From Myceligenerans pegani (GTDB lineage: Bacteria > Actinomycetota > Actinomycetes > Actinomycetales > Cellulomonadaceae), in assembly GCF_014892515.1 (NCBI RefSeq), contig NZ_JADBGR010000111.1, forward strand, positions 17,859 through 66,101: a stretch of DNA of 48,243 nucleotides. Reading direction: 5' to 3'. The translations under genes were made by a program, and so were the position numbers. The notes under the pieces are model-generated. The model searched no databases, was not told the DNA's origin, and worked only from the letters and a program-made list of their open reading frames with translations. Below are positions 1 to 48,243 of the stretch, piece after piece. The first letter of the stretch is position 1; every line of letters starts with the position of its first letter.

Positions 1-34
1 GTGCGGGGGCTCCGCCCCCGCAAGAAATGACGAA

Positions 35-70
35 GGCGGCGCGGCCCTCCAATGGAGGGCACACGCCGCC
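35..70 (-). terminator. Stem-loop downstream of tRNA-Tyr
   Basis: Outer arms GGCGGCG (35-41) and CGCCGCC (64-70) enclose inner arms GCCCTCC (44-50) and GGAGGGC (54-60). Read on the minus strand, the hairpin starts 10 bases after the tRNA 3' end and is followed by a moderately T-rich stretch. It is a likely intrinsic terminator for the tRNA. A second GC hairpin (3-21) lies just beyond. Confidence 0.6.
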
Positions 71-80
71 TGCCGTCTCG

Positions 81-162
81 TGGCGGGTGAGGGATTCGAA
101 CCCCCGTAGGCAGTGCCAGCTGATTTACAGTCAGCCCCCTTTGGCCGCTCGGGTAACCCGCC
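81..162 (-). tRNA. tRNA-Tyr (GTA anticodon)
   Basis: On the minus strand the sequence begins GGCGGGT and ends ACCCGCC plus discriminator A, which gives a perfect 7-bp acceptor stem. The anticodon loop reads CTGTAAA, so the anticodon is GTA (Tyr). The T arm contains GGTTCGAATCC. The length of 82 nt with a long variable arm fits a class II bacterial tRNA-Tyr. CCA is not encoded. Confidence 0.95.
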
Positions 163-288
163 GTGGTGCGGGAGCAACACTAACCCGTCCGGGGCCCGCA
201 CGGGAAATCGAATGTCGCATCACGGCCGGTGATCACGCTCACAGGCCCATCGGCCCGGTCGCGTCGGCTTCCGCCTTATCGTGGCCGG

Positions 289-1326
289 GTGAGCTCGACC
301 GTGCCCGACGAGGCATCCCCCCGGCCGCACCGTTCCGCCGGACCCGGCCGGCCGTCGTCGGACCTCACCGGCCGCGCCCCCGCGGACGACATCGGCGGCG
401 GGCCGGAGCACGGCACGGCGCACGGCGCGGAGCACCGCCCGGACCGCTGGGGCCTCCCCCTCGGCTTCGCGGCGTTCCTGTTCTGGGGCATCGGCATGCC
501 GCTGTTCTTCCCGCTGCTGGAGCCGGCGGGCGCGATCGAGATCATCGCGCAGCGGATCCTGTGGAGTCTGTTCTTCTGCCTGCTGGCGCTGCTCGCGATA
601 CGGTCACTCGGCGAGCTGCGGACGATCCTGACGAGCCCGCGCACGGTGGGAACGCTGGCGATCGCCTCGGCACTGATCGTCGTGAACTGGACGGTGTACG
701 TGTACGGCGTCCTGACCGAGCGACTGCTCGACGCCGCGCTCGGGTACTTCCTGAACCCCGTGGTGACGGTGCTGCTCGCGGTCCTGGTGCTCCGCGAGCG
801 TCTCCGGCCGGCCCAGTGGGTCGCCGTGGGGCTGGGGCTCGCGGCGGTCGTGGTGATCGCGACGGGCGTGAGCGGATTGCCGTGGATCGCGGTGTGCCTC
901 GCGCTGTCGTTCTCGGTGTACGGGCTGGTGAAGAACCGGACGGGCCGCTCGGTGGGCGCACTGCCGGGGCTGACGGTGGAGACGCTGCTGGCGGCTCCGG
1001 TGGCGGCGGGGTACCTGATCTGGCTCGGCGAGGCCAACACCTTCGCGGATCACGGCCCGGGCCATGCGGCGCTGCTGGCGTCGGCGGGGATCATCACGGC
1101 GCTGCCGCTGCTGCTGTTCGGGGCGGCGGCGCGCCGGCTGCCGCTGTCGGTGATCGGGATGATGCAGTATCTCGCGCCGACGCTGCAGTTCCTGGTCGCG
1201 GTCCTGATCCTGGGCGAGCACATGCCGCCGGCGCGCTGGGCGGGCTTCGCCCTCGTCTGGGCGGCCATCGTGACCCTGGCGTGGGACGCCCTGCGGGCGA
1301 CGCGCCGCAACCCGCGCCCGCGCTAG
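289..1326 (+). CDS. rarD: RarD-type EamA/DMT family transporter
   Basis: Integral membrane protein with about ten hydrophobic segments, arranged as two EamA repeats after a polar 50-60 residue N-terminal tail. Characteristic RarD features are the early FWGIGMPLFFPLL segment, the QRILWSLFF stretch, VNWTVYVYGV, LGYFLNP and, near the end, MQYLAPTLQFL followed by a conserved GE. RarD proteins are drug/metabolite superfamily permeases. The name comes from a chloramphenicol-sensitivity phenotype and the substrate is not established. I chose GTG at 289 because TATCGT (279-284) sits just upstream of it, where a -10 box for a leaderless mRNA would be. An ATG at 229 is in frame but has neither a ribosome site nor a conserved N-terminus. 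Nothing in the sequence suggests a functional link to its neighbours. Confidence 0.85.
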   Translation: MSSTVPDEASPRPHRSAGPGRPSSDLTGRAPADDIGGGPEHGTAHGAEHRPDRWGLPLGFAAFLFWGIGMPLFFPLLEPAGAIEIIAQRILWSLFFCLLALLAIRSLGELRTILTSPRTVGTLAIASALIVVNWTVYVYGVLTERLLDAALGYFLNPVVTVLLAVLVLRERLRPAQWVAVGLGLAAVVVIATGVSGLPWIAVCLALSFSVYGLVKNRTGRSVGALPGLTVETLLAAPVAAGYLIWLGEANTFADHGPGHAALLASAGIITALPLLLFGAAARRLPLSVIGMMQYLAPTLQFLVAVLILGEHMPPARWAGFALVWAAIVTLAWDALRATRRNPRPR

Positions 1327-1437
1327 CGGTCGCGGGCCGAGTGGTCGGTTCCATGCGTGGTCGGCTCCATGTCGCGGGATCGGTCGCTCGGGGAGCCGAT
1401 CATCCGACGTCGGACCGGCCACGGACGGCGGGGACGC

Positions 1438-2280
1438 TCAACCCTCCGCCAGAAGTTTCTCCAGGGCGATCGCCACGCCGTCCTCGTCGTTGGAGCCGAC
1501 GACGTCGTCCGCGCCCGCGAGCACGGCCTCGTGGGCGTTGGCGACGGCGATGCCGCGGCCCGCCCAGCGCAGCATCGGCAGATCGACCGGCATGTCGCCG
1601 AACGCCCAGACGTCTCGCGCGACGACGCCGAGCCGGTCGCACCACCGCTCGAGGGTCGCGGACTTGGTGACGTCCAGCGGGTTGAGCTCCGCCAGGCCGA
1701 TCGCTCCGGAGTAGGCGAGGTTGGCCCGTCCGTGCGCGATCCGCCCGACGACGTCCTGCAGCGCGCCGGGCTCCGTGACCGGGGACTGCGCGATCAGTTT
1801 GAGGACGGGATCCAGGCCGAGGGTGTGCTCCACGAGCAGGGCGCGGTGTGCGGCCGTGATCCCGGGTTCGGCGAAGTCGGGCGAGGACACGAAGGCGGGA
1901 TCGTAGGCGGGGCCGCTGACACGCTCGGCGACGAGGGCGACGTCGGGCAGCGTGGTGCGCAGTTCGGCGACGAGCGAGCCGACGACGTCGTCGGCGAAGC
2001 CCCACGACTCGATCACCTGATCGGCGGCGAGGTCCCAGACCGCTCCCCCGCCGAAGCAGATCACGTGTCCGTGCCCGCCCACCAGATCGGCGAGGTGCCC
2101 GAGGGCGCGCGCGGGGCGGGCGGTGACGAACACGACCTCGATGCCCTCGTCCTCGACGGCCGCGAGCGCCTCACGGGACCTGTCGGACACGGTTCCCCCG
2201 GTCCGCAGCAGGGTGCCGTCGAGGTCCGTCGCGATGACGCGGGGGCGGTTCGCGGGTGCGGGGCGGGGAGGGATGGTCAC
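1438..2280 (-). CDS. Cof-type HAD family hydrolase
   Basis: A 280-residue haloacid-dehalogenase phosphatase of the Cof/IIB subfamily. Motif I is DLDGT (Asp19 and Asp21 from the chosen start), the Ser/Thr motif lies around VFVTAR, a conserved Lys precedes the cap, and the C-terminal motif is GDMPVDLPML, which supplies the Mg-binding acids. Such enzymes dephosphorylate small phosphometabolites, often sugar phosphates or flavin/PLP precursors, but the substrate cannot be read from sequence. GTG at 2280 is chosen because TACCGT (2287-2292 on the minus strand) lies 6 bases upstream, matching a leaderless promoter. An upstream extension to 2358 is open but shows no family similarity. The gene is divergent from the ArsR-like gene, with a 135-bp shared region between them. 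Confidence 0.8.
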   Translation of the reverse strand: MTIPPRPAPANRPRVIATDLDGTLLRTGGTVSDRSREALAAVEDEGIEVVFVTARPARALGHLADLVGGHGHVICFGGGAVWDLAADQVIESWGFADDVVGSLVAELRTTLPDVALVAERVSGPAYDPAFVSSPDFAEPGITAAHRALLVEHTLGLDPVLKLIAQSPVTEPGALQDVVGRIAHGRANLAYSGAIGLAELNPLDVTKSATLERWCDRLGVVARDVWAFGDMPVDLPMLRWAGRGIAVANAHEAVLAGADDVVGSNDEDGVAIALEKLLAEG

Positions 2281-2415
2281 CCCGCAACGGTACTGCGACG
2301 CGGTGTTCCCGGAAACGCTCGTTACTTTCCTTGTCAGCTCAAACATGGACGTATTCACTGGTACCGGGAGCCGCGCAACCCGTCAGGTTCCCGCATCCGC
2401 ATGAAGGGCTCCGCG

Positions 2416-3384
2416 ATGCTGCGTCTCATCTTCACTCCGGAAGACCTGGCCCGCGTCCGGCTCGCGCCGGGTCCCGATCCGTTGTGGGAGTCGCTGCTGA
2501 GCGCCCACCAGGTGCACGCGCTCGACGGTGCTCGGATCTTCGGGGCCTGGCACCGGCGGGTCGTGCCGGACATGCCGCGCGCGGCACTGCCCTACCTGGC
2601 GCTCACCCCGCCGGTCGGGTATTCGCCCGACTTCCTGACGCCGGAGGGCGGCAGCACCGACTTCGCGGCGGGGGCCGAGAACATGCTGTACACGCCTCCG
2701 GAGCGGATCGCGGCGGAACTCGGCGTCCTGGGGCGTGACCGGAGGATGCCGGGGTGGGCGCACGACCTGGCCGAGGGGTCGCCCCGTGCGCTGCGCAGCC
2801 TCCGGGCGGCGATGGCGGCGTTCCATGCGCACGCCGTCGAGCCGGTCTGGTCCCGGGTGCGGCGCGTGGTCGACGCGGATCGGTCGGCCCGGACGCAGGT
2901 GCTGGCGGCGTCGGGCGTCGAGGCGGTCCTGTCGACGTTGCATCCGACGACGACGTGGGCCGACGGCGTGCTGACGGTGCACAGCCGCGTGATGCGTCGC
3001 GACATCCACCTGGCCGGGCGGGGGCTGACCCTGGTCCCCTCCTATTTCTGCTGGCGCATGCCCATCACGCTCGCGAATCCCGATCTGGCGCCCGTGCTGG
3101 TGTTCCCGGTCGCGCACGAGCGGCACCTGCTCGACGAGCCGGCGGGAGGCGAGGGCGCGCTCGCGGCGCTGCTCGGGCGGACGCGGGCCAGGGCGCTGCG
3201 GGAGCTTGCCGGATCGGCGTCGACGACGCTGCTGGCGCAGCGGATGGACATCTCGCCGGCGTCGGCGTCGGAGCACACGACGGTACTGCGTCGCGCCGGG
3301 CTGGTGGCGTCGCAGCGCGACGGGCGGCGCGTGGTGCACGTCCTGACGGAGCTGGGCCAGGGCCTGCTGGAGGGGACGACCTAA
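2416..3384 (+). CDS. ArsR-like winged-helix transcriptional regulator with large N-terminal domain
   Basis: A 322-residue protein. The last 80 residues form a winged helix of ArsR type: a helix ending in LAGSASTTLLAQRM, the recognition segment SPASASEHTTVLRRAGLV and the wing SQRDGRRVVHVLT. The N-terminal 240 residues resemble the uncharacterised domain often called DUF5937 in actinobacterial ArsR-like regulators (recalled from family knowledge). No metal-binding Cys motif is seen, so the ligand is unknown. ATG at 2416 follows AAGGG (2404-2408). A possible promoter is TTGTCA (2331-2336) with TATTCA (2352-2357), although the spacing is short. The last four bases overlap the convergent DUF2834 gene, and the terminal 28 bp recur at 5516-5543. 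Confidence 0.75.
   Translation: MLRLIFTPEDLARVRLAPGPDPLWESLLSAHQVHALDGARIFGAWHRRVVPDMPRAALPYLALTPPVGYSPDFLTPEGGSTDFAAGAENMLYTPPERIAAELGVLGRDRRMPGWAHDLAEGSPRALRSLRAAMAAFHAHAVEPVWSRVRRVVDADRSARTQVLAASGVEAVLSTLHPTTTWADGVLTVHSRVMRRDIHLAGRGLTLVPSYFCWRMPITLANPDLAPVLVFPVAHERHLLDEPAGGEGALAALLGRTRARALRELAGSASTTLLAQRMDISPASASEHTTVLRRAGLVASQRDGRRVVHVLTELGQGLLEGTT
3353..3380 (+). repeat. 3' end of ArsR-like gene, duplicated at 5516-5543
   Basis: These 28 bp match 5516-5543 with one mismatch (G versus A). Here they encode the C-terminal residues of the ArsR-like protein. The other copy lies in a noncoding junction. Confidence 0.85.
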
Positions 3385-3785
3385 CCGGCGTGGCCGTCCG
3401 TATCGGCCCGGGAACGCCGGTCCGCCGGTGCGGCGCTCCGGCGGAGGGCAAGTTCGCGCAGGCCGAGGAAGAGGGGGAGGGTGAAGGCGATGGCGACCGC
3501 GAAGCTGAGCGGCACGAGCACCCAGACCCAGCGGGCCCAGCCGAGCCGGGCGCCTTCGGCGAGCATGAACAGGCATGCGGCGACAGCGACGACGATGACG
3601 TCCACCGCCGCCGAGGAACTGGCCGCGTTGGCGAACCAGCCCTCGAGATAGCCGATCCCTTGCGGGTCGGCGATGAACGCGATGTTGAAGGCCCAGGTGC
3701 CGACAAGGCCGGTGACCGCGAGCACGAACCAGGCGACGGCCAGGGCGATGCGGACGCGGGAACGGATCGCCGATGGTGCGGTCAT
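3381..3785 (-). CDS. DUF2834 domain membrane protein
   Basis: A 134-residue protein with four predicted membrane helices (about 10-35, 48-70, 75-95 and 85-110 in rough terms). It carries the DUF2834 signatures: an N-terminal helix, the middle FIADPQGIGYLEGWFANAAS-like region, and near the C-terminus an R-W-x-W helix followed by FTLPLFLGLRE. The function of DUF2834 is unknown. The gene is divergent from merR with only 47 bp between the starts, and has a clear AGGAGG ribosome site (3791-3796, minus strand). It shares its upstream region with the MerR promoter/operator, so co-regulation by the MerR protein is likely. Its 3' end overlaps the ArsR-like gene by 4 bp. Confidence 0.8.
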   Translation of the reverse strand: MTAPSAIRSRVRIALAVAWFVLAVTGLVGTWAFNIAFIADPQGIGYLEGWFANAASSSAAVDVIVVAVAACLFMLAEGARLGWARWVWVLVPLSFAVAIAFTLPLFLGLRELALRRSAAPADRRSRADTDGHAG

Positions 3786-3797
3786 GACATCCTCCTA

Positions 3798-3829
3798 TTG
3801 ATACTCAAACTATCGATAGTTATGCTATC
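3798..3829 (+). promoter_or_regulatory. Divergent promoter with MerR-type operator in the spacer
   Basis: On the plus strand TTGATA (3798-3803), a 17-bp spacer and TATGCT (3821-3826) form a near-consensus promoter. Its start point would fall at the A of the merR ATG at 3833, giving a leaderless mRNA. The spacer contains the perfect 14-bp palindrome AACTATCGATAGTT (3808-3821), and a second inverted repeat GATAG/CTATC (3815-3829) overlaps the -10. MerR-family activators classically bind palindromes between -35 and -10, so autoregulation and control of the divergent DUF2834 gene are inferred. Confidence 0.7.
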
Positions 3830-3832
3830 AGC

Positions 3833-4483
3833 ATGCGGATCTCGGAACTCAGCGAACGGAGCGGCGTCAGCCCTGCCTCGATCAAGTACTACATCCGGGA
3901 GGGACTGCTGCCCGGCGGTGAGCGAACCGGCTACAACTCGACCGAGTACGACGAGAGCCATGTCGGCCGCCTCCGCCTGATCAGGGCGCTGATCGACACG
4001 GGTGGACTCACGGTCGCCGCCGCCCGCAAGGTCATCGGGGCGATCGACGATCCCGGCATCTCCCTCGACCACGTCCTCGGGATCGCGCAGCAGGCGATGC
4101 CGGAGAGTGCCGAGCCGCCGTCGGACATCGCCCTCGATCGCGTGCGTGCGGTGATGCGCGAGCGCGGCTGGTCGACCGTCGCCGAGAACCCCGGCATCAC
4201 GCTCGCGGCGACCGCGCTGGACGACTTCGCCGCGACCGGCCGGACCGATCTGACCGCACTGCTGTCACGCTATGCCGCGGCGATCGATCTGATCGCGGAG
4301 GCGGACCTCGACTTCGTCGCAGCGCGCGGCGGCGACCGCGACCAGGCCGCCGAGACGGTCGTCGTCGGAATCGCACTCGGTGACGTGCTGCTGGCAGGTC
4401 TGCGCCGCATCGCACAGGAATCCCTCACCCACCGGCGCTACCGGGGCGGCGTCGTCCCGAGCGACAGGAAGGAACCCTCATGA
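3833..4483 (+). CDS. MerR family transcriptional regulator
   Basis: A 216-residue protein. Residues 1-70 form the MerR winged HTH (ISELSERSGVSPASIKYYIREGLL, then the wing with YNSTEYDESHVGRLRLI). A short linker follows, then a C-terminal domain of about 130 residues without the Cys pattern of metal sensors, so it probably binds an organic ligand or none. The spaced -35/-10 pair places the transcript start on the ATG. Its stop overlaps the next start (ATGA at 4480-4483), so translational coupling with the membrane protein downstream is expected. Together with the divergent DUF2834 gene this forms a compact regulator plus two-membrane-protein module. Confidence 0.85.
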   Translation: MRISELSERSGVSPASIKYYIREGLLPGGERTGYNSTEYDESHVGRLRLIRALIDTGGLTVAAARKVIGAIDDPGISLDHVLGIAQQAMPESAEPPSDIALDRVRAVMRERGWSTVAENPGITLAATALDDFAATGRTDLTALLSRYAAAIDLIAEADLDFVAARGGDRDQAAETVVVGIALGDVLLAGLRRIAQESLTHRRYRGGVVPSDRKEPS

Positions 4484-5502
4484 CTCCGCCCTCGACCGCA
4501 CCGCTCCGGGCCGCCGCGCCCCTTCCCGCACTGCCCAGCCCTGACCGCTGGCACCGGCCGCTCGTCGGCCTCGCGGTCACCATGGCCGCCCTCACCGTCG
4601 CGACAGCCGTCCTCGCCATCGTGGACCCGCGGGAGATCCTCGGCCAGAACGCGTGGTTCAAGCCGCTGAAGTTCGCCCTCTCGATCGGGATCTACGCCGT
4701 CACCCTGGCCTGGCTCATCGGCCGGACGCAGCGCTTCCGGCGTACCGCCGACACACTCGGCACCGCGACCGCCGTCGCACTGCTCGTCGAGATCGCCGTC
4801 ATCGCCGGCGCGGCGGCGGCCGGCACCACGAGCCACTTCAACATCGCCACCCCGCTGAACGCCACGCTCTGGGCGACGATGGGTGCGTCCATCATCGTCG
4901 TCTGGGTCGCGACCCTCGTCGTCGGAATCGCCGTCGCTCTCGATCCCGGCCCTGACGCGGCCCGGAACCTCGCCGTCCGCGCCGGCGTCGTACTCGGGCT
5001 CGTCGGCATGGGCCTCGCCTTCCTCATGACCACCCCCAACGCCGACCAGATCGACGACTTCCAAGGCATCGCCGGCGCGCACGCGGTCGGTGTCGCGGAC
5101 GGCGGACCCGGCCTGCCGTTCCTCGGCTGGAGCACCGAAGGCGGCGACCTGCGCATCCCGCACTTCTTCGGACTGCACGCACTGCAGGCGATCCCGCTCG
5201 GCCTGCTCGCACTCGAACTGCTCGCCCGCGGCATCGCCCCGCTCCGGGACAGCCGGGTGCGCTCCCGACTCGTGCTCGTCGGCGCGCTCGCGTTCGCGGC
5301 GACGATCGGCATCCTCACCTGGCAGGCGCTCGCCGGCGAGTCGATCGTGCGCCCCTCCGCCCCGACCCTCGCCGCCGGCGCGGCAACCGTCGTCGGCACG
5401 CTCGTCGCGGCGGGCGCCGTGCTCGTGACCGGCACCCGCTCGGCCGGACCGGGATCTCCCCGGAGGACTCCGACCCGCCCACGTGGGCCGCGACCGGGGT
5501 GA
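4480..5502 (+). CDS. Multi-pass membrane protein of unknown function
   Basis: A 340-residue protein with about eight hydrophobic helices (roughly 28-50, 62-82, 95-118, 125-155, 170-188, 225-245, 260-280 and 290-320). Between helices 5 and 6 is a polar loop with NADQIDDFQGIAGAHAVGV and a GLPFLGWSTEGGDLRIPHFFGLHALQ segment. Its His and aromatic residues would be expected to be conserved. I do not recognise a named family. It is translationally coupled to merR. The last 13 residues (RRTPTRPRGPRPG) are encoded by a 54-bp copy of the antisense strand of the tdk 3' end, so the native C-terminus was probably replaced during a rearrangement. Confidence 0.7.
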   Translation: MTPPSTAPLRAAAPLPALPSPDRWHRPLVGLAVTMAALTVATAVLAIVDPREILGQNAWFKPLKFALSIGIYAVTLAWLIGRTQRFRRTADTLGTATAVALLVEIAVIAGAAAAGTTSHFNIATPLNATLWATMGASIIVVWVATLVVGIAVALDPGPDAARNLAVRAGVVLGLVGMGLAFLMTTPNADQIDDFQGIAGAHAVGVADGGPGLPFLGWSTEGGDLRIPHFFGLHALQAIPLGLLALELLARGIAPLRDSRVRSRLVLVGALAFAATIGILTWQALAGESIVRPSAPTLAAGAATVVGTLVAAGAVLVTGTRSAGPGSPRRTPTRPRGPRPG

Positions 5503-5543
5503 GGGCGTCACCGGGTGGGCCAGGGCCTGCTGAAGGGGACGAC
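5464..5543 (+). repeat. Mosaic junction: tdk 3'-end copy joined to ArsR-gene 3'-end copy
   Basis: Bases 5464-5517 match 6553-6606 (the tdk 3' end) with two mismatches. Bases 5516-5543 match 3353-3380 (the ArsR-like gene 3' end) with one mismatch. The two fragments overlap by two bases (TG) and keep the orientation they have at their source genes. The block sits exactly between the merR/membrane-protein cargo and the hydrolase cargo. Confidence 0.85.
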
Positions 5544-5625
5544 GACGTCACCGGAGTTCTCCGGCCCTCGGGGTCCGTTGCTCCTCGCTTGGCCTCCGGT
5601 CGTCCTGAGGCCCTAACTTCGGGGC

Positions 5626-6510
5626 ATGGGTACGAGCGAAGCACACGTGCGGGAGTCGCGGCTTCCCGAGCCGGTCGACGTCGTCGTGGACGAGGCGCGC
5701 ATCGCGACCTACGTCCTGGATCCGGAGCGCGGGACCCCGGCGGGGGACGTGGTGTTCTGCCACGGCACGCCGTGGTCGGCGCAGGTGTGGGCGGAGGCGG
5801 CGCGGCACCTGGGCAACGGGTACCGGGTGTTCCTGTGGGACATGCCCGGCTACGGGAGATCGGCGCAGGATCCGGAGGTGCAGGTCGATCTCGCCTCCCA
5901 GATGTCGCGGCTTGCCGCGCTGCTCGCGCACTGGGGCCTGGACCGGCCGCACGTCGTGGCGCACGACATCGGAGGGGCCGTGGCGCTCGGTGCTCACCTG
6001 CTGCACGGCCGGGAGTACGCCGGGCTCTTCCTCTGGGACGTGGTGACACTCGAGCCGTGGGGATCGCCGTTCTTCCGGTTGGTCGCCGAGCACGGCGACG
6101 TCTTCGCTCAGCTTCCGGCCGCGCTCCACGCGGCCCTGGTCCGGGAGTACATCGCCGGTGCCGGCCGCCACCAGCTGACGGCCGGCTGGCTGGACACGCT
6201 GACCGGGCCGTGGCTGGGGGCGACCGGTCAGACGGCGTTCTACCGCCAGATCGCCGCGCTCCGGGTCGAGCACACCCGGCCTGTCGTGGCGCGCCTGGGA
6301 CAGGTGCGCTGTCCGGTGGCGATCGGCTGGGGCGAGCGGGATCCCTGGATACCGCTGGAGCAGGCCACACGACTGCGGGACCTGCTTCCTGGACAACCGT
6401 CGGTGCTCACACTGGCGGACGTGGGCCATCTCGCCCCGGTCGAGGCGTCGGCACCCGTGTCCCGCGCCCTCGACGACTGGCTCGGCGGTTCCATGGCGCG
6501 CGACGGCTGA
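5626..6510 (+). CDS. Alpha/beta-fold hydrolase with Asp nucleophile
   Basis: A 294-residue alpha/beta hydrolase. The oxyanion motif is HGTPW (46-50). The nucleophile elbow is V-A-H-D-I-G-G with Asp114 instead of Ser, the pattern of haloalkane/haloacetate dehalogenases and epoxide hydrolases. The acid is Asp239 (GERDPW) and the catalytic His is His268 (DVGHLAP). A cap domain lies at about 140-215. The likely reaction is hydrolysis of an epoxide or carbon-halogen bond by an alkyl-enzyme ester, but the halide-stabilising residues cannot be assigned with confidence. TAACTT at 5614-5619, 6 bases before the ATG, suggests a leaderless transcript. The gene lies between the mosaic scar and tdk, in a position that looks like acquired cargo. 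Confidence 0.8.
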   Translation: MGTSEAHVRESRLPEPVDVVVDEARIATYVLDPERGTPAGDVVFCHGTPWSAQVWAEAARHLGNGYRVFLWDMPGYGRSAQDPEVQVDLASQMSRLAALLAHWGLDRPHVVAHDIGGAVALGAHLLHGREYAGLFLWDVVTLEPWGSPFFRLVAEHGDVFAQLPAALHAALVREYIAGAGRHQLTAGWLDTLTGPWLGATGQTAFYRQIAALRVEHTRPVVARLGQVRCPVAIGWGERDPWIPLEQATRLRDLLPGQPSVLTLADVGHLAPVEASAPVSRALDDWLGGSMARDG

Positions 6511-6523
6511 GCCATCGGTCCCG

Positions 6524-7111
6524 TCAGCGGTGACGGCGGCAGCGGGCCTCGTAGGACTCCGCCCCGCCCACGTGGGCCGCGACCGGGGTGAGGGCGTCGC
6601 CGGGTGTGGCCGGTCCGGCGTCGGGCACCCGGATGTGGAACGCCGCCTCCGCACCACAGACCACGCAGACCGCGGTGAGCTTGTCGACCGACTCGGCGAG
6701 CGCCATGAGCGCCGGCATCGGCGCGAACGGGCGGCCGTCGAACGTGACGGACAGGCCGGCGACCACGACGACGAGGCCGCGCCCGGCCAGGACGGAGGCG
6801 ACGGGGACGAGGTCGTCGCCGAAGAACTGCGCCTCGTCGACCGCGACGAGTTCGGTGTCCGGGCCCAGCAGGCCGGGGATCGAGGATGCGGTGTCGACGG
6901 TGCGTGACGGCAGTTCCAGTCCCGAGTGGGACGTGACGCGCCCGGTCCCCTCCCGGGTGTCGAGTTCGTGGCTGACGACGGCGACGCCGCGCCGGGCGAT
7001 CTGCGCGCGCCGCACCCGCCGCACCAGTTCCTCGGACTTGCCGGCGAACATCGGGCCGGCGATCACCTCGATGCGGCCCCGGCCGAACCCGTCGTCCATG
7101 GGGTCAGTCAA
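6524..7111 (-). CDS. tdk: Thymidine kinase
   Basis: A 195-residue type II thymidine kinase that phosphorylates thymidine with ATP in pyrimidine salvage. The P-loop is GPMFAGKSEE (19-28), Walker B is DEAQFF (92-97, with the catalytic Glu), and the zinc-binding lasso has C149-x2-C152 and a C-terminal C191-x2-H194. The length matches the family. ATG at 7111 is used, with a second Met four residues later. The gene is convergent with the hydrolase (13 bp between their ends). Its 3' end is the source of the 54-bp duplicate at 5464. Confidence 0.92.
   Translation of the reverse strand: MTDPMDDGFGRGRIEVIAGPMFAGKSEELVRRVRRAQIARRGVAVVSHELDTREGTGRVTSHSGLELPSRTVDTASSIPGLLGPDTELVAVDEAQFFGDDLVPVASVLAGRGLVVVVAGLSVTFDGRPFAPMPALMALAESVDKLTAVCVVCGAEAAFHIRVPDAGPATPGDALTPVAAHVGGAESYEARCRRHR
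6553..6606 (+). repeat. tdk 3' end, duplicated at 5464-5517
   Basis: This is the parental copy of the duplicated 54 bp. On the minus strand it encodes the thymidine kinase segment GDALTPVAAHVGGAES near the zinc site. The other copy forms the 3' end of the membrane-protein gene. Confidence 0.85.
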
Positions 7112-7133
7112 GCACCGGTCGGTCGAGGGGACA

Positions 7134-7850
7134 TCAGGGCGACAGCAGGAGAAGTTCGTTCCCGTCCGGGTCGGTGAGGAGGATCTCGCCGGACCGCTCC
7201 CGTTCCGTCGCGCGCGTGGCGCCCAGACTGACGAGGCGATCGGCCTCGGTCCGCGGGTCGTTCCCGTCGGGCGCCAGTTCGAGGCTCAGGCGGTTGACGC
7301 CGGTCGACGGCTTCGGGTAGAGCGGACCGCCGCTCCAGGTGATCTTGACCCCGCCACGCGGGGACTGGATCGCGGTCTCCTCGTCCTGGTCCCAGACCAG
7401 CCGCCAGTCCAGGGCACGGCTCCAGAAGTACCCGGTCACGGGGAACCCCTCGCAGTTCAGCGCGCCGATCTTGCCGCAGCCCGCGAGGAACTGATTCTCC
7501 GGCTCGATCACGCAGAACTCGTTCCCCTCGGGATCGGCGAGGACGACATGCCCCTCGTCGCCGCGCTGCCCGACGTCGTACGGCGCGCCACCGTGCTCCA
7601 GTGCTCGGGACACGGTCCGCTCCTGGTCCTCGAGCGACGTGCTCGTGACGTCGAAGTGCATGCGGTTGCGGCCGGACTTCGGCTCCGCCGTCGGGACGAA
7701 GTGGAGCCCGAATCCGGCGTCGGCGTCACGTACCCGCGCGCCGTCGTCCGACACCGTCTCGACCTCCCAGCCGAGGACCGCCGCCCAGAACCGCGCCAGC
7801 GCGGCGGGGTCGACGGCGTCGTAGCGAACGGCGACGAGTCTGGCTGCCAT
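7134..7850 (-). CDS. VOC family protein with two glyoxalase-like domains
   Basis: A 238-residue protein made of two tandem vicinal-oxygen-chelate (glyoxalase_6-like) halves, about 1-120 and 122-238. Each half has the pattern of a small-molecule binding domain: a helix with ALARFWAAVLGW, a strand with LHFVP, HFDV, then LADPEGNEFCV in the first half and LTDPDGNELLLL in the second. Actinobacteria carry many such proteins of undefined function, some of which are bleomycin-type resistance or dioxygenase relatives. ATG 7850 is taken as the start because the extra 12 upstream residues are low-complexity. It has the same strand and similar sequence as the next gene, so the pair may have arisen by duplication. 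Confidence 0.75.
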   Translation of the reverse strand: MAARLVAVRYDAVDPAALARFWAAVLGWEVETVSDDGARVRDADAGFGLHFVPTAEPKSGRNRMHFDVTSTSLEDQERTVSRALEHGGAPYDVGQRGDEGHVVLADPEGNEFCVIEPENQFLAGCGKIGALNCEGFPVTGYFWSRALDWRLVWDQDEETAIQSPRGGVKITWSGGPLYPKPSTGVNRLSLELAPDGNDPRTEADRLVSLGATRATERERSGEILLTDPDGNELLLLSP

Positions 7851-7918
7851 GCCTCGACGGTAGCCCTGCGGCCGCGGACGGACCACGGAATTCTCGGGCG
7901 GCGCGGGCAGGACGTGGC

Positions 7919-8302
7919 TCAGGAGGACATCGCTGCGCGCTCGGCCGCATCGTGGAGAACGCAGAATTCATTACCTTCCGGGTCGGCGAGGACGACCCAG
8001 CCGCCACCGTCCGGTCCGCGGTGGTCGGCCACGTGGGTGGCTCCGAGGTTCATCAGCCGTTCGACCTCTTCCTCGCGGGTGGTCTCCGGACGGAGGCACA
8101 GGTGAAGCCGGTTCTTGATGGTCTTGGGCTCCGGGACCTGGTTGAAGAAGAGGACCGGGCCGCCGGGCAGCATCACTTCGGTCTCATGGTCACCGGGTTT
8201 GTCGTCTGGATGCATCGCGGCATCGAAGACCTGACTCCAGAAACGAGCGAGCTCGTAGGCGTTCGCGCTGTCGACCGCCACGTTCTGCAACATCGAGACC
8301 AT
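7919..8302 (-). CDS. Single-domain VOC family protein
   Basis: A 127-residue protein with one glyoxalase-like domain: NVAVDSANAYELARFWSQVF at the start, LHLCLRPE in the middle, and a C-terminal VVLADPEGNEFCVL. It ends almost identically to the first domain of its neighbour, which indicates paralogy. The start could be 8302 or the Met at 8293 (MLQNVAVD), and the latter fits the family better. It is the last chromosomal gene before the integrated element, 48 bp from attL. Confidence 0.75.
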   Translation of the reverse strand: MVSMLQNVAVDSANAYELARFWSQVFDAAMHPDDKPGDHETEVMLPGGPVLFFNQVPEPKTIKNRLHLCLRPETTREEEVERLMNLGATHVADHRGPDGGGWVVLADPEGNEFCVLHDAAERAAMSS

Positions 8303-8350
8303 GCGTGAGAGCGTGCCCGACGCTCCTCCAGGGCTGCAACCAGAATTCGG

Positions 8351-8371
8351 CCGTCAGCGGTAGTTGGTGAA
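8351..8371 (+). repeat. attL: displaced yajQ 3' end
   Basis: These bases are identical over 21 bp to 17136-17156 and include the complement of the yajQ stop codon at 8354-8356. GCAG after a two-base difference is also shared. This is the copy left at the far side of the insertion, next to the VOC gene that would originally have followed yajQ. Confidence 0.85.
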
Positions 8372-8410
8372 TCGCAGTTCGGACATTTGGTGCGGTGCGG
8401 TAGGGCGGGG

Positions 8411-8450
8411 AACGGCTGGGATCGTTGGAATTCCAACGGTCCCAGCCGTT
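8411..8450. repeat. 40-bp near-perfect palindrome at the left end of the island
   Basis: The arms start AACGGCTGGGA and end TCCCAGCCGTT, with the centre GTTGGAATTCCAAC. Only one base pair of the twenty is mismatched. It lies in the 343-bp stretch between attL and the first island gene, where no gene is seen. Its relative at 12091-12130 differs at eight positions, including two compensatory pairs. It is a likely dimeric-protein binding site or cruciform, perhaps for an excisionase or replication protein. Confidence 0.75.
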
Positions 8451-8476
8451 GGTACATACGGGGTCCGACGGCGAGA

Positions 8477-8509
8477 TGCGGACTTCTTGCGGACTGTCTG
8501 CGGACCGCT
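8477..8509 (+). repeat. Three 11-bp TGCGGAC iterons (integrase arm-type sites)
   Basis: TGCGGACTTCT, TGCGGACTGTC and TGCGGACCGCT follow each other without gaps at exact 11-bp spacing, so they face the same side of the helix. Similar repeats occur at the right end (17089-17110) and in degenerate form at about 12158-12186. They are placed where arm-type integrase sites are expected. The rest of the gap, 8510-8714, holds an inverted repeat TGGGCGCG/CGCGCCCA (8509-8537) and otherwise nothing I can assign. Confidence 0.65.
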
Positions 8510-8714
8510 GGGCGCGTTGTGACCCCCACCGCGCCCAACAGACTCGTGAATATCTCTGAACCACAGAGCCGCAGAGTACGTGGTTGGGTCTGCTGCACGA
8601 GAGTTTCGGTTACGCAGCCAGGATCAGGTCTGCGAGATTGAGGTCTCAAGCTCGACCGGTGTGAGCCCGCTGCCGCTGCATCGCAGCCGACGCGCACCGG
8701 GACTACGATGAGAT

Positions 8715-9287
8715 ATGGGCACCCGCGGAGTCGGCTCGCACGAAGCTGGTCATGATCTTTCGTCGACACGGGAGACGACTCCCGACGAGGACGCCTCGCG
8801 AGCGCAGTGGGATGACGACGGCGGGTTCGAGCCGCGGGCCCCTCAGAGCGCGGAGGCTCCCGGCACCGGGACTGCCCCGCGCGGGGGACTGTTCTTGCGC
8901 GGCGTGCTCGATTCCGCTCTTCCGCACGAGCTCGGGACGGCCGACGAGCCGGAGCGGTACACGGTCTCAGCGGTCTTCTCCCGGCGGGTCTCCGCCGAGG
9001 AGCGTGCTCTTATCGAGGCTCCGAGCGTCCCGGCGATGCTCGCCGAACATGGGTACCCGGGAGTGTCCTTGAAGGTCGCGGACCGCCGTCTGGAGATCGC
9101 GGGGACGAACCTGGCGATGCTGGCCGCCGGACTGGCCGCTGAGGTCGCCCGGGTGTTGCGTGAGGTCGAGCAGCAGGTGCTCGCAGAGCGCGAGCGGCGC
9201 GACGACGAGCGTCTTCGGTGGAGCGAGGCGGAGGCGATACGCGCGGCCAAGGTGAAGGCCGAGGCGGAACGTGTTCGCTTCGAGTGA
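8715..9287 (+). CDS. Hypothetical protein of the island, with C-terminal coiled coil
   Basis: A 190-residue protein I do not recognise. Residues 1-55 are acidic, polar and probably disordered. The segment 75-150 looks folded (YTVSAVFSRRVSAEERALIE, then a conserved-looking strand-helix with SLKVADRRLEIAGTNLAMLAAGLAAEVARVL). Residues 150-190 are a charged helix rich in Glu and Arg, likely a coiled coil. TACGAT (8704-8709) lies 5 bases upstream of the ATG, which fits a leaderless transcript starting near 8715. It is the first gene inside the element and overlaps the desaturase start by 17 bases, so the two are probably co-transcribed. Confidence 0.6.
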   Translation: MGTRGVGSHEAGHDLSSTRETTPDEDASRAQWDDDGGFEPRAPQSAEAPGTGTAPRGGLFLRGVLDSALPHELGTADEPERYTVSAVFSRRVSAEERALIEAPSVPAMLAEHGYPGVSLKVADRRLEIAGTNLAMLAAGLAAEVARVLREVEQQVLAERERRDDERLRWSEAEAIRAAKVKAEAERVRFE

Positions 9288-10365
9288 GCAGCCCGGCCGA
9301 GCGCGGACAACGGAGGGCCGCCGTCCGGCCCGGGCGGTGACCCGCGACTACTCCGTCCTGGCGAAGCTTGTGCGGGAGTCGGGGCTGCACCGGCGACGGT
9401 ACGGGTACTACTGGACACGTCTGATCGGCACCACCATCGCCTTCGGGCTGGTCTGGACAGGGATCGTGCTCGTCGGTAACTCGTGGTGGCAACTCCTGCT
9501 CGCCGGAGCGCTGGCCGTCGTCCTGGCCCAGCTGGCGTTCCTCGGCCACGACAGTTCCCATCGCCAGATCTTCCGCTCGCGGGCGTGGAACGACTGGACC
9601 GGGCGCGTCCTGGCGAACGTGTTCGTCGGCCTGAGCCACATGTGGTGGACCACGAAGCACAATGCCCATCACGCCGCGCCGAACCAGGAGACCCGCGACC
9701 CGGACATCTCCCCTGGAGTGATCGCCTTCACGCCCACGATCGTGGCGAGCCGCCATGGCTGGCGCCGCTGGTTCACCCGCCGGCAGGGCTGGTTCTTCTT
9801 CCCACTGCTGCCGCTGGAAGGGCTCAACCTGCACGTGGCGAGTGTGCGTACCGTGCTCGGCACCAAGCCCGTGGTGCATCGCGGGGTCGAGGCTCCCGTG
9901 CTGCTGACCCGGCTGGCCGTGAACGTCGCCGTGCTCCTCGTCCTGCTGCCGCCCTCGATCGCCGCCGCCTTCCTCGCTGTGCAGCTCGGTCTGTTCGGTG
10001 TGCTGCTCGGCGGCGCGTTTGCCCCGAACCACAAGGGGATGCCGATCGTCCCGGCCGGTACCGAGATCGACTTCCTGCGCCGGCAGGTACTCATGTCACG
10101 CAACATCCGGAGCAATGTCGCGGTCGACTTCTTCATGGGCGGGCTCAACCGGCAGATCGAGCACCATCTCTTTCCGAGCATGCCCCGGCCCAACCTCCGT
10201 CGGGTCCAGCCACTTGTCCGGGAGTTCTGCTCGACTCTCGGCGTCCCATACGCCGAGGTGGGTTTCTTCCGCTCCTACGGGATCGTCATCGGCTACCTGA
10301 ACGATGTCGAGCACCGCGCGCGCGACCCCTTCGGGTGCCCTGTGGCCGCCCAGCTCGGCCGTTGA
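9271..10365 (+). CDS. Membrane fatty acid desaturase
   Basis: A 364-residue integral membrane desaturase (FA_desaturase superfamily). It has the three histidine boxes that bind the di-iron centre: H93-D-S-S-H97, H130-N-A-H-H134 and Q295-I-E-H-H299. Four to six hydrophobic helices lie between them. QIEHH in the third box is typical of acyl-lipid/acyl-CoA desaturases of the linoleoyl-CoA (front-end-like) group in actinobacteria, which introduce a double bond using a ferredoxin or similar electron donor. GTG at 9271 is the longest start and overlaps the upstream gene. A start somewhat further in is possible, because residues 1-24 are not membrane or catalytic. It probably alters membrane lipid unsaturation as element-borne cargo. 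Confidence 0.85.
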   Translation: MFASSEQPGRARTTEGRRPARAVTRDYSVLAKLVRESGLHRRRYGYYWTRLIGTTIAFGLVWTGIVLVGNSWWQLLLAGALAVVLAQLAFLGHDSSHRQIFRSRAWNDWTGRVLANVFVGLSHMWWTTKHNAHHAAPNQETRDPDISPGVIAFTPTIVASRHGWRRWFTRRQGWFFFPLLPLEGLNLHVASVRTVLGTKPVVHRGVEAPVLLTRLAVNVAVLLVLLPPSIAAAFLAVQLGLFGVLLGGAFAPNHKGMPIVPAGTEIDFLRRQVLMSRNIRSNVAVDFFMGGLNRQIEHHLFPSMPRPNLRRVQPLVREFCSTLGVPYAEVGFFRSYGIVIGYLNDVEHRARDPFGCPVAAQLGR

Positions 10366-10469
10366 GACACGAGTACCGGCGCCCGGTGAGAAGGCGCGTA
10401 GAGTGGAAGACATCCGGGCGAACGTGCCCCACTCGAGGTGCGCGGGCCCGGAACCGCAGGGAGGCCGTC

Positions 10470-10850
10470 ATGGCCACCATTCCCACCCCCACCCCGCCGC
10501 GGCAGTCCGCGATCGATGGCAGCCCCAACAGGCCGAGCCCTGACCCGCACGGGTCGAACCGCATTCGGCGGACGGACCCCCACCCTGTCAAGGTCCGCCG
10601 CAGTCGTGCCGGTTCTGCTTGGGTCGGCATCTGCATCGCGGCACTCGTCCTGGTGGCGCTGATCATCTTCATGCTGCAGAACACCCAGCCGGCGCTGGTC
10701 TCGTTCCTGGGCATGCAGGGGTCGGTGCCGCTCGCCGTAGCCCTGCTCATCGCAGGAGTCGGCGTCGGCATCATTGCCCTGGCGATCGGTACGATCCGGA
10801 TCACTCAGCTACGACGTCGCCTGCGCGACGACAACGGCGGAGCGCGCTGA
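10470..10850 (+). CDS. LapA-like (DUF1049) small membrane protein
   Basis: A 126-residue protein with a disordered Pro/Ser/Arg-rich N-terminus (1-50), two transmembrane helices (about 52-72 and 80-105) and a short basic tail. The pattern IFMLQNTQPALVSFLGMQGSVPL between the helices is the signature of the lipopolysaccharide-assembly protein A (DUF1049) domain. Its role in Gram-positive bacteria is not known. ATG at 10470 is fixed by a strong AGGGAGG ribosome site (10458-10464). It is in the same direction as the desaturase, after a 104-bp gap with TAGAGT (10399-10404) as a possible own -10. Confidence 0.8.
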   Translation: MATIPTPTPPRQSAIDGSPNRPSPDPHGSNRIRRTDPHPVKVRRSRAGSAWVGICIAALVLVALIIFMLQNTQPALVSFLGMQGSVPLAVALLIAGVGVGIIALAIGTIRITQLRRRLRDDNGGAR

Positions 10851-10888
10851 GCGAAACCGTCGCACGACCCCACACCGGGTCAGGATCC

Positions 10889-10910
10889 GCCCCGGCGTCA
10901 GGTCCGGGGC
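10889..10910. terminator. Hairpin between convergent genes
   Basis: GCCCCGG (10889-10895) and CCGGGGC (10904-10910) form a 7-bp GC stem with an 8-base loop. It lies midway between the converging LapA-like and lipid-kinase genes and may terminate both. It has no T-run, as is common in actinobacteria. Confidence 0.45.
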
Positions 10911-10926
10911 GTCGGACCCAGCCCTG

Positions 10927-11949
10927 TCACGTCGGGCCCTGCCCTGTCGAGGGGCGGGGCCCCGGCACGCGGACCACCAACGACCTGGGACTGATCCGGA
11001 TCCTGGCCGCGGTCACCTGACCGAAACCGTCACCGTCGAGCTCAACGGACTGCGGGGACTCGAACCGCGCGGTCAGGCTCCGTCCTTGCACATACTCCAT
11101 GGCACGCAGCCGTGGCACGGACCGCAGGACGACCCTGCCCGCGTACGAACGGTCGAGGAAACCACCGATCATGAGGCGCCACCCGACGCGCACCCATTGC
11201 CAGAATCCCTTGGGCCGCAGGAGGACGACGTCGAGCAGGCCGTCGTCCACCTCGGCGTCGGGCAGCAGCAGGATCCCTGCGGTGAGAGTGCCGCAGTTGC
11301 CGACGATCACGGTGTGCGCGCGGACGGTGTGCTCACGAGCATGATCGACGCGGTAGTGCATGGTGAACCGCTTGTTCCCCACGACCGACCGGCTGATCGG
11401 GTCCGCGTAGGCCAGCCAGCCGACTCTCCGTTTCAGCGCGGCGTTCGTGCCGGTCGCCATGCTCGCGTCCAACCCGATACCCGCCATCACCAGGAACAGG
11501 TGCGTGGACACCGGGCCGTGGGGGTGCTCGAACTCGGCCAGGCCCACGTCGATCATGCGGTCCGAACCGCTGAAAGCTACCTGGACTGCCGCCTCCAGCC
11601 CTACCCGTAGCCCAAGTTCGCGAGCCAGCAGGTTCCCCGTCCCTCCGGGGACGATCGCCAGCGGAATCCCGCTCGAACGGAGTTCCTCGGCCGCTGCTCG
11701 CACCGTACCGTCACCGCCGACCACGACGACAAGCGCCGGATCATGACCCAGCGCGCTCCTCACCGCCTCACGTCCCAGGCCCTCAGATGTCGTCTCGAAC
11801 CAAAGATGCGGTTGCCACCCCTGGCGCCGTTCCTCCGCAGCAAGCGCCACGCGAAGACGAACGACATCGACCCGGACCGGGTTCACGATCACGGCGGCGC
11901 GATCTCCCGACGGCGCGTGTGCGCGAGGCGAACCCTGCACGATCACCAC
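10927..11949 (-). CDS. Diacylglycerol kinase-like lipid kinase (DagK/YegS family)
   Basis: A 340-residue protein. The catalytic DAGK domain has the nucleotide motif VVVVGGDGTVRAAAEEL and the GIPLAIVPGGTGNLLARELGL motif. The C-terminal beta domain carries DVGLAEFE, FLVMAGIGLDASM, DDGLLDVVLLRPK and a closing VELDGDGFG. The early NP-x-SG loop reads NPVRVD, a variation from the usual NPxSG. These enzymes phosphorylate diacylglycerol or related lipids (sphingosine/undecaprenol-like) with ATP. GTG at 11949 (VVIVQGS) is the best start. The open frame extends to 12276, but that part lacks homology and crosses the palindrome repeat. With the desaturase and LapA-like genes it makes a lipid-directed cargo block. 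Confidence 0.8.
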   Translation of the reverse strand: MVIVQGSPRAHAPSGDRAAVIVNPVRVDVVRLRVALAAEERRQGWQPHLWFETTSEGLGREAVRSALGHDPALVVVVGGDGTVRAAAEELRSSGIPLAIVPGGTGNLLARELGLRVGLEAAVQVAFSGSDRMIDVGLAEFEHPHGPVSTHLFLVMAGIGLDASMATGTNAALKRRVGWLAYADPISRSVVGNKRFTMHYRVDHAREHTVRAHTVIVGNCGTLTAGILLLPDAEVDDGLLDVVLLRPKGFWQWVRVGWRLMIGGFLDRSYAGRVVLRSVPRLRAMEYVQGRSLTARFESPQSVELDGDGFGQVTAARIRISPRSLVVRVPGPRPSTGQGPT

Positions 11950-12090
11950 TACCCGAACAAAGCCATCGTGGACTCCCCTGCTGATGCCGTCTGCCGGCCC
12001 GACGCCACAAGTGTCCCACGCATGACCATCAGCCGACCCAACGCCGGGTACGTGCTGCTGGGACGACGCAGAGACACAGCTGGACACGGC

Positions 12091-12186
12091 ATCGGCCGGG
12101 AGCGTTGGAAATCCGACGATCCCGGCCGATGGCGCGGTTGGAGCCCGACGGCGGTTCGTGGACCTCCGGACTGTGTGCGGGACCGC
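12091..12186 (+). repeat. Internal copy of the left-end palindrome/iteron block
   Basis: A 40-bp palindrome (12091-12130, arms ATCGGCCGGGA and TCCCGGCCGAT) is followed by CCCGACGGCGG and degenerate GGAC repeats to 12186. It is collinear with 8411-8509. Differences from the left copy at palindrome positions 2/39 and 7/34 are compensatory. The block lies in the 336-bp stretch 11950-12285, which contains no convincing gene. It marks a possible junction of two elements. Confidence 0.75.
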
Positions 12187-12285
12187 ACGTCGGCGCGCCA
12201 ACCCGCTGACGAAGCATTCGGCGAGCATGGCGGGGACGGTGGGCAGAAGGCGCTGCGGCGCTGGCCCGGGTGGCACACTGGGCCG

Positions 12286-13023
12286 ATGGCGGCCGACGCT
12301 CCGACGATCTTGGCGACCTCGATGGGGTTCAACCGCGCACGTGACCCGTGGCGGCCGGGTCCGGTCTTCACCTACGCGTTCGATCTGGCCGGTGGCCCCT
12401 CACGGCCGAGGGTGTGTTTCGTATCGACCGGCACGGGCGACCGGAAGAGCAGTATCGACGCGTTCCATGCCGCGTTCGCCGGCACCAGAGTGCGTGCCTC
12501 GCATCTGGCGTTGTTCGAGGAGCCGAACGTCCCGGACGTGGCGGAGCATCTGCGTGAGCAGGACGTGATCTGGGTGGACCGGGGCAGCGTGGTCAACCTG
12601 CTCGCGGTGTGGCAGGCGCACGGGCTACCCGAGGTCCTGGCCGGGTGCTGGCGGGCCGGGGTCGTGCTGGCGGGTGAGTCGGCCGGGTCGTTGTGCTGGC
12701 ACTCGCGTACGGTGACCGACTCCTTCGGCGACGTGCGTACCGGTGATGGCCTGGGCCTGCTGCCCTACGCCAATGCCGTGCACTACGGCGAAGGCAACCG
12801 GCGAGAGGTCTTCCACCAGCTCGTCGCCGAGGAGACCGAAGCCGGCTTGATCGGGTACGCCACCGACACCGGCTCGGGGCTGCACTACGAGAACGACACG
12901 CTGGTCGCAGCAATCTCCGACCGCCCGCGCGCGGGCGCCTACCGCGTCACTCGGTCCGTGGGCGGCGACGTGCAGGAGGAACCACTGGAAGTGGTCCGCC
13001 TTAAGCGGGGCAAGGGCTCGTAG
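12286..13023 (+). CDS. Peptidase E-like (S51 family) protein
   Basis: A 245-residue class I glutamine-amidotransferase-fold protein of the S51 peptidase family. The nucleophile elbow is LAGESAGSLCW (Ser within G-E-S-A-G-S), followed by the conserved GLGLLPYANAVHYGEGNRR region that supplies the His. The N-terminal part has FVSTGTGDRKSSIDAFHAAF and VIWVDRGSVVNLLAVWQAHGLPEVL. Dipeptidase E hydrolyses Asp-X dipeptides, whereas cyanophycinase relatives cleave cyanophycin. This diverged member may have another substrate. ATG at 12286 has CACACT (12274-12279) upstream, which suggests a leaderless start. The longer frame from 11743 runs through repeat DNA and is not supported. It is convergent with the XRE regulator, 7 bp apart. 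Confidence 0.8.
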   Translation: MAADAPTILATSMGFNRARDPWRPGPVFTYAFDLAGGPSRPRVCFVSTGTGDRKSSIDAFHAAFAGTRVRASHLALFEEPNVPDVAEHLREQDVIWVDRGSVVNLLAVWQAHGLPEVLAGCWRAGVVLAGESAGSLCWHSRTVTDSFGDVRTGDGLGLLPYANAVHYGEGNRREVFHQLVAEETEAGLIGYATDTGSGLHYENDTLVAAISDRPRAGAYRVTRSVGGDVQEEPLEVVRLKRGKGS

Positions 13024-13030
13024 ACGGCGG

Positions 13031-14326
13031 TCAGAGGGACAGGCGGTGGGTGAGGTCGGCGATCTCACTGCGCACGTCAGCGCGGTGTTCCCACCGGCGT
13101 AGCACGGGCAGGGTCCGACGCACCTCTGAGAGCGCCGAGTGCGAACCTACCTGGTCACAGGCGTCCAGGGCGTCCCAGGCCAGGCGGAGCGAGTCGTCTG
13201 GCTGGCCCGCATTGGCGTAGGCGCGGGCCAGCTTGGCGCGGCTGATCGTCGCCGTGCGGAGCGAGGAGTGAGCCAACCCGTCCAGCCGCGGTTGCAGGGC
13301 GTCGATCACGCTGTCTCCGCGTCCGAGGTAGATGTCGCATGTCGTCTGGTAGACCGCGCGGAGGTTGTCGCCGACAACGCTGCGTTGGCCGAGGTGGGCT
13401 TCGTCGTCTCTGCTGGCCCGGGCGAGCAGTCGCATCGTCTCATCCAGTGCCCGCTCGCTGGCGTCGGCCTGCCCGGCCAAGGCGAGACCCATCGCCGTCT
13501 GCTTGTAGGCCAGGCCCCGCACCCAGGCCAAGTCGGTCATGCTCAGGACCGGCGCTACGGCGTCGACCGCCCGGAGCCCGTCGCCCGTGAAGTTGACCAC
13601 CAGCATGGAGCGGCGCACGAAGGTGTAGCCGATCATCGGTTCCCACCGGGCGGTGGCGGCCCACTGGGCGGCACGGTCGACCCAGTACAAGGCGCCGGAA
13701 AGGTCGCCTGCTTCCTCACACAGCCATGACAGGGACTCGACATATCGGGCCTGCATCACGGCGAACGCCGTGCGCTGAGCGGTGCTCGCGCGTTGGCCCA
13801 GCCGGTCCAGCAGGGCCACCTTGCCGGTCATGTCTCCGATGAGCTGGGCAGGTGGCACAGACCGCGCCGCTGTCGCGAAGCCCACGAACGCACGCTCGAA
13901 CGCTGCGAGCGAGTCACCATCGGCGGCGAGTTCGAGGCGGTCGAGGAGGTCATCGATCCGGCTGGCCAAGGTGCCGCCAAGGGCGCCGATGGTGAGTCCT
14001 GCCAACAGTTCACGTCGCGAGATCGGCATCGTTACGCCTCCTTCCGGCGGCCGCAGTACGACGACGTCATCAAGCGCATTCGCATTTGGTAGACGGGTGT
14101 GGGAAACAGTATCCGCGCCGGAGGCGAGCGTGGCGATGGCCCCGCCTGTGCCGTAGACCGCGTCCAGGGCCTCGGCCAGCCATGGCTGAAGCTGGCGCCG
14201 CCCCTTCTCCACGTACGAGAGCAGCGATTCGGCGCAGCCGACCTGCCGGGTCACCGCTGCCAGCGTCAGGCCCCGAGATGTGCGCAGTTGCCGCAGCATC
14301 GCGCCGAGTTGCTGGTCACCGGGCAT
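13031..14326 (-). CDS. XRE-type HTH regulator with TPR-like C-terminal region
   Basis: A 431-residue protein. Residues 5-60 are a Cro/C1-type HTH (LGAMLRQLRTSRGLTLAAVTRQVGCAESLLSYVEKGRRQLQPWLAEALD). A linker follows with SRRELLAGLTIGALGG (about 103-118), resembling an embedded hydrophobic element. About 300 residues of helical TPR-like repeats follow (SALYWVDRAAQWAATARW, LAYKQTAMGLALAGQADASERALDETMRL, AKLARAYANAGQPDDSLRLAWDAL). Such HTH-TPR regulators are common in actinobacterial integrative elements, plasmids and secondary-metabolite loci, and often sense a peptide or small ligand through the TPRs. The gene is divergent from the HAD operon with 197 bp between starts, so it probably controls that promoter. 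Confidence 0.8.
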   Translation of the reverse strand: MPGDQQLGAMLRQLRTSRGLTLAAVTRQVGCAESLLSYVEKGRRQLQPWLAEALDAVYGTGGAIATLASGADTVSHTRLPNANALDDVVVLRPPEGGVTMPISRRELLAGLTIGALGGTLASRIDDLLDRLELAADGDSLAAFERAFVGFATAARSVPPAQLIGDMTGKVALLDRLGQRASTAQRTAFAVMQARYVESLSWLCEEAGDLSGALYWVDRAAQWAATARWEPMIGYTFVRRSMLVVNFTGDGLRAVDAVAPVLSMTDLAWVRGLAYKQTAMGLALAGQADASERALDETMRLLARASRDDEAHLGQRSVVGDNLRAVYQTTCDIYLGRGDSVIDALQPRLDGLAHSSLRTATISRAKLARAYANAGQPDDSLRLAWDALDACDQVGSHSALSEVRRTLPVLRRWEHRADVRSEIADLTHRLSL

Positions 14327-14357
14327 GCGGGCGCTCCTCGGCAGTGTGATGGCCGGC

Positions 14358-14442
14358 TTGACAGTTCTTCACAGCCGAGCGCGATCGCTCGACCGCGCCC
14401 AGTCAAGCACAGCAGCCTTCTGGTGGGCGGTCAAAGACCGCC
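14358..14442. promoter_or_regulatory. Divergent regulatory region with inverted repeats
   Basis: TTGACA at 14358-14363 is a good -35 on the plus strand, although the -10 at 17-bp spacing (GCGATC) is poor. GAGCG-CGAT-CGCTC (14378-14391) and GGCGGTC-AAA-GACCGCC (14426-14442) are inverted repeats between the XRE regulator and the HAD gene. The first could be an operator. The second, with its 3-base loop, would be a hairpin in the HAD leader. Confidence 0.45.
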
Positions 14443-14523
14443 GCATCCCGAAGACGGCTTCGACAGCGCCTTCCGAACTCGGCAGTACGCACCCTCTCGA
14501 ACTTCGATCGACCGGAGCACGAC

Positions 14524-15390
14524 ATGCTGACCACCCCACACGAGTCCACGACGCCCGGCCGCCCGGTCAAGGTGGTGTTCCTCGACTACGACGGCACGAT
14601 CGTGCGCGAGGGGGACGACATCGTGCCGGAACCAGTACGGAACGCGGTTGCCCGGACCATCGCGAAGGGCATCAAGGTCGTGCCCTGCACCGGCCGATCC
14701 GCACTGGGCATCTTGCCCGTGGCCGAAGTTCTCGGGCTGGGCAAGGGCTCGGTGTTCATCGCCTCCAACGGCGCGATCACCGGCGAGCTGACCGGGAAAC
14801 GTCATCGTCCGTTCGACGTCGTGCGTAAGCGGGTGTTCGACCCGTGGGCCGCGCTGACGGTGGCGATGGCGGTAGAACCGCAGGTCAGCATGGCTGTGGA
14901 GCAGGTCGGGGTCGGATGGCGCGTGAACAAGCCTTTCCCCATGGGTCGGCTGCGAGGGCTTCAGCACATCGTGGACGAGCGGGTGCTGTGGTCGGAGCAC
15001 ACCACCCGTGCCGTCGTGCACGCACCGGGGATCGCGGCCTATGCCCCGCAGATCGAGGGCGCCGGGTTCACCGCGACACCGACCGCTGACGACTGGATCG
15101 ACGTGACGCAGCGCGGCCTGTCGAAGGCGACTGAGGCCGATGCGCTGCGGCGCCGGTGGGGTATCCACCCCGACGACACCGCCGCGATCGGCGACGGCCG
15201 CAACGACATCCAGTTGCTGCACCAGGTCCAGCACGCCTTCGCCATGGGGCACTCCGCCCAGGCTGTAAAGGACGCGGCCGACTACATCACCGGCACGCTC
15301 GACCACCACGGAGCGGCCTCCGCGCTGAACACCCTGACCCTGTCCACCCGGAAGCCCGAACCGGCCATGACGAAGGCAGGGGCACGATGA
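14524..15390 (+). CDS. HAD-IIB (Cof-like) hydrolase of the island
   Basis: A 288-residue HAD phosphatase. Motif I is FLDYDGT (Asp21 and Asp23), motif II is PCTGRS, a Lys lies in the cap/RGLSKATEADAL region, and motif IV is AIGDGRNDIQLL. The IIB cap is between about 95 and 200. The fold is that of phosphatases acting on sugar or nucleotide phosphates, and the substrate is unknown. A GGAG ribosome site (14514-14517) precedes the ATG. The stop overlaps the next start as ATGA. It is divergent from the XRE-TPR regulator and heads a coupled three-gene unit with the 85-aa and 26-aa genes. It is not closely similar to the chromosomal HAD gene at 1438. Confidence 0.8.
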   Translation: MLTTPHESTTPGRPVKVVFLDYDGTIVREGDDIVPEPVRNAVARTIAKGIKVVPCTGRSALGILPVAEVLGLGKGSVFIASNGAITGELTGKRHRPFDVVRKRVFDPWAALTVAMAVEPQVSMAVEQVGVGWRVNKPFPMGRLRGLQHIVDERVLWSEHTTRAVVHAPGIAAYAPQIEGAGFTATPTADDWIDVTQRGLSKATEADALRRRWGIHPDDTAAIGDGRNDIQLLHQVQHAFAMGHSAQAVKDAADYITGTLDHHGAASALNTLTLSTRKPEPAMTKAGAR

Positions 15391-15644
15391 GCATCTTCGA
15401 GGGCGAGGGAGACTTCACCGCCGAGACCACACACGGCCCTCCGCGCGAACCCGCGCAGTGGCAGGTGGGTGATCGGGTACGAGTCGTGGGCGGATCGCGC
15501 CTCCTGCTCGGCGCGACCGGCACCGTCGTCGAGGTCGACGTCTTCGAGGCCGGACAGGTCAGGGTCGACATCGACCGGGCCGGATTCGGCAGGGCACTCC
15601 TGGCTTCCCACGAGTTGGAACCGGCCGACGGTACGACGTCGTGA
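15387..15644 (+). CDS. Small KOW/SH3-like protein
   Basis: An 85-residue protein. After a polar N-terminus, residues 23-80 read WQVGDRVRVVGGSRLLLGATGTVVEVDV then QVRVDIDRAGFGRALLASHELEPA. This resembles a KOW or SH3-like barrel, the motif found in ribosomal and transcription proteins that contact nucleic acid. The ATG overlaps the stop of the HAD gene (ATGA, 15387-15390), and its own stop overlaps the next start (GTGA, 15641-15644). Tight coupling suggests stoichiometric expression with both neighbours. The function is unknown. Confidence 0.65.
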   Translation: MSIFEGEGDFTAETTHGPPREPAQWQVGDRVRVVGGSRLLLGATGTVVEVDVFEAGQVRVDIDRAGFGRALLASHELEPADGTTS

Positions 15645-15721
15645 TCTGGCTGGTGGTCGGCTACATCGCCCTGCTCGCCGTGCTGCTCGGCGTGCTGCGC
15701 GCCTCGCAGGTGCGACGGTAG
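15641..15721 (+). CDS. 26-residue membrane peptide
   Basis: A GTG start overlapping the previous stop (GTGA) opens a 27-codon frame that encodes a single hydrophobic helix (WLVVGYIALLAVLLGVLRAS) with a basic QVRR end, then TAG. The position and coupling make translation plausible, but the short length gives little statistical support. If real, it would be a small bitopic membrane protein. Confidence 0.4.
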   Translation: MIWLVVGYIALLAVLLGVLRASQVRR

Positions 15722-15768
15722 ACGGCCGCATCCCACAGCCCTCCTGGCCTTCCTGACCTTCCGTTCTA

Positions 15769-15887
15769 GCGGTCGGACGTGCACCCCCGGAATCCCTGCA
15801 CCTCCTTGCACAGCGTCCGCCGCGAGCCCGCCCACCCCCGGGCGGGTACCTCAGGCGGGCCGGGACCGACGCCCCTCGGTCCCGGCC
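15769..15887 (+). ncRNA. Three-stem structured leader RNA, copy 1
   Basis: P1 pairs GCGG(T)CGGACG (15769-15779) with CGTCCGCCGC (15814-15823) around a conserved loop containing CACCCCCGGAAT and TGCACCTCCTTGCAC. P2 pairs CCCGCCC (15827-15833) with GGGCGGG (15840-15846), loop ACCCCC. P3 pairs 12 bp, 15858-15869 with 15876-15887, loop CGCCCC. It lies 46 bases before the 125-aa gene, whose GGAGGT ribosome site (15919-15924) could pair with the CACCTCC of the P1 loop. Copy 2 at 16326 keeps the loops and changes the stems compensatorily. The family is not recognised. Confidence 0.7.
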
Positions 15888-15933
15888 GGCACCCCAAGCA
15901 CCACCGACGACGAACCCGGAGGTAACGACCGAC

Positions 15934-16311
15934 ATGTCCCAGCACTCCGTCGCGGTCGGCTACGCCCGTGACACCTCACAGCTCGCCGTCGTACAAGCCC
16001 ACGCCCGCGACCACGGCTACCGGCTGGCCCACGTGATCGACGACAGTCGCGACGCCGCCACGATTAGCCAGCTCACCAAGCAAGCGATGGACCGCGGCGC
16101 TGACGTCGTCATCCTGCCCGGCGACGCGATCCTGTCGACCGCCCGCAAGAGGCTGGAGAAGGAGCTGACGAGTGTCGGCGCGAGGTGCGTCGTGCTCGGC
16201 GCCCCGAGCGCCCCGGCCCGGGCCGCACTCGAACGCGTCATGCCACGACGCGACTTCGACGCCACGCGGGGGAGGCACACCAAGGGAGCCGCCCAGAGGA
16301 CCGACGCCTGA
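15934..16311 (+). CDS. Solitary serine-recombinase-like N-terminal domain protein
   Basis: A 125-residue protein. Residues 5-95 follow the resolvase/invertase N-terminal fold: VGYAR start, a Q followed by a helix (LAVVQAHARDHGYRL), a strand (AHVIDD), a helix (ISQLTKQAMDRG) and ADVVILPGDAIL. The usual GYARVST becomes GYARDTS, so the catalytic Ser position holds Thr14. The LDR-type arginine region reads PGDAIL. No DNA-binding domain follows. It is therefore unlikely to be an active recombinase and may be a regulator or dimerisation partner. The start is set by GGAGGT (15919-15924). The gene sits between the two structured leader RNAs. Confidence 0.65.
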   Translation: MSQHSVAVGYARDTSQLAVVQAHARDHGYRLAHVIDDSRDAATISQLTKQAMDRGADVVILPGDAILSTARKRLEKELTSVGARCVVLGAPSAPARAALERVMPRRDFDATRGRHTKGAAQRTDA

Positions 16312-16325
16312 CAACTCAAGAACTT

Positions 16326-16441
16326 GCGGCCGGGCGAGCACCCCCGGAATTCCCTGCACCTCCATGCACGGCGCCCGGCCGCAGGCCCGCCACCCCGGCG
16401 GGCCCAGACGGGCCGGGGCTCACGCCCCCGAGTCCCGGCCC
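16326..16441 (+). ncRNA. Three-stem structured leader RNA, copy 2
   Basis: P1 is a perfect 11-bp stem, GCGGCCGGGCG (16326-16336) with CGCCCGGCCGC (16372-16382), and its loop contains CACCCCCGGAATT and CTGCACCTCCATGCAC. P2 is GGCCCGCC (16384-16391) with GGCGGGCC (16397-16404), loop ACCCC. P3 is 12 bp, 16410-16421 with 16430-16441, including one G-T wobble, loop ACGCCCCC. It begins 15 bases after the stop of the 125-aa gene. No intact gene follows: the integrase fragment starts about 10 bases after P3, so the gene originally controlled by this leader was probably deleted. Confidence 0.7.
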
Positions 16442-16449
16442 ACCCAGGA

Positions 16450-17032
16450 TCCAGCGGGCACCTCGCGGTGTGCGCCTTTGCTGGATTTGCGCCTGGGCGA
16501 GGCTGCCGGCCTCCAGGTGGGGGACATCGACTTCCTGCGCCGCACCATCGGGGTCAATCGCCAGATCCAGGGTTCCACGGACAAGACCACCACGGTCGAA
16601 CCGCCGAAGTACGGGTCCGAGCGGACGATCCACGTGCCGCGCGAACTTCTCACGCTGGTGTCCCAGCACATCGCGAAGTTCGCGCCGCGCGGCGACGAGC
16701 GCTGGATCTTCTGGAACCCGAACCACGCGGACAACGGGCTGTGGAACCACAACAGCGCCGGGCAGGCATGGCGGACGACACGGCGCGCTGCCGGTCTGGA
16801 GGCGTTCACGCTCCACGACCTGAGGCACTTCTACGCCTCGGGACTCATCGCGGACAACTGCGATGTCGTCACCGTGCAGCGAGCGCTCGGGCACTCCAGC
16901 CCGACCATCACCCTCGGCACCTACGCACACCTGTGGCCGAGCGCCGAGGACAAGACGCGGGCGGCGGCGACATCCCTGATGCGCACCGTCCTGTCCGCGA
17001 AGCCCGCCGCCAAGGCGGCGCAAACCTCCTGA
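16450..17032 (+). pseudogene. int: Tyrosine recombinase (integrase), 5'-truncated and frameshifted
   Basis: The catalytic domain is nearly complete: LRLGEAAGL (first Arg), PPKYGSERTIHVP (Lys), LHDLRHFYASGLI (HxxR), LGHSSPTITLGTYAHL (His and nucleophile Tyr), stop at 17032. Two lesions are visible. The N-terminal arm-binding and core-binding domains are missing. The conserved AFAG segment, encoded around 16478-16490, is in a different frame from the following LRLGE, which one extra T in GGATTTGCG would explain. Phage- and ICE-type integrases normally have about 380-420 residues. The position beside attR fits the integrase of this element. Without the N-terminal domains it should be inactive. 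Confidence 0.8.
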
Positions 17033-17088
17033 GGCGAGCGGCCCGAAACCTTGGCGACCGCCCGCCCACGGTCCTCAGCGAACGGACT

Positions 17089-17110
17089 TGCGGACTCTCT
17101 GCGGACCGAG
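17089..17110 (+). repeat. Right-end TGCGGAC iterons
   Basis: TGCGGACTCTC and TGCGGACCGAG are adjacent at 11-bp spacing, with a further CGGACT just before (17083-17088). They match the left-end iterons in sequence and orientation and lie between the integrase fragment and attR. Confidence 0.6.
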
Positions 17111-17135
17111 AGGCCAGAAATAGCCCTGACCAGCA

Positions 17136-17156
17136 CCGTCAGCGGTAGTTGGTGAA
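17136..17156 (+). repeat. attR within the 3' end of yajQ
   Basis: This 21-bp copy is identical to attL. It contains the complement of the yajQ stop (17139-17141) and the codons for the last residues (F-T-N-Y-R), so the element restores the yajQ reading frame. Confidence 0.85.
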
Positions 17157-17636
17157 CTGCAGCGCCACGTCCAGGTCCGCCCCCTTGAGGAGGGCGATGA
17201 CCTCCTGGAGCTGGTCGCGCGACTTCGACGTGACGCGCACCTCGTCGCCCGTGACCTGGGTCTTGACGCCCTTGGGGCCCTCGTCGCGGATGATCTTGGT
17301 GATCTTCTTCGCGTTCTCGCCGGCCAGGCCCTCCTTGAGGGACCCGACGAGGCGGTACTCCTTGCCGGACGGCTGCGGCTCCTTGTCGCCCGTGTCGAAC
17401 GACTTGAGGGACACGCCGCGCTTGATGAGCTTCGTCTGGAACACGTCGAGCATGGCGAGCACGCGCTCGGCGGAGTTGGCGGCCATGACGATGTTGTCCT
17501 GGCCGCTCCACGAGATCGACGCGCCCACGCCCCGGAAGTCGTACCGCTGCGAGATCTCCTTGGACGCCTGGTTGAGGGCGTTGTCGACCTCCTGGCGGTC
17601 CACCTTGCTGACGATGTCGAACGACGAGTCGGCCAC
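17139..17636 (-). CDS. yajQ: YajQ family nucleotide-binding protein
   Basis: A 165-residue protein with full-length YajQ features: [31 protein letters not shown] at the start, a central [61 protein letters not shown], and the C-terminal [12 protein letters not shown]. YajQ proteins have two ferredoxin-like folds. Some bind cyclic di-GMP and act with transcription factors (known in Xanthomonas), and others bind tRNA/GTP. The actinobacterial role is unclear. It has a GTG start with GGAG about 10 bases upstream. Its 3' end is the integration target of the adjacent island and the reading frame is intact. Confidence 0.92.
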
Positions 17637-17848
17637 GACCGTGCTCCATTCTTCCTGGTGCGATCAGATCCTGGGTCAACCGTAGTCGTCCCGGGAAGCA
17701 GGCACCGCCTGTTCGGACGGTCCGCCATGGATCCGGATCACCTTCTGGGCGGGAACAGGTCGGCGGAGGACCCGGCCGGTCGCCGTCGTCAGCTCGTCCG
17801 ATGATCCCGACACCGGCCGCCTCGGCTCATTCGATACTGTGGCGAACC

Positions 17849-18658
17849 ATGTTCCGCAGTCTCGACCTCGCGACCTGGCGGCGCCGCACCGAGTGGCCGC
17901 TCGTGACGATCGCCGTGCTCTTCCTCGTCGCCTACGGCCTGCCGATCGCGTTCGACGGCGTTCCCGCGTCCGTGGAGATCGCCTGCGACGTGTTCATGAC
18001 GATCGCCTGGATGGTGTTCGCCGCGGACTACATGGTGCGGCTCCACCTGTCCGGGTACTCGTGGGAGTTCGTCCGGCGGAACTGGATCGACCTGCTGGTC
18101 GTCGTGCTGCCCCTGCTGCGCCCGCTCCGGCTCCTCCTGCTGATCAAGGTGATCCAGCGGTTCAGTCGCACGGGGGTGCAGCGCCTGCGCGGGCGGGTCG
18201 TCACCTACGCGACGGGCGGCACCGCGCTGCTGATCCTCACCAGCGCCTTGGCGATCACGGACACCGAGCGTCACGTCGAGGGCTCGAACATCACGAACCT
18301 GGGCGAGGGGTTCTGGTGGGCGATCGTCACGATGACAACCGTGGGGTACGGCGACTTCTACCCGGTCACCGTCACCGGCCGGTTCATCGCCGCGGGCCTC
18401 ATGCTGGGCGGCATCGCCCTGCTCGGTGTGGTCACCGCGACGCTCGCCTCGTGGATGGTGCAGACCGTCGAGGAGGCCAACGAGCAGGAGGAGGCGGCGA
18501 CCCGCCGCCAGGTCGACGTCCTGGCCGAGGAGGTGCGCACGCTCCGCGCGGAAAGGGCGGAGGAGGTACGCACACTGCGGGCCGAACTCGCCGAGGCCCG
18601 CCGTCACCTGGGCCACGACGGCGCGCCGACAGGGGCCACGCGGCCGGAGGAGAACTGA
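17849..18658 (+). CDS. Voltage-gated-type potassium channel subunit
   Basis: A 269-residue ion channel. Helices S1-S4 lie between about 15 and 110, with S4 replaced by the short basic-rich segment [18 protein letters not shown] pore loop carries the selectivity filter TMTTVGYGD, followed by the inner helix ([22 protein letters not shown]). The C-terminal 55 residues are a Glu/Arg-rich coiled coil containing two near-identical EEVRTLRAE repeats, a probable tetramerisation tail. The channel would conduct K+ across the cytoplasmic membrane. ATG 17849 is chosen over 17801 because TACTGT (17835-17840) fits a leaderless -10 and the upstream 16 residues are not conserved-looking. It is divergent from yajQ. 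Confidence 0.85.
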
Positions 18659-18670
18659 CGGATCGCGCCG

Positions 18671-19570
18671 TCAGAAGCCGCCGAAGCCGCCCGGGCCGTA
18701 CTGACTGCCGTAGCTGCCGCCCGGACCGCCCGCCATGCGCTCGAGGCGTTCGATGCGGTCCTTCATCGGCGGGTGCGTGGCGAACAGGCGGGCCATCCCG
18801 GCGCCGCGGAACGGGTTCGCGATCATCACGTGCGAGACGTTCGTCAGCTCCCGGTCCTGGGGCAGCGGGGCGAGCTGGGTCCCGCGCTCGAGCTTCCGGA
18901 GCGCGGACGCGAGCGCGAGCGGGTCACCGGTGAGCTTGGCGCCGTCCTCGTCGGCGTCGAACTCGCGCGTGCGGGAGATGGCGAACTGGATCATCGTCGC
19001 CGCGATCGGCGCGAGCAGCGCCGTCGCCAGCGCCGCGATCGGGTTCCCGCCCTCGCGGTTGCCGCCGAACCACATCATCGCCGTGGCCACCGACGTGATG
19101 ACGCCGGCCATCGCCGACGCCACCGACGACGTGAGGATGTCGCGGTTGTACACGTGCATCAGCTCGTGCCCCAGCACGCCCCGCAACTCGCGCTCGTCCA
19201 GCAGGCTCAGGATGCCCTCCGTGCAGCACACGGCCGCGTTGGCCGGGTTGCGGCCGGTGGCGAACGCGTTGGGGGCCTTGGTCGGTGAGATGTACAACCG
19301 CGGCATGGGCTTGCGGGCCTGGGTCGACAGCTCGCGCACGATCCGGTGCATCTCCGGCGCCTGCAGCTCCGTGACCGGGTAGGCGTGCATGGCGCGGATC
19401 GCGAGCTTGTCGGAGTTCCAGTAGCTGTACGCCGTCGTCCCGAGGCCGATGAGGACGAAGATCCACAGCCACGTCTGCCGTCCGCCCATCAGGACCCAGA
19501 TCCCGAGGAGCACAGCCCACATCGCGCCGAACATCGCGGCGGTCTTCAGACCGTTGTAGTGCCGATGCAT
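18671..19570 (-). CDS. htpX: Zinc metalloprotease HtpX
   Basis: A 299-residue M48 membrane protease for turnover of misfolded membrane proteins. Two hydrophobic helices lie at the N-terminus (about 10-28 and 33-50). The zinc motif is H135-E-L-M-H139, and a third-ligand Glu lies in [13 protein letters not shown]. Two more hydrophobic segments lie between them (about 148-165 and 178-195). The C-terminus has [15 protein letters not shown] and a Gly/Tyr-rich tail. ATG 19570 has GGAAG upstream. A longer frame to 19720 is not supported. It is convergent with the channel gene (12 bp apart) and divergent from the WXG100 effector unit. Confidence 0.9.
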
Positions 19571-19670
19571 CGCTACTTCCTTTCCACCCACCCCGCTGAA
19601 CGGCTCGTCGCGGCGAAGGGTTCCCGAGCGTTCACGGACGGTGTACGCGGGACCCGGTCGGCGAGCGGCC

Positions 19671-19739
19671 ATGGGGAACGCTACCCATGGCCCGTCGGTG
19701 GGCGGGCTGCTTGGGTACATGTCGGAGAAGTAGGTAGAT
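19671..19739 (+). promoter_or_regulatory. Upstream element of WXG100 effector unit
   Basis: ATGGGGAACGCTACCCAT (19671-19688) is an imperfect inverted repeat. After 22 bp comes TTGGGTACATG (19711-19721), where TTGGGT can serve as -35 with a 17-bp spacer to GTAGAT (19734-19739). The same arrangement, motif, 22 bp, TTGAGTACGTG, occurs upstream of the small WXG100 gene at 28393 in the same orientation relative to the gene. A 12-bp inverted repeat ACCTGCACAGGT (19766-19777) lies between this element and the TTG start. Confidence 0.55.
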
Positions 19740-19791
19740 CGGCCCCTGTTCGCCGGGCATGATGTACCTGCACAGGTGAGAGGAGGCGTGG

Positions 19792-20772
19792 TTGAGCGGC
19801 AACCTGTACGGCGCCGACATCGAGGCGCTGCGGCGGCTCGCGGACCGGATCGCCCAGGGCAGCGAGACGCTGAACGGCGTCGTCGGGGTCGTGGAGTCGG
19901 CCATGCCGGATCCCGGGCAGTGGAGCGGTCCGGACGCCGAGAGCTTCCGGGACGAGTGGTACAGCACCCACAGCCCTGCGCTCACGGCGTCGGCCCAGGC
20001 CCTGGCGGATGCGGCCGAGACCGCGCGCAGCAACGCCGACGAGCAGGACGCGACGTCGGAGAACCTGGGTGGCGGCGGCGCCGGAGGTATCGGCAGCGGT
20101 GTCGGCGCCGTCGGCGGCTCCGACCGGCCGGGCAGCGTCTTCGACGTGCTCGAGACCGGCTGGGCCGCGATCGGCGCCGGCGGGGCCGCGTGGAAGGCGT
20201 TCAAGTACGGCCGCAATCTGCTCAATCTCACCCGCGCGCTCGACACCGCCGGCGATGCGGCCGCCGCCGCGACGACCTTCATCCGGCAGGGAATGCTCGC
20301 CGACGGGATGGGCATCGTCGGCAGGCTCGGCACGTTCGGCAGGTACGCGGGCATCGCCGGAGGCGCCTTCGGCGTGATCGGCGGGGTCAACCAGATGTTC
20401 AACCCGCGGTACGACGGCTGGCGCGGCGGGGTCGACCGGGTCATGGGCGGCATCGGCGCCGTCGGTGGCGTGGCCACGATCGGCATGTTCATGGGTGCGG
20501 CGGCGTTCACCGGCCCCGTCGGGATCGGTATCGCCGTCGGTGCGGGGCTCGTCGTCGGTGCGTGGGAGCTCGGCAACCTGATCTACGACAACTGGGACGC
20601 CATCTCCGGATTCGTCTCCGATCCGCTGCCCTATCTCGCGGACGGGCTGGACGCCGTCACCGACTTCGCGGGTGATGCCGTCGACGCCGTCGGAGACGTG
20701 GCGAGCGACGTCGGTGACGCGATCGGCGACGCTGCCGGGGCCGTCGGCGACTTTGTGGGAGGGTTGTTCTGA
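19792..20772 (+). CDS. WXG100-domain T7SS effector candidate with hydrophobic C-terminal region
   Basis: A 326-residue protein. Residues 1-92 are a WXG100 helical hairpin (turn WSG at 44-46; SFRDEW) ending in the motif [16 protein letters not shown] (77-92). A Gly-rich linker (93-107) follows, then about 200 residues with several hydrophobic, Gly/Ala-rich helices (for example 205-255) and an amphipathic tail of repeated D-A-V-G-D units. The architecture is that of secreted T7SS polymorphic effectors, here with a possibly membrane-active C-terminus. TTG at 19792 is set by AGGAGG (19781-19786), and the paralogue at 27599 starts with the same residues ([13 protein letters not shown]). The stop overlaps the next start by one base. 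Confidence 0.75.
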
Positions 20773-21575
20773 TGAGCGAGCAGAATGCGATGACGTTCTC
20801 GGAGGACGACGTCCAGGCCGCGCGGGCGACTCTGGCACAGGCACGGGACGGCGAGGTCGTCGGTGTGGTGATCCTCACGGACGAGGAGGTGGCGATCCTC
20901 GACGGGCTCGAGAACGAACAGCTCGTGCCCACCCCGTGGATGGATGCCCAGACCGGCGGCGACCGGTCCCTGATGGGCAGGGTGGCGCTGCGGTCGATGC
21001 TCTCGCGGGAGCTGGTGCAGCCCGTCGACACCGACGACGGCAGCGTCAAGATCACGGCGCACCCGGGGATCACCGGGCCGCTGGTGCTCCGGCGTTCCGC
21101 CCAGGAGATCCTCTCGGTGGAGCGTACGAGCTCGAACGGCAAGGACTGGCTGTTCGCCTACGTCCACATCGAGGGCGGCAGGTCCACGGTGCTCGAGGAG
21201 GAGATCTCCGGCTCGGGACACCACGTCTTCTCGGTGTACCCCGCGGCGCTGCTGGGTGAGCGGTTCGAGAAGTTCTTCGATCCGACGGGAACGGCCGCGA
21301 TGAGTTCCTCGCCGAAGAGCTACTCGGCGGAGGCGTTCGAGAGCGCCGTCCCCCGCCTGCCCCAGCTCAACGAGGCCGTGGCGGTGAGCATCGTGTCCGG
21401 TGTGCGCCGAGGGAGCGACACGCTGCTCAACGCGTCCGTCTACGCGGGGCCGCACGGCGTCCACGTGCTGCGCGGCAGCGAGCACGACGGCGACGGGACG
21501 CCGGTGACCTACACGCTCCAGGAGGTCGGGCCGCGCGGACTGCGCGCCCTCCCCACGGAGATGATCCCCGCATGA
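20772..21575 (+). CDS. T7SS-associated protein, possible EspG-like chaperone
   Basis: A 267-residue soluble protein without a signal peptide or membrane helix. It starts with a helix (FSEDDVQAARATLAQARDG), then a segment where GRVALRSMLSRELVQPVD resembles the helix-turn that precedes the beta sheet of EspG/ESX chaperones, then strands (PLVLRRSAQEILSVERTS, WLFAYVHIEGGRSTVLEEE, GHHVFSVYPAALLGERF). EspG proteins bind WXG100-type effectors in the cytosol. The similarity here is by topology only, so the call is tentative. The GGGAGGG ribosome site (20758-20764) lies inside the effector gene. Coupling on both sides suggests it works with the effector. Confidence 0.55.
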   Translation: MSEQNAMTFSEDDVQAARATLAQARDGEVVGVVILTDEEVAILDGLENEQLVPTPWMDAQTGGDRSLMGRVALRSMLSRELVQPVDTDDGSVKITAHPGITGPLVLRRSAQEILSVERTSSNGKDWLFAYVHIEGGRSTVLEEEISGSGHHVFSVYPAALLGERFEKFFDPTGTAAMSSSPKSYSAEAFESAVPRLPQLNEAVAVSIVSGVRRGSDTLLNASVYAGPHGVHVLRGSEHDGDGTPVTYTLQEVGPRGLRALPTEMIPA

Positions 21576-21808
21576 GCGGCCTCGGCAGGTGGAGCCTCTG
21601 GACCGGCCTCGGCCTGGTCGTCGTCGCTGTGGTCTGCGTCGCGCTCACCCTGGTCCCGGTCGGCGTGATCGCGGGCGTGCTCGGCGTCGTGGCACTGGGC
21701 ATCGCCGGGTACGACGCGATCTACAACGCGCTGGACCGTGCCGAACTCCGCCGTCGCGCGGCCCGGGCGGAACGCGAGCGCGGGCAGGGACACCGGCCCG
21801 GCTCCTGA
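21572..21808 (+). CDS. Small two-helix membrane protein, possible immunity partner
   Basis: A 78-residue protein with two adjacent transmembrane helices (about 8-30 and 32-50) and a basic/acidic cytoplasmic tail rich in Arg and Glu (55-78). Its ATG overlaps the stop of the 267-aa gene (ATGA, 21572-21575). It is the last gene of a unit that begins with a WXG100 protein carrying a hydrophobic C-terminal region. A membrane immunity role is the obvious guess, but there is no sequence evidence for it. Confidence 0.6.
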   Translation: MSGLGRWSLWTGLGLVVVAVVCVALTLVPVGVIAGVLGVVALGIAGYDAIYNALDRAELRRRAARAERERGQGHRPGS

Positions 21809-21847
21809 GGGAGCTGGGGGATCCGAGGGACGATCCTCACAGGAACG

Positions 21848-21870
21848 CCACGTCCGCCCCCTGGGCGTGG
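21848..21870 (+). terminator. Hairpin after the WXG100 effector unit
   Basis: CCACGTCC (21848-21855) pairs with GGGCGTGG (21863-21870), with one G-T wobble and a 7-base loop. It lies 40 bases after the small membrane-protein gene and before the TAGAAT (21896-21901) that may be the -10 of the reductase gene. No T-run follows. Confidence 0.35.
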
Positions 21871-21952
21871 GGTGAGCCGAGCCTTACCCGGTCGGTAGAA
21901 TCGCTCCTGGCCTTCGATTGTGTACAGTCCCTCGACCGGAAGGCGCCTCTTC

Positions 21953-23362
21953 GTGAGCACCCGACCTTTGCGCGTCGCCGTCGTCGGTGCCGGACCCGCC
22001 GGCATCTATGCGAGCGACATCCTGTCCAAGACCGACCTCGACGTCTCGATCGACCTGTTCGAGCGCCTCCCGGCGCCGTTCGGGCTGGTCAGGTACGGCG
22101 TTGCGCCGGATCACCCGCGCATCAAGCAGATCATCGTGGCGCTTCACAAGGTCCTCTCCCGCGGTGACATCCGCCTGCTGGCGAACGTGGATTTCGGCAC
22201 GGACGTCAAGCTCGAGGACCTGCGGCAGTTCTACGACGCCGTGATCTTCTCCACCGGCGCCATCAAGGACGCCGAGCTGAACATCCCGGGCACCGACCTG
22301 GACGGCTCCTACGGGGCCGCGGACTTCGTGTCCTGGTACGACGGGCACCCCGACGTGCCCCGCACGTGGCCGCTCGAGGCGCGCGAGATCGCCGTCGTCG
22401 GTGCCGGGAACGTCGCCCTCGACGTGGCCCGCATCCTGGCCAAGCACCCCAAGGACCTGCTGCCCACCGAGGTCCCGGCGAACGTGTACGAGGGCCTGCA
22501 GGCCTCGCCGGTGACCGATGTGCACGTGTTCGCCCGCCGCGGTCCGGCGCAGGTGAAGTTCTCGCCCCTGGAGCTGCGGGAGCTCGGTCACGTCCCGGAC
22601 GTGGACATCATCGTGTACCCCGAGGACTACGACTTCGACGAGGGCTCCGAGGCCGCGATCAACTCGTCGAACCAGACCAAGCAGGTCGTCAAGACCCTCA
22701 CCGACTGGGCCCTCGACGACCCGTCGACCAAGACGGCCTCCCGCCGCATCCACCTGCACTTCCTGCACCAGCCCGCCGAGGTGCTCGGCGAGGACGGCAA
22801 GGTGACCGGCTTCCGCACGGAGCGCACCGCGCTGCAGGGCGACGGCACCGTCAAGGGCACGGGCGAGTTCCACGACTTCCCGGTGCAGGCCGTGTACCGG
22901 GCGGTCGGCTACTTCGGGTCGCCGCTGTCCGAGATCCCGTTCGACGACCACAAGGGCGTCATCTCCAACCGCGAGGGTCGCGTCGTCGACATGGACGGCG
23001 AGCACGTGCCCGGCGTGTACGCCACCGGCTGGATCAAGCGCGGCCCGGTCGGCCTCATCGGCCACACCAAGTCGGACGCGTCCGAGACGGTGAAGCACCT
23101 GGTCGAGGACGTGGTCGGCGTTGCCGACGGCGCCGACGTGTCGGAGGGGAACCTGGAGGGCGGCCGTACCGCCCCGCAGGGCGACCCCGACGCCATCACG
23201 GCGTTCCTCGCCGACAAGGGCGTGCGGGTCATCGAGTGGTCCGGCTGGGAGCTGCTCGACGCGCACGAGCGCGCGCTCGGCGAGGCGGAGGGCCGCGAGC
23301 GGATCAAGGTCGTCCCCCGTGAGGAGATGGTCACGATCAGCCAGGGCGTGCACCAGGCCTGA
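21953..23362 (+). CDS. FprA-like NADPH-ferredoxin/adrenodoxin-type reductase
   Basis: A 469-residue FAD/NADP oxidoreductase of the adrenodoxin reductase family. The N-terminal FAD dinucleotide fold has GAGPAG (12-17). The conserved LFERLPAPFGLVRYGVAPDHPRIK follows, then the NADP fold VVGAGNVALDVARIL, the ARRGPAQVKFSPLELREL segment, and the C-terminal FAD contacts GVYATGWIKRGPVGLIGHTKSDA. It transfers electrons from NADPH to ferredoxins, for instance to support P450 or desaturase systems. The GTG at 21953 is preferred over 21920 because GGAAGG (21938-21943) precedes it. The length matches mycobacterial FprA. A long hairpin follows the stop. Confidence 0.88.
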   Translation: MSTRPLRVAVVGAGPAGIYASDILSKTDLDVSIDLFERLPAPFGLVRYGVAPDHPRIKQIIVALHKVLSRGDIRLLANVDFGTDVKLEDLRQFYDAVIFSTGAIKDAELNIPGTDLDGSYGAADFVSWYDGHPDVPRTWPLEAREIAVVGAGNVALDVARILAKHPKDLLPTEVPANVYEGLQASPVTDVHVFARRGPAQVKFSPLELRELGHVPDVDIIVYPEDYDFDEGSEAAINSSNQTKQVVKTLTDWALDDPSTKTASRRIHLHFLHQPAEVLGEDGKVTGFRTERTALQGDGTVKGTGEFHDFPVQAVYRAVGYFGSPLSEIPFDDHKGVISNREGRVVDMDGEHVPGVYATGWIKRGPVGLIGHTKSDASETVKHLVEDVVGVADGADVSEGNLEGGRTAPQGDPDAITAFLADKGVRVIEWSGWELLDAHERALGEAEGRERIKVVPREEMVTISQGVHQA

Positions 23363-23370
23363 CACCAGGT

Positions 23371-23423
23371 ACGACGACGGCCGGGGCCGCCTTCCGCGCG
23401 AAGGTGGCCCCGGCCGTCGTCGT
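23371..23423. terminator. Long bidirectional terminator hairpin
   Basis: An 18-bp perfect stem (23371-23388 with 23406-23423, ACGACGACGGCCGGGGCC and its complement) is extended inward by a CTTC/GAAG pairing around a short loop. It separates the convergent reductase and methyltransferase genes and is symmetrical enough to act on both strands. Confidence 0.7.
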
Positions 23424-23457
23424 CGGCCCGGACGCGGCGTCGCCCGCGGCTCGGCGC

Positions 23458-24396
23458 TCAGGCCGGGCGACGGTCCGCCAGGAGGGTGAGCGTCGTGTAC
23501 GGCATCGTGACCCTGCCGCCGAGGGCGTCGACCACGCGCGCGTTGCCCTCCAGGACGCGTTCCAGCGCGTCCGGCGACAGGCGCTCGTGCCAGGCCAGCG
23601 TGGGCACCTGGTCGACCCACGCGTCGCGGGTGAACTCCACCTGCCAGGGAATGTCGCGCCTGGTCACCGGCCCGAACGCGCGCGAGCCCCAGATGCCCGT
23701 GACGGCGGCTCCCGCGAGCTTCTCGTAGCCACCCAGCGGGGAGCGTTCCCAGGGCACGAAGTCCAGCCCCATGTCGACGTCGCGGTAGACGTCGGCGAGC
23801 GCCGCGGCGACCTCGGGTTCCGGGACGCAGACGTTCCAGAACACGGCGAGGCGTCCGCCGGGCCGGAGCGCCGTGGCGGCCTTGACGGCGCCCGCGCGCT
23901 GCTTCACCCAGTGCCAGGCCTGTCCGGAGACGACGACGTCGTATCCGCGCCCCGCCGGATCCCAGTCGTCGAACGGCCCGTCCTCGACCGCGAATCCCGC
24001 GGCCCGCGCGACGGCGGCCATGCGGCCGTCGGGCTCGACCCCGGTGATTCGGCACCCGGCGTCGCGGAACAGCGCCGCGGCGGCGCCGGTGCCGATCCCG
24101 ACGTCCAGGACCGCGGGCCGCTCCTGCCGAGGCAGCACCTCTGGCGGGGACGATCCCGCCCCGGCCGGCGAGGGCATCGGCAGCGGGCGGCCCGGGCCCG
24201 GTCCGATACCGGCCGGACCCGCGCCGACCGGTCCACCACGGGCCCGGCCCGCACCGACCCGCCCCATGCCGGCCAGCACGACCTCGGCCAGCTCGGCCGG
24301 ATAGCCGGGCCTGGTGCGGTCGTAGCGCTCCGCGTCCTCGCCGAACGACACGGCGATCTCGCGCAGCGAGCGCCCCCGGCCGGGCGGACCGGTCAT
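23458..24396 (-). CDS. Class I SAM-dependent methyltransferase
   Basis: A 312-residue protein. The N-terminal AVSFGEDAERYDRTRPGYP is typical of the UbiE/Methyltransf_11-type family. Motif I is VLDVGIGTGAAAALF, motif II is ITGVEPDGRM, and later come VVVSGQAWHWVK and LRPGGRLAVFWN. The unusual feature is an insertion of about 45 residues, rich in Gly, Pro and Ala, between the N-terminal helix and motif I. The substrate is unknown. ATG 24396 is chosen because the frame upstream to 24777 is antisense to the lipoprotein gene. It ends 35 bases from the strong hairpin shared with the reductase gene. Confidence 0.8.
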   Translation of the reverse strand: MTGPPGRGRSLREIAVSFGEDAERYDRTRPGYPAELAEVVLAGMGRVGAGRARGGPVGAGPAGIGPGPGRPLPMPSPAGAGSSPPEVLPRQERPAVLDVGIGTGAAAALFRDAGCRITGVEPDGRMAAVARAAGFAVEDGPFDDWDPAGRGYDVVVSGQAWHWVKQRAGAVKAATALRPGGRLAVFWNVCVPEPEVAAALADVYRDVDMGLDFVPWERSPLGGYEKLAGAAVTGIWGSRAFGPVTRRDIPWQVEFTRDAWVDQVPTLAWHERLSPDALERVLEGNARVVDALGGRVTMPYTTLTLLADRRPA

Positions 24397-24407
24397 CGCC
24401 GTGCTGA

Positions 24408-25049
24408 TCAGCCCTGCCAGTCGCCGGTGAGCTCGAGCGACTGGTCCACCTGCGAGACGAAGTCCTGCGTCATGACGCTCTCGACGCCGGAGAGCTGGAT
24501 CAGGGAGGGCGCTCCCTGGCTGTCGGTGATGCCCCAGACCACGGCCACGTAGGCCTCGCCGCCCGACTGGTAGGTGTAGGAGGTGTTCGCCCGCTCGCCG
24601 TCCGTGCGGAGCGTGTTGATGGGGGCGAAGTTGTCGTCGGTGGACCCGGTGCCCTCGACCTGGCTGATGAACCACTCGACGGACTCCTGCGCGCCCATCG
24701 CCTTGCCGCCCGGCATGAAGGCGATCCGGCCCGCGACGCCGCCCTGGTCGTTCGGCTTCTGGTGGATGTACTTCCACGGGTCCTCGTCGGCGGAGGGCGC
24801 CCAGTCGGCGGGGACCTGCGCGGTGATGTGGGAGGCCTGGATCGTCTGCATCCCCGAGGCGGCGTCACCGGCCGAGTCCGCACCCGCCGTGCTCTCGTCG
24901 GTCGCGGCGTCCTGGGTGCTCTCGGTCCCGGCCGTGGCCGAGTCCCCGCCGACCTCTTCCAGGTCGCCCACGGAGAACGAGCAGGCGGTCAGGGTCGACG
25001 CGAGCACCCCGGCCGCCAGGGCGGCCAGCAGGGAACGTCGGGTTCGCAT
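24408..25049 (-). CDS. Lipoprotein of the T7SS locus
   Basis: A 213-residue protein with a lipoprotein signal: basic MRTRRS, hydrophobic core, lipobox LTAC with Cys23. A Ser/Thr/Ala/Asp-rich linker (30-65) follows, then a domain of about 145 residues (ITAQVPADWAPSADEDPWKYI, GRIAFMPGG, QESVEWFISQV, SYTYQSGGEAYVAVVWGI, FVSQVDQSLEL). That domain resembles the PsbP/LpqN-like (DUF1795) fold, also suggested for the 158-aa protein two genes upstream. It is the last gene of the minus-strand T7SS run. It probably sits on the outer face of the membrane. AGGAAG precedes the ATG. Confidence 0.75.
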   Translation of the reverse strand: MRTRRSLLAALAAGVLASTLTACSFSVGDLEEVGGDSATAGTESTQDAATDESTAGADSAGDAASGMQTIQASHITAQVPADWAPSADEDPWKYIHQKPNDQGGVAGRIAFMPGGKAMGAQESVEWFISQVEGTGSTDDNFAPINTLRTDGERANTSYTYQSGGEAYVAVVWGITDSQGAPSLIQLSGVESVMTQDFVSQVDQSLELTGDWQG

Positions 25050-25146
25050 GGTGAATCACTCACTTCCTGGGTCGAGGGCCGTCCGGCTGCGCGGGTGAAA
25101 GCTATCGTGTCGCGCGCTTCGTGCCCATCACGTCGATGCGTTGTGC

Positions 25147-25917
25147 CTACTTCTCGAAGATCCGCGCGCCGAACCAGTCGAAGCGCGGCCGCCAGCCGTT
25201 GTTGCGCAGCACGGTGAACACCGGGACCTTGGCGTCGGCCGGCTTGAGCATGACGCCGCCCTCCCAGGACGTACGTGCGCCGAACGAGCTCCGTGTGGTG
25301 ACCTGTCCGTCAGCACCTTCGACGAAGGTCGCGGACTGCTGCCCGGCGGTCTTGCCGCGGGTCCATTTCCAGTTCCCCGCGACGAACCCGCCACCGGGGC
25401 TGATCGCGGCCCGGACGGATGCGGACCCGGAGTACTCGACGAACTTGTAGTGCCCGGTGGCGGAGTCGAGGTCGACCTCCATGCGCCAGGCGTACGCCTG
25501 CTTTCCCCTGACGAACAGCGTCTGCCAGCGCACCTCCTCGACCTTCCAGCGCACGTCGACCCGCGCTCCTCCCGGCGTCCGCGACGCCTCGATGAGGTAC
25601 GGCAGCCCGTCGCTGTTCATGCCCAGGAGATCCGCCACCACGCGGTCGACCGGGGTCGGGGCGGCCGCCGACGCGACGGCCGCCTCCGGGACCTGTGCCT
25701 TCTCCCGGGCGGAGGCGGCGGCCTTCATGCCGCGCCGCATCGTCCACATCCCGCGGGCGAATGCCAGGACACCCACGACGACGAGCAGGACGATGCCGAG
25801 TGCCACGTTCCCGGCGAGGAACGCCCAGACCGCCACCGCCGCCAGGACGAATCCGAGCGCGAGTACGGCCACGCGGCTGACGACCGCGAACCGCGCGGCG
25901 TCGTCCTGCTCCGTCAT
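25147..25917 (-). CDS. Membrane-anchored protein of the T7SS locus
   Basis: A 256-residue protein with two hydrophobic helices near the N-terminus (about 14-34 and 36-55). A basic helix with MRRGMKAAASAREKAQ follows, then a globular C-terminal domain of about 165 residues that I do not recognise (DLLGMNSDGLPYLIEASRTPGGARVDVRWKVEEVRWQTLF, AYAWRMEVDLD, HYKFVEYSGSAS, NWKWTRGKTAGQQSATF, RNNGWRPRFDWFGARIF). The ATG overlaps the stop of the upstream 158-aa gene (ATGA, 25914-25917), so the two are coupled. The membrane topology suggests a cytoplasmic C-terminal domain if both helices form a hairpin. Confidence 0.65.
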   Translation of the reverse strand: MTEQDDAARFAVVSRVAVLALGFVLAAVAVWAFLAGNVALGIVLLVVVGVLAFARGMWTMRRGMKAAASAREKAQVPEAAVASAAAPTPVDRVVADLLGMNSDGLPYLIEASRTPGGARVDVRWKVEEVRWQTLFVRGKQAYAWRMEVDLDSATGHYKFVEYSGSASVRAAISPGGGFVAGNWKWTRGKTAGQQSATFVEGADGQVTTRSSFGARTSWEGGVMLKPADAKVPVFTVLRNNGWRPRFDWFGARIFEK

Positions 25918-26390
25918 TGGTCCGCCAGCTTGACGCTGTCCTGGATCTCGCGGACCTGGGGCCAGATCTCCGCGGCCTGCGGTCCGGCGCACGTGCCGGT
26001 GACCTCGACCATGTCACGAACGCCGTCGTGCTCCACCACCGCGATCCGCAGCGCCTGCGCGATCGTGCCGGTCTGCTCGGTGGTCCACGCCCCTTCGATC
26101 CGCACGGCGGGCAGGCCGCCGAACGTCGTGTCCATCCGGCCCACCTCCTCGTAGCCCGGCGTGGCCTGGAACTTCTCCACCGCCTGCTCGATCACGGCCT
26201 CGACGGTCTGGTTCGGCGCCATCCGCTGGATCACGACGACGACGTTCGGGCGGAACTCGCCCTCGGGCCGCTCCTGGATGATGGCCATCTGCGCCTGCGG
26301 CACCGAGTGCGTGACCCAGCCCTCGGGGCAGTCCATGACCACGGCGGGGAAGCCCGGGAAGGTCTCGCTCGGGTAGGTGACTGTGCTCAT
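25914..26390 (-). CDS. LpqN/DUF1795-like protein
   Basis: A 158-residue protein without a signal peptide. The pattern FPAVVMDCPEGWVTHSVPQAQMAIIQE, FRPNVVVVIQRM, a helix TVEAVIEQAVEKFQ, GLPAVRIEGAW, and a final helix WPQVREIQDSVKL is that of the PsbP-like/DUF1795 fold found in actinobacterial T7SS loci. It may act as an adaptor or chaperone for the adjacent WXG100 effector candidate. The start is ATG 26390 with GGATGGAG just upstream. A TTG four codons earlier is possible. It lies 33 bases after the effector gene. Confidence 0.65.
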   Translation of the reverse strand: MSTVTYPSETFPGFPAVVMDCPEGWVTHSVPQAQMAIIQERPEGEFRPNVVVVIQRMAPNQTVEAVIEQAVEKFQATPGYEEVGRMDTTFGGLPAVRIEGAWTTEQTGTIAQALRIAVVEHDGVRDMVEVTGTCAGPQAAEIWPQVREIQDSVKLADQ

Positions 26391-26423
26391 GTCTCCATCC
26401 AATCAGGTTGTACCGCGGCCATG

Positions 26424-27599
26424 TCAGAGGCTCCCGATCAGGTCACCCGCGCCGTCGATGAGGTCGCCGCCGACGTCGGCGATCGCGTCGACGGTGTCAG
26501 CAGGTGACCAGTTGACCTCGAACTCGAGGCCCGCGCCGATCCCGAGGGCGGCGCCGACGTCCACGCTGACTCCGACGTTGTCCCAGCCGACGTTCGCGTC
26601 GATGTCCGCGTGCGCGCCGATCCCGGCGTACACCGTTCCGCCGACGTTGGCCTCCACACCGGCGACGTTGACCCCGGCGTCGGCACCGGCCTCCGCGCCG
26701 GCGAAGGCATCGAAGCCGGCACTCGCGCCGATGCCGTGCGGACCGACGGACACCCCGGCATCGGCCTCGGCACGTGCGCCGACCAGCGCCGACGCGGACC
26801 CCTCGGCCGAGAGGTGTTCGCCGTACCCGACCTGGCCCTCGGCACTGGCGCCCACGCCGACGCTGCCGCCGACCTGACCCTCGGCCACCAGCCCGTTCTC
26901 CGAGATGCTGACCTGGCCGGAGGCGTCGTACCCGGCGCCGGCCTGCACACCGGCCGATCCCGAGCCGTGGAAGCCGTCCTCGCTGCCGAAATCGCCCTCG
27001 ACGCCGTTCTCGTAGCCCACGAAGCCGCCGGTCTCCCCCTCGGCGAGCGTGTGGCTGATGTTCCCGCTCTCGGACGGGGTCACCTGCGACTCGTTGTGGT
27101 GCGTCGTGTTGCCGTTCTCGTCCGTCGTGGTGTGAGTCTCGCTACCCCACTGGCTGCCGTTGTGGGTGTTGTTGGAGTAGTCGTACCAGTCGTTGCTGTT
27201 CTCGGCCCCCGGGTTCGCGCCCGGCGAGGTCAGGGGGTTCCCGCCGTCGTCCTCGGACCCACCACCGCCACCACCGCCACCGGCGCCGACACCCACACCG
27301 GTGCCCACGCCACCACCGCCGGACAGGTCGTCCGACGTCTCCTGCTGATCGTCCGCGTTCTCGCGCACCGTCGCCGCGACGTCGTTCAGCGCGGCCGCCG
27401 TCTCGCGCAACCGGACCGCGTGCACGTCGGTCCACTCCGCACGGAACTCCTCGCCGTCCGGGCCGCTCCACGCGTCGATGGCCGGCATCGCCGAGTCGAC
27501 GACGGCGACGACGTTGCCGAGCGTCTCACCGCCCTGAGCGACCCGATCGGCGAATGACCGCAGCGCCTCGATATCGGCACCATAGAGCCCTCCGCTCAT
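26424..27599 (-). CDS. WXG100-domain T7SS effector candidate with Gly/Ala-repeat C-terminus
   Basis: A 391-residue protein. Residues 1-92 are a WXG100 hairpin (WSG at 44-46) ending TVRENADDQQETSDDL, 77-92. A Gly-rich linker (94-115) and a hydrophilic Asn/Thr/His-rich stretch (about 130-185) follow. About 170 residues of alternating G-V/A-x-A pattern come next (for example EADAGVSVGPHGIGASAGFDAFAGAEAG), suggesting a beta-rich or passenger-like structure, and finally an amphipathic DTVDAIADVGGDLIDGAGDLI end. The N-terminus is paralogous to the 19792 gene, whereas the C-terminus is unrelated except for the final amphipathic part. AGGAG precedes the ATG. It is transcribed after the two small WXG100 genes. 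Confidence 0.75.
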   Translation of the reverse strand: MSGGLYGADIEALRSFADRVAQGGETLGNVVAVVDSAMPAIDAWSGPDGEEFRAEWTDVHAVRLRETAAALNDVAATVRENADDQQETSDDLSGGGGVGTGVGVGAGGGGGGGGSEDDGGNPLTSPGANPGAENSNDWYDYSNNTHNGSQWGSETHTTTDENGNTTHHNESQVTPSESGNISHTLAEGETGGFVGYENGVEGDFGSEDGFHGSGSAGVQAGAGYDASGQVSISENGLVAEGQVGGSVGVGASAEGQVGYGEHLSAEGSASALVGARAEADAGVSVGPHGIGASAGFDAFAGAEAGADAGVNVAGVEANVGGTVYAGIGAHADIDANVGWDNVGVSVDVGAALGIGAGLEFEVNWSPADTVDAIADVGGDLIDGAGDLIGSL

Positions 27600-27645
27600 G
27601 GTTTCTCCTCACATCCCTCCGCGCCAGGGCGGTTGCGTCGGTCCC

Positions 27646-27921
27646 TCAGAGCGAGCCCGAGGTGCCTTCCTGTTCCGCGGCGTTGGCCTCGGCCGTCCCG
27701 GCGAAGGTGTCGAGCGCCGAGGCGATCTCGTTCAGCTTCGCCGCGTGGGTGCCCGTCCATTCGCTCTCGAACTGGTCGGCGTCCGGCCCCATCCAGTCGG
27801 TCTCGGCCAGCTGCGCGGTGATGTCCTGCACCGTGGCGCGCACCTCCTCGGCCTGTTGCCGCAGGACGTTCGCCATCTGCCGGACGGCCTCGATGTCGAG
27901 GCCGAGCATGTCTCCAACCAT
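27646..27921 (-). CDS. WXG100 family protein (EsxA-like)
   Basis: A 91-residue protein with a two-helix WXG100 fold: helix 1 LDIEAVRQMANVLRQQAEEVRATVQDITAQL, turn WMG at about 48, helix 2 from DQFESEWTGTHAAKLNEIASALDTF. The last 16 residues, TAEANAAEQEGTSGSL, match the motif in the other three WXG100 domains of the window. WXG100 proteins form helical-bundle dimers exported by the FtsK/SpoIIIE ATPase. The Met at 27921 is set by AAGGAG, and the longer frame to 28071 crosses a hairpin. It probably pairs with the 96-aa protein upstream. Confidence 0.85.
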   Translation of the reverse strand: MVGDMLGLDIEAVRQMANVLRQQAEEVRATVQDITAQLAETDWMGPDADQFESEWTGTHAAKLNEIASALDTFAGTAEANAAEQEGTSGSL

Positions 27922-28040
27922 GTCCCTCTCCTTCCCTCCCGGCCGCCTCTGGGTCGAGCAGCGGTGCGTGAACCGGCGCTCCGCGCTCGCCCGGATCGGA
28001 CTGGTGGATCTCGTCTCCTGACCTGTGCTCCCGTGACGCG

Positions 28041-28077
28041 CGATGGGTGCGGCACCGGACCGGCACCGCACCCATCG
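28041..28077 (-). terminator. 12-bp hairpin between the two small WXG100 genes
   Basis: CGATGGGTGCGG (28041-28052) pairs perfectly with CCGCACCCATCG (28066-28077) around a 13-base loop. It lies 26 bases past the stop of the upstream WXG100 gene and 120 bases before the next start. It could be a terminator or partial attenuator, or could stabilise the upstream mRNA end, allowing unequal expression of the genes. Confidence 0.55.
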
Positions 28078-28102
28078 TGTTCACGCCGCGAGGACGAACG
28101 CG

Positions 28103-28393
28103 TCAGAGCGCGTTCGAGGTGCCCTCCTGCTCGCTGGCGTTGCGCTCGGCGGTCTGGCCGTGCTCGACGAGCTGGTCCGCGATCCGCTGCAGCTGCGTGA
28201 AGATGTTGCCGTCCCACTCCTGCTCGTACTGGGAGGCGTCCTGGCCGTTCCACTCGGTCTGCTGCATCTGCGCGTTGACCTGCTCGCCGGCCTGCCGGAT
28301 CTGGTCCGACGACTGCTGCAGAACCTGGGCCAGCTGCCGGACTGCCTCGACGTCACTACCCGAGACGTTGGCTGCGCTGTGCTGAAGCGGCAT
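28103..28393 (-). CDS. WXG100 family protein (EsxA/B-like)
   Basis: A 96-residue WXG100 protein: helix 1 SDVEAVRQLAQVLQQSSDQIRQAGEQVNAQM, turn WNG at about 48, helix 2 YEQEWDGNIFTQLQRIADQLVEHG, and the C-terminal TAERNASEQEGTSNAL. AAGGAG is 7 bases before the ATG. It is the first gene after the ATPase gene and has its own upstream element (28455-28500), so it can be transcribed separately from the machinery. It is a likely secreted substrate or structural partner of the 91-aa protein. Confidence 0.88.
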   Translation of the reverse strand: MPLQHSAANVSGSDVEAVRQLAQVLQQSSDQIRQAGEQVNAQMQQTEWNGQDASQYEQEWDGNIFTQLQRIADQLVEHGQTAERNASEQEGTSNAL

Positions 28394-28454
28394 TCCCTAC
28401 TCCTTCGTCGGTGGCTGCCCTGGTGGGCGGCCTCGGTTGATTTCGACACCACGT

Positions 28455-28500
28455 ACTCAACCAGAGCCCGTGGCACTGCGGAATGGGGAGAGTTCCCCAT
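28455..28500 (-). promoter_or_regulatory. Upstream element of the small WXG100 genes
   Basis: On the minus strand ATGGGGAACTCTCCCCAT (28500-28483) is followed after exactly 22 bp by TTGAGTACGTG (from 28460). It matches the element at 19671-19721 at 16 of 18 motif bases, with identical spacing and orientation to the gene. TGGGG-N6-CCCCA is a perfect inverted repeat here. The same sequence could also form a hairpin after the ATPase gene, 24 bases past its stop. No clear -10 is seen. Confidence 0.55.
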
Positions 28501-28523
28501 CCCCGTCGCACGGCCCGGGCGCG

Positions 28524-31500
28524 TCACCCGGGCTGCGCGACGTGGATCTTGGCCGGCCGGCCGGCGCTGATGAGGAATCCACGGCCGGGCGGGAAGTCCT
28601 TCCGCCGCAGCCGGCCGAGCGGGGTGTTCATGAGCGTGTCGCCCTCCATGTCGCCCGGCGTCATCAGGATGCCGTTGCGGCCCGACTTGAACGGGCCGGC
28701 CAGCGCGAACGCCTTCGACCAGGTCGACGACTCCGATTCGCCGATCACCATGATGTCCTTGCGCACCGCGGCCTTGACGAACGCCTCCAGCGGCTTCTCC
28801 GCCGGCGTGCCGGTCAGCTCGGTGTAGTTCTCGATCATGACCGTGAGACTGCCGGGGGCGAACTTGTCGGCCTGGACCGCCTCGGTGAGCTCCTTGGCGG
28901 CCTCCTGGACGTCCTCGGGGGTCTGGGCCACCGAGTCCCACAGGTCCATCGAGCCCACGCTGCTGCGCCGCGACGAGAAGTACACCAGCCGCGTCCTGGT
29001 GCTCCGCCGCAGGGACGTGGCGATCGTCACGAACGTCGTCGTGCGGCCCGAACCGGGAGGGCCCGCCAGCATGAACGGCGAGCGGTCCGGGAGAGCGATC
29101 GGCGAGATGTCCAGATCCCGCAGACCGATCGTGGGCCGGTTGCCGACGGTCGGCGGCAGGGCGCTGAGCATGAAGTCGTCCGACAGCCGCTCGACACCGG
29201 GCGCTCGACGCGTCCCCGCGCGCTCCATCGCCTGTTCGAGCTTGCCCACCTCGCGCGACTGGACGACGCCGTTCGAGTCGCCGCCCAGGACGGCGATCTG
29301 CGCCTCCTGCCCGAACATGATCGCCCGGCCCGGGGCCGACGTCGGGCCGAGGACGTCCTTGGGCACGTTCAGCATCATGTAGTCGTCCTCCCGCGCCATG
29401 CGGTGCACGATGCGCTTCTGCACCGTGGACGCCAGCGACGGCGGGATGTTCGTGGACCGGTCCCCCGTCATCACGATGTGGATGCCCACGGGGCGGCCGT
29501 CCGTGGCGAGCTGCGTGAACGCGCCGAAGATCGAGAACCCGCGTCCCGCGAGGATCTCGTACGACTCCCGGAACGCTCCGAAACCGTCCACGAGGACGAA
29601 GATGCGCGGCTCGTCGGGCCGGTTCGCGATCTTGCGGTACTCGACGATGCTGTTCGCCCGCACCTCCGAGTACCGGGCGGAGCGGGACTCGAGCTCCTCG
29701 GTCAGCCGCCGCATGAGGCGGGTGATCCGTTCCTCGTCCTCGCCGTCGATGATGGCGCCGACGTGCGGCATGTTCTCCAGCATCGCCAGGCCGCCCGAAC
29801 CGCAGTCGATGCCGTACACCTGGGTCGGCCCGCCGCGCACCGTCAGCCCGGCCGAGATCGCGACCGTGCGCAGCGTGGTGCTCTTCCCGGAACCGCCGGT
29901 GCCGTAGACGGCCATGTTCCCGTCCTGGTCCGGTTCGTAGTGCACGGTCGGCTGCGCCTGTCCGTGCGGATCGTCCAGGACGCCGAGCAGGAGTTTGGCG
30001 TCGGTCCGCGGGTTGGGCAGCAGGGCCAGGTCGTAGGTCTCGGCGAGTTCCGGCAGCCACGGCTTACGCGGCTCGGGCACCCCGGCGATGGTGGCCGCCT
30101 CGCGCATCGTCCGGACCATCCGGGAGATGTCGTTGGGGCCGGGGTCGCCGCCGTCGTCGGACACCTTCGTCGGCATCTCCCACTTCCGCGCGACGCCGAA
30201 GTCCAGCTCCTCGACGTCGATCTGGGCGGGTTCCGGCTCGTCCGAGGTCCAGCCGCCGGCGTACCCGGTCTGGAACGTGGTGATGCGGCCCGGCCCGGTC
30301 TTGGCGGCGCCGCGCCCGGGGATCGACGCCGCGAAGTGCGCCGCCATCGCATCTCCGAGCACGTCCTTGGAGTCGGACTCGTCCGCCATGCGCAGGGCGA
30401 TGCGCAGGTTCGTGTTGGCGCGCAGGTTGTCCTTGATCACGCCGGCAGGGCGCTGGGTGGCCAGGATCAGGTGCAGTCCGAGGGACCGGCCGCGCTGGGC
30501 GACGTCGACGACGCCGTCCACGAACTCCGGGACCTCGCCGACCAGCGCGGCGAACTCGTCGACCACGATGATGAGGCTCGGCGGGGCGTCGGGGTCGCCG
30601 GTCTTCTCCAGCGACGCGAGGTCCTTCGCCTTCTTCCGGTTCAGCAGGTGCTCGCGGTAGTGCAGTTCGGCCCGCAGCGACGACAGAGCGCGCCGCACGA
30701 GGTGCTGCGACAGATCGGTGACGAGGCCGACCGTGTGCGGCAGGTGCACGCAGTCGGCGAACGCCGCGCCACCCTTGTAGTCCACGAACAGGAACGTCAC
30801 GCGGTCCGGGCTGTGCGCCGCGGCCATGCCCATCACCCAGGACTGCAGGAACTCCGACTTACCGGCACCGGTCGTACCGCCCACCAGGGCGTGCGGGCCC
30901 TGGGTGCGCAGGTCGAGGTAGAACGGCTCGATGCCGTTGTGCCCCACCAGGCCGCGCAGGTTCGTCGGGTTCTTCCGGCGCACGGGAGGCGACCCGTCGC
31001 GCGGTGTGAGCGACAGGTTCTCCTTCCACCGGTCGATGATGCTGTTGGCGTTCGAGGCGACCTCCGTGCCCGCGAGCGCCAGGTACGACACCGACCGCGG
31101 GAGATCCGTCTCGTCGCTGACGGCAGCGCCGACGTCGACCACGGGCGAGAGGATGCGGGCGATCTCGTGGGCGGTGGCCAGGTCGGCGGTCTCGCACCGC
31201 ACGGGGAAGGACAGGAGGCCGTAGTGCACCTGGCCGGACGTGGCGCTGTCGGCGCCGGCCTCGTGGTCGAGCACGACGAAGGTGCGGCACGCGGCGGGCA
31301 GTTGTTCGACCGTGGGCGCGACCCACACGACATGCACGTTGGCGGCGGGACCGCGCTCGACGAGGCGGACCAGGCGCGACCGCTCGAGCGGGGCGTCGTC
31401 CTCCACGAGCACCACGACCGACGGGAGGATCGGGCTGGGCGGCTTCTCCTCCCGGTCCTTCTCGGGGTCGCGCTCGCCCTCCAGGGGCGGCGGGCCGTCG

Positions 31501-32996
31501 AGCTTGACGCCGCGGGCCTCGATGAGTTCCTCGAGCCGGGTGAGCAGGGCCGCGCCCTGGCCGGGGTCGGCGGCGAGGTGGTCGCTGGAGCCGAGCGGAC
31601 TGTGCGGGGAGCCGGTGTGCGGCGCCCACTGCAGCCATTCCCAGTCCTGTCGCGACCGGTTCGAGGTGAGCGCCGTGACCACGACCTCGGCGGGCGAGTG
31701 CAGCGTGATCATCTGCAGGATCACGGACCGAGCGACGCCCTCGACGGCGCCGGACCGGCCGGCGATGCCGACGCTGCCGCCGTACCGCAGCGCCGCCGCG
31801 GAGGGCACGTCGTCGATGAAGACGCACTGCTGCTTGAGTTCGAGCACCTTCTCCCAGTGCTCGGGGAGGCAGTCGTTCTCCCGAGGTTCGGAGAACCCCG
31901 TACGTGCGGGCGCACGCCCGGTCCCGAGGCGGACGGTGAGGAACCCGCGGTGTTCCGGCCGGTGCGTCCACATCAGGCCACCGAGTCGGCGGACGTTGTC
32001 GATCGCCTCGGCCAGCGACGGCGTCTCGGCGATCCGGACGGCGCGCTCGACGGCGTGCGTACGGCGGATCCGTTCCTTCGTGTACTCGACAGCCTCGAGG
32101 AACCGCTCGGACGCCTGCTCGTACTCCTTCTTCGTCTGGACCTTCCGGTCCCACCACATGCCGATCATGAACATCGGGCCCATGAACATGAACAGGAGCA
32201 TGCGCGGGTTCTGGAAGACGAGGAACACCACGAGACCCATCACGACCGGAACCAGCATCACGAGCCAGGGCAGTGGGCGGGGCTTCGGCGGCTCGGGCGG
32301 CTTCGGCGACGTGATCTCGTGCTCGCCGAACCGGGTCACGACGCGCGGCGACCGGTTGAACTCGACGGCGGGGCTGGTGGGCGCGATGCTCGTGGTCCGG
32401 TGCAGTGCGATGACCGAGACGACGTCGTTCCCGATGGTGATCGTGTCGGAGCTGGTCACCGTCGCCCGGGTGACCGCCTGACCGCCCATCACGAGGCCGT
32501 TCGCGGAGTCGAGGTCGTGGATCTCGATCGACTCGCCGACGACGATGCGGGCGTGCCGCTTGGACGTCTGCTTGTCGGAGAGCCGCACGTCCATGTCGCG
32601 GCCCCGGCCGATGTAGGACGTCCCGACGGGGAGGGGGAACTCGCGGCCGGCGTCGGGCCCCTCGATCACGCGGAGCGTGGCGACCGCGGCGCCGCGGTCC
32701 GCCCCGGGGACCATGAACTGGTCGGAGACCCGGACGATCTCGACGGTCGAACCGGAGCGCAGGCCGGCCTGGGTGAGGTCGCTGTCGGGCCGGAGGACGC
32801 GGCTGTCGGCGCCGCCGCCCCCGGACTCGCCGCGCACCTGAAGGGTGAGGTTCTCGGGCGCCGCGGCACCGTTGCGCGTCGGGTCGGCCGAGAACAGGGT
32901 CTCGGCCACGTCCCGCACGGTGGCCGTCGCATCGGCCGTGACCGCCACGTTCGCGGAGGTCTGGTCGGGGCGGTTGAGTGTCAGCTTGATCCGCAC
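28524..32996 (-). CDS. EssC/EccC-like FtsK/SpoIIIE ATPase with N-terminal ubiquitin-like and FHA domains
   Basis: A 1490-residue motor of the T7SS. Residues 1-95 look like a YukD/EsaB-type ubiquitin fold (strand-strand-helix start, then RVLRPDSDLTQAGLRSGSTVEIV). Residues 105-200 are an FHA domain (YIGRGRD, SKRHARI, DLDSANGLVMGG). Two membrane helices lie at 242-281. A degenerate ATPase-like region (300-640) follows. ATPase 1 has Walker A GGTTGAGKS (706-714) and Walker B LIIVVDEF (808-815). ATPase 2 has GTGGSGKS (1032-1039) and IFVLVDGF (1132-1139). ATPase 3 has GPPGSGRTT (1312-1320, Lys replaced by Arg) and LTVMIENY (1384-1391), so it is probably inactive. The layout is closer to Firmicutes EssC than to mycobacterial EccC. 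GTG start, 1 base after the preceding stop. Confidence 0.88.
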   Translation of the reverse strand: MRIKLTLNRPDQTSANVAVTADATATVRDVAETLFSADPTRNGAAAPENLTLQVRGESGGGGADSRVLRPDSDLTQAGLRSGSTVEIVRVSDQFMVPGADRGAAVATLRVIEGPDAGREFPLPVGTSYIGRGRDMDVRLSDKQTSKRHARIVVGESIEIHDLDSANGLVMGGQAVTRATVTSSDTITIGNDVVSVIALHRTTSIAPTSPAVEFNRSPRVVTRFGEHEITSPKPPEPPKPRPLPWLVMLVPVVMGLVVFLVFQNPRMLLFMFMGPMFMIGMWWDRKVQTKKEYEQASERFLEAVEYTKERIRRTHAVERAVRIAETPSLAEAIDNVRRLGGLMWTHRPEHRGFLTVRLGTGRAPARTGFSEPRENDCLPEHWEKVLELKQQCVFIDDVPSAAALRYGGSVGIAGRSGAVEGVARSVILQMITLHSPAEVVVTALTSNRSRQDWEWLQWAPHTGSPHSPLGSSDHLAADPGQGAALLTRLEELIEARGVKLDGPPPLEGERDPEKDREEKPPSPILPSVVVLVEDDAPLERSRLVRLVERGPAANVHVVWVAPTVEQLPAACRTFVVLDHEAGADSATSGQVHYGLLSFPVRCETADLATAHEIARILSPVVDVGAAVSDETDLPRSVSYLALAGTEVASNANSIIDRWKENLSLTPRDGSPPVRRKNPTNLRGLVGHNGIEPFYLDLRTQGPHALVGGTTGAGKSEFLQSWVMGMAAAHSPDRVTFLFVDYKGGAAFADCVHLPHTVGLVTDLSQHLVRRALSSLRAELHYREHLLNRKKAKDLASLEKTGDPDAPPSLIIVVDEFAALVGEVPEFVDGVVDVAQRGRSLGLHLILATQRPAGVIKDNLRANTNLRIALRMADESDSKDVLGDAMAAHFAASIPGRGAAKTGPGRITTFQTGYAGGWTSDEPEPAQIDVEELDFGVARKWEMPTKVSDDGGDPGPNDISRMVRTMREAATIAGVPEPRKPWLPELAETYDLALLPNPRTDAKLLLGVLDDPHGQAQPTVHYEPDQDGNMAVYGTGGSGKSTTLRTVAISAGLTVRGGPTQVYGIDCGSGGLAMLENMPHVGAIIDGEDEERITRLMRRLTEELESRSARYSEVRANSIVEYRKIANRPDEPRIFVLVDGFGAFRESYEILAGRGFSIFGAFTQLATDGRPVGIHIVMTGDRSTNIPPSLASTVQKRIVHRMAREDDYMMLNVPKDVLGPTSAPGRAIMFGQEAQIAVLGGDSNGVVQSREVGKLEQAMERAGTRRAPGVERLSDDFMLSALPPTVGNRPTIGLRDLDISPIALPDRSPFMLAGPPGSGRTTTFVTIATSLRRSTRTRLVYFSSRRSSVGSMDLWDSVAQTPEDVQEAAKELTEAVQADKFAPGSLTVMIENYTELTGTPAEKPLEAFVKAAVRKDIMVIGESESSTWSKAFALAGPFKSGRNGILMTPGDMEGDTLMNTPLGRLRRKDFPPGRGFLISAGRPAKIHVAQPG

Positions 32997-32997
32997 G

Positions 32998-33699
32998 TCA
33001 GGCGTCGTCCTTCAGGTCGAGCAGGGGCAGGTCGTCGGCGGTCACCAGGCGTGAGGCGACGGCGTACTCGACGAGGCGCGCCCTGCGGTTGGTGGCCTGG
33101 GATCCGGAGTCGCCGCGCAGGCCCTTGACCCCGATCCGGTCGAGCTTCTCGCACACGTTGTCGAGCTTGCGGTTGAAGCGGGTGCTGGCCCAGCCGAGCC
33201 GCCGGGCAGCGGCCGCGGAGCTCGGGATCTCGCTCAGCCCGCTGCCCTCGCGGCGCAGCATCGGCTCGGCGAGCGCCACGATGAGCTGGCGCTGGCTCGT
33301 GGTGAACCGGATGGCGCCGATCGTCGTGGCCCCGGCGACGTCGTCGTCGTCGGACGAGATCTCGTGGTACGGCGCGTCCTCGAGGTGCAGGCTGAGCTCG
33401 TAGGTGGTGGGGCCTGCCGTGAACACCACCGACGTGCTCGGGAAGACGATGGGCAGCCGGTTGCCCGGGGGCAGCCAGGACTGCACCCCGCCCCCGGCGT
33501 CGCACACGGTGGCGGCGATCAGCGAGCCGACGTTCGACAGCCACCAGATCCCGTCCTCGTGCGTCACGCGCAGGAAGCGGCGGTGCAGGTAGGGGTTGTC
33601 GTCGACGGTGAGGTCACCTTCGCGGCCGATGTCGAAGCTCTCGCTGTCGCCCTCCGGGCGGAACCACTCGCCGCAGAACTCGATCGAGAGCGAACTCAT
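32998..33699 (-). CDS. FHA domain protein with C-terminal winged-helix-like region
   Basis: A 233-residue protein. Residues 20-110 form an FHA-type sandwich (FDIGREGDLTVDDNPYLHRRFLRV, WWLSNVGS), somewhat degenerate because the usual GR-S-N-H phosphothreonine contacts read GR, HRR and NVGS. Residues 145-225 look like a winged helix (TTSQRQLIVALAEPML, SAAAARRLGWASTRFNRKLDNVCEKLDRIGVKGLRG). It could couple kinase output to transcription of the locus. It is coupled to the kinase gene upstream (ATGA, 33696-33699) and almost abuts the ATPase gene. ATG 33699 is chosen over the open upstream extension to 33780, which is Arg-rich shadow. Confidence 0.75.
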   Translation of the reverse strand: MSSLSIEFCGEWFRPEGDSESFDIGREGDLTVDDNPYLHRRFLRVTHEDGIWWLSNVGSLIAATVCDAGGGVQSWLPPGNRLPIVFPSTSVVFTAGPTTYELSLHLEDAPYHEISSDDDDVAGATTIGAIRFTTSQRQLIVALAEPMLRREGSGLSEIPSSAAAARRLGWASTRFNRKLDNVCEKLDRIGVKGLRGDSGSQATNRRARLVEYAVASRLVTADDLPLLDLKDDA

Positions 33700-35393
33700 C
33701 CGCCGGCCCCTTCCGCGGCGACGCAGGCCTCTGCCGGGTCCGAGACGTTGTTGTCGCGCATCGTCACGACCTCGACGCACGTGTCACCGGCCTCCCGTGG
33801 CACGGTGACGGTCGTCTCGTTGCCGAGCGGCTCGTAGATCGTGGTCTCGTCGGAGAGGCGCCGCACCCGGTAGCCGAACTGGTCGCCCTCCTCGAAGGAG
33901 TTGGGCCGCTCCCAGGTCACGATCACCTGATCGCCGTCCGGCTCGGCCTCGAGCTGGAGCGGAGGCGCCAGGTAGTTGGGCACGATGTCGTCACCGAAGT
34001 CCCCACCGACCGTCTCGGCGACCGTCGGGTCGTCCCCCTCGTCGGCCGGCGCGTCCCAGGGCCTCAGCAGGAACACGAGGATCCCTATCCCCACGAGCGC
34101 GACCACACCCAGGATCGGCGCCACCAGCCGCCACGGGCTGGGCTTGGGCTCCTCCTCCTGCGGCGTCGGCGCGACGTACTCCTGGGCCCCTCGCTGGCTC
34201 GCGGGCAGCGACGTGCGCGCCACCGTCTCCTCGACGGTGCCGACGCCGGAGCGGTCGCCCGCGACGAACGGCAGGTCGGGCGCCGAGGTGTGGCTCATGG
34301 ACGACGACGGCGCCCCGGCGTACGGCGGAGCCCCGGCACCCGTCGTGGCGGGCGGGCCGAAGCCGCCCGCAGGCGAGGCGGTCGGCACGAAGCCCGGTGA
34401 GGTGCCCGGCCCGGCCGCCGGCGGCGCGGCCGGCGGTGCCTGCTGCCCCGGATCGATCGAGACGATGTTGCGGAACCTGGTGCCGTCCTGCTCGTCGTCC
34501 TCCTCCTGGTGCATCTGGCCGGACTCGTCGAGGATGTCGATCGGCGTCATGTCGCGCGACATCTCGACCTGGACCTGCTGCAGCGCCCGCGCGAACGCCA
34601 GCGCCGTCGGATAGCGGGAGGCGGGCCGCTTGCTCATGGCCGTGGCCAGCACGCGCTCCAGCGACGGCGGGACGTCCGACCGGCCGAGCGCCGGAAGCGC
34701 CGCGGTCTCGATGCGGGCCATCAGGTCCGCCGACCGGTTCGACCCGCCGGGGACCTCGAACGGGGTCCGGCCGGCCAGCAGCGTGTAACAGGTGGCGGCC
34801 AGGCCCCACACGTCCGTCGCGATCCCGCTGACCGGCGGGTCCTGGAACGACTCGGGCGGGGACCATGGGATGGACATGCCCTCGGCCGCGGATGCCTGGT
34901 CCACCGTGGACGCGATGCCGAAGTCGGTGAGGGCCGGGTGGCCGAACTGGGTGACCAGGATGTTCGCGGGCTTGATGTCACGGTGCAGGATGCCCAGGCG
35001 GTGCGCGGTCTCCACCGCCCCGGCGATCTGGATGGTCGTCCGCAACGCCTCGGCGACGGAGAACCGCTCGCTGCGGTACCGCGCCCCGAGGTTCGGACGC
35101 GAACAGAACTCCATCGCCAGGTACGGGCGGCCGTCCCCAGCCGTTGCCGCCTCGTACATCGTCACGATCGACGGGTGGTTGCCGAGCGTGGCCATGAGGT
35201 CGGCCTCGGCATCGAACGTCTCCCGCTGGGTGGCGCTCGACCACTCCTTGAGCAGCACCTTGATCGCGACCTGACGTCGCGGTCGTTGCTGCTCGTAGAG
35301 GAACACATCCGCGAAGCCCCCCGAACCGATGACCCGCTTGAACTCGTAGCCATCGATCTGCGGCGGCGCGGATGGCGCTCGCTTGCTGCTCAC
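33696..35393 (-). CDS. PknB-type Ser/Thr kinase with extracellular FN3-like domain
   Basis: A 565-residue receptor-like kinase. The catalytic domain (15-280) has the Gly loop GSGGFADVF (23-31), Lys45, HRDIKPANIL (137-146) and DFG (157-159). The loop after DFG lacks the usual GT-x-x-YxxPE form and reads MSIPWSPPES. A Pro/Ala-rich juxtamembrane segment (about 300-420) leads to one membrane helix (WRLVAPILGVVALVGIGILVFLL). The external 110 residues form an FN3-like beta domain (VIVTWERP, YRVRRLSDETTIYEPLG, a Cys pair) instead of PASTA repeats. It likely phosphorylates FHA-partner proteins encoded beside it. The GTG start has AAAGGA upstream. It overlaps the FHA-winged-helix gene by 4 bases. Confidence 0.88.
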   Translation of the reverse strand: MSSKRAPSAPPQIDGYEFKRVIGSGGFADVFLYEQQRPRRQVAIKVLLKEWSSATQRETFDAEADLMATLGNHPSIVTMYEAATAGDGRPYLAMEFCSRPNLGARYRSERFSVAEALRTTIQIAGAVETAHRLGILHRDIKPANILVTQFGHPALTDFGIASTVDQASAAEGMSIPWSPPESFQDPPVSGIATDVWGLAATCYTLLAGRTPFEVPGGSNRSADLMARIETAALPALGRSDVPPSLERVLATAMSKRPASRYPTALAFARALQQVQVEMSRDMTPIDILDESGQMHQEEDDEQDGTRFRNIVSIDPGQQAPPAAPPAAGPGTSPGFVPTASPAGGFGPPATTGAGAPPYAGAPSSSMSHTSAPDLPFVAGDRSGVGTVEETVARTSLPASQRGAQEYVAPTPQEEEPKPSPWRLVAPILGVVALVGIGILVFLLRPWDAPADEGDDPTVAETVGGDFGDDIVPNYLAPPLQLEAEPDGDQVIVTWERPNSFEEGDQFGYRVRRLSDETTIYEPLGNETTVTVPREAGDTCVEVVTMRDNNVSDPAEACVAAEGAGG

Positions 35394-35444
35394 TCGGTTC
35401 CTTTCCTGTCTTGGACTCGTCGAGTGCACCGGGACCGTGGGCTC

Positions 35445-35460
35445 TGGGGCGTGAACCCCA
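35445..35460. promoter_or_regulatory. Inverted repeat in the gap before the kinase gene
   Basis: TGGGG-CGTGAA-CCCCA (35445-35460) is a perfect 5-bp-arm repeat with 6-base spacing, the same geometry as the TGGGG-N6-CCCCA core upstream of the small WXG100 gene. It lies in the only sizeable gap (101 bp) within the machinery part of the locus. The TTG[AG]GTAC companion is absent, so the relationship is uncertain. Confidence 0.3.
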
Positions 35461-35494
35461 CAAGTACCGTGCGCTCAGCGGAGGATCCGGAGAT

Positions 35495-37159
35495 TCACCA
35501 GATCCCCTCGAACTTGAGGGTCACACCGTCTCCCAGGTCGACCACGTCGCCGTCCGCGACGATCTCCTTCTCGTTCGGGTGGAGGCGACGCGGCGGCTGA
35601 CCCGGACGGATCAGCGTGGTGCCGTTCGTCGTCGCCATGTCCGCGACCAGCACGTGCCACTCCTCGAGCGAGATCTCGAGGTGCGAGCGGGAGATGTCCT
35701 GGTTGGGACTGGACACGGTCACGAGTCGCGGGATCTCCGACGCGGACGTCGTCGACGTCCGCGGGCGGCGGCCCACGATCACCGAGCGATCCAGCTGGAT
35801 GATCTGCTCCCCGCGCGCACCGGCGGCGCCGGCCTGTGCCGATCCGGTCGTGACCACGAGCCGGCCCAGCGGCGGGCGGGCCGCGGTCGACGGTTCGCCG
35901 GACAGGGCCTCGCCGCACGTGCGGCACGTCGGGCGCGCGGGCGGGTTCGCGTGGCCGTTCGGGCACGTGACGGCCAGGATCTGGACGCCGCCCGAGATCG
36001 GCTGCGACTCGACGGCGGGCGTCGGCGACGACGCCGGGCCACCGGGACGTCGCAGGGCCGCGAGATCGGACTGCATCACGGTGTGGCCGTCGTGGTCGTC
36101 GGGCTCCTCCACCTCGTCGACGGCCGCGGCGCGGTGCGCGGCGGCCGGGGTCCCATCCGTCGTCGCCGGCGACGACGCCCCCGGGAAACTGCCGGGGATC
36201 TCGGAGATCAGGCTCGGCGCTTCCCAGGCCTCGCCCGCTCCGTCGGCGGGCCCGGACGCGGCGTGCGCTCCCGCGGGCTCGGCGGGGGCGGGGGCCGGGT
36301 CCACCACCGGGACGGAAGACGCGGGCCCGGGAGCGGCCGAGCCCTCGCCCTCCTCCTCGTCGTCCTCCTCCGAGACGCGGACCGCGGCGTCCTCGACGCT
36401 GCGCATGATCGTCTCGCCGAACAGGTGCTCGTACTCGTCCTCGCCGTCGCCACCGACCTGCGTGGCCTCGGGCACCGGGCTGTCCGACACCGGCGCCGCG
36501 GGCGCGGCGAACGACGGACCGGGCCCGTCGCCCGGGCTTCCGACCGGCTCGGCCGGGGGCGGCGGCGGGACCGGCGGGGTCGCCGGGGCGCCACCGACTC
36601 CTGGGATCTTCGCGAAGACCGAGGCCGCGTCTGGCTCACCGGAGACGGGCGGGGCGGTCGCCGGCGCGCCGGACGTCGAGCCCGCCTCCGCGTCCGCGGT
36701 GAGCGCGCGGCGCACCGACGCCGCCGGCACCACCGCGGACTCGACCGGCAGACCGCCGTCGGACGGCGACGCCCCGGGGCCCGTCCCGGACGCCGCGAGC
36801 CCCACCACGAACGACGCCGGATCCTCGATGACACGCTCCGACCAGGACACGACGTCCTGGCCGGTCACCTGGACCGGTCCGCCGGCCGTGGCCACCGTCA
36901 CCTCCACGCCCGAGCCGCGGACGGCCACGTGCGCGGCACCCGTGGACTGGACGGAGACCACCGCGAACGGCGGCACGGCGCGCAGGCCGCCCGGCACGGA
37001 CGTGAGCACGCCGAGGGCGGCCGCGACACCGTCGGAGACGCCGGCCAGCTCGGTCCAGAGGTCGGTCAGCAGGGTGTCGTCGGCCTTGTCGGGGAGGACC
37101 ACCACGGTCTCTCCCCGGATCACCGCGCGGGCGGGTCCCTCGGTGTAGTGCACAGTCAT
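35495..37159 (-). CDS. Zinc-ribbon and FHA domain protein
   Basis: A 554-residue protein. Residues 1-150 form an uncharacterised domain found at the start of similar T7SS-locus FHA proteins (TVHYTEGPARAVIRGETVVVLP). Residues 150-395 are disordered, rich in Pro, Ala, Ser and Glu, with an acidic EEDDEEEGEGS patch and several T-x-x-x motifs (ETIM, HTVMQSD) that are candidate kinase sites. A zinc ribbon (C-P-N-G-H then C-R-T-C) leads into a C-terminal FHA domain (VIVGRRP, DISRSHLEI, DMATTNGTTLI). It could be both a substrate and a phospho-reader of the adjacent kinase. GGAGGG precedes the ATG. No membrane helix. Confidence 0.82.
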   Translation of the reverse strand: MTVHYTEGPARAVIRGETVVVLPDKADDTLLTDLWTELAGVSDGVAAALGVLTSVPGGLRAVPPFAVVSVQSTGAAHVAVRGSGVEVTVATAGGPVQVTGQDVVSWSERVIEDPASFVVGLAASGTGPGASPSDGGLPVESAVVPAASVRRALTADAEAGSTSGAPATAPPVSGEPDAASVFAKIPGVGGAPATPPVPPPPPAEPVGSPGDGPGPSFAAPAAPVSDSPVPEATQVGGDGEDEYEHLFGETIMRSVEDAAVRVSEEDDEEEGEGSAAPGPASSVPVVDPAPAPAEPAGAHAASGPADGAGEAWEAPSLISEIPGSFPGASSPATTDGTPAAAHRAAAVDEVEEPDDHDGHTVMQSDLAALRRPGGPASSPTPAVESQPISGGVQILAVTCPNGHANPPARPTCRTCGEALSGEPSTAARPPLGRLVVTTGSAQAGAAGARGEQIIQLDRSVIVGRRPRTSTTSASEIPRLVTVSSPNQDISRSHLEISLEEWHVLVADMATTNGTTLIRPGQPPRRLHPNEKEIVADGDVVDLGDGVTLKFEGIW

Positions 37160-37181
37160 CTCGGTCCCTCCGGCGTCTCGG

Positions 37182-38015
37182 TCATCCGCCGTTTCGTGGT
37201 TGCGTGTCTTCCATCAGTCGTCGGCCGCCCGGCACCACGTCCTGGTCGCGCTCTGCGGTGACGCCGTCGGTGTCGTGGGGCACCCCGGTCACATCGACGA
37301 CCAGCACCGTCACGTTGTCACGACCGCCCGCCTCGAGGGCGGAGTCGACCAGTTCCTGAGCGGCGGTCCCCGGATCGGGCACGGCGAGGAGGATCTCGCG
37401 GATCTGCTCGTCGTCCAGCTCGGCCGTCAGGCCGTCCGAGCACACGAGGATCCGCTCGTGCGCCTCGACCGGAACATACCGGAAGTCCGCGTCCGGCTCG
37501 TCCGGCCCGCCGAGGGCCCGGGTGATCACGTTGCGCCGGGGATGGTGGCGCGCCTCCTCGGCGGTGAGCATGCCGGCGTCGATCAGTTCCTGGACCTCCG
37601 AGTGGTCCACGCTCATCTGTTCCAGCTCGCCGTTGGACAGCAGGTACGTGCGGGAGTCGCCGACGTTGACGATGAGCCAGTACGGCACGCCGTCGACGTA
37701 GGCCAGCACGGCACCCGTGAGCGTGGTGCCCGCGCCGCGGCCCTTGGGGCCGGTCTCGATGGCCCGCACCTCCTTCTGGGCGACGTCCACCAGGACGTCG
37801 ACCAGTTCCGGCTCGATCGTGTCGGCCTCGAGCAGGAAGCTCAGGGCGCCGAGCGCGGTGGCGCTGGCGATGTCTCCGGCGTCGTGCCCGCCCATGCCGT
37901 CCGCGACCAGGAACACGCCGTTCTCGGCCAGGTAGGCGTCCTCGTTGATCTTCCGCCGCCGGCCACGGTCGGATGCGGCACCCCACATCAGCGACGGCCG
38001 GTTGTCGGAGTTCAC
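37182..38015 (-). CDS. PP2C-family Ser/Thr phosphatase
   Basis: A 277-residue soluble PPM phosphatase. The metal and catalytic motifs are all present: RRRKINEDAY, VFLVADGMGGHDAG, GTTLTGAVL, VNVGDSRTYLL, DHSEVQEL, RNVITRALGG, LVCSDGLTAEL and GGRDNVTVLVVDV. It has no membrane helix, unlike mycobacterial PstP. It should reverse phosphorylation by the kinase encoded downstream. The GTG start overlaps the RDD-FHA stop (GTGA, 38012-38015). The zinc-ribbon/FHA gene starts 22 bases after its stop. The whole kinase/phosphatase/FHA set is therefore expressed from one coupled run. Confidence 0.9.
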   Translation of the reverse strand: MNSDNRPSLMWGAASDRGRRRKINEDAYLAENGVFLVADGMGGHDAGDIASATALGALSFLLEADTIEPELVDVLVDVAQKEVRAIETGPKGRGAGTTLTGAVLAYVDGVPYWLIVNVGDSRTYLLSNGELEQMSVDHSEVQELIDAGMLTAEEARHHPRRNVITRALGGPDEPDADFRYVPVEAHERILVCSDGLTAELDDEQIREILLAVPDPGTAAQELVDSALEAGGRDNVTVLVVDVTGVPHDTDGVTAERDQDVVPGGRRLMEDTQPRNGG

Positions 38016-39976
38016 CCCTCCGCCCCAGGGTGGACGACGACGCGCCGGTCCCCGAAGTGGATCGTCGAGCCGACGGGGACGCGCACCCGCGCCCCGGCCT
38101 CCGCGACCCGGGGTGGCAGGCCCGGCACGGACACCACGGTGCCGTTCGTCGAGCCACGGTCCGTGAGCCAGAGACCCGCGGAGTCGACGCCGAGCTCGGC
38201 GTGGTTCTTCGACACCGAGCGCGTCGGGTCCGGGAGCTGGACCAGCTGGACGCCCGCGCTGCCCGGGGCCTGCGGGTTGCGTCCCACCAGGGTCGGGCCG
38301 TCCACGCGGACCCTCGCGCCCGACTCCAGCTCCAGCACGGCGCCCATGACCGGCGGCGGGTCCATCGCACCGCTCGAGCCGGTCGGCATCTGCAGCATCG
38401 TCTCGTCCGACGCCGGTCCGGCCGCCTGCTCGACGTTGGTCGCGTCCGGGTCGGGGCCCTGCGGAGCCGCGTGCTGTCCGCGTGGCGGCCGGCCGTAGCC
38501 GGAACCCTGGCCCTGACCAGGGGGGTCGATGCTGACGGCGCGGGTCGGCTGCGAGTCGCGCCGCTGCGGCTGCGAGATCGGCGGGTACGGCGACGTCTCC
38601 AGCAGCGGGTGATCCGGAATCGTGTTCGCGGCCGTGATCGGTCGCGGCGAGTTCGGCGTGGCCGGCGGCGAGGGCGTGGACGACGCCGTCGGCGGCGCGG
38701 CCTCGGGCGGGGACGCCGGCGGTGCGCCGGGCAGCATCGGCTGCTGCGGCTGGGCCGAGGGCTGCCCGCCCGGCCACTGCTGGGACGACGGCGCCTGACC
38801 CTGCTGGCCGGAGCTCACGGGCGGGAACGGGCCGGCAGGGCCCGCGGCGCCACCCGGCACGTCCGTGATCAGCCCGTCGCCGGTCGGGGGGCCCGATGCC
38901 TTGGGGAACGACCAGGGATCCGGCTGGGCAGGGGCCGGTGAACCGTCCGGGGTGAAGGAGGCCGGGGCCTGCGGCCCGGCCTGCTGCACCGGGTCGAACA
39001 CGGGCGCCTGACCCGCCGACGACGCGGCGGTGTGGGCCTGGCCGGCCGCGCGCAGCGCACCCGGGCTCGCCGGGGCGGCCGGTGAGCCCGGAGCGGGGGT
39101 GCCCGGAGCGGGGGTGCGGGGACCGGGAACGCCCCGGCCCGCGGCGCCCTGGCCGGAGGTGACCCGGCCCGGTGCGCGCGGCCGGGAGTCCGGGTCGAAG
39201 CCCTCGACGACGGGTGCGGGCTTCTTCTTGATGTCGATCACGACGGCACCCGCCGCCTTGTCGTGCCAGCCCTGCTTGCGACCGCCCTTGTCCCACAGCG
39301 GGCTGAGCAGGACCACCCAGCTGCCGACGCCACAGGCCAGGCTGCCGGCGCCGACGACGAGGACGCGCAGGACGATCCGCCAGAAGCCGACCGGCTTCTC
39401 GTCACGGGCCGACAGGGTGCGGATGCCGAGCGCGACGTTGCCGAGGGTCTTGCCGGACGTGCCCTCCCAGATCCACATGGACAGGTTCCACACGAGCATG
39501 AGGCCGAGGCCACCCCAGAGACCCGCCATCAGCGTGACGAGCATCGCCTGGGCCTCGTTCTCGTCGATGGCGATCACGCCCTCGGGCGGTTGAGCCATGA
39601 GGAGGGCGATCCCGTACACGATCCCGAAGAGAGCGCCGCCCACGGCGCCGTCGACCAGGAGCGCGACGATCCGCCTGCCGACGTGTGCGTACACGGGCTC
39701 GGGCGCCGCCGGTGCGGGTCCTGGGTCGCGGACGGGAACGAACGTCCCGGTCTGGAACTCGTCGTCGATCCGCGACCCGCCGTGGTGGTACGGCAGGTCC
39801 TGGCCGTGGGGCGCACCGTACCCGCCGCCCGCCAGCTGCTGGACAGCACTCTGCGGCCCGGGCTGCTGCTCGACCACGGGCCTGCCGGTGCGCGGGAACT
39901 CACGCCCGCACACCCCGCAGTACTGCGTCCCCGCGGCCTGGCGCGACAGGCAGCCGCTGCACACCACGTCCGTCAT
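38012..39976 (-). CDS. Zinc-ribbon, RDD and FHA domain membrane protein
   Basis: A 654-residue protein. The N-terminal zinc ribbon is C6-x2-C9 and C20-x2-C23. An RDD membrane domain at about 92-235 has three hydrophobic helices (HVGRRIVALLVDGAVGGALFGIVYGIALL, LMAGLWGGLGLMLVWNLSMWIWEGTSGKTLGNVALGIRTL, RIVLRVLVVGAGSLACGVGSWVVLL). About 300 residues of Pro/Gly/Ala-rich linker follow, then a C-terminal FHA domain (PTLVGRNPQ, SVSKNHAELGV, LTDRGSTNGTVV). It probably anchors a phosphothreonine-binding head to the membrane next to the secretion machine. ATG 39976 is set by AAGGAGAA and by overlap with the upstream stop (ATGA, 39973-39976). Confidence 0.85.
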   Translation of the reverse strand: MTDVVCSGCLSRQAAGTQYCGVCGREFPRTGRPVVEQQPGPQSAVQQLAGGGYGAPHGQDLPYHHGGSRIDDEFQTGTFVPVRDPGPAPAAPEPVYAHVGRRIVALLVDGAVGGALFGIVYGIALLMAQPPEGVIAIDENEAQAMLVTLMAGLWGGLGLMLVWNLSMWIWEGTSGKTLGNVALGIRTLSARDEKPVGFWRIVLRVLVVGAGSLACGVGSWVVLLSPLWDKGGRKQGWHDKAAGAVVIDIKKKPAPVVEGFDPDSRPRAPGRVTSGQGAAGRGVPGPRTPAPGTPAPGSPAAPASPGALRAAGQAHTAASSAGQAPVFDPVQQAGPQAPASFTPDGSPAPAQPDPWSFPKASGPPTGDGLITDVPGGAAGPAGPFPPVSSGQQGQAPSSQQWPGGQPSAQPQQPMLPGAPPASPPEAAPPTASSTPSPPATPNSPRPITAANTIPDHPLLETSPYPPISQPQRRDSQPTRAVSIDPPGQGQGSGYGRPPRGQHAAPQGPDPDATNVEQAAGPASDETMLQMPTGSSGAMDPPPVMGAVLELESGARVRVDGPTLVGRNPQAPGSAGVQLVQLPDPTRSVSKNHAELGVDSAGLWLTDRGSTNGTVVSVPGLPPRVAEAGARVRVPVGSTIHFGDRRVVVHPGAEG

Positions 39977-42429
39977 CGGTTCTCCTTCGAGCCTCGCTTC
40001 ACCAAGTCCTGCCACACACCCGTCATGCCGCGTCCTCCCGCCATGCGCGCGCGAACGCTGCGCAAGGACAGCGCCGCGGCGATCCTCTGCCGGGTGTTCA
40101 CGGAAGAGCGTAGGCCCCCGAGGACCGTGTCCACCTCCTCCCAGAAGGAGTCGACCTCGGCCTGCGTCGGTTGCCTTCCGCTGAAGACCGTGGCATCGGC
40201 CCGATGGGCAAGCATAAGCGTGCCGGGCGCCTCGTGCTTTGTCGCGATAAGTCCCGCGCCCTCACGCCGCGTCGCCGACCGTGGCACGGACGTGCCCATG
40301 TCGGTGACCGCGTCGACCACCTCGTGCCAGCCACCGCTGAACCGGTCGGCGAGCTCCTCGGCGGTCCGCCGCCGGGCCCGGCGGCGCGCCTTGTGCGCGA
40401 GGATCAGCACGATCGGGAGCAGTATCAGCGCCAGCGGGATGGCCACCGCGAGCACGATGGTCAGGAGCATTCCCCAGTCGAAGCCCTCGTTGTCGGCCTC
40501 GTCCTGCTCCTCGTACTCCACGCTGCCGGCCTTGTTCTGCTCGGGCTCCTCCGGCGGCTCGGGCTCCTGCAGCACCGGCGGCTTGGGCAGCTCCTGCGTC
40601 TGGGGCTCGGGCTGGATCTTCGTGTCCTCGTCCGGGTCCACGTCGATCGGGACCCACCCGTACTCCTCGAACGGCACCTCGATCCAGGCCTTGACGTCTT
40701 CGCCGCGCACGGTCCAGTCCTCGCCGGCGCTGCGGTCGGACTCCTCGTCCTCGGCGAATCCCATGACCACCCGCGCGGGGATGCCCGTCTGCCGGGCGAG
40801 CAGGGCGAACGCGACGGCGAACTGCTCCTCGTCGCCGATCATGTCGTCCTTCTCGAGCAGGTCGTCGATGCGCTCCGCGGCGTGCCCGGGCCGTGACGGC
40901 GGCTGCCCCTCCAGGCCACTGGAGAGGATGCCGCCCGCCTCCAGCGCGTCCCGGATGAGGAACAGCTTCTCGGCGGGGTCGGTCGTCTCGCCGGTGTACT
41001 GCGCGACCTTGCCGGACACGTTCGCCGGGAGAGACCTCTTGTCGGTCTTCGGGAGCTCGACCTCGGACACGGTCGCGTCGGCCAGCTCCTCCTCGGACGG
41101 GTACGTCGTGAGCAGGGTGTCGAGTTCGTAGGTGTCGCCCGGCTGCACGCCGGCGAGGGTGACGGCGGTCTCGGTCTCGCTGTTGTAGTAGGTACCCGCG
41201 CCCTGGTCCGCGGCACGCGAACCCGTCCAGGTCACCCCGGTGAGGTCACCGACCTCCGGTACCCACACGTCGCGGTAGGCGAGCGACGTCACCTGGACCG
41301 TCGCACGGGTGCCCTGCGCGGCCGTCACGATCCGCTGGCCGACGCGCGTGTAGACGCCGGTCGCCCCGCCCTCGCCCGCGGCGTCGTACACGACGCCGTC
41401 GTACTCGTCGAGCGTGGCGAGCCGTACCCGGGCATTCTCCGGGAGACCCGTGATCCGGAGGATCTCGGTCTCCTTCTCGTCCTTGGCGTAGTGCCGGAAG
41501 GAGGCGAGCGGCGTCGAGAACTCGTGCAGGTCGAAGGGCGGGGTGATCTCCTCTCGCAGCACGGTGCGCGGGCTGTCCGGCAGGAGCGCCGGCCCGGCGA
41601 ATCCGGCGGCGACGGCCGCCACGCCGAGGATGATCGCGCCGGTGCGAACGCGGTACCAGACCAGGCGGCGCGTGGCCTCGCGGCTCTGCTCGGTGCTGAT
41701 CGAGTGGGTACCGACCCGGGCCCCCATCGCCCGGACGCCGCCCCACAGCAGGCCGGCGACGGCGATCACGAGGCCTTGGACGATCGGCAGCGCGGTCTCC
41801 AGCGTGCCGAGCAGGATCACGCCGGCGAAACCCGCCATGATCGGCAGCATCGCCCAGGCCGCGTGCCGCACGCGCAGCGCGATCGTCGTCGCGACGAGCG
41901 CCACGAGCAGCATCATCAGGTACGGCACGATCGCCAGGTCGGGGAACGAGTACAACGGCGGGACCGTCGTGACGAAGGCCTTCCAGCCCTGGATCGCGCC
42001 GAGCAGGAGATCCTGCAGCGTGGTCAGGCTCGGGACGATGCCGAGGATCGCGTCCCGCGGCAGCGCGAGAGGCGCCCCGAACAACAGGTAGCCGACGACG
42101 GCGAGCGCGGCCACCGTGACGGCGGGCCAGCGGCGCCAGGCACACAGCCAGGCGACGAACACGCCGAGGACGGCGCCGCCGACGGCGGGCACCAGGTAGC
42201 CGAGCGTTCCCCAGACGGGGCCGAAGCCGACGATGATCGCACCGCACATCACCGCGATGGCGCCCAGGTCGAACCAGGCGCCCTTCTTCATCGCCCGCGG
42301 GCGCGCGTCGTCGGCGCGCCGCGTCGTACCGCTGCCCCTGGTGCTCGACCCGGTCAGGCCGGACGGCCGCCGACCGTCCGGGTTGATCCCGCGGCGCGCT
42401 CCGCCGCGGGTGGTCTCGTCGTGGCTCAT
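39973..42429 (-). CDS. Transglutaminase-fold membrane protein lacking catalytic residues
   Basis: An 818-residue protein of the TgpA/DUF3488-transglutaminase type. Six or more N-terminal helices (52-285), an external transglutaminase-like domain (about 300-610), a Pro/Glu-rich linker, one more helix (653-678) and a cytoplasmic tail. In active members the core is G-x-C-E-x-F/Y-A, H-A-W-x-E-V and D-P/x-TP. Here these read G532-D-E534-E-Q-F-A, K580-A-W-I-E-V and D597-V-D-P-D, so the Cys and His are replaced (Glu534, Lys580) while the scaffold GIPARVVMGF and YGWVPID is kept. It is probably a structural or binding pseudoenzyme. Overlaps of 4 bases on both sides place it firmly in the operon. Confidence 0.85.
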   Translation of the reverse strand: MSHDETTRGGARRGINPDGRRPSGLTGSSTRGSGTTRRADDARPRAMKKGAWFDLGAIAVMCGAIIVGFGPVWGTLGYLVPAVGGAVLGVFVAWLCAWRRWPAVTVAALAVVGYLLFGAPLALPRDAILGIVPSLTTLQDLLLGAIQGWKAFVTTVPPLYSFPDLAIVPYLMMLLVALVATTIALRVRHAAWAMLPIMAGFAGVILLGTLETALPIVQGLVIAVAGLLWGGVRAMGARVGTHSISTEQSREATRRLVWYRVRTGAIILGVAAVAAGFAGPALLPDSPRTVLREEITPPFDLHEFSTPLASFRHYAKDEKETEILRITGLPENARVRLATLDEYDGVVYDAAGEGGATGVYTRVGQRIVTAAQGTRATVQVTSLAYRDVWVPEVGDLTGVTWTGSRAADQGAGTYYNSETETAVTLAGVQPGDTYELDTLLTTYPSEEELADATVSEVELPKTDKRSLPANVSGKVAQYTGETTDPAEKLFLIRDALEAGGILSSGLEGQPPSRPGHAAERIDDLLEKDDMIGDEEQFAVAFALLARQTGIPARVVMGFAEDEESDRSAGEDWTVRGEDVKAWIEVPFEEYGWVPIDVDPDEDTKIQPEPQTQELPKPPVLQEPEPPEEPEQNKAGSVEYEEQDEADNEGFDWGMLLTIVLAVAIPLALILLPIVLILAHKARRRARRRTAEELADRFSGGWHEVVDAVTDMGTSVPRSATRREGAGLIATKHEAPGTLMLAHRADATVFSGRQPTQAEVDSFWEEVDTVLGGLRSSVNTRQRIAAALSLRSVRARMAGGRGMTGVWQDLVKRGSKENR

Positions 42430-43775
42430 CCTTCACTCATCTTTCGCAGCGCCAGCGGCAGGTCGCCGAGCTTGCCGAGGGTCAGCACGCCGAGCTCGGC
42501 GATGGCGTGCCGGGACAGCGAGGCCCCCGGCACGCACTGGATGGCCATCACCTGCACGCCCACGGGGAGGCGGGCGGAGGCCGAGCGCAGTTCGGTCGGC
42601 GTGACGAGGCTGCCGGTGATGAAGGACATCACCGACGCGTCGTTCACCGTGGTGCCCGCGATCCGGGCGAGATCGGCGAGCGTCGTCTTCGTCGAGGTCA
42701 GCTCGATCCGCGACAGGTCGTCCAGCAGCCGCGTGCGGTGGTCCCCGCGCAGGTTGCCGGCATCGTTGACCATCACCGTGACGCCCCGGTCCTCGCGGAT
42801 CGCCTGGAGGCCGAGCGAGCCGCAGACACTGACCGCGAGCTCGAACTCCTCCTCGCTCGCGTAGTCCTCGGCGCGCGTGCTCAGCAGCACCGCGAGGTGC
42901 GAGCGCCGGGTCTCCTCGAACTGGCGGACCATGAGCTGGCCGGTGCGCGCGGTGGTCTTCCAGTGGATGTGGCGCCGGTCGTCGCCCGGCACGTAGTCGC
43001 GCAGGGCGTGGAAGGACACGTCCGAGTTGGAGATGTCCTGGGTGACCCGCCCTTCGAGGTCCTTGAAGAAGCCGGTGTTCGACCCCATCAGGTTCTTCAC
43101 CTGCGGGTGCACGAACAATTCCTCCGGCTCGGTCCACGTGACCTCGCGGCGCAGCAGGCCGAGCGGGTCGGCGCGCACGGACTTCACCGGCCCCACGACG
43201 ATGACGCTGCGGCGCCTCGTGGGGATGGTGAAGATCTCCTCGTGTGCTCCCCCGCCACGCAGGCGCGGCACCGGGAACGCGGCCGTCCCGGTTCCCACTG
43301 GGAGCTCCATCACCGAGGGCAGCACCGGGCGCCGGGTCTCGTTGCGCACGTCGAGGCGGCCGACGGCGCGATCGCCGACGGTCACGCGCCGCTGCGCCAG
43401 GTCAAGCACCACGGTGTAGCGGAACTTGCCGAGCACGAACGCACTCGCCGCGATCAGGGTCACCGTCAGCAGCACCGCCGCGATCAGCACCTCGACCCAC
43501 GAGAGCATGAGGCCCGCCACCCACGCCGCCACCGCCGTGACCAGCACGGCGAAGCCGAAGCCGCTGAACGCCTCGGTGAGCGGGCGCAGCCACTCACGTA
43601 CCGCGGACAGCCTGCGCCGGACCGCTCCCGAGAACGTCACCCAGCCGCGCCGGGTCGCACGCCTCGCGTCCGCGCCGCGCGCACCGAGGCCGCTCGGGGC
43701 CTCCGTCCGCTTTCCGTATCCCGGCCGCGACGTCGCACTGGTGGTGACGGGCGGCCGGGTCGCCGTCGTCGTCAT
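42426..43775 (-). CDS. DUF58 domain protein
   Basis: A 449-residue protein. After a basic N-terminus there are two close membrane helices (about 70-115: FGFAVLVTAVAAWVAGLMLSWVEVLIAAVLLTVTLIAASAF), a beta-rich region, then the DUF58 core with SFHALRDYVPGDDRRHIHWKTTARTGQLMVRQFEETR and a von Willebrand-like fold. DUF58 proteins nearly always accompany MoxR ATPases and transglutaminase-like proteins, as here, and are thought to help assemble or activate protein complexes. ATG 43775 overlaps the moxR stop (ATGA). The upstream frame to 43955 is antisense-like Arg-rich sequence and is not used. Confidence 0.85.
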   Translation of the reverse strand: MTTTATRPPVTTSATSRPGYGKRTEAPSGLGARGADARRATRRGWVTFSGAVRRRLSAVREWLRPLTEAFSGFGFAVLVTAVAAWVAGLMLSWVEVLIAAVLLTVTLIAASAFVLGKFRYTVVLDLAQRRVTVGDRAVGRLDVRNETRRPVLPSVMELPVGTGTAAFPVPRLRGGGAHEEIFTIPTRRRSVIVVGPVKSVRADPLGLLRREVTWTEPEELFVHPQVKNLMGSNTGFFKDLEGRVTQDISNSDVSFHALRDYVPGDDRRHIHWKTTARTGQLMVRQFEETRRSHLAVLLSTRAEDYASEEEFELAVSVCGSLGLQAIREDRGVTVMVNDAGNLRGDHRTRLLDDLSRIELTSTKTTLADLARIAGTTVNDASVMSFITGSLVTPTELRSASARLPVGVQVMAIQCVPGASLSRHAIAELGVLTLGKLGDLPLALRKMSEG

Positions 43776-44752
43776 GCCGACACACGCTCCTGCGGAGCGG
43801 CGACATCGGACAGGATGCGGCCCAGGATGATGTCCGGCTGCGCGCCGGCGAACTCCGCCTCGGGGTCGAGCACGAAGCGGTGCGCCCACACCGGCTGGGC
43901 GAGGTCCTTCACGTCGTCGGGCAGCACGTAGTTCCGGCCGTGCGCGGCCGCCCACACCTTGGTGCAGCGCACCAGTGCGAGCGCGCCACGGACGGAGACG
44001 CCGACGCGCACCTCGGGCGCGTTGCGGGTCTCCTCCGCGAGACGGGAGACGTACTCGAGCACCGCGGTGTCGGTGTAGACGGTGTGTCCCAGTGCCGACA
44101 TCTCCGTCACCGCCTTGGTGGTGATCAGCGGCTGCAGCGCCAGGCTGCGGTCCTTCACCGAGGCGCCGGTGAGGATCTCGACGGTGGAGGCGTGGTCCGG
44201 GTAGCCCACCGAGGTCTTCATGAGGAAGCGGTCGAGCTGGGCCTCGGGCAGACGGTAGGTACCGGCCTGCTCGATCGGGTTCTGCGTCGCGATGACCATG
44301 AACGGGTTGCCGACGCCGTGCCGCACGCCGTCGACGGTGACCTGACCCTCTTCCATGACCTCGAGCAGGGCGGACTGGGTCTTCGGTGAAGCGCGGTTGA
44401 TCTCGTCGGCCAGCACGATCGACGCGAAGATCGGGCCCTGGTGGAAGTCGAACTTCCCGGTGTTCTGGTCGTAGATCGTCACGCCGGTGACGTCGGACGG
44501 CAGGAGGTCGGGCGTGAACTGGATGCGGTTGTGCGTGCCCTGGACGGACGCCGCGATCGCCCGGGCCATCGCCGTCTTGCCGGTGCCGGGTGCGTCCTCC
44601 AGCAGGAGGTGGCCCTCGGCGAGCATGCAGGTCAGAGCCAGTCGGATGACCTGGGACTTACCCAGCACCGCCTGCCCGACGTTGCCGACCAGACGGTCGA
44701 AGGTCTGTGCGAACCAGGCCGCCTGTTCGGGTGTCATCGTGCTGGTGCTCAT
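43772..44752 (-). CDS. MoxR-type AAA+ ATPase
   Basis: A 326-residue MoxR/RavA-family AAA+ protein. Walker A is EDAPGTGKT (52-60), followed by the typical RIQFTPDLLPSDVTG, Walker B IVLADEINRA (112-121), sensor 1 ATQNPIEQ, the Arg finger region LPEAQLDRFLMK, and the C-terminal sensor 2 segment GVSVRGALALVRCTKVWAAAHGR. MoxR proteins act as chaperones for metal or complex insertion together with VWA/DUF58 proteins. AAGGA precedes the ATG. A 77-bp gap separates it from the surface-protein gene. It starts the tightly overlapped part of the operon. Confidence 0.9.
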   Translation of the reverse strand: MSTSTMTPEQAAWFAQTFDRLVGNVGQAVLGKSQVIRLALTCMLAEGHLLLEDAPGTGKTAMARAIAASVQGTHNRIQFTPDLLPSDVTGVTIYDQNTGKFDFHQGPIFASIVLADEINRASPKTQSALLEVMEEGQVTVDGVRHGVGNPFMVIATQNPIEQAGTYRLPEAQLDRFLMKTSVGYPDHASTVEILTGASVKDRSLALQPLITTKAVTEMSALGHTVYTDTAVLEYVSRLAEETRNAPEVRVGVSVRGALALVRCTKVWAAAHGRNYVLPDDVKDLAQPVWAHRFVLDPEAEFAGAQPDIILGRILSDVAAPQERVSA

Positions 44753-44829
44753 GTGTCCTTACTTCCTCGTTTCATGGGAGATCCGTGTCGTGTTCTGTTC
44801 GTCGTGTCGGTACCGTGGGCCGGGCCCGC

Positions 44830-47800
44830 CTACCACGTCGTCCTGCTGTAGGCCTTGCCGTCGATGACCACACCGACCCTGGTGCCGGGGTAGCCGTAGA
44901 AGCATCTCAGCTCGATCGAGCCGGACCCGCCGAAGGTCCGGGTCTCTCCGGCGCCGCCCGGCCGGGTGCTCCCGTCGATGATGTTGTGCCAGCCCGGGGT
45001 GTCCGGGTTGGTCTCCGACCAGCACTCGACCCGGTGACTGCCGCTCGGGAAGTCGCTGTAGTTCACCTTGTAGTAGGCGCACGACGAGTGGGTGCAGTCG
45101 CCGTTGCTGACCCTGGAGCCGTGCACCACCGTGGCCTGGGGGTCGGGGGCGGACACCGTCGTGCCCGTGGCCGACGCCCAGCTACCGCAGCCGGCCGCGT
45201 TGCAGGCACGCGCCTGGAGCCTGTAGGTCCTGTCGTAGCCGTTGTTGCCGACGGTGATGTTGGTCGGCCAGCCGCCCTGCTGGATCGTGCCCGAGTTCGA
45301 CCACGAGCCCGAGGCCTGCCATTCGATCCGCTGCACCGGACGTCCACCGTTCGAGCCCGGGCCGCGCACCGTGAAGTAGCCACCCTGGCCGTTGCCCGAC
45401 CGGTGCCAGGTGACCCCCGGCGTACCGGGCACGGTGTAGGGGGTGACCGCCGGACTGGATTCCCCGGACCAGGCGGAGCATGCACCCTGGGCGTTGCAGG
45501 CGCGCACGCTGAACGTGTAGGCGGTGCCGTTCGACAGGCCCTGGTACGTGTAGGACGTGCCGGTGATCGGGCCCTTCGGGTTCGCCTGGTTCGCGCGGAC
45601 CTCGTAGTACCCGCCCGTGCCGCGGAAGTCGCCGATCCCGCTCCAGCTCACGTCCGCCTGCCCGTTCGTGTTGCTGCCCAGCCTGGCGGTCGGCGCAGCG
45701 GGACGATCGGGCGTGCCGTGCGGCAGGACGGCGTTGGACTGCGGGCTGGTCTCGGACTTGCCGGCCTTGTTCTCGGCTGTGACCTGGAACGTGTAGCTCT
45801 TGTCGGTGTCCAGGTTCTCCACGGTCTGGCTCGTGCCCGCGATGTCTGGAAGCGTCCTGACGACCGAACCGCTCTGCAGGATGTCGAGGTCGTAGCTCTT
45901 GATCGCGTCACCGTTGTTCGCCGGCGCCGTCCAGTTCACCTCGACCTGGCCGCCCAGGTTGGTGTTCACACGCGTCGCGGTAGGGGCCGCGGGCCGCTCC
46001 GGCGGGCCCGCCGGAACCTCCGGCGCGGAGGGGTCGGACCACTCCGACGGATCGGGCGCCTGGTTCTTCGCCTGCACCCGCACCGTGTACGCCGTGCCGT
46101 TCTCCAATCCGTCCCACGTCGTACTGGTCCCCTGGAGGCATTCCTTCTGGATGACACCGCTCGGAGGTGGGGGAGAGATCTCGAGGTTCACGCAGTCGAT
46201 CGGCGAACGGTCCGTGTACGTTCGGTTGACCCACGTCACGTCGAGCGACTTGTCGCCGAACTCGAGGTCCGGCGGCGCCGGCTGGTCCGGCTTCTCGTCG
46301 GGACGCGCCTCCTGGGACGGCGGCGACGCCTCACCCAGCCCGACCTCGTTCTCCGCCTGCACCGTGAACGTGTACGTCACGTTGTTCGTCAGACCCTTCA
46401 CCGTGCACGTCGTCGTGGAGCACGGCTGCTCGTCTCCCCGAGAAGACGTCACCGTGTAGCCCTCGATCGGCGCGCCGTTGTTGTTCGGCTCGTCCCACGA
46501 CAGCACCACGGTCTCGGACCGCACCTCCTCCACACGCGGAGCGCGCGGAGCCTCCGGCTTCCCGAGCACCGTGAGGTTGACGACCCCGTCGACCTGACGG
46601 TCCGGGTCCTTGGTGGCGTCCTGCACCGTGTACTTGACCCGCATCGCACCGTGGAAGCCCTCGTCGGGCGTCACAACCACCTGGTCGCCGCTGTAGTCGG
46701 CGGTACCGCTACCCGTCTCGACCACGGGGACGCCGAACAGCTCGAGCGGGGTCTCCGGGAACGGGTTGGTGTCGTTCGCCAGCACGTCGACATTCGTGGC
46801 GACGCCCTCATGCGCGCCGTCGACCATGTCCTCGCCCGTGACGGCCAGCGGTCTGGTCGACGCCACGATCTGGACGGTCAGCGCGCCCTCGACCGGATCG
46901 GTATGACCGTCGGTGACCGTGAACGGGATGGTCTGCGAGGCACCCTTGGTGACCGACGGTTCCGCCTGGGCCGTCACCGTGCTGCCCTGCACCGAGGCGG
47001 CCACACCGTCACCACTGTCCTTCACCTCGAACGACAGCTCGTCGTTCTCCGGGTCACGAACGTAGGCCGCCAGGTCGACGGCGCCCTCGTCCCCAGCCGG
47101 AACCTCCAGCACCGGCGACCCCTTGATCTCCGGCGGCTGGTTCTCGGTGGCTCGGACCTCGATCGGAAGCGTGAGGGTCGCCTTGCGCCCGTCGGGATCC
47201 TCCGGGCCGTCTCCGTCGGTCACCTCGAAGCTCACGGACGCCGGCCCGATGTAGTCCTCCTCCGAGACGAAGACCATGTTTTCACGGTCCGCCACCTCGA
47301 CCGACCCCTCGACGGCGCTCACGGTGGACTCCTCCGTGATCCGCGGCTTCAGGCCCTCCTCGACCACGACGTAGTCGTTCAGATCGATCTCGAGCGGCTC
47401 CCCGCTGATGGCCTCGAGCGGCTCCAGGCCCGGCTTGAGGTGCGGTGTCAGCGAGTCACCCGGCACCCGGATGAACGCACTCGACTCGAGCCCGTCCATG
47501 TCGGTGACGGTGTACGTGACGATCTGGAGGTCCGAGGTCAGGGGAACCGTGACCTTGCCGTCCTCCGACAGCGTGGCCTCCCCGGCGTCCACACCGAGGC
47601 TCACCTCGAGGTCCGCGGCGACGCCGTCCGGATCGACGTCGTTGACCAGGACGTCCACGGTGACAGACTCCTTGCCCACCACGTCCGGGACGGACAGGAC
47701 GTCGTCGTTCGCCACCGGAGGAACGAGCGGCGCATCCCGGGAGACCCTCACCGTGATCACACCCTGTGCCCGCGCCTTGTAGATGTCCTGGATACCGTAG

Positions 47801-48243
47801 TAGAAGGGATGCTGCCCGGCTTCGGACGGTGCGGTCACGACCACCTGGTCGTCGGCCACGGCGGGCTCGAGGTCGCCGGTGCTGCCGAACAGGGACTCCA
47901 CCAGGCCGATCTCGTCGCCGTCCGGGTCGGTGTCGTTCGCCATCGCGTCGATCGCCACCATCCGTTCCGGCCGCACGAGAGTCTCGTCATCCTGCGCGAC
48001 GGGCTTCTGATTGGTCTCCGGCAACGGGGCGATGCCTACCCGGACGGTGCCGATTCCCACGGCGCCCCGGGTGTCCGTGGCGGTGTAGGTGAACGTGTCG
48101 GTCCCTACGGCGTCGGGCGACGCCTCGAAGTCGATGAAGCCGTCGGTGATCCGCGCACGGCCCATCGTCGGAGCTCCCGAGATGTCCGACAGCATCACGT
48201 AGTCACCATCCGGGTCGATCCCGTCCAACGGCACGTCGATCCG
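44830..48243 (-). CDS. Giant Ig-like/fibronectin type III surface protein (5' end beyond window)
   Basis: At least 1137 residues, with the frame still open at the window edge. The GTG at 48234 falls inside a repeat (RIDVPLDGIDPDGDYV), so it is not the start. The N-terminal 560 visible residues are tandem cadherin/Ig-like repeats marked by VDVLVNDVDPDG, MANDTDPDGDE and VLANDTNPF. Residues about 565-845 hold FN3 domains (VVLSWDEPNNNGAPIEGYTV, EVNWTAPANNGDAIKSYDL, each followed by SYTFQVTAENKAG-type strands). The C-terminal 290 residues have further FN3-like repeats with Cys pairs (RACNAQGACSAW, RACNAAGCGSW). No anchor is seen at the C-terminus, so a signal or membrane helix must lie upstream. 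Acts outside the cell. Confidence 0.85.
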   Translation of the reverse strand, partial: RIDVPLDGIDPDGDYVMLSDISGAPTMGRARITDGFIDFEASPDAVGTDTFTYTATDTRGAVGIGTVRVGIAPLPETNQKPVAQDDETLVRPERMVAIDAMANDTDPDGDEIGLVESLFGSTGDLEPAVADDQVVVTAPSEAGQHPFYYGIQDIYKARAQGVITVRVSRDAPLVPPVANDDVLSVPDVVGKESVTVDVLVNDVDPDGVAADLEVSLGVDAGEATLSEDGKVTVPLTSDLQIVTYTVTDMDGLESSAFIRVPGDSLTPHLKPGLEPLEAISGEPLEIDLNDYVVVEEGLKPRITEESTVSAVEGSVEVADRENMVFVSEEDYIGPASVSFEVTDGDGPEDPDGRKATLTLPIEVRATENQPPEIKGSPVLEVPAGDEGAVDLAAYVRDPENDELSFEVKDSGDGVAASVQGSTVTAQAEPSVTKGASQTIPFTVTDGHTDPVEGALTVQIVASTRPLAVTGEDMVDGAHEGVATNVDVLANDTNPFPETPLELFGVPVVETGSGTADYSGDQVVVTPDEGFHGAMRVKYTVQDATKDPDRQVDGVVNLTVLGKPEAPRAPRVEEVRSETVVLSWDEPNNNGAPIEGYTVTSSRGDEQPCSTTTCTVKGLTNNVTYTFTVQAENEVGLGEASPPSQEARPDEKPDQPAPPDLEFGDKSLDVTWVNRTYTDRSPIDCVNLEISPPPPSGVIQKECLQGTSTTWDGLENGTAYTVRVQAKNQAPDPSEWSDPSAPEVPAGPPERPAAPTATRVNTNLGGQVEVNWTAPANNGDAIKSYDLDILQSGSVVRTLPDIAGTSQTVENLDTDKSYTFQVTAENKAGKSETSPQSNAVLPHGTPDRPAAPTARLGSNTNGQADVSWSGIGDFRGTGGYYEVRANQANPKGPITGTSYTYQGLSNGTAYTFSVRACNAQGACSAWSGESSPAVTPYTVPGTPGVTWHRSGNGQGGYFTVRGPGSNGGRPVQRIEWQASGSWSNSGTIQQGGWPTNITVGNNGYDRTYRLQARACNAAGCGSWASATGTTVSAPDPQATVVHGSRVSNGDCTHSSCAYYKVNYSDFPSGSHRVECWSETNPDTPGWHNIIDGSTRPGGAGETRTFGGSGSIELRCFYGYPGTRVGVVIDGKAYSRTTW

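Follow-up and report, generated by a model that had tools for sequence, protein, structure and literature searches.

A structured RNA element of three consecutive hairpins (P1, P2, and P3) recurs between genes in a single bacterial family, which we take to be the Promicromonosporaceae. To date, 25 copies have been identified at 23 loci in eight genomes: ten copies in the genome of Myceligenerans pegani, the source of the window (the whole stretch of 48,243 nucleotides analysed here), four and three in two other genomes, and eight together in the remaining five. We regard it as a new RNA family, though of a familiar kind: the intercistronic cis element. Its unusual trait is that it marks the junction between one upstream gene module and many different cargos. 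We infer, with a little less than even confidence, that this cis-acting RNA controls the gene that follows it, perhaps by hairpin-cluster attenuation. The features of the window that bear on the element are these:

13031 to 14326, minus strand: NsdA-like HTH/TPR regulator, divergent (NF053720, 66.6 bits, below the cut-off of 75; HTH_31, PF13560)
14524 to 15390, plus strand: HAD-IIB (Cof-like) hydrolase (PF08282, E 9.6e-33; TIGR01484, 61.5 bits, cut-off 41.8)
15387 to 15644, plus strand: SH3/KOW-like protein of 85 aa, its ATG overlapping the HAD stop codon (weak KOW match, PF00467, E 1.1)
15641 to 15721, plus strand: hydrophobic-peptide ORF of 26 codons, its GTG overlapping the preceding stop codon (read directly)
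15766 to 15890, plus strand: element copy 1, with P1 arms at about 15769-15780 and 15813-15823, P2 at 15827-15846, and P3 at 15855-15890
15934 to 16311, plus strand: resolvase-like small protein, ATG 41 nt after copy 1 (start and Shine-Dalgarno sequence, SD, assigned)
16323 to 16441, plus strand: element copy 2, with P1 arms at 16325-16336 and 16372-16383, P2 at 16384-16404, and P3 at 16410-16441
16478 to 17032, plus strand: truncated tyrosine integrase, where the gene following copy 2 would be (PF00589, E 4.8e-19, profile positions 36-168 of 172)

A sequence-only reading of this DNA had placed two three-hairpin copies at 15769-15887 and 16326-16441. Both are present, with the slightly wider edges listed above. 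The copies align with 102 identities over 125 columns and 8 gap positions, and their fold z values are -4.05 (copy 1) and -5.64 (copy 2), with 0 of 200 dinucleotide shuffles folding as well in either case. Reading back the letters confirms the compensatory changes that had been reported: an A-T pair at 15777/15816 versus G-C at 16334/16374 in P1, and, in P3, C-G at 15867/15878 versus T-A at 16420/16431 and G-C at 15868/15877 versus C-G at 16421/16430. Copy 1 is the weaker of the two. Its P1 is imperfect (T15773 is unpaired) and its covariance-model score is a weak 23.9 bits, versus 33.3 bits for copy 2; it is accepted as a family member because it is 88% identical, across 238 nt, to the copy at locus L032. 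A search with the loop pattern of copy 2 gives one match in the window and none in 100 shuffles; copy 1, whose loop is one base shorter, does not fit this pattern. Strong hairpin triples are uncommon as judged by an insensitive generic scan for three adjacent strong hairpins, which detects 9 of the 25 copies and 11 places elsewhere (807,392 bases, both strands), and 3 places in one shuffled strand.

The first additional copies were obtained by blastn around the matches, in the M. pegani genome and in relatives, of the small gene between the two window copies, and more were recovered with a hairpin descriptor run on 20-kb loci. A covariance model built from nine copies was run on the fetched loci, the M. 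pegani genome, 12 relatives, and the genus. The window and 15 other loci were reached through the resolvase-like gene and are therefore biased towards the module, and seven loci were reached via the RNA model alone. The weakest copies kept are those of L042 (30.5 bits) and L089, which has no HAD gene. Model matches of 20-26 bits in L033, L036, L053, L061, and others are left out of the count, and three of 27 model matches were later dropped, two that lay opposite true copies, on the reverse strand, and one (L075:651-741) in a stretch judged to be coding. In L087, tandem copies (9313-9415 and 11740-11844) flank an open frame of 583 codons, and about 170 nt behind the element are duplicated too, with 89% identity.

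Covariation among the homologues, the check proposed for a selected RNA structure, lies above controls in both alignments. A MAFFT alignment of nine copies has changes on both sides in 8 of 30 pairs, with 92.6% of cells paired. A model-fitted alignment of the 27 matches, still including the three later dropped, has both-side changes in 22 of 30 pairs (61 both-side-change cells) and 93.8% of cells paired; 0 of 500 shuffles reach these values, and controls with slid positions give at most 47.6% paired. The paired percentage is partly by construction, because the descriptor and the model both look for paired stems. G-U pairs outnumber A-C combinations by 38 to 18 in the 24 rows kept from the model-fitted alignment, and by 21 to 9 (p 0.043) when stems are picked from Watson-Crick pairs only. 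For all five copies tested out of the 25, the fold z is better on the plus strand, whereas the raw fold energy is lower on the minus strand for four of the same five. On balance, the G-U excess and the fold z favour an RNA of the coding (plus) orientation. The claim of a selected RNA structure outside the named families is thus well supported. At gathering score, Rfam 15 reports only a tRNA in the window, with no match for the element, and searches of 20 loci with E up to 1 yield nothing; the literature searched contains no description of this element. The loops, which the same reading considered conserved, are C-rich across the whole family, but their exact letters are kept only in a subset: some copies, mostly in the genus of the window, carry the long P1 loop (CACCCCCGGAAT...TGCACCTCC), and in the rest the P1 loop is short and C-rich.

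The element is patchily distributed. Within a sample of 41 genomes of the family (best 97 candidates scored in each), it is present in 5 genomes and 2 of 25 genera. A set of 12 relatives chosen for the resolvase-like gene adds a third genus; six of them carry the element and six do not. With the best 10 candidates scored per genome, the covariance model finds only the M. pegani genome and one other (G014) across the order and the class (396 and 394 genomes), a weak negative. A strict P1 pattern gives 71 stretches in a species-wide collection, of which the model supports three (E 1e-8 or better), all from Antribacter; 12 further stretches with E values of 0.036 to 0.52 are not accepted, and one viral stretch with the pattern is not supported as an element. 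Because the strict pattern matches just 4 of the 25 known copies, it does not establish absence outside the window's genus and Antribacter. The exact loop pattern is not found in the genome-contig and viral-contig collections, a distant blastn of 15750-16460 against plasmids gives no match, and a profile of the resolvase-like protein run on the class (394 genomes, best 10 candidates each) finds the M. pegani genome and one distant match.

The position of the element is intercistronic. By an automatic rule, 16 of the 25 copies begin 1-28 nt past the stop of an open frame on the same strand; in the other nine, the rule accepted no stop codon within 60 nt. A start codon with a ribosome site follows the element at a distance of 32-59 nt in 12 copies, across a linker of 10-28% G. 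The other 13 have no start codon within that range, or none assigned, and the distance to the next start is 77-124 nt in several copies. The term 'leader' used in the sequence-only reading needs amending: with 16 copies just past a stop codon and at least 12 close before a start codon, in what resembles an operon, the element is not a plain 5' leader. In the window, the 26-codon ORF terminates 44 nt before P1 of copy 1, and successive overlaps of four bases link the HAD, KOW-like, and small-peptide frames, which suggests one operon. Both copy 1 and the L032 copy precede the resolvase-like gene and also lie inside the module. Neither a sigma-70-like promoter nor a T-tract terminator was found in 14300-16600. 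Runs of four or more T are absent within 44 nt from the element's end in 24 of the 25 copies, and on these two observations the element does not qualify as a canonical intrinsic terminator, in which a GC-rich hairpin runs directly into a stretch of T. L037 has TTTTT 14 nt behind the element, and L057 has 5 T in 8.

The recurring upstream module consists of the NsdA-like regulator and the HAD phosphatase, often with the small resolvase-like protein. A HAD match is present in 35 of 40 loci tested, 21 with the element and 14 without an accepted copy, and so the module does not need the element. Conversely, a HAD gene or its remnant lies upstream of the element in 22 of the 23 element loci, and element and HAD gene share a strand in all 21 loci having both. 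Among the seven loci that only the RNA model reached, the HAD gene is present in five, reduced to a remnant in one (L177), and absent from one (L089). The remnant, of about 70 aa (L177:9249-9455), stands in a locus that keeps the regulator, the KOW-like gene, the element, and the cargo. Homologues of the KOW-like protein occur in L032, L033, L036, L037, L050, L088, and L177; the L088 homologue matches KOW PF00467 with E 0.0025, below the cut-off, and structure prediction for the protein (pLDDT 41) gives no usable model.

The resolvase-like protein has 11 matches in the M. pegani genome. It matches no Pfam family at E values up to 0.1, its NCBIfam matches are weak and unrelated, and a relative has no match to a Pfam or NCBIfam family. 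In a sequence comparison of the family with solved structures, the best match is a serine-transposase catalytic domain, at a weak E of 0.0019; the structure model (pLDDT 74) matched nothing in the PDB at an E value of 0.001 or lower. The motif of serine recombinases includes an Arg and a Ser. Since the invariant columns of the family lack these two residues, there is no support for recombinase activity of the gene behind copy 1, which had been described as recombinase-like. In two relatives, a single protein carries both the resolvase-like and the HAD domain (L060:8986-10089 and L061:5410-6510), suggesting that both module proteins act together. The 'deleted gene' reported behind copy 2 can be specified further: the sequence there is the truncated tyrosine integrase, perhaps a deletion scar or an old mobile element.

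What follows the element varies widely. Genes behind it were scanned against families in 10 of the 23 loci, and RiPP maturation genes are found in 6 of the 23. In L032, the cargo is an FxLD-system methyltransferase (TIGR04364) that reaches the curated RiPP cut-off, with a LanB-like protein close by on the opposite strand. In L045, it is a cyclophane-forming radical-SAM maturase (NF041718), which also reaches its curated cut-off. DNA homology assigns the cargo of L034, L035, and L041 with that of L032, and L046 with L045. Other radical-SAM enzymes follow in L037 and L091, a MurA-like enzyme with a phosphoesterase in L090, and a HIT protein in L058; an HTH protein is the first gene in L035, and an APH-family kinase is the second gene in L092. 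The genes behind the element in L044 and L054 have no family match.

Homology edges between loci place the element at a boundary. Comparison of 24 copies (276 pairs; L177 is not among them, and shortened flanks were used for the four tandem copies) gives an in-register DNA match over the element in 59 pairs. In 22 of these, the match extends more than 290 nt upstream, and for 19 of that group it stops at a point from -71 to +14 relative to the element's 3' end, often within P2 or P3. In another 22 pairs, the match begins at the first bases of P1; 20 of these end between -52 and +13 of the 3' end, so the element alone is shared. The remaining 15 have shorter or mixed matches. In the pair L088-L092, the match starts at the element's 5' edge and continues 1.4 kb into shared cargo. 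When filled sites are aligned with empty ones, the element stands out as a separate insert, after the stop codon and before the ribosome site, and no target-site duplication is seen by eye. Together, the edges and the filled and empty sites indicate that the element lies where the constant module gives way to variable cargo.

We propose that three stacked hairpins with C-rich loops would form in the transcript between the module's last gene and the next gene, and would set how much expression passes to the latter. Most likely, the hairpins, a cluster lacking a T run, would stall or end transcription except when some factor engaged the C-rich loops, which would be the likeliest surface for such a contact. 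A bolder version, which we regard as unlikely, is a portable RNA control unit, in which module and RNA are coupled to many unrelated cargos, including several natural-product genes, and the RNA may serve as a conserved port through which module proteins (e.g. KOW-like or resolvase-like) switch on the gene behind. Two other modes were tried and rejected. A two-state switch between P1 and P3 has own-arm energies of -24.6 versus -24.5 for permuted arms (p 0.42, 24 of 25 copies). Hiding of the SD by the element is not seen in the 12 copies folded: the predictions leave the SD largely paired whether the element is included (mean unpaired 0.30) or not (0.35), and L091 alone has a clear drop in accessibility, from 0.57 to 0.21.

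A first alternative is an ordinary hairpin-cluster intrinsic terminator that ends the module operon, the genes behind using their own promoter. Terminators of this kind, which lack a U trail and lie shortly after stop codons, have been described (Gupta and Pal 2021, PMC8355165), and the site of the element, with several hairpins less than 15 nt apart near a stop codon by the rule that covers 16 of 25 copies, fits the pattern. The copies with a start 77-124 nt away leave room for a promoter, and the T-rich stretches behind L037 and L057 would also suit a terminator. However, the sequence and order of the hairpins are conserved between loci whose flanks do not align, hairpin triples are uncommon as far as the insensitive scan can tell, 12 copies leave so little room before the start codon, and the element also occurs inside the module in the window and L032. 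The conservation, the scarcity of triples, and the short distance speak for a regulated terminator over a plain one, and we consider the latter improbable, though worth keeping in mind. We would also not expect, although it deserves some weight, a post-transcriptional stabiliser or processing element that protects the upstream mRNA and separates the mRNA of the next gene. Very stable hairpins close past stop codons would serve this purpose, and the mean SD accessibility hardly shifts with the element; the conserved three-hairpin order and the C-rich loops would be left unexplained.

Very little speaks for a unit acting as DNA to move or shuffle cargo, such as a REP- or MITE-like repeat, a recombination site, or a cassette junction. 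The element is indeed discrete with sharp edges, stands before or after the resolvase-like gene depending on the locus (both in the window), matches from its 5' edge onward in L088-L092, and is in tandem in L087. Yet it keeps the HAD gene's strand throughout, its G-U asymmetry and fold z point to RNA, target-site duplications are not apparent by eye, and an unsystematic look noticed no intact recombinase alongside. The copies adjoin the HAD gene rather than being scattered like a mobile repeat or MITE. Hardly credible is a block on translation by pairing of the long P1 loop with the SD. This loop contains CACCTCC, whose CCTCC core is the complement of GGAGG in the SD of the following gene, but in 14 of the 25 copies the pairing energy with the own partner is -7.9 versus -8.2 with permuted partners (p 0.77), shuffled SDs give -7.4 with 30 of 200 as good, and the SD of L032 is GGAAGG.

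If control of the following gene by the intercistronic RNA holds, an RNA that unrelated gene sets have in common, natural-product clusters among them, would give a shared handle for switching on silent clusters. The RNA would also be a search marker for new clusters: its model led to L090 (MurA-like) and L091 (radical-SAM), which the protein search had not listed. Moreover, the same RNA with different genes behind it is a natural series for hairpin-cluster control in high-GC bacteria.

Several known systems resemble the element in part. REP and BIME sequences are intercistronic GC-rich palindromes that follow stop codons, several per genome. The element is likewise GC-rich, palindromic, placed after stop codons, and present in several copies per genome; unlike REP and BIME, it has three defined hairpins, a fixed orientation, and one associated module, with 10 copies in its own genome. 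As with Rfam-type riboswitches and attenuators, covarying stems, here above controls as in a cis-regulatory structured RNA, lie ahead of a gene and are patchy among related bacteria, whereas the element has no Rfam match, is made of three separate simple hairpins, and precedes widely varying genes. The hairpin-cluster terminators (PMC8355165) share with it groups of hairpins a short distance past stop codons; unlike them, the element is one conserved sequence-structure family, with C-rich loops, an operon-like layout, and a single module.
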